Below are positions 1-42,097 of a stretch of 42,097 nt of DNA, piece by piece. Position 1 is the stretch's first letter. Every line of letters starts with the position of its first letter. The stretch comes from Pseudonocardiaceae bacterium (GTDB lineage Bacteria; Actinomycetota; Actinomycetes; Mycobacteriales; Pseudonocardiaceae): assembly GCA_025924655.1 (NCBI GenBank), contig JAICHZ010000002.1, forward strand, positions 1-42,097, in the 5' to 3' direction. Both the position numbers and the translations under genes were made by a program. Below the pieces are notes generated by a model. It was given only the letters and a program-made list of their open reading frames with translations. It did no database searches and had not been told where the DNA came from.

Positions 1-539
1 TAGCCAGGGCGAAGGGTGCGCGCGTCGTCGGCATCGCTGGAGGGCCGCAGAAGTGCCATCACGTGACCACGGATCTGGGCTTCGACGCCTGTGTCGACTA
101 CAAGGCGAGCGACTGGCGTATCCAGTTCAACGCCGCCACGCCCAACGGCGTGGACGCCGGTTTCGAGAATGTCGGCGGTGAGATCATGGACCACGTGCTC
201 ACGCGCCTCAACGTCGGCGCGCGTATCGCATTGTGCGGTATGATTTCTCAGTACAATCAGTACAACAGCGCCGACGACGCCCCGGGCTGGATACCCCAGT
301 ACCACATTGTGCAGCTCGTGGCACAGCGCGCGAGTATTCATGGCTTCCTGGTGCTTGACCACGCGGACCGTTACCGCGAAGCGATCGAATACCTTGCGGG
401 CCTTATCGCTGAGGGCACGCTCACCTACCACGAGACCATCCTCAACGGCCTCGAAAACGCTGTCGAAGCGCACAATATGCTCTACACCGGCGGCAACACT
501 GGAAAGCTGCTCCTCAAGGTGGCAGAGCCATCTCTATAG
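1..539 (+). CDS. NADP-dependent medium-chain oxidoreductase (zinc-binding dehydrogenase-like), C-terminal part, 5' truncated by window edge
   Basis: Open frame continues upstream of the listed ORF start (ARAKGARVVGIAGGPQKC..); residues VDYKASDW..NGVDAGFENVGGEIMDHVLTRLNVGARIALCGMISQYN are typical of the CurA/2-alkenal reductase-like MDR group. Confidence 0.85.
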   Translation, partial: ARAKGARVVGIAGGPQKCHHVTTDLGFDACVDYKASDWRIQFNAATPNGVDAGFENVGGEIMDHVLTRLNVGARIALCGMISQYNQYNSADDAPGWIPQYHIVQLVAQRASIHGFLVLDHADRYREAIEYLAGLIAEGTLTYHETILNGLENAVEAHNMLYTGGNTGKLLLKVAEPSL

Positions 540-568
540 AGACGATCACCACTGGCAGGGAGAATGCC

Positions 569-840
569 GTGACCGACATGGATGTCTACGGTGATTTCAC
601 CGAATCCGACCAGGCCGGTATCCCGGGGACCATGTACCGCTTCTTGGACCTGGTCAATGTCAGTCCCGAGTTCCAGTACCACAAACGCCAGATGTGCCCC
701 TGCTGGGGCTACAACCGGGGGATGTGGTCCTGGACGTGGGCTGCGGGGTTGGCTATGAACTCTGCCGGCTGGCCAGGAGCATCCTCAGGTGCAAATCATT
801 GGGGTGGACCGATGCCTGTTCCCTTCGTTCAGTCCGCCGC
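569..840 (+). pseudogene. SAM-dependent methyltransferase remnant, frameshifted
   Basis: Continuous similarity only when frames are switched: MTDMDVYGDFTESDQAGIPGTMYRFLDLVNVSPEFQYHKRQ (frame 569) / LLGLQPGDVVLDVGCGVGYELCRLAR (frame 694, motif I) / VQIIGVDR (frame 789); no full domain follows. Confidence 0.7.
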
Positions 841-874
841 GGCCGAAGGCACGATCGCCTCCCGCTGGTCGATA

Positions 875-2596
875 TCAGCAAGCCCGGCCTATACCTCTGA
901 TCGTGATCGGCTTTTCGATGAGGTGCGGTTCGGGCTCAGCGCCGTGTGGGGCGAACCAGGGAGCGTGTGCCGGCGCGTCCGGGCACAGTGTCCACTTCCG
1001 GCCGACCCGATCAACGGCTATCGGGTAGATGGTCAAGTCGCCGTCGGCCTCGATATGCAAACGGAGAAAATGTTTGAGGTCCTGGTGGTGTTGGGCTGCG
1101 TATCCCTCTGTTCCGTGCAGGCCAAAGCAGTTAGCGACCCAAAGATAGCCCGACATTCCTACCATCCCTCCAATCCCACCCACTAGGAAGATCAGGCCGA
1201 AGAAGGCGACCAACGACCATGTCCCTCGAAGACCGAAGGCAGACGACAGCCACGAGGAGGCGATCATAAATCCGGCCGCACTCGCCAGTTGCAGGGCCGT
1301 ATGGACGGTCCCCACGAGGAACCGACGCAGACCACGGGCGTCGTGGGCGAATCGCACCATTCCCGCCAGGGCCACGATCACCAACGGGATGAGAAGGAAG
1401 AGCGTCGGACTCTCCCACACAGCGTTGAGCAAGTCGCCCAGCCCGAGCGCGACGTGGCGGTCTTGGAGATGAAGTCCCAGCATGAAAGCCAACAGCACTT
1501 GCACGGCGCCGAACACCCCCGCAAGGGGAAGGTTGTACGGAGCGAGTAACCAGATCCGCTTCCGCAGCCGTTTCGATTCCTCCGGCGACGGATAGGTGCG
1601 GGCCTTGCGGTAGGGGACGGGTCCCTCCGCACCAGGAAGGTCCATGCGCTCGGGAAGGTTGTGGGTGGGGTGTAAGAAGGCGCCGCCGCCACCGGAGGCG
1701 ATGTGTTGGCGAGAGCCATCTTCCTGTTCGTAGCGAGCGTAGTAGTGCTTTCCGCTCTTGATATACAGCACCAGCCGGGCACCGCAGGGCGTGATGATCT
1801 CGCGCTCGAGGAACTCCACATCCCGGTCGGAATGGATCTCGGTGTCCTTTCTGCCGCTGTCGACTTCCTTGGCAGTGCATAGAATAATCCGGTCACCGGG
1901 CTCCACATGGTCGAGGGCGACACCGGCGAAGTACCGCAATTGGGCTTCGTCGATATAGGACCCGAACTGGATGTCGACGCCCCAGAGCCACCAGCGGTTT
2001 GGAAGCTTGAGCGCGAAATAGCTCCGACGCTGCACCGTTTTCCACCCGCCGATCCAGCGTTTGCGGCAGAATATGCTGGTGAAGTTGACCAGCCCGTCGT
2101 ACCAGTCGTGGCTTCCCGGAATGGCGAAGAGCTCGGGAGCTTCTCCCACGGCGCACGGCAGCGCCGCTTGATACGGACCAAGCATGCGGTTTTGATACTC
2201 CACGGCCTTGGGCACCGGGTACACCTGATCGCCGCCCATCACCAGGATGCGCCCCCGCTCGGTGGCGTAGGTCTCGCCGTCCCACTCGAGCTTGAGCCCT
2301 TCGGTGGCCAGCAGCCTGGCCACGGTATAGGTCGAATTCCACCCGTCGCCGAGGTCGGCGACGTAGTCCAGCCACAGATCGGCCTGGTCGGAGCGGTCCG
2401 GCATCTCAGCCGGTTCCAGCGCCTGCAACTCCCGGTAGTCGGCGTAGGCGCTGAAGACACCCGAGAGCAGAACCCGCACCGCCGTGTCGACGAGTTGGTG
2501 GGGATCGAGCCAGCGCACCATCGGCCTGCGCACGAACCCGAGGTCGGCAGGGTCCGAGGAGGATGGGCGAGGGGCGCCCTGTGGAGAGCTGCTCAT
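875..2596 (-). CDS. Membrane-associated metallophosphoesterase (calcineurin-like)
   Basis: Motifs ILVMGGDQVYP and IPGSHDWYDG; several hydrophobic segments in the C-terminal half; 4-bp overlap with the upstream HAD gene. Confidence 0.75.
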   Translation of the reverse strand: MSSSPQGAPRPSSSDPADLGFVRRPMVRWLDPHQLVDTAVRVLLSGVFSAYADYRELQALEPAEMPDRSDQADLWLDYVADLGDGWNSTYTVARLLATEGLKLEWDGETYATERGRILVMGGDQVYPVPKAVEYQNRMLGPYQAALPCAVGEAPELFAIPGSHDWYDGLVNFTSIFCRKRWIGGWKTVQRRSYFALKLPNRWWLWGVDIQFGSYIDEAQLRYFAGVALDHVEPGDRIILCTAKEVDSGRKDTEIHSDRDVEFLEREIITPCGARLVLYIKSGKHYYARYEQEDGSRQHIASGGGGAFLHPTHNLPERMDLPGAEGPVPYRKARTYPSPEESKRLRKRIWLLAPYNLPLAGVFGAVQVLLAFMLGLHLQDRHVALGLGDLLNAVWESPTLFLLIPLVIVALAGMVRFAHDARGLRRFLVGTVHTALQLASAAGFMIASSWLSSAFGLRGTWSLVAFFGLIFLVGGIGGMVGMSGYLWVANCFGLHGTEGYAAQHHQDLKHFLRLHIEADGDLTIYPIAVDRVGRKWTLCPDAPAHAPWFAPHGAEPEPHLIEKPITIRGIGRAC

Positions 2597-3384
2597 GACG
2601 CCCGCCGCCGGAGCTGGTGCGTGGCCAGGCCGGTGACGTCGACGTCGTCCAGCGACGTGACGACGAGATCAGCGTTCGCGGCCGCTAAAAGTTCCTCGTC
2701 GTCGGCTCGGGCCACGCCTAACGCCGCCATGCCGCCGGACTTCGCCGCCTGCACCCCGCTGGTTGCGTCCTCCACGACGAAGCAGTGCTCCGGGGCGACG
2801 CCGAGCTCGGCGGCACCGGTCAGGAAGATCTCCGGGTGTGGTTTCCCATGGGCGAAATCGCGCCCAGAGATGTCGACGTCGAAGAACTCCAACAGGCTCA
2901 GGCCGGGGCGCAGGAAGTCGTAGTGCAGATCCTGCTCGGCGGCGAAGGTGTCCAGGCGGATCTGGCGGAGGAACAGTCCAGCGTTCTTCGACGATGACGC
3001 CGCTGCCACCGGGATCCTGGCATCGCGCACAGCCAGAACGAACCGCAACGCGTCGGGATAAGCCTTGAACTCGCCCGCCTCGATGAGCTTGATGACCATA
3101 TTCTGCTTATGCGCGGCGTAGGCCTGCGCTCGCTCGGCGGAGTCGGGAACCTTGAAGTACTCCAGGGCCGCGAGCGCTCCACTCATTCGCGGCTTGCCCG
3201 ATAGCACCTGCTGGTAGACCTGCGGCGTGAAACGCTCGTCGGACCACGAAGTCTGGTTGGCGATGTCGGCCCAGTCGCTTTCCATCAGCTCGCGCAGCGA
3301 GTCCTTCCAAGCTCGTTCATGCGGGGAGTCGACCAGTACGCCGTCCACGTCGAAGATCGCTGCTTCAAAGCCTCGTGTCGGCAC
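2593..3384 (-). CDS. HAD-superfamily hydrolase, beta-phosphoglucomutase-like
   Basis: N-terminal AAIFDVDGVLVDSPHERAWK; GKPHPEIFLTGAAELGVAPEHCFVVEDATSGVQAAKSGGM. Confidence 0.85.
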   Translation of the reverse strand: MPTRGFEAAIFDVDGVLVDSPHERAWKDSLRELMESDWADIANQTSWSDERFTPQVYQQVLSGKPRMSGALAALEYFKVPDSAERAQAYAAHKQNMVIKLIEAGEFKAYPDALRFVLAVRDARIPVAAASSSKNAGLFLRQIRLDTFAAEQDLHYDFLRPGLSLLEFFDVDISGRDFAHGKPHPEIFLTGAAELGVAPEHCFVVEDATSGVQAAKSGGMAALGVARADDEELLAAANADLVVTSLDDVDVTGLATHQLRRRAS

Positions 3385-5848
3385 GATCGCTCCCTTTCCC
3401 GGTGTGGTCTGAGTCCTGCGGACGATCGCCCGGACGAGGGCACTGCCGGCGCAGCGGCGCCACCCACTCCTGCCCCGCGGCCAGCTCCCGGACCTCGTCG
3501 CCGATGCCGATGCGGACTGGTCGGCTGGAGCCCTCGGCGACGTTTTGCACCGTCAGCTCGTCGCCGGAGATGCTGATCCTGATTGAGGTACCACGGAACT
3601 GCATCGGGAAACTGAGCCCGTCGAGGCGGTCGGTGAGCGTCGGGTCGAAGTGCAGAACCCCGTCGCGCACGTTCGCGCCGACGTAGCCGCGCTGCAGGAG
3701 GTCCAGCGTGCCGGACATGACGCCCATGTGGATGCCCTCCTTGGTGGTACCGCCCTGCACGTCACCTATATCGCTTTCCAGCGCGACGAGGAACCGCTGC
3801 CACGAGCTCTCCGGATCCAAGGCGCCTAGCACGGCGGCGTGGGTGACCAGGCTCAGGGTCGAGCCGTGCGAGGTGCGCCGGTCGTAGTAGTCGATGGTCC
3901 GCCGCGCGAGGTCGGGGTCGTAGTCGTACCCGAGCCGTTCGAACAGCTCGCGGAGTTCGTCGCTGGAGAACAGGAAGAACAGCATCACCGTGTCGGCCTG
4001 CTTGGCCAGCTGGTACCGGTTGGGGTCGTCGCCTGCGGCCTTGAGGATGCGGTCCAGGCGTTGGATGTTGGGGTGCTCGGCGCGGTAACGCTCCCAGTCC
4101 AGCTCCTCGAGATCGGCGTAACCGTCGAACTGGCTGGGGATGCCGTCTGCGTGGAAGGGGACGAACATCTTGCGGCTCATCTCGTCCCACGTGCGCAATT
4201 CGTCGTCGGTCAGCCTGAGACGAGCCCGCAGGGCGGCGCGTCGGCTCCGCGGCAACAGATCGAGCACCCGCGGGGCCGTGGCGGCGATCCAGGCAACCAT
4301 CACGTTGGTATAGGCGTTGTTGCGCAGGCCACCTTTGTCGGCCCCGGGGTAGCGCTCGTGGAACTCGTCGGGACCCATCACCCCGTGGATCTCATACCGA
4401 TCGCGCTCAGCTGAGTAATGCGCGATGGAGGCCCAGAAACGGGCGATCTCAAGCATGAGCTCAGCACCGTAACCGCGAAGAAATGCCACGTCGTCAGTGG
4501 CCTGGTAGTACTGCCAGACGTTGTAGAAGATCGCCGCGTTGACGTGGCGCTGGTTATGGCTGTGGTCGGGGTGCCATTGCCCGGACAGCGGGTTGAGATG
4601 GACGACCTGCGTCTCCTCGGTGCCGTCGCTGCCGCTCTGCCACGGGAACATCGCGCCGGAGTAGCCGGCCTCCCGCGCCGCGGCCCGCGCCTCGGCCAGG
4701 CGGCGGTAACGGTACATCAATAACCCGCGGGTGACTTCGGGCAGCCGGAAGTTGAGGTAGGGGTAGACGTAGAGCTCGTCCCAGAACACGTGACCGCGGT
4801 AGGCCTCACCATTGAGCCCCCGAGCCGGCACTCCCGCGTCGTGCCGGGCGGTGTGCCGCGAGCACACCTGCAACACATGAGACACGTGGAAACGCAGCAG
4901 CAACTGCGCGCGAGGCTCGTGGGGAAGCTCGATGTCACCGATGTCCCACAGCTCGGCCCACGCTGCCTCGTGTTCGGTCAGGGCGGCAGCGAAATCCGGG
5001 TAGCGCGCGACGTTCTTTCCCGCCGCGACCAGGGTTTCGGCGATCGCGTTGTCGTGGGAGGTGAACAACGAGACCATCTTCTCCACCCGCACCGGGCTGC
5101 CCTGCTCGACGTCTAAGGCGAGAACCTGCTGGATGTAGTCCTCCATCTGGTACAGGCTGCGGGCGACTTCCCGCGGGGTGTCACCGTCGCCGCGGAAGAC
5201 GCGAGTGCGGGCGGCTTCAGCGATGTAGATGTTCGACTGCCGGGTCTGCACCTTCAGGGCGATGATCTCCGGGCCGAACGTGCGCGGGGACCACGGGTTG
5301 AGGTGACGGCCCTCGAGCTCGCGGTAGCGGGCAACCATGTGGTTCGTCATGCGACCATCGAGTCCGGAGATCACCTCCACGCGGCCTGACCAGTTGTCCG
5401 GAGTGAGCGTCCATTGGATTCCGGCCAAGTGGCTGTTGGCCATGCTCACGAAGCGACGGCTACGCAGGGTCGTGACGCGATCGATGCGGTCGCGGAACTG
5501 GAGCTCGCGCTCGACCACGGCGTTGCGAATGTCGTAGGAATGGCGATAGGAAAGCACCTCGACGTTGTCCAGCCGGACTGCTTCCTCGCCCTCGATCCGC
5601 AGCTTCAGCAGCAACCAGTTCGGAAGGTTCACCAAGTCCTCGTTGAGCACCGGGCGACCCCCGAGGATGGTGGTCTCCCGGTTGAAGCAGCCGTGGGCGT
5701 AGGTGCCTGGGTAATGCACCGCGCTCGCGTCCTCCCATTCAGCCGTACCCCGGGTGGCGAAGTAGCCGTTGCCGGTAGAAGTCAGGGCCTCTCGCAGACC
5801 TTCCTGCGCGGGGTCGAAGGCGTCGTAGGTGAGGATGAAGTCAGCCAT
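3365..5848 (-). CDS. Glycoside hydrolase family 65 protein (trehalose/maltose/kojibiose phosphorylase type)
   Basis: Start chosen at [112 protein letters not shown] are GH65 motifs. The ORF track extends to 7039 but upstream sequence is antisense to fbp. Confidence 0.9.
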
Positions 5849-5935
5849 GGATCTCTCCCTCACCGTGCTCGGGCACCGCCCTCGGAGCGCGGTGAACGCC
5901 CCGTCTACTCTGTTTACACCGACCTGAAGGATGCC

Positions 5936-7006
5936 ATGCTCACCGACCGTACGACGCTCACCCAGTTCCTGATCGAGGAGGGGCGCCGCCATCCGGGCGC
6001 GACCGGGGAGCTGAACTCCCTTATTCTCGACGTTGCGCTCGCGTGCAAGGCGATCGCCAAGCGGGTTGCCTACGGTGCGCTCGGCGGTGTGCTCGGCGCA
6101 GCGGCGACGACCAATGTCCAGGGAGAGACACAGCAGAAACTCGACCTGGTCGCGAACGACCTTTTCCTGCGCGCCAACGAATGGGGCGGCTTGCTCGCCG
6201 GGATGGTGTCCGAGGAGTTGGAGGCACCGCATCCCATCCCGGAGCGCTACCCGTGCGGCAAGTACCTCCTGGCGTTCGACCCGCTCGACGGTTCGTCGAA
6301 CATCGACGTGAATCTGTCGGTCGGCAGCATTTTCTCGATTTTGCGTGCTTTGAATCCAGGCGAGCACGCCGCCGCCCAAGACTTCCTGCAGCCGGGGGCG
6401 AAGCAGGTCTGCGCTGGTTACGCGATCTACGGCCCTTCCACGATGATCGTCTTGACCGTCGGCAGGGGAGCGCACGGCTTTACGCTCGAGCCGCAGCTCG
6501 GCGAGTTCGTCCTCACCCATCCGGAGATTCGGGTCCCGGCCGCCGCGTGCGAGTTCGCAATCAACGCCTCGAACAGCCGTTTCTGGGAACCGGCGGTGAC
6601 GCGCTACGTCGACGAGTGCCTCGCCGGCAGTACGGGCCCTCGCGGCAAGGACTTCAATATGCGATGGGTCGCCTCGCTCGTCGCCGAGACGCACCGCATA
6701 CTCACCCGCGGCGGCGTGTTCCTCTATCCGCGCGATACTAAGGATCCGGCGAAGCAGGGTCGGCTGCGCTTGCTGTACGAGGCCAACCCGGTTGCCTTCA
6801 TCATCGAGCAGGCGGGCGGCTGCGCTAGCACCGGGCGCCAGCGAGTCCTCGACGTCGCGCCGGAGGAGCTGCACCAGCGCATCGCATTCATCTTCGGCGC
6901 GAGTGAAGAGGTCGAGCGCATCGAGCAGTACTACCGCGACCACAACGTAGCCGAGTACGACACGCCGCTGTTCAGCTCGCGCGGCCTGTTCCGCACCAAC
7001 GGTTGA
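5936..7006 (+). CDS. fbp: Fructose-1,6-bisphosphatase, class I
   Basis: [93 protein letters not shown] at 5936 chosen inside longer ORF 5414. Confidence 0.93.
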
Positions 7007-7024
7007 GGGAAAGGCGCGCAGGCC

Positions 7025-7906
7025 ATGTCGGTCAAACATCCGATCATTGTCATCACTGGCTCGTCAGGTGCCGGGACGACATCAGTGATGCGCACGTTCG
7101 AGCAGATCTTCCGGCGCGAGCATGTGAACGCGGCGCTCATCGAAGGCGATAGCTTCCACCGCTACGACCGCACCGAGATGAAGGCCAAGGTTGCTGAGGC
7201 GCTTGAACGCGGTGACCACGGGCTCAGCCACTTCGGGCCGGAGGCGAACCTTTTCGAAGAGCTCGAGGAGCTGTTCCGGCAGTACGGCGAGAACGGTCGC
7301 GGCCGCGTGCGCAAGTACCTACACGACGAGGAGGAGGCGGCGCCCTACAACCAACCTCCCGGTACGTTCACGCCCTGGGAGGAACTGGTCGCCGACACGG
7401 ACCTGCTGTACTACGAAGGACTACACGGAGCGGTTGCGACCGGCAAGGTAGACGTCGCCCAGCACGCGGACCTGCTGATCGGCGTCGTTCCAGTGATCAA
7501 CCTGGAGTGGATCCAGAAGCTGCATCGCGACATGTCGACTCGGGGTTACTCCACCGAGGCGGTGACCGAAACGATTCTGGGGCGCATGCCCGATTACGTG
7601 AACTATATCTGCCCGCAGTTCTCGCGCACCCATGTCAACTTCCAACGCGTGCCTATGGTCGACACGTCCAATCCGTTTATCGCCCGGACCGTGCCGACAG
7701 CGGATGAGTCGATGCTCATCATCCGCTTCGCTGATCCGCGCGGCATCGATTTCTCATACCTCCTGTCAATGCTGCACGACTCCTTCATGTCGCGCGCCAA
7801 CACCATCGTCTGCCCTGGCGGCAAGATGGACCTCGCGATGCAGCTTATCTTCACACCGATGATCTGGCGGCTGATCGAGCGGCGCAAGCAGGCGCTCGGG
7901 CCCTGA
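7025..7906 (+). CDS. prk: Phosphoribulokinase, bacterial type
   Basis: MSVKHPIIVITGSSGAGTTSVMRTFEQIFRREHVNAALIEGDSFHRYDR; HFGPEANLFEELEELFRQYGENGRGRVRKYLHDEEEAAPYNQPPGTFTPWEEL. Confidence 0.95.
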   Translation: MSVKHPIIVITGSSGAGTTSVMRTFEQIFRREHVNAALIEGDSFHRYDRTEMKAKVAEALERGDHGLSHFGPEANLFEELEELFRQYGENGRGRVRKYLHDEEEAAPYNQPPGTFTPWEELVADTDLLYYEGLHGAVATGKVDVAQHADLLIGVVPVINLEWIQKLHRDMSTRGYSTEAVTETILGRMPDYVNYICPQFSRTHVNFQRVPMVDTSNPFIARTVPTADESMLIIRFADPRGIDFSYLLSMLHDSFMSRANTIVCPGGKMDLAMQLIFTPMIWRLIERRKQALGP

Positions 7907-7911
7907 TACGG

Positions 7912-8550
7912 CTACCTGGCCGCGGTCGAGAAGACTGGCAGCACAGTCTTCTTAAAAGTCGCGTTCGTGACGCCGGCGAAAGAGGCGTACCAGGCCAAGG
8001 CGGCGGTCAGGAGTCCGACGTAGCCGCCGATGTTCGTGATGCCTGCGGCACCCGAGTACGTACCGATGGTCAACAGGAGGAACGTCGCGAACAGGGCGAC
8101 TAACACCGAGGCCACTGCGCCGGAGACCCGCAGCGACGCCACCGCCATATAGGCTGTGAAAATTGTCCAGGCCAGCAGGAAAAGCCCGGTCGCGGACGTC
8201 GCGGCAGCGGCGGGCAGGCCCGGAGCGACGAACTTGACATAGGCGGCGAAGGACAACCAGAACGCGCCGTAAGAACTGAACGCCAGCGCGCCGAAGGTGT
8301 TCGCCTTGCGGAACTCCCACATTCCGGCCAGCAGCTGGACGAGTCCGCCGTAGAACAGGGCTAGCGGCAGCACTACCGGCTCGATGGCCTTGGCAACCAG
8401 ACCAGCATTGACGCAGCTGAGAACGAACGTGGTCATCGCGAATCCGGCGAGACCGAGTGGGCCGGGATCAGCGATGTGATCGGTCGGAGGCTCGGTTCGC
8501 ACCGCAAGCGGCTCGGACACACTTCGTCCATAGAGGGTCTCTGCCATCAC
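7912..8550 (-). CDS. GPR1/FUN34/YaaH family (acetate/succinate) transporter
   Basis: DPGPLGLAGFAMTTFVLSCVNAGL, GGLVQLLAGMWEFRKANTFGALAFSSYGAFWLSFA; six hydrophobic helices. Confidence 0.92.
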   Translation of the reverse strand: MMAETLYGRSVSEPLAVRTEPPTDHIADPGPLGLAGFAMTTFVLSCVNAGLVAKAIEPVVLPLALFYGGLVQLLAGMWEFRKANTFGALAFSSYGAFWLSFAAYVKFVAPGLPAAAATSATGLFLLAWTIFTAYMAVASLRVSGAVASVLVALFATFLLLTIGTYSGAAGITNIGGYVGLLTAALAWYASFAGVTNATFKKTVLPVFSTAAR

Positions 8551-8804
8551 CTGCTCCTAACGTTTTCACCAGGACTGCTGAAGGACCTGGGCCGGAATCA
8601 ACGGTCCCACGACATGGCGCTGGCCCGCCACCGGACAGACCTCCGGTGACTAACAGCGCGGTGTCGATTACGCCATGGCACCTCGGCGGCCTGGACGGCC
8701 GAGCCCGTACCCTCACCTGTAGTCAGGTGCGGACAACCGGAGTGCATACCGCGCTGCCCGCAAATACAAAGCGCCGGCTGAGTGAGCCGGGGAGAAGGAG
8801 TGAT

Positions 8805-9188
8805 GTGGCAGCCACTGATCATGCGAGATGGCTTGCGCTGACCGCGGCGAACGCGGCGGCCGGCAAGAAGGCGCACAACATCACCCTGCTCGATGTGTCC
8901 GACCAGCTTGTAATCACGGACTGTTTCGTGATCGCTTCGGCGCCCAACGAGCGGCAGGTGCAGGCGATCGTCGATGCCGTTGAGGAGAAGATGGCGGCCG
9001 CTGGAAGTAAGCCGGTACGCCGCGAAGGCGCCCGTGAGGGGCGCTGGGTGCTGTTGGATTTCGTCGACGTTGTGGTGCACGTGCAGCATGCCGAGGAGCG
9101 GTCCTTCTACGGTCTGGAGCGGCTGTGGAAGGACTGCCCGACCATCCCGTTCGTAGCCGATGCCGCCGAGGTGGACGAATCGGTGTGA
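8805..9188 (+). CDS. rsfS: Ribosome silencing factor RsfS
   Basis: GTG start at 8805; AAGKKAHNITLLDVSDQLVITDCFVIASAPNERQVQAIVDAVEE..GRWVLLDFVDVVVHVQHAEERSFYGLERLW. Confidence 0.95.
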   Translation: MAATDHARWLALTAANAAAGKKAHNITLLDVSDQLVITDCFVIASAPNERQVQAIVDAVEEKMAAAGSKPVRREGAREGRWVLLDFVDVVVHVQHAEERSFYGLERLWKDCPTIPFVADAAEVDESV

Positions 9189-9790
9189 CCTTGACGCAAC
9201 TCGTGCTCTGGCGGCATGGCGAGACGGACTACAACGCGGCACAGCGGATGCAAGGTCAGCTCGACTCGCAGTTGACCGCAACCGGCCTGCGCCAGGCCCG
9301 CCGGGCGGCCCCGTGGCTCGCGGAGCTGAAACCGGACGTGCTCGTGGCCTCTGATCTGTCCCGGGCCGGGGACACCGCAGCGGTGCTCGCGGCCGAGATA
9401 GGGATGCCGCTGAGGATCGACAAGCGGCTTCGGGAAACCCATCTGGGGGCCTGGCAGGGCCTAACCCACGCGGAGGTGGAGGCGCTGCGGCCAGGTGGCG
9501 TCCAGAGCTGGCGGGAGAACCCGCAACTCGCCCCGCCGGGCGGCGAGACCAGGGTGGAAGTGGCCGGACGTGCGGCGCAGGTGGTTGCCGAGCTCGATGC
9601 GGCCGGTCACAGAAGCGCGGTGTTGTGCACCCACGGCGGTCTGATCGCCGGTCTGACGCCGCTGCTGCTCGGCCTGCCGATGTCGGGTTGGACGGTGTTC
9701 GGCGGAATCAGCAACTGTCACTGGACCGTGCTTATTCGCCGGAGTTCTGGCTGGCGGCTGTTTTCCTATAACACTGCCGCTCCCGTGTGA
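9185..9790 (+). CDS. Histidine phosphatase family protein (GpgP-like, by synteny)
   Basis: LVLWRHGETDYN, ASDLSRAGDTAAVLAAEIG, LRETHLGAWQGLT; 4-bp overlap with rsfS; position matches mycobacterial gpgP. Confidence 0.85.
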   Translation: MTLTQLVLWRHGETDYNAAQRMQGQLDSQLTATGLRQARRAAPWLAELKPDVLVASDLSRAGDTAAVLAAEIGMPLRIDKRLRETHLGAWQGLTHAEVEALRPGGVQSWRENPQLAPPGGETRVEVAGRAAQVVAELDAAGHRSAVLCTHGGLIAGLTPLLLGLPMSGWTVFGGISNCHWTVLIRRSSGWRLFSYNTAAPV

Positions 9791-10647
9791 CCGTGGCCGT
9801 CGCCGTCGTCACCGACTCAACCGCATACTTTCCGGCCGGCCTCGCCGAGCGCCGCGGTATCCGGCAGGTTCCCCTGCACGTCCTGGTCGATGGCCGGCAC
9901 TGGCTCGACGGGGTGCAGCTCGGGCCGGCTGAGCTAGTGGAGGCTCTGGCGCGGCGGGCTTCGGTGAGTACGTCTCGACCGACACCGGGGGAGTTCGAGG
10001 CGGTGTACACCGAAGCGATCAGCGCCGGTGCCGAGGCCATCGTGTCGGTGCACCTGTCCCGCGCGCTGTCCGGCACCTGGGAGTCGGCCAGACTGGCCGC
10101 AGAGCAGGTCGGCCCGAACCGGGTGCGGGTGGTCGATTCCCGATCCACCGGCATGGGTCTGGGCTTCAGTGCACTCGCCGCGGCTGCCGTCGCCGCGGAT
10201 GGCGGTGATCTGGACACCGTGTACGACACCGCTGAGCGGGTGGGCAGCTGCTGCCGGGTTTTCTTCTCCGTGGACACCCTGGAGCATTTGCGCCGTGGCG
10301 GCCGGATCGGTTCGGCAGCCGCGCTGCTGGGCAGCGCCCTGGCGGTCAAGCCGCTGCTGCATGTCGATGCCGGAAAAGTCGTGCCGTTGGAGAAGGTCCG
10401 CACTGCTGGCCGCGCGCGGGCACGACTGGTCGACCTCGCGGTGCAGGCAGCGGGATCTGCCCCGGTCGACCTCGCGGTGCATCACCTCGGCGCCGCCGAG
10501 CGAGCCGCGGACCTGGTCACTCAACTGCAGGCCCGACTCCCGATGCTGTCGGAATGCCTGGTTTCCGAGGTCGGGGCGGCGATTGGTGCGCATGCCGGGC
10601 CCGGAGTGCTCGGTGTGGTCGTACTGCCTGGCGGCCTCAAAGCGTAG
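9787..10647 (+). CDS. DegV family (fatty-acid binding) protein
   Basis: VAVVTDSTAYFPAGLAERRGIRQVPLHVLVDG; TSRPTPGEFEAVYTEAISAGAEAIVSVHLSRALSGTWESARLAA. Confidence 0.93.
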   Translation: MTVAVAVVTDSTAYFPAGLAERRGIRQVPLHVLVDGRHWLDGVQLGPAELVEALARRASVSTSRPTPGEFEAVYTEAISAGAEAIVSVHLSRALSGTWESARLAAEQVGPNRVRVVDSRSTGMGLGFSALAAAAVAADGGDLDTVYDTAERVGSCCRVFFSVDTLEHLRRGGRIGSAAALLGSALAVKPLLHVDAGKVVPLEKVRTAGRARARLVDLAVQAAGSAPVDLAVHHLGAAERAADLVTQLQARLPMLSECLVSEVGAAIGAHAGPGVLGVVVLPGGLKA

Positions 10648-10793
10648 TTCAGGGCTCACCGATCCACCTGGCTCGCCGCTGACCGACCATCGCCGGAGCG
10701 GGTTTGCTCGACGCCCGAGCGGTTAGGCCGGTGTCCAGGTAGCCGGATCCCTCAACGGCACGAGGGTGGGACCGGTCTGCCAGGGTGTCCGAT

Positions 10794-10931
10794 GTGCTGG
10801 CGCTGATCGATCTCGACGGAACATTGGTCGACCGGGATACGCCCGACCGGATAACCGCGACTTATCCCCACCCATCCTGTTATCCACAGCTGATGGACGA
10901 GGCCGTCGAGGTGACGGCGACATCGTCCTAG
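10794..10931 (+). pseudogene. Possible HAD-hydrolase N-terminal remnant (45 codons)
   Basis: VLALIDLDGTLVDRD (HAD motif I) followed by non-homologous codons and TAG; no further HAD motifs. Confidence 0.4.
10862..10888 (+). promoter_or_regulatory. Two DnaA-box-like sequences (TTATCCCCA and TTATCCACA)
   Basis: TTATCCCCA at 10862-10870 and TTATCCACA at 10880-10888, same orientation, starts 18 bp apart, upstream of comEA. Confidence 0.45.
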
Positions 10932-10941
10932 CGTCCCCCCG

Positions 10942-11760
10942 GTGGCCCTGCTTCCAAGCTTCCCCTCAGCCGACAGTGCTGAACCGCAGCGCGTCCGAGA
11001 GCGGTTGGTGGGACTGTGCGGTGCTCCCGGTCCGGCGACCGATCCCGCTGATCCAGACGCCAGGCATGCTGCCGTCGGCGATTCCGTAAACCTACCCAGC
11101 ACCTCGCGAGGCGGCCGGCTGGTCCAGCGGTGGGTGCCCGCGCCGCTGCGGGACGCCCGGTGGGAACCCGGCCGGCCAGCGGCGCTACTCCTTTCCTTGG
11201 TCGCGGCACTGGCCGCGGTGGTCGCTGCGGTGGGGGTGTGGCGGGATCGTCCGGTACCTGAACCGGCTCCGGCCCTGCCGCTGGTCACCGCAGCCGCGGC
11301 GAGAGTTCCGTCGGCACCGCCCGGGGAAGCCCATGAGGTAGTGATCAGTGTGGTTGGCCGGGTCGCCCACCCCGGGTTGATCCGGTTAGCTGACGGCACG
11401 AGGGTGGCTGACGCACTGGCCGCGGTCGGCGGCGCGCTGCCCGGCACTGACCTGATGGGTCTCAACATCGCTCGGCGGCTGTCCGACGGAGAGCAGCTGC
11501 TGGTCGGTGTGGCGCCACCGCCGGGACAGCCGGTTGATAGCCCGGCATCAGGTACTGCCGGCCGGTCTGGGCCGATCGATCTGAACGCGGCGACTCTTGA
11601 GCAGCTTGACGGGCTACCCGGCGTCGGCACGGTCACCGCCCAGCGGATCGTGGACTGGCGCACCGCGCACGGTCACTTCACGTCGGTGGATCAGCTCCGC
11701 GAGGTGAGTGGAATCGGGCAGGCGCGGCTGAATCAGCTTAAGAAGCTGGTGCGGGTGTGA
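10942..11760 (+). CDS. comEA: ComEA family DNA-binding protein (SLBB + helix-hairpin-helix)
   Basis: VVISVVGRVAHPGLIRLADGTRVADALAAVGGALPGTDLMGLNIARRLSDGEQLLV; IDLNAATLEQLDGLPGVGTVTAQRIVDWRTAHGHFTSVDQLREVSGIGQARL. Confidence 0.92.
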   Translation: MALLPSFPSADSAEPQRVRERLVGLCGAPGPATDPADPDARHAAVGDSVNLPSTSRGGRLVQRWVPAPLRDARWEPGRPAALLLSLVAALAAVVAAVGVWRDRPVPEPAPALPLVTAAAARVPSAPPGEAHEVVISVVGRVAHPGLIRLADGTRVADALAAVGGALPGTDLMGLNIARRLSDGEQLLVGVAPPPGQPVDSPASGTAGRSGPIDLNAATLEQLDGLPGVGTVTAQRIVDWRTAHGHFTSVDQLREVSGIGQARLNQLKKLVRV

Positions 11761-14129
11761 CCGCGGACCCGCTTGCCCCTGTACCAGCGCGGCACGACCT
11801 GCGCCTGGTGCCGGCCGCCCTGATCAGCTGGGCCGTGGTGCTGTCCGGTCTGTACCTAGGGTCCTTCGCCGCGGCCGCCCTCGGCGCAGCGGGCCTGCTT
11901 GTAGCCGCAGCGGCTGCATTGTCTGGCCGTTCCGCAGCGGTCCTCGCGGTAGGCGCAGTGGCCGCCGCTGTGGCACTGGTTGTCGGCACGCAGACCTGGC
12001 AGACCGAACATCACCCGCTGCGGTCAGCCGCGCAACGCGGGTCGGCGGCGACCCTGGTAGTGCACCTGCGCGACGACCCACGAGCGGTCGCCTCCCCGGG
12101 CTACGGCGGCCGGCAACCGCAGGTCCAGCAGGTGGTCATACACGCCGAACTAGAGGCCGCCGTGGTGGCTGGACAGCAGTGGCGCACCGGCGGTCGGGTG
12201 ATTCTGCTGGCACCGGCGCACGGCTGGATCGGCCTGCTACCCGGCCAGCGAGTACGGACCACCGGCCTACTCGCCGCTCCAAGCCGATCCGACCTGACGG
12301 TGGCCGTGCTGCGGGTGCGAGGTGAGCCCGACGTACTGTCGGCGCCATCCGCGGTCCAACGAGTCGCCGAACGGCTGCGGTCTGGGCTGCGCCTCGCCGC
12401 CAGGGCCCTTGACCCGGAGCCGGCCGGCCTTCTCCCTGCGCTGGTAGTCGGCGACACGTCGGCGATGGTGCCCACCGTCGAGGCGGAGTTTCGCGCTGCT
12501 GGGCTCACTCATCTCATCGCCGTGTCCGGCACCAACGTAGCGATCGTGTGCGGAGTCGTCCTCGGGCTCGCCCGGCTGGCCGGGCTGGGCTCACGGACGG
12601 CGGTGATGTTGGCTGCGCTGACCCTGGTCGGGTTTGTGGTGCTCTGCCGCCCGTCGCCGAGCGTGCTGCGCGCCGCCGTGATGGGTGGCGTCATGCTGCT
12701 AGCACTGGTGCTCGGCCGTCGCCGCTCGGCTGTTCCGGCACTGTGCGGCGCTGTCCTTGTCCTGCTACTGGTCGATCCGTCGCTCGGCAACGATCCGGGG
12801 TTCGCGCTATCGGTGCTGGCCACTGGCGCGTTGGTGCTGCTGGCCCCGGGTTGGTCGGCGGCGTTGCGCCGGCATGGGGTGCCAGCGGGAATCGCCGAGG
12901 CGCTTGCGGTGCCCGCCGCTGCTCATGTGATCACCGCGCCGGTGGTGGCAGGCCTGTCCGGTCAGGTGAGCCTGGTGGCGATTCTGACTAATTTGCTGGC
13001 CACCCCTGCGGTGGCGCCGGCGACGGTACTGGGTGTGCTCGCCGCGGTAGCAGCGGCGCTGCACCCGGGTGCCGCTGTTGTCGTGGTGCATCTGGCCGGT
13101 CCGGCGGTGAGCTGGCTCGTGGGGGTCGGTCACCAGGGGGCCGAAGTGCCCGACGGTGTGTTGCGGTGGCCCGACGGGGCATATGGCGCGCTGCTGCTCG
13201 CACTGATCGTCGCGGTGGGACTGCTTGCCATGCGAGCGCACCGGCTGCGAGTTCTTGCAGCCGCCGGGCTGATGGGCGCCCTGCTTGTGCTGGTGCCGAC
13301 GAGGTTCGTATCGCCCGGCTGGCCGGCGGCAGGCTGGATAATGGTGGCCTGCGACGTCGGCCAAGGTGATGCAGTCGTACTGGCCACCGCCGAGCCTGGT
13401 CGGGCGATCCTCGTCGATACGGGGCCTGACCCAGGTCCAGTATCGGCCTGCCTCGACCGCCTCGGCGTCCGGCGCCTTGCCTTGGTCGTCCTGAGCCATT
13501 TGCATGCCGACCACATCGGCGGGCTGGCCGGCGCGCTACGCGGCCGGGCGGTCAGCGCCGTCGCGTTGGGTCCCGGACGAAGCCCCCCGTGGGCGTTGGC
13601 CGAGGTCCTGCGGGTCGCGGCGGTGGCCCGTGTGCCGGTGGTCGCGCTCACCGCAGGGCAGCGGCTGTCCTGGCCCGGTCTTGGTCTCGATGTGCTGGCC
13701 CCACTGCGCGATCCTGCGCCGGTCGGGGATCACCAGGCCGAGGTCGACGGCACCGCGGTGAACAACACCTCGGTTGTGCTGCGGGCGAGCACTCCCGCCG
13801 GTCGAGTATTGCTCACCGGAGACGTCGAGCTCGATGCTCAGGCGGACCTGCTGGTCAACCGGACAGATTTACGGGCCGATGTGCTGAAGGTTCCGCATCA
13901 CGGATCGCGCTTTAACGCCGAGGAGTTCCTTGCCGCGGTTCGACCGCGAGTGGCGATTGTCAGTGTTGGGGCACACAACAGTTATGGTCATCCCAGCCAG
14001 CATGTGCTCGACACACTGGCGGGCAAAGGTGCCGCGGTGCTTCGTACCGACCTCGACGGAGATATCGCGGTGGTGGGCAGCCCCAAGCTTCAGGTAGTCT
14101 CGCGCGGAAATGCGCTGCGCAGCCCCTAA
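11757..14129 (+). CDS. comEC: ComEC/Rec2-type competence protein
   Basis: HLIAVSGTNVAIVCGVVLGLARL; multi-TM; C-terminal metallo-beta-lactamase-like LSHLHADHIGGLAGAL, LKVPHHGSRFNAEEFLAAVRPRVAIVSVGAHNSYGHPSQHVL. Confidence 0.95.
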   Translation: MTADPLAPVPARHDLRLVPAALISWAVVLSGLYLGSFAAAALGAAGLLVAAAAALSGRSAAVLAVGAVAAAVALVVGTQTWQTEHHPLRSAAQRGSAATLVVHLRDDPRAVASPGYGGRQPQVQQVVIHAELEAAVVAGQQWRTGGRVILLAPAHGWIGLLPGQRVRTTGLLAAPSRSDLTVAVLRVRGEPDVLSAPSAVQRVAERLRSGLRLAARALDPEPAGLLPALVVGDTSAMVPTVEAEFRAAGLTHLIAVSGTNVAIVCGVVLGLARLAGLGSRTAVMLAALTLVGFVVLCRPSPSVLRAAVMGGVMLLALVLGRRRSAVPALCGAVLVLLLVDPSLGNDPGFALSVLATGALVLLAPGWSAALRRHGVPAGIAEALAVPAAAHVITAPVVAGLSGQVSLVAILTNLLATPAVAPATVLGVLAAVAAALHPGAAVVVVHLAGPAVSWLVGVGHQGAEVPDGVLRWPDGAYGALLLALIVAVGLLAMRAHRLRVLAAAGLMGALLVLVPTRFVSPGWPAAGWIMVACDVGQGDAVVLATAEPGRAILVDTGPDPGPVSACLDRLGVRRLALVVLSHLHADHIGGLAGALRGRAVSAVALGPGRSPPWALAEVLRVAAVARVPVVALTAGQRLSWPGLGLDVLAPLRDPAPVGDHQAEVDGTAVNNTSVVLRASTPAGRVLLTGDVELDAQADLLVNRTDLRADVLKVPHHGSRFNAEEFLAAVRPRVAIVSVGAHNSYGHPSQHVLDTLAGKGAAVLRTDLDGDIAVVGSPKLQVVSRGNALRSP

Positions 14130-14135
14130 CCGGGA

Positions 14136-14717
14136 TTACTGCCCGAGCCCGTTCGTGACATGCAAGACATTGCTCACGACACCACCGATCAGTCCGCTAC
14201 GTTGGGGATCAGCGGCCTGCGGCGCGGCTTTACCGGGATTGCCGAGGCTATAGCTAGCGCCATCGGCACTATGCCTAGGAGTCGTGGGGACTGCGGTAAG
14301 ACTTCCGGAGGCCGCTGGTTTCGCTGAGGCGGCTAGAGCTGTTCGCGCCGGGGCGCTGTGCCGCGGCGCCGCTCGCACCGGCGCGCGCCGCACAGGGAGA
14401 TCCTTCAAGGCCGAACTCCACTGTGGAGTCGCGCCTGGCGTCCACGGCGTAGCCTGACCTGGAGTTGCGGAGCTTGCTGGCGGCGGCTGCACGGGCCTCG
14501 CGACGTGCGGGCTGGCTACGGGCTCGGTTATCGCCGCCGTCTCGTCGACCCCGGTAAGCAATGAACCGCCGTGCATAACGGTGGCGGACAAGGTTACGGC
14601 AGAGCCAGCGAACAGCGCTCCCAAAGTGCGTGCCGTCGGCCTCCAAGGTATGGGTGACGCGGACGAATAGCTGGCGACCATCGGTCCAGCAGCTCCCTTT
14701 CGCAGTTCACGGATCAA
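14136..14717 (-). CDS. Hypothetical Ala/Pro-rich protein with N-terminal hydrophobic segment
   Basis: 193 aa ORF; TLGALFAGSAVTLSATVMHGG then low-complexity PA-rich region. Confidence 0.5.
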   Translation of the reverse strand: MIRELRKGAAGPMVASYSSASPIPWRPTARTLGALFAGSAVTLSATVMHGGSLLTGVDETAAITEPVASPHVARPVQPPPASSATPGQATPWTPGATPQWSSALKDLPVRRAPVRAAPRHSAPARTALAASAKPAASGSLTAVPTTPRHSADGASYSLGNPGKAAPQAADPQRSGLIGGVVSNVLHVTNGLGQ

Positions 14718-14813
14718 TCCACAAGGCCCGACGCCTTGTGTCGGCGAGACTGTACCCCGCGTTGCCGACGATTGGTGGGATATACCGCGGGACTTGCGAA
14801 GAATGCGGCCGGA

Positions 14814-16121
14814 TCAGTGTCGGAGGGCCTCGCGGACGGCTTTGGCGTTCGGCGCCACAGTGGCACGTATTCCTAGGTGGGCTTCGACTGCGTCCAAGGT
14901 TTTGAGCCCATCGCCGGTGATGAGCAAAACGGTTTCGCCATCGGGGTCTAGCTGGCCGCATTCGATGAGCTTCTTCGCGCAGGCGACCGTCACCCCGCCA
15001 GCGGTCTCCGCGAAGATCCCTTCAGTACGGGCCAGCAACCGGATACCCTCGACCACTTCTGGGTCGGTGACGTCCTCGATTGCACCTTTGGTACGGCGGA
15101 CGACATCTAACACATACGGGCCGTCGGCGGGCGCACCGATCGCCAGCGAGCGAGCGATGGTGTCCGGCCGGACCGGGATGACCACGTCGCGGCCGGCTTT
15201 GAACGCCGCGGATACTGGTGAACATCCGGTGGCTTGGGCGCCGAACACCCGGTACGGCGCCGGCTGGACCAAGTCCAGCTCGGTGAGTTCGCGAAACCCC
15301 TTGTCCACCTTGGTCAGCTGCGAACCGGATGCGATCGGCACCACGATCTGGTCGGGCAGCCGCCAGCCGAGTTGCTCGGCGACCTCATAAGCCAGCGTCT
15401 TGGAACCCTCGGCGTAATAGGGCCGAACATTGACGTTGACGAACGCCCAGTCCTCGTGCTCGGCGGCCAACTCGGTGGCCAGTCGGTTGACGTCGTCGTA
15501 GGTGCCATCCACCGCGATCAGCGCACCGTCATAGACGGCGGTGGTGAGTACTTTTGCTCGTTCCAGTGAGGCGGGGATGAGCACCACCGATTCCCAGCCG
15601 GCCCGAGCGGCCGCGGCGGCTACGGCGTTGGCAAGGTTGCCGGTGGACGGGCAGGCCAGTACTCGAAACCCGAGTTGCCGAGCGGCGGCCAGCGCCACGG
15701 CCACAACCCGGTCTTTGAAGGAGTGTGTCGGGTTGCCGGTATCGTCTTTGACCCACAGCCGACGGACTCCCAGCGCCTTGGCGAGCCGGTCGGCGCGGAT
15801 CAGTCGGGTCAGTCCGGGTTGGGTGTTCGGGTGTTCGTCGACATCGGCCGGCACTGGCAGCATCCTGCGATAACGCCAGATCGATGGGGGGCCTGATTCG
15901 ATGTCCGAGCGGGTGATGCGCCCGAAGTCGTAAGCAACCTCCAGCGGGCCGAAGCAGTCGGCGCAGGCGAACTCCGCCGCCAGTGGTGTGCTGGATCCAC
16001 ATTCTCGGCACACGAGCTCGCGCGCCGATCCCAGATCTAGTGCAGTGGTGGTCATGGTGTCGATCGGTCCAGTATCGATCGTCGCGGTGTCGATCGAGCG
16101 TGTGTCGAGCGTGCCAGCCAT
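14814..16121 (-). CDS. thrC: Threonine synthase (PLP-dependent, with zinc-ribbon N-terminus)
   Basis: ELVCRECGSSTPLAAEFACADCFGPLEVAYD; LWVKDDTGNPTHSFKDRVVAVALAAARQLGF; ACPSTGNLANAVAAAAARAG; VPIASGSQLTKVDKGFREL. Start ATG 16121 (ORF track is longer); an internal ATG (MTTTALDLG) is possible. Confidence 0.93.
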   Translation of the reverse strand: MAGTLDTRSIDTATIDTGPIDTMTTTALDLGSARELVCRECGSSTPLAAEFACADCFGPLEVAYDFGRITRSDIESGPPSIWRYRRMLPVPADVDEHPNTQPGLTRLIRADRLAKALGVRRLWVKDDTGNPTHSFKDRVVAVALAAARQLGFRVLACPSTGNLANAVAAAAARAGWESVVLIPASLERAKVLTTAVYDGALIAVDGTYDDVNRLATELAAEHEDWAFVNVNVRPYYAEGSKTLAYEVAEQLGWRLPDQIVVPIASGSQLTKVDKGFRELTELDLVQPAPYRVFGAQATGCSPVSAAFKAGRDVVIPVRPDTIARSLAIGAPADGPYVLDVVRRTKGAIEDVTDPEVVEGIRLLARTEGIFAETAGGVTVACAKKLIECGQLDPDGETVLLITGDGLKTLDAVEAHLGIRATVAPNAKAVREALRH

Positions 16122-16130
16122 CGCGAGGTC

Positions 16131-16270
16131 TCTCCTCATCTCTCCCGCACCTGCGGGTCGGAATTGGCACCGTGATCGCAAGCGGCCTCGCGGTATGAGG
16201 ACATGCGCGCGCGCTTGCGTCGGTTGCCGGGGCTTCGTCGGGCCGATCCCTCTGCCCCTCTGGATGAGCG
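16131..16270 (-). ncRNA. SAM-I (S-box) riboswitch
   Basis: Minus strand reads CTCATCC..GAGGGATCGGCCCGACGAAGCCCCGGCAACC..CACGGTGCCAATTCCGACCCGCAGGTGCGGGAGAGATGAGG; P1 pairs CTCATC with GATGAG; P4 CCGC-AGGT-GCGG. Confidence 0.9.
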
Positions 16271-16330
16271 GTATTCGGTTGTACCCTTCACCGTACGTCA
16301 GTCGGTACCGGCTGCGTAGCCGAGTCCACC

Positions 16331-17356
16331 ATGCGGGAGCTGGCGATCGTCGCACCGACCGGTGCGAGGATGGGCGGCGTGAACTCCGACCCGGCCCCGC
16401 CCATGCCGCTGCACTTGATCCTCGGCGAGGAGGAGCTGCTCGTCGAGCGGGCCGTGCAGATCGTGGTAGACGCCGCGCGACGGTCCGACCCGCAGGCTGA
16501 AGTGCGTCGCATCCGGGCCACCGATCTGGTGCCCGGCGAACTCGACGAGCTGGTCAGCCCATCGCTGTTCGCCCAAGGGCGGGTGGTGGTCTTAGGCGCC
16601 GCCCACGAAGTGAGCAAAGACATCGCCGAGGCGGTCTTAGACCATGCGCGGCATCTGTCGCAGGCAGCGCAGGGCATCGTGCTGGTCGTCACGCACGCTG
16701 GCGCTGGTCGCGGTAAGGCCCTGGCCGATGGGCTGCGCGCGGCGGGTGGCACGGTCCGCGAATGTCCCCGAATCACCCGTTTCGAGGATCGGGCCGGCTT
16801 CGTACGCGAGGAGGTCCAGCGGGTCGGTGGGCGGATCAGCGCGGGGGCGGTCACCGCATTGCTCGATGCGGTCGGTTCGGACCTGCGGGAGCTCGCCTCG
16901 GCAGCGGCTCAGCTAACCACCGACAGCGCCGGCTCCGTCGACGAGACCGCGGTACGCCGCTATCACCGGGGTCGTGCCGAGGTCACCGGCTTCTCGGTTG
17001 CGGAGAAGGTGATGACCGGAGACCGGGCCGGAGCTCTGGAGACGCTGCGCTGGGCGATGCAGCTGGGCGTACCGCATGTCCTGGTCGCCGATGCGCTGGC
17101 CGACGCGGTGCGCACAGTTGCCCGGGTCAGCGCCTCTGGCCGCACTGACCCGTACCGGCTTGCCAGCGCGTTGGGCATGCCACCGTGGAAAGTCAAAAAG
17201 GCGATGGCGCAGTCCCGCGGCTGGGAGCGCGACGGGCTCGCCCAGGCTATGCAGGTGGTTGCGGCGGTCAACGCCGACGTCAAGGGAGTCGCCGCGGACG
17301 CCGATTATGCACTGGAACGTGCGGTGCTCGCGCTGTGTGCCGCCCGCCGTCGCTGA
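16331..17356 (+). CDS. holA: DNA polymerase III subunit delta
   Basis: PLHLILGEEELLVERAVQIVVDAARR; RVVVLGAAHEVSKDIAEAVLDH; ALGMPPWKVKKAMAQSRGWERDGLAQAMQVVAAVNADVKG; synteny with rpsT. Start could be the internal GTG just upstream of NSDPAPP. Confidence 0.9.
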   Translation: MRELAIVAPTGARMGGVNSDPAPPMPLHLILGEEELLVERAVQIVVDAARRSDPQAEVRRIRATDLVPGELDELVSPSLFAQGRVVVLGAAHEVSKDIAEAVLDHARHLSQAAQGIVLVVTHAGAGRGKALADGLRAAGGTVRECPRITRFEDRAGFVREEVQRVGGRISAGAVTALLDAVGSDLRELASAAAQLTTDSAGSVDETAVRRYHRGRAEVTGFSVAEKVMTGDRAGALETLRWAMQLGVPHVLVADALADAVRTVARVSASGRTDPYRLASALGMPPWKVKKAMAQSRGWERDGLAQAMQVVAAVNADVKGVAADADYALERAVLALCAARRR

Positions 17357-17385
17357 CCGGCGGGTAACCAACCGCCCCGCGTGCA

Positions 17386-17407
17386 GCGGCGGATAGCTGG
17401 CCGCCGC
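17386..17407. terminator. Hairpin between convergent holA and rpsT
   Basis: GCGGCGG-atagctgg-CCGCCGC, 7-bp perfect stem. Confidence 0.4.
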
Positions 17408-17417
17408 GCAGTCGGGT

Positions 17418-17678
17418 TTACAGGTCGTTGACCCGTGCAGCCATCGCTGATTTGCGGTTGGCCGCCTGATTGCGGTGGATGACGCCCTTGCTGACGGCCT
17501 TGTCCAGCTGACGGCTGGCGGTCCGCAACTCGCCCAGTGCACGGTCCTTCTCGCCAGTGGCTGCAGCCTCGCGAAACCGGCGGATCGCAGTCTTCAGCGC
17601 TGACTTGATCGACTTGTTGCGCAGTCGCGCCTTCTCGTTGGTTCGGATCCGCTTCAGCTGCGACTTGATGTTGGCCAC
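17418..17678 (-). CDS. rpsT: 30S ribosomal protein S20
   Basis: GTG start 17678; [60 protein letters not shown]. Confidence 0.97.
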
Positions 17679-17800
17679 GCGGTTACCTTCGATCTCACTT
17701 TCGGGAGGGAGTGCCGTCGCGCGGCACGGTGGACGATCGTAACAGCCGGTACGACCGGCCCTAGATGAAACCCTACAAGAAAGCCGGTAGGACATCGAGG

Positions 17801-18199
17801 ATGGAAGTACTGAGCAGCCGTGTCCTGCTTCATCCTCGGGATCGCGAGCGTTCGACGGCGTTCTACCGTGACGTGCTGGGACTCGCCATCCACCGCGAGT
17901 TCCGTGGCGGCACGGTGTTCGTCCTCGGCGGTGGATTCCTGGAGGTTTCGGGGGAGTCCGGAGTGGGGCCGAGCGCAGCGACCGCGGTGTGGTTGCAAGT
18001 CAGAGACCTGGCGGCGACCGCCCACCTGCTTGTCGAGCGGGGGGTTGAGGTCCTGCGCGAGCCGCGTCGGGAACCGTGGGGTCTGGAAGAAATGTGGATC
18101 GCAGACCCGGACGGTTTGCGGCTGGTGATCGTCGAAGTGCCGGCTGACCACCCGCTGCGCGCCGACAAGCGGCCCACGCCTGAGGAACCGGGTCAGTAA
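17801..18199 (+). CDS. VOC family (glyoxalase-like) protein
   Basis: [49 protein letters not shown]. Confidence 0.88.
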
Positions 18200-18304
18200 A
18201 CTCGATAGGGCAGGCACTCACAGTCCTGGGAGAGCGGCCCGGAGCGCGTCGCTCATGCCGTGCGACCATGACTCGATCCCCCGCTGCCATTTGAGGACTG
18301 CTGA

Positions 18305-20152
18305 GTGACCACGTTCGCCGACAAGACGTTCACGCCTCCCGAGCTGATCCGCAACTTCTGCGTCATCGCGCACATCGACCACGGCAAGTCCACCCTGGCT
18401 GACCGCATGCTGCAGCTCACCGGCGTGCTCACCGACCGCAACTACCGTGCGCAGTACCTCGACCGGATGGACATCGAGCGCGAGCGGGGCATCACGATCA
18501 AGGCGCAGAACGTCCGGCTGCCCTGGCAGGTCAACGGCGTCGACCACGTACTGCACCTGATCGACACTCCCGGCCACGTCGACTTCACCTACGAGGTGTC
18601 CCGCGCGCTGGAAGCGTGCGAAGGTGCGGTGCTGCTGGTGGACGCCGCCCAGGGCATCGAGGCGCAGACGCTGGCGAACCTGTATCTGGCGCTGGAGAAG
18701 GACCTGCGGGTCATCCCGGTGCTCAACAAGATCGACCTGCCGGCGGCGGAGCCGGATCGCTACGCCGCTGAACTGGCGCACATCCTCGGCTGCGAGCCCG
18801 ATGACGTGCTGCGGGTCAGCGCGAAGACCGGCCAAGGCGTACGGGAGTTGCTCGACGTGGTCGTCGCGCAGGTCCCGGCCCCGGTGGGCGACGGCAAGGC
18901 GCCGACCCGGGCGATGATCTTCGATTCGGTCTACGACTCCTACCGCGGTGTAGTCACCTACATCCGGGTGATGGACGGGCGGATCACTCCCCGGGACCGG
19001 ATCCGGATGATGTCCACCAACGCCACCCACGAGCTGCTCGAGGTCGGCATCATCTCTCCTGATCAAAAGCCGTGCGACGGCTTGGGCGTCGGTGAGGTCG
19101 GCTACCTCATGACCGGGGTGAAAGACGTCCGCCAGTCCCGGGTCGGAGACACCATCACCAGCGAGCGCAACGGCGCCACGGTGGCGCTGCCCGGTTACCG
19201 CACTCCCAAACCGATGGTGTTCGCCGGGCTGTACCCGATGGACGGCTCCGACTACCCGGAGCTGCGCGACGCCCTCGACAAGCTACAGCTCAACGATGCC
19301 GCGTTGAGCTATGAGCCGGAGACCTCCGCCGCGCTGGGATTCGGCTTCCGCTGCGGGTTCCTCGGTCTGCTGCACCTGGAGATCACCCGCGACCGGCTGC
19401 AGCGTGAGTTCGGCCTCGAGCTGATCTCCACCGCGCCCAACGTGATCTACCGGGTGGTCCGCGACGACAACACCGAGCAGGTCGTGACCAACCCCGCGGA
19501 CTGGCCCGACGGCAGGGTCGTCGACGTCTACGAGCCGGTGGTCCGCTGCACTCTCATCGCGCCATCGGAGTTCGTCGGAACGATCATGGAACTCTGCCAG
19601 GGCCGTCGCGGCACCCTGCTGGGGATGGACTACCTGTCGGAGTCGCGGGTGGAGCTGCGCTACACCCTGCCAATGGCCGAAATCGTGTTCGACTTCTTCG
19701 ACGCCTTGAAATCCCGCACCCGCGGTTATGCCTCGATGGATTACGAGGAGGCCGGCGAGCAGATCGCCGACCTGGTGAAGGTGGACATCCTGCTGCAGGG
19801 CGAGCCGGTGGACGCGTTCTCGACGATCGTGCACCGCGATGCCGCCTACGGCTACGGCACCTCGATGGCGACGAAACTGCGGGAGCTCATCCCGCGCCAG
19901 CAGTTCGAAGTGCCGATCCAAGCCGCGATCGGCTCCCGAATCATCGCCCGGGAGACCATCCGCGCCATCCGCAAGGACGTGCTGGCCAAGTGCTACGGCG
20001 GCGACATCACCCGCAAGCGCAAGCTGCTGGAGAAGCAGAAGGAGGGCAAGAAACGGATGAAGACGATCGGGCGCGTCGAGGTCCCGCAAGAAGCCTTCGT
20101 CGCCGCGCTGTCCACCAACGACTCGGTCAAGCCCGCCAATAAGAAACCATGA
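18305..20152 (+). CDS. lepA: Elongation factor 4
   Basis: [85 protein letters not shown]. Confidence 0.97.
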
Positions 20153-20215
20153 TCACTGGTTGGGTGCCAAGAACGACAGTATTTGTCGCCTGAGGCACAC
20201 AAACGGTGATCATGG
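20147..20215. repeat. 69-bp imperfect palindrome overlapping lepA stop codon
   Basis: CCATGATCACTGGTTGGGTGCC...GGCACACAAACGGTGATCATGG: 22-bp arms with 3 mismatches; inner stem CGACA-gtatt-TGTCG. Confidence 0.7.
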
Positions 20216-20279
20216 GTGGGACTGTCGGTGCACCCTGCCCTGTTCCGGCTCGGCTGCTGGACGGCCTGCTCCCGTAGCG

Positions 20280-21257
20280 CTACTTGCCGGGATCAAGCGT
20301 GAAGACGATCTTGCCGGCGGTCTCGCCGTCGAGCATCGCCGCAAAGCCGTGCTCCGCCTCGGACATTGGCAGCTCGGTGCCGATCTGCGGGCGCAGTCCG
20401 GTGATGTCCAGGAACGCCAACAGGTCGCGCAGTTCGTCTCGGGTGCCCATGGTGGAGCCCACCATTCGCAGCTGCAGGAAAAACAGCCGCTGCAGTTCGG
20501 CGCGGTCGGCGTCGCCGCTGGTGGCGCCGCTGCAGACGATGATGCCTCCCGGTTTGAGTGACTTCGCTGAATGTGACCAGGTGGCCTTGCCGACCGTCTC
20601 GAACACTGCATCCACCCGTTCGGGCAGTCGGGCGCCGGGCTCGAACGCCTGGTGCGCGCCCAGCGAGTGGGCCAGCGCGCGCTTTGCCTCAGTGCGCCCG
20701 GTCACCCAGACGCGCATCCCAGCAGCTCTGCCGAGCTGCACCAGGGCAGTGGACACCCCGCCGGAGGCGCCTTGCACGAGCATGGTCTGGCCGGGCCGCA
20801 ATCCCGATTTCACGAATAGCATCCGGTAGGCGGTGAGCCACGCAGTGCCCATGCAAGCTGCTTCGGGAAAGGTCAACGACGCCGGCTTGGGCACCACATT
20901 GCGCGTGGGCACCACGACGGTGTCAGCGAAGGTGCCCGGCAGCTTCTCGGTGAGCAGTGTGCGGCGTGGATCCAGGGTCTCGTCGCCGATCCAGCCAGGA
21001 CTGGTCACCACCGGATAGATCACCACCTCCGCGCCGTCGGCCAGCACACCAGCGCCGTCGCATCCCAGAATCATCGGGAATTGGTCGCGTTTGATACCCA
21101 CTCCGCGCAGCGTCCACAGGTCGTGCATATTCAGGCTGGCTGCCATGACGGTGACCGCCGCGGCGCCCGGTGGCACTTCTGGGTCGGGACGGTCTCCCAT
21201 CCGCAGCGAGGCCAGCGGGTTTTCCTGATTCGGCTCAGCAGCATAGATGGCGAACAT
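20280..21257 (-). CDS. Zinc-binding alcohol dehydrogenase family (MDR) oxidoreductase
   Basis: MFAIYAAEPNQENPLASL; DQFPMILGCDGAGVLADG; MLVQGASGGVSTALVQLGRAAGMRVWVTGRTEAKRALAHSLGAHQAF. Confidence 0.88.
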   Translation of the reverse strand: MFAIYAAEPNQENPLASLRMGDRPDPEVPPGAAAVTVMAASLNMHDLWTLRGVGIKRDQFPMILGCDGAGVLADGAEVVIYPVVTSPGWIGDETLDPRRTLLTEKLPGTFADTVVVPTRNVVPKPASLTFPEAACMGTAWLTAYRMLFVKSGLRPGQTMLVQGASGGVSTALVQLGRAAGMRVWVTGRTEAKRALAHSLGAHQAFEPGARLPERVDAVFETVGKATWSHSAKSLKPGGIIVCSGATSGDADRAELQRLFFLQLRMVGSTMGTRDELRDLLAFLDITGLRPQIGTELPMSEAEHGFAAMLDGETAGKIVFTLDPGK

Positions 21258-21316
21258 GATCCCAAATGTAGTGCCGCCCACCCGGTCGTACGCCGCAGGC
21301 GGGCTATCCTGCGGGT

Positions 21317-21523
21317 GTGCTCGAGGTGCTCCAATGGTGGGACGGCGTGGAGCTGTGGCTCACCCAGCTCGGGCTCGCGCTGCAGGTGGCCCTGTTGATG
21401 CTGGTGTTACTGCCAGCCGTTTGGTGGGCGGCCCGGGTGCTTGATCGGGCTGTTGGTGTGGTCTTCGAACGGCTCGGGCACTGCTACACCGTGGACGCGG
21501 AGGATGCGCAGGAGCCTCGATGA
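21317..21523 (+). CDS. Small membrane protein, hypothetical
   Basis: 68 aa with one strong hydrophobic segment; ATGA overlap with next gene. Confidence 0.6.
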   Translation: MLEVLQWWDGVELWLTQLGLALQVALLMLVLLPAVWWAARVLDRAVGVVFERLGHCYTVDAEDAQEPR

Positions 21524-21948
21524 GCTCCCACCGGCGGGTCAGCGCCGCGCTGATCGGGCTGCTGGTATTGGTGGTCGTCGGCTGGGTGGGGCGTCACGCG
21601 CTGACCGACCCCGCTGCTGGGTCGCCCAGCAGTAACCGGCCCGCGGCGGTCGCCTCGGCGGCTGGCCTGCCGGTACAAGGTCTGTCGCAGTTACCGCCGC
21701 AGGTCGGGCAGGAGTGGCAGCTGCTCCAGCACGGTGGCCCGTTCCGGTACCGGCAGGACGGGGTGGTCTTCGGTAACCGGGAGAAGCACTTGCCGCCACG
21801 GCGGTCCGGCTATTACCACGAGTACACCGTCCCGACGCCGGGAGCGCATGACCGGGGCGCCCGGCGCCTGATCACCGGCGGTGCGGCCGAGCTGTACTAC
21901 ACCGGCGACCACTACGTGTCGTTCGTCGTGGTCGATCCGCAGCGGTGA
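21520..21948 (+). CDS. Secreted/membrane-anchored guanyl-specific ribonuclease (RNase Sa/barnase type)
   Basis: N-terminal TM LIGLLVLVVVGWVG; GPFRYRQDGVVFGNREKHLPPRRSGYYHEYTVPTPGAHDRGARRLITGGAAELYYTGDHYVSFVVVD. Confidence 0.88.
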   Translation: MSSHRRVSAALIGLLVLVVVGWVGRHALTDPAAGSPSSNRPAAVASAAGLPVQGLSQLPPQVGQEWQLLQHGGPFRYRQDGVVFGNREKHLPPRRSGYYHEYTVPTPGAHDRGARRLITGGAAELYYTGDHYVSFVVVDPQR

Positions 21949-22292
21949 GGCGGATGCTGCGCTATGTCCCCGATGCCGCTCGTGCGCTGGAGCAGGCCCG
22001 CGCACGGGGAGCGCTGGTGCACCTGCTGGGCCCGGTGACGAGTAAGGCGCAGGCGCTTGACGCGATCGGCACCGCGTTGAATTTCCCAGCCTGGTACGGC
22101 CGCAATCTCGATGCCCTGCACGACTGCCTCACTGACTTATCCTGGCAGCCCACCGGTGAGCACGTGCTGATCTGGACCGGCCACCGCCAGCTCGAAACCG
22201 CAGACCCTGACGGCTACCGCGCCATCCTAGAAGTACTAGACGAGACAACCAACCCGAACCGCCCCCTGTCATTCCTACTCGCAGATACCTGA
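21945..22292 (+). CDS. Barstar family ribonuclease inhibitor
   Basis: KAQALDAIGTALNFPAWYGRNLDALHDCLTDL; ATG/stop overlap with RNase gene. Confidence 0.9.
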   Translation: MRRMLRYVPDAARALEQARARGALVHLLGPVTSKAQALDAIGTALNFPAWYGRNLDALHDCLTDLSWQPTGEHVLIWTGHRQLETADPDGYRAILEVLDETTNPNRPLSFLLADT

Positions 22293-22299
22293 CCCACTT

Positions 22300-22360
22300 G
22301 CCATTCGGAGCCGGATAGCAGTTTTCGGCGCCGTGGAGCCGCTATTCGGCTCCGAATGGC
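22300..22360. repeat. 61-bp palindrome between convergent genes (possible bidirectional terminator)
   Basis: GCCATTCGGAGCCGGATAGC ... GCTATTCGGCTCCGAATGGC, 20-bp arms with one mismatch; GTTTT follows each arm on the + strand. Confidence 0.65.
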
Positions 22361-22373
22361 GGTTTTGGGCGGC

Positions 22374-23105
22374 CTACCAGGACGGTGGACGCTTTTCGGT
22401 GAAGGCGCGGATGCCTTCTTGGGCTTCGGCTGACTGGAAGCGGGATAGGGACAGTTCGAGCATCGTTGTGAAATCCCACGTCGTCGACGCGTGCAGCAGC
22501 TGTTTGGTCAGGGTCAGCGCCTCGGGTGCACCCTTGATGAGCATTCCGGTATAGCGGTCCACTTCGGCGTCGAGCTGATCAGCGGGTACCGCGCTGTTGA
22601 GCAGGCCGATCGCGGCTGCCCGGGTAGCGTCGAAGGTCTCGCCGGTGAGAAGCAGTTCGTGCGCCGAGTGCGGCAGCAGCCGGGGCAGCACGGTCACCGA
22701 GATCACCGCGGGCACTACACCAAGACGCACCTCAGTGAACGCGAACGTGGCGCGGTCGACGGCGACGGCGATATCGGCGGCCGCGACCAGACCGATCCCG
22801 CCAGCGCGGGCGTGCCCGGCGAGCCTGGCGACGACCGGTTTCGGGTGTGTACAGATCCGCTCCAGGATGCCGGGGAGTTCCCTGACCGCGTCCGGCGGCT
22901 CGGTGAGATCCATCCCGGCGCAGAACACCGGGCCGGTGTGATCAAGTACTACCACCCGCACTGATCCGTTACCGGCGCTGCGATCGAGCGCGTCCGACAG
23001 CTGGGCGCGCAGCGGTGCGGAGAGGGCGTTGCGGTTAGCGGGGGAGTCCAGCGTGATGGTGGCGATCCCGGACTGCACGGCCAGGCGCACCAGCTCGGCG
23101 GTCAT
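22374..23105 (-). CDS. Enoyl-CoA hydratase/isomerase family protein
   Basis: GIATITLDSPANRNALSAPLRAQLSDAL; PVFCAGMDLTEP; PKPVVARLAGHARAGGIGLVAAADIAVA. Confidence 0.93.
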   Translation of the reverse strand: MTAELVRLAVQSGIATITLDSPANRNALSAPLRAQLSDALDRSAGNGSVRVVVLDHTGPVFCAGMDLTEPPDAVRELPGILERICTHPKPVVARLAGHARAGGIGLVAAADIAVAVDRATFAFTEVRLGVVPAVISVTVLPRLLPHSAHELLLTGETFDATRAAAIGLLNSAVPADQLDAEVDRYTGMLIKGAPEALTLTKQLLHASTTWDFTTMLELSLSRFQSAEAQEGIRAFTEKRPPSW

Positions 23106-23426
23106 GCGCCTGACGGTAGACGCTAACAACGGATCACCTGCTGCCCGATCCGTGTCAGTACCGTGCCGTGAAGGGACCTCGACACGCCGTCAACTGTCAC
23201 TCTGGCGACGACCTACGTGCACATCACCGACGCCGGGGCTGGTGCCGTGCGGTCGCTTGGCATCGTCAGGCCGCCCGGGAATCCGGTGACCTGCTAGCGA
23301 TGACCCTCGGCAAGGGCACTCAACACCGTCCCGACGCGGGGCCGTCCGATGACTTACCGGGCTACGGTGTAATTACCTCGATCATGTTGCGCGACGCCTA
23401 GATTCCCCGCGCGTGTTCCGAGTGTT

Positions 23427-23442
23427 TCGAACCTGTGTTCGA
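23427..23442. promoter_or_regulatory. LexA binding site (SOS box)
   Basis: TCGAACCTGTGTTCGA, exact match to the actinobacterial palindrome TCGAAC-N4-GTTCGA; directly followed by TATAGT (23443-23448) as a plausible -10. Confidence 0.88.
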
Positions 23443-23479
23443 TATAGTGAATCGAGGCGATCGTGGGTGGGAGGTCGGT

Positions 23480-24418
23480 GTGACCATCATTGCTACCTCT
23501 AAGCTGCGCCGGATGCCGCCGTGGGACGAACAGGAGCGCGCGACGCTAGTCGCCCTGCTGCAGGAACGGCCGGAGGCCGCGTCATGGCCACAGGTCGCTG
23601 CCGAGATCATGGAAGCGGGCAGCGCGGGGTCAGTGTGGGACGCTGCCCACGCGCAGTCGTTATTCGACGCCGAGACCCCCGATCTGATCACCGAGGCAGC
23701 TCGGCACATTACCGATTGGCGGCGCGCTGGGCTGGGCGTGCATACCTTTCGCGATGTGTCATATCCGGCGCAGCTGCGGGAGATCCACCAGGTGCCGCCA
23801 GTTCTCTTCAGCCGGGGTGCCCTTCGCCCCGGCGAGCTGGCGGTGTCAGTGGTCGGTTCCAGGGAGGCCTCCGATCAAAGCCTGGACTGGGCGTTCGCGG
23901 TGTCGACAGCACTGGTGTCCGTCGGAGTCACCGTCGTCTCCGGCTTGGCGACAGGCATCGACACCGCCGCTCATACCGCGACGCTGGACGCCGGAGGTCG
24001 GACAGTCGCGGTGATCGGCACCGGGATCAACCGTGCCTATCCGGCCGCGAACCGGGAACTGCAGGAGCGCATTGCGTGCGAGGGCCTTGTGCTGTCCCAG
24101 TTTTGGCCCGATGCCCCGGCGACTAAGAAGTCATTCCCGCTGCGCAATGCGACGATGAGTGGTTACGGTCGAGCCACGATCGTCGTCGAGGCGGGAGAGA
24201 CCAGCGGTGCTCGGATCCAGGCGCGGGTGGGTGTGGAGCACGGCAGGCCGGTGATCCTGCGCGACTGCGTGGTGCGGGACAATGAGTGGGCCAGAGCGCT
24301 GCAGTACCGGCCGGGGGTGCACGTCGTAACTAGCGTGGACGAGGTGCTGAACGTCGTCGCCGTGCTGCGTCCCAATCTCGATGACGTCCTGACGGGCGTG
24401 CTCACCGTCGACCAGTGA
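23480..24418 (+). CDS. DprA/Smf-like (SLOG) DNA-processing protein, divergent paralog
   Basis: GTG at 23480 with upstream GGGAGG. VSVVGSREASDQSLDWAFAVSTALVSVGVTVVSGLATGIDTAAHTATLDAGGRTVAVIGTGINRAYPAANRELQERI..FPLRNATMSGYGRATIVVEAGETSGARIQARVGVEHGRPVIL. Confidence 0.9.
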   Translation: MTIIATSKLRRMPPWDEQERATLVALLQERPEAASWPQVAAEIMEAGSAGSVWDAAHAQSLFDAETPDLITEAARHITDWRRAGLGVHTFRDVSYPAQLREIHQVPPVLFSRGALRPGELAVSVVGSREASDQSLDWAFAVSTALVSVGVTVVSGLATGIDTAAHTATLDAGGRTVAVIGTGINRAYPAANRELQERIACEGLVLSQFWPDAPATKKSFPLRNATMSGYGRATIVVEAGETSGARIQARVGVEHGRPVILRDCVVRDNEWARALQYRPGVHVVTSVDEVLNVVAVLRPNLDDVLTGVLTVDQ

Positions 24419-25209
24419 GCCTCGGGGGCCGTCTTCTCGCCACCGGTAGGACGACAATCACTGAGCGGTTGGTGGCGGAGGCCAGCGGCTACCTTCGCAA
24501 CGTGGTGCACGAGTCCTACATGACCTGTGCAGTGTGCGCGACACCGATCAAATCCACTTTCGACCTGTGCCTGCGCTGCCGACGTGACCAGCATGAGTTC
24601 GGCGACGACCTTGCGGACCTGGTCGTCCCACTTTGCTACGGCATTCGGGGACGGCAGTCCGGGTATTTGATGCACAGCTATAAGGACCTCGAAGCGCCTG
24701 CCAAACACAACCAGACCCTGCTTAGCATGCTGCTGCTAGCTGCTCTGGAATGCCATGGCGGCTGCATCGAGCACCGACTCGGCCGCAACGTCGATGCTTG
24801 GACGTTCGTGCCGTCCGTTCGGAGCGATCGGACCGGTGAGCATCCGCTGCATGTGGTGGCGAAGCGCGCAGCAGGGGTGGCGCTACCCGAGATCGAGCTC
24901 ATGGCCGCTGAACATTTGGACCCACAGCAGCGTACAACCCGAGCCGACCGGTTTATCCTCGCCGCGAACAGCGACGTCCGAGATCGTCACATCTTGCTTT
25001 TCGAGGATACTTGGACAAGTGGCGGGAACGCCCAATCCGCAGCCCTAACGCTTCGTCGCGGGGACGCGGCGAGCGTCACGATCCTGGCACTCGCGCGATG
25101 GCTGAAGCCGGAGGAGCCACCCACCGGTGAATTCGTGTCGAGCCGGCTCACCGAGGATTACGACCCGCTCGTGTGCCCGGTGAGCGGCCAGCATTGCAGC
25201 GGCGACTAA
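24415..25209 (+). CDS. Zinc-ribbon phosphoribosyltransferase, ComF-like
   Basis: CAVCATPIKSTFDLCLRC (CxxC-x10-CxxC) and PRPP-loop-like RHILLFEDTWTSGGNAQSAALTLRR; 4-bp overlap with dprA-like gene. Confidence 0.85.
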   Translation: MSLGGRLLATGRTTITERLVAEASGYLRNVVHESYMTCAVCATPIKSTFDLCLRCRRDQHEFGDDLADLVVPLCYGIRGRQSGYLMHSYKDLEAPAKHNQTLLSMLLLAALECHGGCIEHRLGRNVDAWTFVPSVRSDRTGEHPLHVVAKRAAGVALPEIELMAAEHLDPQQRTTRADRFILAANSDVRDRHILLFEDTWTSGGNAQSAALTLRRGDAASVTILALARWLKPEEPPTGEFVSSRLTEDYDPLVCPVSGQHCSGD

Positions 25210-25277
25210 GCGGGCGGATGGTGACCTATCGATGCGCCCGGCCACTGAAGACACGCCTTGACCGTAGTCACGTTATA

Positions 25278-26048
25278 TCAAGCGGATAAACGTCTACCGC
25301 ACGACCATTCGGATCGCCACGCTACTGCACTCGCATGGGCCAGGCGTCCCTGGATGGTGGAGTCGTAGCGGTGCACGATGAGTTCAGCGACAGCGGCGTC
25401 GGCGCCCAGAGGGGCTGCGAGCCGCACGGTGTCACCGGCCTGCCGGACGACTTTGTCGGGGAGTAGGCCTGGAGCGAGGAACCACGACGCGACGGCGATG
25501 CGGTGGGCGCCGTGCGCCTGCAGCGTTGCGATGGCGTCGGAGACTGTGGGGCGAGCTGCGCAGGCGAAGGCGGGAGCCACCTGCCAACGGGTGTGCTGCG
25601 CGAGCCGCTGCGCCACGGCGACGACGGCGGCGTTGGGCTGGGCTCGTTGGGAACCGGCAGCGGCGAGCACGACGCCGAACTCCGAGTCGGCAGGGGATAC
25701 GCCGACCTCGGCCAGCCGGCGCAGCGCAACGGACTCCAGCCGTGCGTCGGGGCCCAGCACGTCGGCCACTGTGACGTCCAACTCCGGTCGGGCTGCCACG
25801 GCGCGCGCCACCGCACCGGGTAAGTCCACGTCAGCGTGGAAGGCGCGGCCCAGCAGCAGGGGGACCACCACCGCGCTGGACACCGTGGCGAGCACGGTCT
25901 CCAGCTTGGGTGCGCAGAGGTCCAGGAAGGCGAGCCGGACGTCGAGGTCGGGCCGTAGCCACCGCACCCGATCCACCAGGGAAGAGATCGTGGCGGCCGA
26001 TCGCGGATCACGGCTGCCGTGGGCCACCGCCACCAAAGCCGGCCTCAC
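25278..26048 (-). CDS. Sirohydrochlorin chelatase (CbiX/SirB family)
   Basis: PALVAVAHGSRDPRSAATISSLVDRVR; VVVPLLLGRAFHADVDLPG; in cys operon. Confidence 0.88.
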   Translation of the reverse strand: MRPALVAVAHGSRDPRSAATISSLVDRVRWLRPDLDVRLAFLDLCAPKLETVLATVSSAVVVPLLLGRAFHADVDLPGAVARAVAARPELDVTVADVLGPDARLESVALRRLAEVGVSPADSEFGVVLAAAGSQRAQPNAAVVAVAQRLAQHTRWQVAPAFACAARPTVSDAIATLQAHGAHRIAVASWFLAPGLLPDKVVRQAGDTVRLAAPLGADAAVAELIVHRYDSTIQGRLAHASAVAWRSEWSCGRRLSA

Positions 26049-27304
26049 GCGGCGTTCCGGGAGCCGACCAGCCCGGCGGCCAGCGTGTTGCCGTCAGTGG
26101 CGTCGATGACCAGGAAGCCACCGGTATGCCGGTCGGTGGCGTAGGAGTCCACGGCCAGCGGCTCAGCGAGACGGATCAGCGCGCCGCCGATCTCGTTGAG
26201 CTCCAAGGCGTCCGGTGGCTCGGTGTGGTGCAGGGTGTGCAGATCCAGCCGCCCGGTCAGTGCGGTGACGATCGCCCGGACAGTGCGAGTGCCGTGCTTG
26301 ACCAGCACCCGCGCCCCCGGTCGCAACGGACGGTCGGCCAGCCAGCACAGATCCGCGGAAAGCTCCGTGACCACCCGCGGTGCCTGCTCCGGACGGGCCA
26401 GGACCTCGCCGCGCCCGGCGTCGATCTCGTCGGCGAGCAGCACAGTGACCGACTGCCCGGCGATGGCCCGCAGCACCGGACCGTCGGGGGTGTCGATGCC
26501 GGTGACGGTGGAGCGCCCCCCGGAGGGCAGCGCGATGACGTCATCGCCGACCGCGAGGACCCCGGAGGCGATCTGGCCGGCCAACCCCCGGTAATCGGGG
26601 TGCTCCGCGGTGCGGGGCCGCAACACCAGCTGCACCGGGAAGCGCATCGGCTCGGCCACCGCCTCCCGCCCGGTGGGTACCGTCTCCAGATGTTCCAGCA
26701 GCGTCGGGCCCCGATACCACGGGGTTCGCGCGCTGCGGGTCGCGACGTTGTCGCCGTGCAGCGCCGACACTGGCACGGTCACCACGTCCGGCACCCCCAA
26801 CGAACGAGCCACCGCCGCGAACTCCGACTCGATACAGCGAAAGATCGGCTCGTCGAAGTCCACCAGGTCCATCTTGTTCACCGCCAGCATCACGTGCGGC
26901 ACCCGCAGGAACGCCATCACGGCGAGGTGGCGCCGGGTCTGCTCGACCAGGCCGTTGCGCGCGTCGACCAGCACCACGGCGAGCTCCGCGGTCGACGCCC
27001 CGGTGACGGTGTTGCGGGTGTACTGCACGTGGCCAGGGCAGTCGGCCAGCACGAACTTGCGGGTGGGCGTGGCGAAGTAGCGGTAAGCGACGTCGATGGT
27101 GATGCCCTGCTCCCGCTCAGCCCGCAGCCCGTCGGTGAGCAAAGCAAGATCCAGCTCCACGCCGCCCCGAGCCCGGGTCGCCCGATCCACCGCGGCCAGC
27201 TGGTCGGACAGAATCGACTGGGTGTCCTGCAGCAACCGCCCGACCAGCGTGGACTTACCGTCGTCAACGGAGCCGGCGGTGGTCAGCCGCAACAGACCAG
27301 CCAT
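26045..27304 (-). CDS. cysN: Sulfate adenylyltransferase subunit 1 (GTPase)
   Basis: LLRLTTAGSVDDGKSTLVGRLLQDTQSILSDQL; EREQGITIDVAYRYFATPTRKFVLADCPGHVQYTRNTVTGAS. Confidence 0.95.
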   Translation of the reverse strand: MAGLLRLTTAGSVDDGKSTLVGRLLQDTQSILSDQLAAVDRATRARGGVELDLALLTDGLRAEREQGITIDVAYRYFATPTRKFVLADCPGHVQYTRNTVTGASTAELAVVLVDARNGLVEQTRRHLAVMAFLRVPHVMLAVNKMDLVDFDEPIFRCIESEFAAVARSLGVPDVVTVPVSALHGDNVATRSARTPWYRGPTLLEHLETVPTGREAVAEPMRFPVQLVLRPRTAEHPDYRGLAGQIASGVLAVGDDVIALPSGGRSTVTGIDTPDGPVLRAIAGQSVTVLLADEIDAGRGEVLARPEQAPRVVTELSADLCWLADRPLRPGARVLVKHGTRTVRAIVTALTGRLDLHTLHHTEPPDALELNEIGGALIRLAEPLAVDSYATDRHTGGFLVIDATDGNTLAAGLVGSRNAA

Positions 27305-28281
27305 CAGAAGTAACCGTCGCGTTTGCGGTCTTCCATGGCGGCCTCGGACAGCCGGTCGTCGGCCCGGGTGGCGCCGCGCTCGGTGATCCGGCTGGTGGCC
27401 ACCTCGGTGAGCACCTCGTCGATGGTCACTGCGGTGGACTCCACCGCGCCGGTGCAGGAAGCGTCGCCCACGGTGCGGTACCGCACCGACTTGGTGACGA
27501 TCCGCTCGCCGTTGCGCGGGCCGCCCCACTCACCGGCGGTCAGCCACATCCCGTCGCGGGCGAACACCTCCCGCTGGTGTGCGTAGTAGATGTCCGGGAC
27601 CGGTACGTCGCGCCGCGCGATGTAGTGCCAGATGTCCAGTTCCGTCCAGTTGGACAGCGGGAACACCCGGACGTGCTCGCCGGCGGTGTGCCGGCCGTTG
27701 TAGAGACTCCACAGCTCGGGACGTTGCCGGCGGGGATCCCAGCCGCCGAAGGCGTCGCGCAGGCTAACGATGCGCTCCTTGGCCCGCGCCCGGTCCTCAT
27801 CGCGGCGGGCGCCGCCGAAGACAGCATCGAAGCGGTGCTCGTTGATGGTGTCCAGCAGCGGGACGGTCTGCAACGGGTTGCGGGTCCCGTCGGGGCGCTC
27901 GGTCAGCCGCCCGTCGTCGATCCAGTCCTGCACCGCCGCCACGTGCAACCGCAGCCCCAGCTCGGCGACCAGGCGGTCCCGGAAGGCGATCACCTCGGGA
28001 AAGTTGTGCCCGGTGTCGACGTGCAGCAGCGGGAACGGCAACGGCGCCGGCTGCAACGCGCGCAGCGCCAGGTGCAGCAGCACCGCGGAGTCCTTGCCCC
28101 CGGAGAACAGCAGCACCGGCCGGTCGAACTCGGCGACCACCTCCCGAATGATGTGCACCGCCTCGGACTCCAGCGCCGCCAGATGATCCACGGACGTGCC
28201 CCATTCAGCGGGCTCAGCGGGGTTATTCGGGTGCCGGTTACCCCGCTGAGCCCGCTGAATGCGTGTCAGGATTGCCGTCAC
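27304..28281 (-). CDS. cysD: Sulfate adenylyltransferase subunit 2
   Basis: LESEAVHIIREVVAEFDRPVLLFSGGKDSAVLLHLALRA; ends KRDGYF. Start GTG 28281 (overlaps cysC stop) or GTG 28191. Confidence 0.95.
   Translation of the reverse strand: MTAILTRIQRAQRGNRHPNNPAEPAEWGTSVDHLAALESEAVHIIREVVAEFDRPVLLFSGGKDSAVLLHLALRALQPAPLPFPLLHVDTGHNFPEVIAFRDRLVAELGLRLHVAAVQDWIDDGRLTERPDGTRNPLQTVPLLDTINEHRFDAVFGGARRDEDRARAKERIVSLRDAFGGWDPRRQRPELWSLYNGRHTAGEHVRVFPLSNWTELDIWHYIARRDVPVPDIYYAHQREVFARDGMWLTAGEWGGPRNGERIVTKSVRYRTVGDASCTGAVESTAVTIDEVLTEVATSRITERGATRADDRLSEAAMEDRKRDGYF
28202..28261. repeat. 60-bp palindromic element, copy 1 (within 5' end of cysD)
   Basis: CATTCAGCGGGCTCAGCGGGGT-n16-ACCCCGCTGAGCCCGCTGAATG, perfect 22-bp arms; related copy at 41600. 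Confidence 0.85.
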
Positions 28282-28814
28282 GTTATGCCCCTGTTGGTGA
28301 GTAGGTCGATTACCTGCTGTGCCGCGGCGGCGACGCGGGTGCCGGTGGTGTCTAGTCGCAGATCGGGTTTGTCGGGCTCCTCGTACGGGTCGTCCACGCC
28401 GGTCATCTCGGTCAGTTCACCGGCCGTGGCCCGGGCGTAAAGGCCTTTGACGTCGCGGCGGATGCACTCGGCCAGCGGGGTGGCCACGTGCACTTCGAGA
28501 TAACCAGTGCTGTGCGCGTCGTGGTGGACGCGTACCTCGTCGCGGGTGCCGGCGTACGGGGCGATGACCGGAACCAGGGCGACGACACCGTGCCGGGCGA
28601 GCAGCTCGGCCACGAACCCGACGCGCCGGACGTGGGTGTCCCGATCGTCCCGCGAGAAACCCAACCCGGCCGACAGGCCACGGCGCAGCTCGTCACCGTC
28701 GAGGACCTCGACCTCCCGACCGGCGGCGCGCAGCCGCTTGGCGACGGCGACGGCGATCGTGGTCTTGCCCGCGCCGGACAGGCCGGTCAGCCAGACGGTG
28801 GCGCCCCGGCTCAT
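28278..28814 (-). CDS. cysC: Adenylyl-sulfate kinase
   Basis: GATVWLTGLSGAGKTTIAVAVAKRLRAAGREVEVLDGDELRRGLSAGLGFSRDDRDTHVRRVGFVA; start ATG overlapping cysH stop. Confidence 0.95.
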   Translation of the reverse strand: MSRGATVWLTGLSGAGKTTIAVAVAKRLRAAGREVEVLDGDELRRGLSAGLGFSRDDRDTHVRRVGFVAELLARHGVVALVPVIAPYAGTRDEVRVHHDAHSTGYLEVHVATPLAECIRRDVKGLYARATAGELTEMTGVDDPYEEPDKPDLRLDTTGTRVAAAAQQVIDLLTNRGIT

Positions 28815-29503
28815 CGGTGGATCCCGCATTCGGTCTTGGTCAAGCCCGCCCAGCGTCCGGCCCGGGGATCCTGCCCGGTCGCCACCGCTCGGGTGCACGG
28901 AACGCAGCCGATCGACGGGTAACCGGCAGCCACCAGCGGGTTGACCAGGATGCCGTGCTCGGCGGTGTAATTCTCGACGTCAGCGTCGCTCCAGGCCGCG
29001 ATCGGAGCGATCTTCACCTTGCCCCGGTCGGCGTCGTAGGCCACCATCGGCGTGCCGCGCCTACTCGGCGCGTCGGCCCGGCGCAGCCCGGTAGCCCAGG
29101 CGTCGTAGTGCACCAGCGCGCGATCCAGTGGTTCCACTTTGCGCATCCGGCAGCACCGGTCCGGGTCGCGGTCGTGTAGCTTGGGTCCCTCAGTGGCGTC
29201 CTGCTCGGCGACGGTGTGCCGGGGCGTCAGGCTGATCACGTTCACGTCGTAGGCCGCGGCGACGGCGTCTCGAGTGCCCAACGTCTCGGCGAAGTGATAA
29301 CCGGTATCCAGGAACAGCACATCGACGCCTGCCGCAACCTGAGACACCAGGTGCACCAACACCGCGTCCTGCATCGACGATGCCACCGCGAACCGTGCGC
29401 CGAAGGTCTGCACCGCCCACCGCAGGACCTCCGCAGCGGGGGCGGACTCCAGCTCGCGGCATGCCTCCCGCGCGAGCTGCTCCAGGTCGACGGTCACTGT
29501 CAC
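28811..29503 (-). CDS. cysH: Adenylyl-sulfate (APS) reductase, 4Fe-4S type
   Basis: FAVASSMQDAVLVHLVSQVAAGVDVLFLDTGYHFAETLGTRD; RCCRMRKVEPL..GCVPC..KTECGIH. Confidence 0.93.
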   Translation of the reverse strand: MTVTVDLEQLAREACRELESAPAAEVLRWAVQTFGARFAVASSMQDAVLVHLVSQVAAGVDVLFLDTGYHFAETLGTRDAVAAAYDVNVISLTPRHTVAEQDATEGPKLHDRDPDRCCRMRKVEPLDRALVHYDAWATGLRRADAPSRRGTPMVAYDADRGKVKIAPIAAWSDADVENYTAEHGILVNPLVAAGYPSIGCVPCTRAVATGQDPRAGRWAGLTKTECGIHR

Positions 29504-29664
29504 CGCGCTGTCTCCGGTACCGGTGCCACCAGTGCCACCAAGCGCACGACGAACGCCCGCTGGCAGTCCGCGCAACGCCACGCCCCTGCCGGCTCTTCGG
29601 AGGGCCGAATGTCCTCCTCGCCGCAGTACGGGCAGTAGAACGGAACCGCCCTTGCCTCGGTCAT
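29500..29664 (-). CDS. Small zinc-ribbon protein in sulfite reductase operon
   Basis: 54 aa, YCPYCGEEDIRPSEEPAGAWRCADCQRAF (CxxC...CxxC); overlaps neighbours by 4 bp. Confidence 0.8.
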   Translation of the reverse strand: MTEARAVPFYCPYCGEEDIRPSEEPAGAWRCADCQRAFVVRLVALVAPVPETAR

Positions 29665-31343
29665 CGCAGCGAGCCCTCGTCGGCGCGGGCTACCCACTGC
29701 GCGAACCGCTCGTCCGGCTTGCGCTGCTGGACGTAACTGCGGACCACCCGCTCGACGTAGTCGGCTAGCTCGGCGGAGGCCACCTTGTGCCCACGCAGCT
29801 TGCGGCCGAACCCGCTGTCCAGCCCCAACCCGCCGCCCAGGTGCACCTGGAAGCCCTCAACCTGGTTGCCTGCAGCGTCGGTGACCAGCTGGCCCTTGAG
29901 CCCGATGTCGGCGACCTGGATCCGGGCACACGAGTTCGGGCAGCCGTTGAGGTGCACCGAGACCGGGACGTCCAGAGCGGACTGAACGTCGACGAGGCGC
30001 TGCTCCAGCTCGTCCACCAACGTGATCGCCCGGTTCTTGGTCTCCACAATGGCAAGCTTGCAGAACTCGATGCCGGTGCAGGCCATCACCGAGCGCCGCC
30101 ACGGGCTGGCGTCGGCCCGCAATCCCAGCCGGTCCAGGTCGGTGACCAGGCCGTCCACTTCGGAGTCGGCGACGTCGAGCACGACGAGCTTCTGGTACGG
30201 AGTCAGTCGAACCCGGGCGGACCCGGCACGCTCGACGGCTTTGGCTACGTCGACCAGTGTGCTGCCCGAGACGCGACCGGCCATCGGAGCGAGACCGATG
30301 TAGCACTTGCCGTCGCGCTGGCGGTGCACGCCGACGTGGTCGATCGGGGCGGGCGGCGCTTGCGGGGCGGGGCCGTCGAGGAGCCTCCGGTGCAGGTACT
30401 GGGTCTCCAGCACGTCGCGGAAGCGTTCCGCGCCCCAGTCGGCGATGAGGAACTTGATCCGGGCGCGGTGCCGCAACCGCCGGTAGCCGTAGTCCCGGAA
30501 CAGCGTCGTCACCGCGGCCCAGACCTCGGGCACTTCGTCGCGTGGCACCCAGGCGCCCAGTCGCTGTGCGATCTTCGGGTTGGTGGACAAACCGCCGCCG
30601 ACCCAGAGGTCGAAGCCCGGGCCGTGCTCGGGATGCGCCACCCCGACGAAGGAGATGTCGTTGACTTCGTGGGCGACGTCCTGCAGACCGGAGATGGCGG
30701 TCTTGTACTTGCGAGGCAGGTTGGAGAACTCGGGACTGCCGATGTAGCGCCGGGTGATCTCGTCGATCGCCGGGGTACCGTCGATGATCTCGTCGGCGGA
30801 GATGCCGGCGACCGGGGAGCCCAGCACAACGCGAGGGCAGTCGCCGCAGGCTTCGGTGGTGGACAGCCCGACGGCTTCGAGCTGTTCCCAGATCGCGGGC
30901 ACGTCCTCTATCCGGATCCAGTGGTACTGGATATTCTCCCGGTCGGTGATGTCAGCGGTGTCGCGGGCGTAGAGCCGAGAGATCTCGCCGACCACCCGCA
31001 GTTGCTCGGTGCTCAGCGCGCCACCGTCGATGCGCACCCGCATCATGAAGTAGGAGTCGTCGAGTTCCTCGGGCTCCAGAGTGCCGGTCCGGCCGCCGTC
31101 GATACCGGGTCGGCGCTGGGTGTAAAGCCCCCACCAGCGGAACCGGCCGCGCAGATCAGCCGGATCGATCGAATCGAAGCCTCGCTGCGCATAGACCGTC
31201 TCGATCCGGCGCCGGACGTTGAGCCCGTCGTCGTCTTTCTTGGTGCGCTCGTTGGGGTTGAGCGGCTCGAGATGACCCAGAGCCCACTGGCCCTCCCCAC
31301 GGCGAACCTTGGTCGCTGGCGCTTGGCGTGGTGGTGCAGACAT
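29661..31343 (-). CDS. sir: Ferredoxin-dependent nitrite/sulfite reductase (sulfite reductase by context)
   Basis: LRGRFRWWGLYTQRRPGIDGGRTGTLEPEELDDSYFMMRVRIDGG; GDCPRVVLGSPVAG; NLPRKYKTAISG; CTGIEFCKLAIVETKNRA; HLNGCPNSCARIQVADIGLKG. Confidence 0.93.
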   Translation of the reverse strand: MSAPPRQAPATKVRRGEGQWALGHLEPLNPNERTKKDDDGLNVRRRIETVYAQRGFDSIDPADLRGRFRWWGLYTQRRPGIDGGRTGTLEPEELDDSYFMMRVRIDGGALSTEQLRVVGEISRLYARDTADITDRENIQYHWIRIEDVPAIWEQLEAVGLSTTEACGDCPRVVLGSPVAGISADEIIDGTPAIDEITRRYIGSPEFSNLPRKYKTAISGLQDVAHEVNDISFVGVAHPEHGPGFDLWVGGGLSTNPKIAQRLGAWVPRDEVPEVWAAVTTLFRDYGYRRLRHRARIKFLIADWGAERFRDVLETQYLHRRLLDGPAPQAPPAPIDHVGVHRQRDGKCYIGLAPMAGRVSGSTLVDVAKAVERAGSARVRLTPYQKLVVLDVADSEVDGLVTDLDRLGLRADASPWRRSVMACTGIEFCKLAIVETKNRAITLVDELEQRLVDVQSALDVPVSVHLNGCPNSCARIQVADIGLKGQLVTDAAGNQVEGFQVHLGGGLGLDSGFGRKLRGHKVASAELADYVERVVRSYVQQRKPDERFAQWVARADEGSLR

Positions 31344-31454
31344 CGGGTGCCTCCGTTGAGGGAGCACCGACGCACGGGGGAGGCCATGACCAGGTCATTA
31401 CGCAGCCCAGCTTCCGGCGCACCCGGCGCCGGCTGGACAGAGTCGGGCGGGGCG

Positions 31455-31541
31455 TCAGCTCATCGAGCGGCACAGCGCGCTAGAAACCCGGACATAATCG
31501 ACATGGCGGCGAACCACCAGCGGGAGTCCGGGCGCGACCAC
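31455..31541 (-). CDS. Leader peptide sORF upstream of sir operon (attenuator type)
   Basis: Minus-strand GTG..TGA encodes VVAPGLPLVVRRHVDYVRVSSALCRSMS*, matching the RRHVDL.RVSSALCR pattern of actinobacterial sulfur-gene leader peptides. Not in the ORF track. Confidence 0.75.
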   Translation of the reverse strand: MVAPGLPLVVRRHVDYVRVSSALCRSMS

Positions 31542-31607
31542 GTGCTCCAGAGTGCCACCTGGGCGCCGTCGCGACTAGCTACGTTCGGATGTTGGGATAC
31601 TGCTCAC

Positions 31608-32813
31608 GTGGCTGCCCTTCCCGTCGGTGCCCAGGCCCCGTCTGACGGGGCGTTGCCCGCTGCGGCTCTGTGCGAATTGCACCGGGCGCCGTTCGGCGTC
31701 TACATCCATGTGCCGTTCTGCGCCACCCGCTGCGGATATTGCGACTTCAACACCTACACCCCCGGAGAGCTGGCCACCTCACACTCCAGCTGGCTTGACG
31801 CGGTGCGCCGGGAACTGGACCTCGCTGTCCAGGTGCTCGGGGAGCCCGTGCCGGCTGACACGGTGTTCGTCGGCGGTGGTACGCCGTCGCTGCTCGGTGC
31901 CGCGGGCCTGGCCGCAGTGCTCGACGCCGTCCGCGGATCGCTGGGACTGGTCCCAGGCGCCGAGGTGACCACCGAGGCTAACCCCGAATCCACCTCACCG
32001 GAGTTCTTCGCCGGGATCGCCGCGGCCGGCTACACCCGGGTCTCGCTCGGGATGCAGAGCGCCGCGCCGCACGTGCTGGCCGTGCTCGACCGGGTGCATA
32101 CCCCAGGGCGGCCGGTGACCGCGGCGGCGCAGGCCCGCGCCGCCGGGATCGGGCACGTCAGCATGGATCTTATCTACGGCACGCCGGGGGAGTCCGGCGA
32201 CGATCTGGCCGCCTCCCTGGAGGCGGTGCTCAGCGCCGGGGTCGACCACGTATCGGCGTACGCCCTGGTTGTCGAGCCTGGTACGGCGCTGGCCCGCCGG
32301 GTGGCCCGTGGCGAGCTGCCCGCCCCAGACGACGATGTGCTCGCTGAGCGCTACGAGCAGATTGACACGGCGCTGTCCGTGGCGGGTTTGCACTGGTATG
32401 AGGTTTCCAACTGGGCGACGTCTGCCGGGTCCCGCTGCCGGCACAACGTCGGCTACTGGGCTGGCGCGAACTGGTGGGGCGCCGGCCCAGGTGCGCACTC
32501 GCACGTCGGCGGGGTGCGATGGTGGAACGTCAAACACCCAACCCGCTACGCCGCCGCGCTGCAGGCCCGTTGTTCCCCCGCGGCCGGGCGGGAGATCCTG
32601 AGCCCGGAGGAGCAGCACACCGAGCGGGTGATGCTGGGACTGCGGATGGCCGAGGGGTTGCCGGTGGTGGCCCTCGACTCGCCGGGCAGGGTCGCTGCCG
32701 ATCGCGCGATCTCCGACGGTCTGCTCTCCGCCGTACCAGGCGACCGGCTGGTACTCACCCGCCGCGGCCGCCTACTCGCCGACGCTGTCGTCCGCAACCT
32801 CCTAGCACCCTGA
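31608..32813 (+). CDS. hemW: Radical SAM heme chaperone HemW
   Basis: FGVYIHVPFCATRCGYCDFNTYTPGEL; TVFVGGGTPSLL; EANPESTSPEFFAGIAAAGYTRVSLGMQS. GTG 31608 chosen within longer ORF 29787. Confidence 0.93.
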   Translation: MAALPVGAQAPSDGALPAAALCELHRAPFGVYIHVPFCATRCGYCDFNTYTPGELATSHSSWLDAVRRELDLAVQVLGEPVPADTVFVGGGTPSLLGAAGLAAVLDAVRGSLGLVPGAEVTTEANPESTSPEFFAGIAAAGYTRVSLGMQSAAPHVLAVLDRVHTPGRPVTAAAQARAAGIGHVSMDLIYGTPGESGDDLAASLEAVLSAGVDHVSAYALVVEPGTALARRVARGELPAPDDDVLAERYEQIDTALSVAGLHWYEVSNWATSAGSRCRHNVGYWAGANWWGAGPGAHSHVGGVRWWNVKHPTRYAAALQARCSPAAGREILSPEEQHTERVMLGLRMAEGLPVVALDSPGRVAADRAISDGLLSAVPGDRLVLTRRGRLLADAVVRNLLAP

Positions 32814-33039
32814 CAGCTTCGCCACTGGCCGGCGCAGGATGCTGGACGAGCGCGGGAGTTCTCGACCAGCAGCCGGATCAGCTCCACTACCGGGGCGGTG
32901 GTGACCAGGTCCGCCAAGAGCCCAGGATATCGGGCGTGTCGGCGGGTTCCGACGGCTGCGCCCGGGGCGCACTAGACTCGGGTCACAGGGCCCTACCAGG
33001 GCCAGGGCTCAGTACAGAACCAAGCACCAGGGAGGTGAC

Positions 33040-34062
33040 GTGAACGCGGACGATCGCCGGTTTGAGGTACTGCGCGCCATCGTCACCGACTACGTGGCCA
33101 CCCATGAGCCGGTGGCGTCTCGATCGTTGGTGGAGCGCCACCAATTCGGGGTATCCAGCGCGACCATTCGCAATGACATGGTGGCGCTGGAAGAAGACGG
33201 CTACATCACTCAGCCGCACACCAGCGCCGGTCGGGTGCCCACCGACAAGGGTTACCGGCTGTTCGTCGATCGGCTCTCGGAGATCAAGCCGCTGTCGGTG
33301 GCCGAGCGCCGTGCGGTGCAGACCTTCCTGCACGGTGCAGTCGACCTCGACGATGTTTTGCGCCGCAGCGTGCGATTGCTTGCCCAGCTCACGCGCCAGG
33401 TGGCGGTGATTCAGTACCCTACACTGAGCCGGTCCACGGTGCGCCACCTCGAGGTGCTCGCGGTGACCCCGGCCCGGTTGATGCTGGTCCTGATCACCGA
33501 CGCCGGCCGGGTGGACCAGCGTCTGCTCGACCTGGGCGATGTCATCACCGAAGAGCAGGTGGCGCAGCTGCGAACACTGCTCAACCAGGCGCTGGCCGGG
33601 CGCCGGCTGGCGGAAGCCTCCGCCGCCGTGGCCGACCTTCCCGAGCAGGTGCCGATTGAGCTCCGCGACGCGATGACCCGGGCCTCCACGGTTCTCATCG
33701 AGACGTTGGTGGAACATCCCGAGGAGCGGTTGCTGCTCGGCGGTACCGCCAACCTCACCCGAAACGCCACCGACTTCCCTGGCTCGTTACGCCAGGTACT
33801 CGAGGCGTTGGAGGAACAGGTGATCGTGCTCAAGCTGCTGGCCGTCGCCCGTGATTCGGGCACCATCACGGTGCGCATCGGGGAGGAGAACGAGGCCGAG
33901 GAGATGCGCAGCACCTCATTGGTCTCGATCGGCTACGCCTCACATGGCACGGTGGTCGGGGGGATGGGCGTGGTCGGACCGACCAGAATGGACTATCCGG
34001 GCACCATCGCCGCGGTGCGCGCGGTAGCACGATACGTGGGAGAGATCCTGACTACCCGGTGA
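33040..34062 (+). CDS. hrcA: Heat-inducible transcriptional repressor HrcA
   Basis: [68 protein letters not shown]. Confidence 0.96.
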
Positions 34063-34128
34063 GCGAGTCGGGCTCATCGATATGTACGACGATTACCGCG
34101 GCGAGGGCTGCGGCAGGAGGACGCCAGC

Positions 34129-35283
34129 GTGGCCAGGGACTACTACGCAATCCTGGGTGTGCCCCGGGACGCCAGCGCGGAACAGATCAAACGCGCCTAC
34201 CGCAAGCTGGCGCGGGAGCTGCACCCCGACGTCAATCCTGACGCCGAGGCGCAGCAGCGTTTCCAGACCATCACCGCGGCCTACGAGGTACTGACCGACC
34301 CGCAGAAGCGCCAGATCGTCGACCTCGGCGGGGACCCGCTGGAGTCTGGCGCTGGTCGCGGCGCAGGGGGTGATCCCTTCGGCGGGTTCGGTTTCGGCGA
34401 CATCATGGATGCCTTCTTCGGCGCAGCCGGTGGCGCCGGCCGGCGGGGGCCACGTAGCCGGGTGCAGAGCGGTTCGGATGCGCTGATCCGGCTGCCGCTT
34501 GTTCTCGAGGAGTGCGCGAGCGGGGTATCTCGCGAGCTCACCGTGGACACCGCGGTGCTGTGTAGCGAATGCAACGGGTCGGGTTGCGCGCCCGGCACCC
34601 GGCCGCAGACCTGCGACACCTGTGCGGGCGCCGGCGAGGTGCAGAACATCCAGCGTTCATTTCTCGGGCAGGTGGTGACCTCGCGGCCGTGCCCGGTGTG
34701 CCGCGGCTTCGGCGAAGTCATCCCGGCCCCCTGCCACCAGTGCGGTGGGGATGGCCGGGTCCGGACCCGCCGCACCGTCATGGCCAAGGTGCCGGCCGGG
34801 GTCGGCGACGGGATGCGGGTGCGGCTGGCCGGCCAAGGTGAGGTCGGTCCTGGCGGCGGTCCGGCGGGTGATCTGTATGTCGAGGTGCAGGAGGTGCCGC
34901 ACGAGACGTTCACCCGGGACGGCGCCGACCTGCATTGCACCGTGCGGGTCCCGATGACCTCTGCCGCACTGGGCACTACCGTCGCGTTGCAGACTCTCGA
35001 TGGCATCGAAGAGGTGCGCGTTGAACCGGGCACGCAGTGCGCGACCGTGCTGACTCTGCGGGGGCGGGGGATGCCACGGCTGCGCAGCACGGGCCGCGCC
35101 GAGGGACGGGGTGACCTGTTCGTCCACCTCGATGTGGTGACCCCCACCCGGCTGGATGCCCGGCAGAGCGAACTGTTGCGCGAGCTTGCCCTGCTGCGGG
35201 GTGAGGAACAGGCTGAGCTCACGGCGAACGGCCGAGCCGGCGGATTGTTCTCCCGGTTACGGGACTCCTTAGGCGGGCGCTGA
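34129..35283 (+). CDS. dnaJ: Molecular chaperone DnaJ
   Basis: [69 protein letters not shown] zinc repeats. Confidence 0.96.
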
Positions 35284-35320
35284 GGTTCGACGGCCGCTAA
35301 GGTTCGACGGACGCTGAGGA
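35278..35320 (+). repeat. 17-bp tandem repeat, about 2.5 units
   Basis: CGCTGAGGTTCGACGGC / CGCTAAGGTTCGACGGA / CGCTGAGGA between dnaJ and rsmE. Confidence 0.7.
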
Positions 35321-35326
35321 GCCGCG

Positions 35327-36067
35327 TTGACCAGCCTGCCGGTGTTCTTCGCCGAGCAGCTGCCTTGCGAGGGTGGCGAGACGACTCTGGATGGACCCGA
35401 GGGCAGGCATGCCGCGACTGCGCGACGGTTGCGCGCCGGCGAGGGTCTGGTGCTCACCGACGGCTGCGGGGAGTTGGCCGTCTGTGAGGTGCTCGATGCG
35501 AGTCGTGATCGGCTGCACCTCAAGGTGCTGCGCCGGGAGCGCGAGCCCGCTCCGGTTTTGCGGGTTACGATCGCCCAAGCGCTGGTCAAGGGCCCACGTG
35601 GGGAGCTGGCGGTGGAGCTGGCCACCGAAGCGGGAGTGGACGCGGTACTGCCTTGGCGAGCTGACCGCTGCGTGGCCCGCTGGGACGATGGGCCGCGTGG
35701 AGCCAACGCGCTGTCCCGCTGGCGGCAGGCCGCTCGAGAGGCGGCCAAACAGTCCCGCCGCGGATGGTTCCCCGAGGTGGCCGAGCCACTGGACACCGCC
35801 GCACTCGGGCAGCGCTGCGCAGCCGCCGCTGGGTGCCTGGTGTTGCACGAGAGTGCCTCGCAACCGCTACCCCAGGTGGCGTTGCCCCCTGCGGGAGAAC
35901 TACTACTAGTAGTCGGGCCTGAGGGCGGCATCACCGACGTCGAACTGGCCACGTTGACAGCGGCAGGAGGTCTGCCGGTGCGGCTCGGCCGGGGGGTATT
36001 GCGTTCTTCGAGTGCCGGAGCAGTCGCTCTCGGTGCAATTAGCGCCCTCTCTCAGCGCTGGAGCTAG
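35327..36067 (+). CDS. rsmE: 16S rRNA (uracil-1498-N3)-methyltransferase
   Basis: GPEGRHAATARRLRAGEGLVLTDGCGE; ITIAQALVKGPRGELAVELATEAGVDAVLPWRADRC; LLLVVGPEGGITDVELATLTAAGG. TTG start. Confidence 0.92.
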   Translation: MTSLPVFFAEQLPCEGGETTLDGPEGRHAATARRLRAGEGLVLTDGCGELAVCEVLDASRDRLHLKVLRREREPAPVLRVTIAQALVKGPRGELAVELATEAGVDAVLPWRADRCVARWDDGPRGANALSRWRQAAREAAKQSRRGWFPEVAEPLDTAALGQRCAAAAGCLVLHESASQPLPQVALPPAGELLLVVGPEGGITDVELATLTAAGGLPVRLGRGVLRSSSAGAVALGAISALSQRWS

Positions 36068-36072
36068 GTCAT

Positions 36073-36134
36073 TCAGGTGATAAATGGTGCGAGAGAGCCG
36101 CGAAAGGCTAACATTTAGTACGCAAGCCACCTGA
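36073..36134. repeat. Nested hairpin downstream of rsmE
   Basis: TCAGGTG..CACCTGA outer stem, TAAATG..CATTTA middle stem, AGCC-gcgaaa-GGCT inner stem. Confidence 0.55.
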
Positions 36135-36525
36135 TTGAGGAATTAGTTCGGGCTCACGGACAAGCCTACAGAGCTCCGCCGGGCACCTCCCCCCTCGGTC
36201 CGGCGGCGCTGCGCTGCGGCGGGACAGCCCCCAGTATCCGCCGCGGCGCAGCATCCTCCGGTGAGCGTTGCAACCATTCTGATCGCCGAAATTACAGCCG
36301 TTACTGTGCGAAATTGCACGGCCACGGCTCATTTTCGACGATCATTAATGCATTTTATGATCGGGTGGCTACAACCGCCCAGCCGGTGCCCAACCACGCC
36401 CCGTAGTTGAGCCGCTCGGTGCGAACGAGCAATCAACGCCCCGCGGAGTCAGGTCTGCGGCTAGCATCTGTCCTACCGGTTGACCCGAGACGCGCGCGTG
36501 CGCAGGAAGTAGGACCCACTCCCAC

Positions 36526-37590
36526 GTGACCCCTACCCCAGTGGAGGGCGCCTCCCGATCCGGTTCGGAGACGACGCAGCCCCAGCCGGTCCAGTCGAAG
36601 ATCGTGATCCCAGACACCGCCGTGCTGTCCCTGCTCGGATCCCGGGACGAAAACCTGAAGATCACCGAAGAGCTGCTCGCCGCTGACGTGCACGTGCGCG
36701 GAAACGAGGTGACCCTCACCGGTACGCCGGCGGACGTCGCATTCGCCGAGCGGGCCTTCGGCGAGTTGGTCACCCTGGCCCGCCGCGGCCAGCAGTTCGG
36801 TCCTGACGCGGTCCGAGAGACCCTGACGATGCTCACCCAGGGAAACGCCGAATCGCCCGCCGAGGTACTCAGCCTGGATATCCTGTCCCGGCGCGGGCGC
36901 ACGATCAGACCCAAGACGCTGAACCAGAAGCGTTACGTCGACGCGATCGATCGCTTCACGATCGTGTTCGGCGTCGGACCCGCCGGCACCGGTAAAACGT
37001 ACCTGGCCATGGCCAAGGCGGTGCAGGCGCTGCAGACCAAACAGGTCAACCGGATCATACTCACCCGGCCGGCAGTCGAGGCTGGCGAACGGTTGGGCTT
37101 CCTGCCCGGCACCCTGTACGAGAAGATCGACCCTTACCTGCGCCCGCTCTACGACGCTTTACACGACATGCTCGACCCCGAGTCGATCCCCAAGTTGATG
37201 GCCGCCGGAACTATCGAGGTCGCGCCGCTGGCCTACATGCGGGGCCGCACCCTCAACGATGCCTTCATCATCCTCGACGAGGCGCAGAACACCACCCCGC
37301 AGCAGATGAAGATGTTCCTCACCCGGCTGGGTTTCGGTTCCAAGGTCGTGGTCACCGGGGACGTGACGCAGATCGACCTGCCAGGCGGTCAGGTGTCCGG
37401 ACTGCGGATCGTCCAACATATCCTCGACGGTGTGGAAGACGTGCATTTCGCGCAGCTGTCCAGCGCTGACGTGGTCCGGCACCGGCTGGTCACTGACATC
37501 GTGGACGCTTATGCGCGGTGGGACGTCCTCCAGGAAGGCACCGGCGCGCGTCCGGTGCCCAACCGGACCGACCGACGCCGGAGACGGTGA
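36526..37590 (+). CDS. PhoH family ATPase
   Basis: [111 protein letters not shown]. Confidence 0.96.
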
Positions 37591-37597
37591 CGCCGGC

Positions 37598-38164
37598 GTG
37601 GGCATCGAGATCGCTAACGAGTCCGGCACCGTCATCCCCGAAGCATCGATCGCCGCTGCGGCGCGTTTCGCGATGGACCGGATGGGCGTGAGCCCCTTGG
37701 CGGAACTGTCCGTACTGCTGGTCGGCAGCGGGGTGATGGCCGATCTGCACCAGCGCTGGATGGACCTGCCGGGGCCCACCGACGTGATGGCCTTCCCGAT
37801 GGACGACGCGGAGGAGGGCGGGCTGGCGGGTGGCCGGCCGGATAGCCCATCCGGTGGTCCCGCACTGCTCGGCGACATCGTGCTGTGCCCAGAGGTCGCG
37901 ATCGAACAGGCCGCCGCAGCGGGTCATGCGCTGCTCGACGAGCTGCAGATGCTCACCGTGCATGGCGTGCTGCACCTGCTGGGTTACGACCACGCCGACC
38001 ACGCCGAGGAGCGCGAGATGTTCGCCCTGCAGGACGGAATCCTTGCTGAGTTCCGGCGCGCCGACATCGCCAACCGGCGCCGGATCGCACAGCGGGACGC
38101 GGACACCCGACTGCTTGGAATGGTCGGTCTGGACGGGCCGCAGGAGTCCGGCCCGCCCGGATAA
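37598..38164 (+). CDS. ybeY: Endoribonuclease YbeY
   Basis: [65 protein letters not shown]. Confidence 0.94.
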
Positions 38165-38188
38165 CCGCCCGGGACAGCAGGACCGACA

Positions 38189-39541
38189 GTGCTGAGTTCT
38201 TCGGTTCCCTTGCTCGTGCTGGCCGCCGCGCTGCTGGTGGCTGCGGGGGGGTTCGCTGCGGCTGACGCCGCGCTGGGCACGGTGTCCCGGGCCCGGGTCG
38301 AGGCGTTGGTGCGCTCGGGTCGCTTCGGTGCCAGCGCGCTGGCGCTGGTCATCGCCGACCGGCCCCGGCACGTCAACTTGCTGCTGTTGTTGCGACTGAG
38401 CTGCGAATTGACCGCCACGGTCCTCGTCACGGTGGCGGCGCTGCGGGAGCTGTCGCCGATCTGGCTGGCCGTGCTGGTGACCGGGTTGGCAATGGTGGTG
38501 GTGACCTATGTTGTCGTCGGGGTGGGTCCGCGCACCATCGGGCGCCAGCATCCTTATGCCGTCGGTCTCGCCGTGGCCGGACCGGTCCGGGTGCTGGGCC
38601 GGATCCTGGGTCCGCTGTCGCGGCTGCTCATTTTCGTCGGTAATGCCATCACGCCCGGTAAAGGTTTTCCAGAAGGGCCGTTCAGCACGGAGGTCGAGCT
38701 GCGCGAGCTGGTGGACATAGCGGGTCAGCGCGGCGTGGTCGAGGCCGGCGAGGCCGAGATGATCCATTCTGTGTTCGAGCTCGGGGATACCGTGGCCCGT
38801 GAGGTGATGGTGCCCCGAACCGAAATCGTCTGGATCGAGCAGGAAAAATCAGTACGCCAGGCAGTGGCGCTATGCCTACGTTCCGGGTTCTCCCGGATCC
38901 CGGTGGTGGGGGACAGCGTCGATGACATCGTCGGTGTCGTGCACATCAAGGATCTGGTGGCGGCTGAGCAGCCCACCGGTGGCACCGTCGGCGAGGTGAT
39001 GCGGCCCGCGACGTTCGTCCCTGACTCCAAGCTGCTGACCGGGCTGCTCAAGGAGATGCAGGTCTCGCACAACCACATGGCCGTCGTGGTCGACGAGTAC
39101 GGTGGGACTGCCGGCCTGCTGACGATCGAGGACATCCTCGAGGAGATCGTCGGCGAGATCACCGACGAGTCCGACACCGACCTGCGGCCACCGATCGAGC
39201 ATCTCGGGGACGGTACGGTACGCGTGATCAGCCGGCTGCCGGTGATCGATCTGGCTGAGCTGTTCGAGGTGGACCTCGAGGACACCGACGTGGAGACCGT
39301 GGGGGGGCTGCTGGCGCAGCGGTTGGGTCGGGTGCCGGTGCCCGGTGCCGAGGCGGAGGTGGCCGGCTTGCGGCTACGCGCCGAGGGTGGCAACGATCGT
39401 CGCGGGCGGCTGCGCATCACCACGATCACCGCACGCCGAGTCTCCGCGCAGTCCGATTCCACCACCCGCCAGTCCCCGACTCACAACCAGCACCCCGCCG
39501 CGGCCGACCCCCCGCAGGAAGCGAGCGACACCAGTGCCTGA
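38189..39541 (+). CDS. Hemolysin/CorC family protein (CNNM + CBS domains)
   Basis: [84 protein letters not shown]. Confidence 0.93.
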
Positions 39542-39893
39542 CACCACCAACCTAGATCCGGAGGACGCCAAGATGGTGACGCTGGCGCGCTCGGCGCTGG
39601 CCCGTACTGGTGCCCAGGAGGGTGCCGCGGTACGGGACACCGACGGGCGCAGCTACACCGGTGTCACCGTGTCGCTGCCCTCGCTGGCGTTGACCGCGCT
39701 GCAGGCGGCGGTGGCCGCAGCGGCGGCCAGCGGTGCGACCGGCTTGGAGGCAGCTGCGGTGGTATCCGGCGCCGGCGCGGTGGATGCTGCCTCACTGGCT
39801 GCGGTCCGGGACCTCGGCCCGGCTGCCCCGGTGCTGGTGGTCGACCAGCGCGGCGCCGTGAGCAGCGTGCTGCGCACAACGGACCAGCCGTGA
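39534..39893 (+). CDS. Cytidine deaminase-like protein lacking zinc-binding motifs (Rv2365c-like by synteny)
   Basis: [63 protein letters not shown]; located between corC-like gene and era. Confidence 0.7.
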
Positions 39894-40828
39894 CGGGCAT
39901 GACACAGCACACCGGCGGGCCGTTTCGGGCCGGGTTCGCCTGCTTGGTGGGCAGGCCCAACGTCGGCAAGTCAACGTTGACCAACTCGCTGGTGGGTCAC
40001 AAGGTGGCGATCACTTCCAGCCGCCCGCAGACCACCCGGCACACCATCCGCGGAATCGTGCACCAGCCCGGCGGGCAGCTCATCCTGGTGGACACCCCGG
40101 GTCTGCACCGGCCCCGAACCCTGCTCGGCGAGCGGCTCAACAGCCTGGTTCGGGCGACCTGGTCGGAGGTGGACGTGATCGGGTTCTGCGTGCCCGCTGA
40201 CGCCACGATCGGTGCCGGGGACCGGTTCATCGCCAGTGAGCTGGCTGCGCTGGCGCGGCGCACCCCGGTCTTCGGCATCGTTACCAAGACCGACCTGGTG
40301 GCCCCACAGCGAGTGGCTGAGCAGCTCGCCGGCCTGGCTGACCTGGCGCGCTCAGCAGGATTCGACGAGTTCGCCGAACTGGTGCCGGTCTCGGCGGTCG
40401 ACGGTTTTCAGCTGGGGCTGCTCGCTGACCTGCTGCTGGCCCGCATGCCGGAGTCGCCACCGCTATACCCCAGTGGGGAGCTCACTGACGAACCGGAGCA
40501 GACCCTGGTCGCTGAGCTGGTCCGGGAGGCGGCACTAGAAGGTGTGCGCGAGGAGCTGCCGCACTCGCTGGCCGTCGTGGTGGAGGAGATGAACCCCCGG
40601 GAAGGACGAGCCGGCCTGCTCGATGTCTATGTCAACCTTTACGTCGAACGCGACAGCCAGAAGGCGATCGTGATCGGGCGCGGCGGCCAGCGCCTCAAGG
40701 AGGTCGGCAGCCGCGCGCGGACGCACATCGAGGCGCTGCTGGGCACCTCGGTGTACCTGGACCTGCACGTGAAGGTCGCCAAGGATTGGCAACGAGACCC
40801 TAAGCAGCTTCGTCGGCTCGGTTTCTGA
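39890..40828 (+). CDS. era: GTPase Era
   Basis: FACLVGRPNVGKSTLTNSLVGHKVAITSSRPQTTRHTIRGIVHQPGGQLILVDTPGLHRPRTLLGERLN; C-terminal KH domain. Confidence 0.97.
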   Translation: MTGMTQHTGGPFRAGFACLVGRPNVGKSTLTNSLVGHKVAITSSRPQTTRHTIRGIVHQPGGQLILVDTPGLHRPRTLLGERLNSLVRATWSEVDVIGFCVPADATIGAGDRFIASELAALARRTPVFGIVTKTDLVAPQRVAEQLAGLADLARSAGFDEFAELVPVSAVDGFQLGLLADLLLARMPESPPLYPSGELTDEPEQTLVAELVREAALEGVREELPHSLAVVVEEMNPREGRAGLLDVYVNLYVERDSQKAIVIGRGGQRLKEVGSRARTHIEALLGTSVYLDLHVKVAKDWQRDPKQLRRLGF

Positions 40829-40861
40829 CTCGTCCGCCGGCTGCGGTGCGAGGATGGGCTG

Positions 40862-41614
40862 GTGAACCTCTACCGCGACACCGGGGTGGTGCTGCGGGTG
40901 CAGAAGTTGGGTGAAGCCGATCGGATCATCACGCTGCTGACCCGCCGGCACGGGCGGGTGCGCGCGGTGGCCAAAGGCGTGCGGCGCACCTCGTCGCGGT
41001 TCGGCGCCCGGGTGGAGCCGTTCGGGCACGTGGACGTGCAGTTCTACCGCGGGCGGACGCTGGACATCGTCACCCAGGTCGAGACCGTCGACGGCTTCGG
41101 TTCCCGACTGGTCGGTGACTACGGCCGCTACACCGCCGGTTGCGCGGTGCTGGAGACCGCCGAGCGGCTGGCCGGCGCCGAGGGGGAGCCGGTGCTGCGG
41201 CTGTACCTGCTGGTGGTCGGTGCGCTGCGGGCACTGGCTGACGGGCAGCGGCACGCTCCCTTGGTGCTCGACGCCTTCCTGCTCCGCTCGATGGGCACCG
41301 CGGGATGGGCGCCGGCCCTAACCGAATGCGCCCGATGTGGTGCGCCAGGACCGCACCGGGCGTTCAGCGTTCCCGCCGGGGGCGTGGTCTGCCCTGGGTG
41401 CCGTCCGGCCGGAGCGGCCACCCCGTCGGCGCAGAGCGTGCAACTGCTCGACGCACTGGAGCGCGGGGACTGGCAGATCGCCGAAGCCGTGCCGGCAGCG
41501 GCGTGTCGGGAGGCCAGCGGCCTCATCGCCGCCCACCTCCAGTGGCACCTAGAACGCCAACTCCGCTCGCTACCCCTGGTCGAACGCCCCCGCCTCCCGC
41601 ATTCAGCGGGCTGA
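40862..41614 (+). CDS. recO: DNA repair protein RecO
   Basis: [86 protein letters not shown]. Confidence 0.96.
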
Positions 41615-41659
41615 GCGGGGTTATCGGCGGCCGAATAGCCCCGCTGAGCCCGCTGAATG
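41600..41659. repeat. 60-bp palindromic element, copy 2 (recO 3' end)
   Basis: CATTCAGCGGGCTGAGCGGGG...CCCCGCTGAGCCCGCTGAATG; reverse complement differs from copy 1 at only a handful of positions, nearly all in the loop. Confidence 0.85.
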
Positions 41660-41675
41660 CGTCGGGCGGCAGGAT

Positions 41676-42097
41676 GTGGCGGTGGTTCGAGCGCCTGATC
41701 CGCATCCGTCTGGGGCTCGGCCGCCGTTGCTGGCTCCGGAGCGGGTGCCGCGGCATGTCGCGTTGGTGATGGATGGCAACGGGCGGTGGGCGCAGCAGCG
41801 CGGGCTGTCGCGTACCGAGGGCCACCGCCGTGGTGAGGCCGTGCTGCTCGACGTCGTCTGCGGGTGCATCGAGCTGGGTGTGAAGTGGCTGTCGGCGTAT
41901 GCGTTCTCCACCGAGAACTGGCGGCGCAGCCCCGAAGAGGTGCGCTTTCTGATGGGCTTCAACCGCGACGTCATCCGCCGGCGCCGCGACCAGATGCACG
42001 AGATGGGAGTCCGGGTGCGCTGGGCCGGGCGCCGCCCGCGGTTGTGGCGCAGCGTGATCCGCGAGCTTGAGGTCGCTCAGGAGCTGACCGCGGACAA
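41676..42097 (+). CDS. uppS: Isoprenyl (polyprenyl diphosphate) transferase, 3' truncated by window edge
   Basis: [66 protein letters not shown]; start GTG 41676. Confidence 0.94.

Follow-up and report, generated by a model that had tools for sequence, protein, structure and literature searches.

Why should a DprA-family gene be followed by a phosphoribosyltransferase (PRTase) gene in a single operon headed by an SOS box, and what might such a pair do for an actinobacterium? The operon lies in the window, the whole stretch of 42,097 nucleotides that was analysed, taken from a Pseudonocardiaceae genome, and a sequence-only reading had put it forward as a candidate stress or defence system. A role in defence is plausible, but the pair does not form an unknown class; it belongs to the known ShosTA / PsyrTA / RqlHI kind, and the operon is probably an SOS-controlled toxin-antitoxin and defence module of ShosTA type, in an actinobacterial subtype. 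On our analysis, the pair is a new DNA-damage-controlled actinobacterial variant of that toxin-antitoxin and phage-defence kind, to which toxicity and defence are ascribed from characterised relatives.

The layout described earlier, two genes on the + strand with a 4-bp overlap, is borne out; the overlap covers 24415-24418 and is the commonest shosA/shosT junction, seen at 24 of 48 resolved junctions. The features of the operon are as follows.

23427..23442, no strand: LexA/SOS box TCGAAC-CTGT-GTTCGA (TCGAACCTGTGTTCGA), a perfect TCGAAC-N4-GTTCGA and the exact actinobacterial LexA box.
23443..23448, + strand: candidate -10 element TATAGT, abutting the SOS box; TATACT in a same-genus scar, and relatives tend to show TA...T downstream of the box.
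23469..23474, + strand: candidate Shine-Dalgarno sequence GGGAGG, 5 nt before GTG 23480; identical GGGAGG in the scar of genome G001.
23480..24418, + strand: shosA-like gene for a DprA/SLOG Rossmann protein, 312 aa from GTG; predicted antitoxin and DNA-binding partner (gene 1).
ATG 23513, + strand: alternative start of the shosA-like gene, yielding 301 aa and permitted by alignment with relatives.
24415..25209, + strand: shosT-like gene for a 264-aa phosphoribosyltransferase with an N-terminal Cys4 zinc ribbon; predicted toxin (gene 2).
24526..24579, + strand: zinc ribbon CAVC-x10-CLRC, codons 38-55 of gene 2; four cysteines invariant in 49 sequences.
24991..25026, + strand: PRPP-binding loop ILLFEDTWTSGG, codons 193-204 of gene 2; D198, T199, W200 and G203 invariant in 49 sequences.

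Because of the Shine-Dalgarno candidate at 23469-23474, GTG 23480 is favoured as the start of the shosA-like gene in this genus.

The motifs ascribed to gene 1 (GSREAS, SGLATGIDTAAH, GTGINRAYPAAN and FPLRNATMSG) are all present in the sequence, and its placement among DprA/SLOG Rossmann proteins is upheld by Pfam (DNA_processg_A, PF02481, E=8.3e-57). As had been noted, there is no winged helix after the Rossmann domain, and the protein measures 301-312 aa against 383 aa for the housekeeping copy. It matches the PADLOC ShosA model (E=1.6e-58), as do all of its aligned relatives (39/39), its profile finds the solved ShosA structures 8zva/9vzo at about 2e-37, and it retains the conserved arginine (GSR) in the DNA pocket. 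FPLRNATMSG had been taken for an altered form of the canonical FPxRNRIISG; it is not a product of decay, but an instance of FPxRNAxMSG, a near-invariant signature of the clade, in which F, R, N, M and S are invariant across 39 sequences and A follows RN in 32 of 33. Judged by sequence, gene 1 encodes ShosA, which in ShosTA systems is the DprA-like antitoxin, and its predicted role as antitoxin is taken from characterised relatives.

The proposal of a dedicated second DprA was checked by looking for a canonical dprA elsewhere in the genome, and one was found, giving two DprA-family genes in total. The housekeeping dprA is located on another contig, between a comM-like ATPase gene and an xerC-like gene (neighbours named by sequence reading), and this comM-dprA-xerC locus rules out gene 1 as the only dprA of the genome. 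In a maximum-likelihood tree of 39 relatives of the gene 1 protein and 30 housekeeping DprA, gene 1 falls outside the housekeeping clade, the two lying on opposite sides of a branch with 100/99 support, while E. coli ShosA forms a long branch whose placement is unsure. In addition, gene 1 scores 165.2 bits against the DprA equivalog TIGR00732, under its cut-off of 191.15. Alternatively, the DprA-like protein might sense or cleave a signal made by the PRTase, as a SLOG/PRTase nucleotide-signal system would. The SLOG-family Rossmann fold and weak LDcluster4/LOG model matches are in keeping with such a system, but the match is to DprA (8e-57) and ShosA rather than to signal-binding SLOG families, with LOG-type models at 1e-4 or worse, and we regard it as very improbable. 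The nucleotide-derived signal envisaged by the earlier reading gains no support here; the published ShosTA mechanism is that of a toxin-antitoxin acting through disturbed purine metabolism and DNA damage.

In gene 2, the motifs CxxC-x10-CxxC and LLFEDTWTSGG are present in the sequence as claimed. That the protein is a PRTase is indicated weakly by the single sequence; among 49 aligned relatives, 42 hit Pfam Pribosyltran, and the AlphaFold model matches PRTases. Besides the four ribbon cysteines (C38, C41, C52 and C55) and the four loop residues listed above, Q81, Y89, K90, H114, P133, S134, Q207 and R228 are invariant in the 49 relatives. The model reached a pLDDT of 92.7 when built from the aligned family, which was needed, as the single sequence gave a pLDDT of 34. 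With Foldseek, the best solved structure was H. pylori ComF (7p0h, 1.1e-5), followed by purine PRTases, and ShosT 8zvb was ranked 19 (1.9e-4); because the TM-scores are modest (0.3-0.5), these matches support the fold class, not the function. Against the PADLOC ShosT model the protein itself gives E=0.0027, in the PRPP-loop region only, and 13/13 of its relatives match, the best at 9.9e-9; moreover, profile searches with the pair retrieve the solved ShosA and ShosT structures.

No HAD-like domain was detected by Pfam in the gene 2 protein or among the families listed for its 49 relatives; the HAD match in E. coli ShosT is itself 2.9e-4, under Pfam's cut-off, and ShosT proteins at large are not known to need the domain. 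We infer that any pyrophosphatase activity dependent on this domain is missing from the gene 2 protein. Since the ShosT match is limited to the PRPP-loop region and no HAD-like domain is present, substrate and mechanism may differ from those of E. coli ShosT. The possibility that gene 2 is simply the housekeeping ComF is ruled out by its score against TIGR00201 (24.9 bits versus a family cut-off of 233.55, which few control genomes pass either) together with a separate comF-like gene elsewhere in the genome.

SOS control of the pair had also been proposed, and the exact box is confirmed upstream; it is shared with lexA and dinB in this genome, and induction is predicted. The perfect LexA pattern occurs at 7 sites in the 3.74-Mb genome, whereas the backwards-read control pattern occurs at 0, and three of the other six sites precede lexA, a DnaE-type DNA polymerase III alpha gene and dinB, so that the motif can be recognised as the operator of the organism's SOS regulon. 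The box before gene 1 is a predicted operator of that LexA regulon, and, as TATAGT abuts it, bound LexA would cover the promoter. A chance occurrence is ruled out by the genome count and by conservation across loci. A further perfect box (G000:C78:8840-8855) directly precedes a gene for a 502-aa protein (L213:3-1508, - strand), which has no NCBIfam match and is a candidate member of the SOS regulon.

The distribution of the pair was followed through gene 2. A genome-wide scan with the single PRTase sequence as query returned no loci; an alignment query then succeeded, recovering 80 loci, all actinobacterial by their titles. ShosA lies directly upstream in 69 of the 80, so the PRTase is conserved beside DprA in relatives, as a dedicated pairing had implied, and ShosA is missing from the remaining 11/80. 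For the box count, the scan loci were combined with the window, two Gordonia phages and a plasmid, ShosA was clustered at 85%, and the 66 non-redundant loci with at least 200 bp upstream were used. The best LexA-box match before ShosA was perfect in 17 loci, with one mismatch in 22 and with two in 5; a box with at most one mismatch thus precedes ShosA in 39/66. Dinucleotide shuffling gives expectations of 0.025 boxes with one mismatch and 0.4 with two, and control stretches taken before other long ORFs of these loci gave 0/324 and 8/324, respectively. Because the loci were found via the PRTase, the count is not biased towards boxes.

No LexA box was present within the searched upstream stretch of 22/66 loci, and the mycobacterial members found are mostly without one. 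A second DNA-damage promoter, of PafBC type, has the motif TTGTCRGTG-N8-TANNNT. It was found just before the start, with at most two mismatches, in 4 of the 22 box-less loci against an expectation of 0.02 (mononucleotide shuffling), and in 0 of the 44 loci with a LexA box. In these four (L138, from Allorhizocola, L112, L075 and L129), promoters of PafBC/RecA-NDp type stand upstream of shosA instead of a LexA box, which suggests, from sequence, a switch of DNA-damage regulator. The temperate Burkholderia phage Mana (L202) has a perfect proteobacterial box, CTGT-N8-ACAG, 99 bp before the dprA-like gene (2067) of a DprA-PRTase pair, a single case that was given no weight.

Related zinc-ribbon PRTases without ShosA occur in L132, L145, L147, L148 and L150 (about 4700-5750 in each locus). 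Several of the ShosA-less PRTase loci, in Streptosporangiales-type genomes, adjoin an endonuclease III-like gene (nth), according to sequence reading only; the PRTases beside the nth-like gene are possibly a separate, housekeeping paralogue of the ShosT-like toxin. In L086 (1351-5765), a ShosT-like PRTase without ShosA lies downstream of an SbcC-like ATPase gene and a gene of no recognised kind, an arrangement that may represent another partnership of ShosT-like PRTases.

DprA and ComF are both linked to the uptake of single-stranded DNA. An alternative to a toxin-antitoxin is a repair or recombination accessory, with the DprA-like protein as a RecA loader for ssDNA, whether damaged or incoming, the ComF-like PRTase as a source of nucleotides, by supply or salvage, and SOS control as a reflection of this repair role. 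The conserved SOS and PafBC-type sites agree with this explanation, as do the nearness of the zinc-ribbon PRTase to ComF in fold and the statement in a review that ShosA promotes homologous recombination (PMC12593503). However, ShosA of the gene 1 type is patchily present (24/101 relatives), the pair is carried by phages and plasmids, relatives exist in which the PRTase gene is broken and the DprA gene open, and related pairs act as toxin-antitoxin systems (PMC9122126, PMC4670107). We therefore consider a repair accessory unlikely, and the ShosTA-type toxin-antitoxin module remains the preferred reading.

Carriage is seen in the temperate Gordonia phages Vasanti and Bosnia, where the pair lies near the integrase and repressor (with a LexA box of one mismatch in Vasanti and none in Bosnia), and on plasmids of Pseudonocardia, Rhodococcus and Mycobacterium. 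Within the genus of the window, the pair has been lost repeatedly. In genomes G005 and G008, the site is cleanly empty: the flanks, about 91% identical, are joined, and the whole 2.2-kb unit is missing from surroundings that are 90-94% identical. The pair is also missing from G006. G001 retains a deletion scar made up of the SOS box, the leader and the final shosT codons; in G003, shosA is open and the shosT region is frameshifted and 44 nt shorter; and G007 holds remnants of both genes. These records are draft assemblies, in which single frameshifts could be errors, but the scar and the empty sites are less easily put down to assembly error. A broken shosT beside a shosA that is still open is the pattern predicted by a costly toxin, and the pair is apparently both accessory and costly in the genus. 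A recent mobile-element insertion was considered and rejected: no obvious target duplication was seen by eye at the empty site, and loss from an inherited copy is a better fit than insertion, as same-genus genomes hold remnants at this very site.

The same observations bear on whether the pair is a superinfection or maintenance module, born on a prophage or plasmid and stranded in the chromosome, with an SOS box that couples it to prophage induction and mainly serves the carrier element rather than the host. Two Gordonia phages, one of them with an SOS box, as well as plasmids carry the pair, yet in the window no phage genes flank the pair, which is a bare 2.2-kb unit that is either present or absent, and several genomes of the genus hold remnants next to the same left flank, which implies that it was inherited there with the chromosome. 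Such a stranded module is quite improbable, more so than the repair accessory, and a host-serving toxin-antitoxin and defence module is preferred. Against that preference, none of the neighbours tested (barnase/barstar, enoyl-CoA hydratase, cbiX and cysN-like) was recognised as a defence gene. At 21520-22292 (+ strand), genes for a barnase-type secreted ribonuclease (PF00545, 1.5e-20) and a barstar inhibitor (PF01337, 2.7e-23) overlap; some 1.2 kb, with the enoyl-CoA hydratase gene, separates them from the ShosTA-like pair.

LexA repression and induction, toxicity, neutralisation, defence and substrate are projected onto the operon from characterised relatives, and on that footing it would work as follows. 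In a healthy cell, LexA on the box at 23427-23442 would block the promoter with the abutting -10 element. Upon DNA damage or phage replication, RecA would be activated and LexA cleaved, and both genes would be expressed from one overlapping message. The zinc-ribbon PRTase, as the toxin, would use up PRPP and/or make wrong nucleotides, disturbing the purine pool and hence DNA, while the DprA-family antitoxin would restrain the toxin and/or bind the resulting (ss)DNA and aid RecA-dependent repair. Should an invader overwhelm or divert the protection by ShosA, growth arrest or cell death would follow before phage release. There is an even chance that the actinobacterial DprA-PRTase pairs form a branch hard-wired to the DNA-damage response, mostly through LexA and through PafBC-type promoters in some box-less lineages, with a zinc-ribbon PRTase chemistry unlike that of E. 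coli ShosT and a defence that is armed by SOS rather than constitutive.

ShosTA reportedly acts via DNA damage and repair, and a conserved LexA operator offers a concrete and testable answer to the question of what triggers such systems in their natural hosts. As the operator recurs before related pairs across actinobacterial genera, on plasmids and in one phage, the timing at which defence is switched on can be tested. If a PafBC-type promoter indeed replaces LexA in some lineages, selection would be for the link to DNA damage and not for LexA itself. Moreover, many genes annotated as dprA in plasmids and phages of actinobacteria may encode antitoxins and not be competence genes, and gene 2 is a candidate for a compact PRTase toxin suited to studies of its chemistry.

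Among known systems, the antitoxin belongs to the DprA family in the toxin-antitoxin modules shosTA, syrTA and rqlHI, and the DprA-PRTase pair of a P2-like phage protects E. coli from T7 and lambda (PMC9122126). According to a review (PMC12593503, citing Pu et al. 2025), ShosT is a phosphoribosyltransferase and pyrophosphatase that disturbs purine metabolism and causes DNA duplications and filamentation, and ShosA is a DNA-binding protein that probably stimulates recombination. In the limited library of literature searched, no account of DprA-PRTase pairs under LexA control was found. The window pair resembles ShosTA of the E. coli P2-family phage (PDB 8zvb/8zva/9vzo; PADLOC models PDLC03961/PDLC03962 and PDLC02997/PDLC03012) in being a two-gene operon with ShosA first and the PRTase second, and in phage carriage. 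It differs in that E. coli ShosT, at 424 aa, begins with a HAD-like domain that precedes the PRTase, whereas gene 2 encodes 264 aa with a Cys4 zinc ribbon; E. coli ShosA has FVRRNR where the gene 1 clade has FPxRNAxMSG; and a LexA box stands upstream of the window pair, whereas none is present in the 147 bp examined before the E. coli gene. Compared with housekeeping DprA, gene 1 shares the Rossmann domain and the GSR and GxDxxAH motifs, but it lacks the C-terminal domain, carries another motif at FPxRN and belongs to a separate clade. The N-terminal zinc ribbon and PRTase of gene 2 are common to the ComF / GntX family, although its score falls far under the family cut-off. With RqlHI / PsyrTA, the pair has in common a DprA-family antitoxin and a toxic PRTase activity; in RqlHI, the toxin induces SOS, an effect that is lost together with toxicity when the PRPP pocket is mutated, and its activity is neutralised by the DprA-like RqlI (PMC4670107). 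The PRTase of these systems is fused to a RecQ-like helicase, whereas gene 2 encodes a small stand-alone zinc-ribbon protein.
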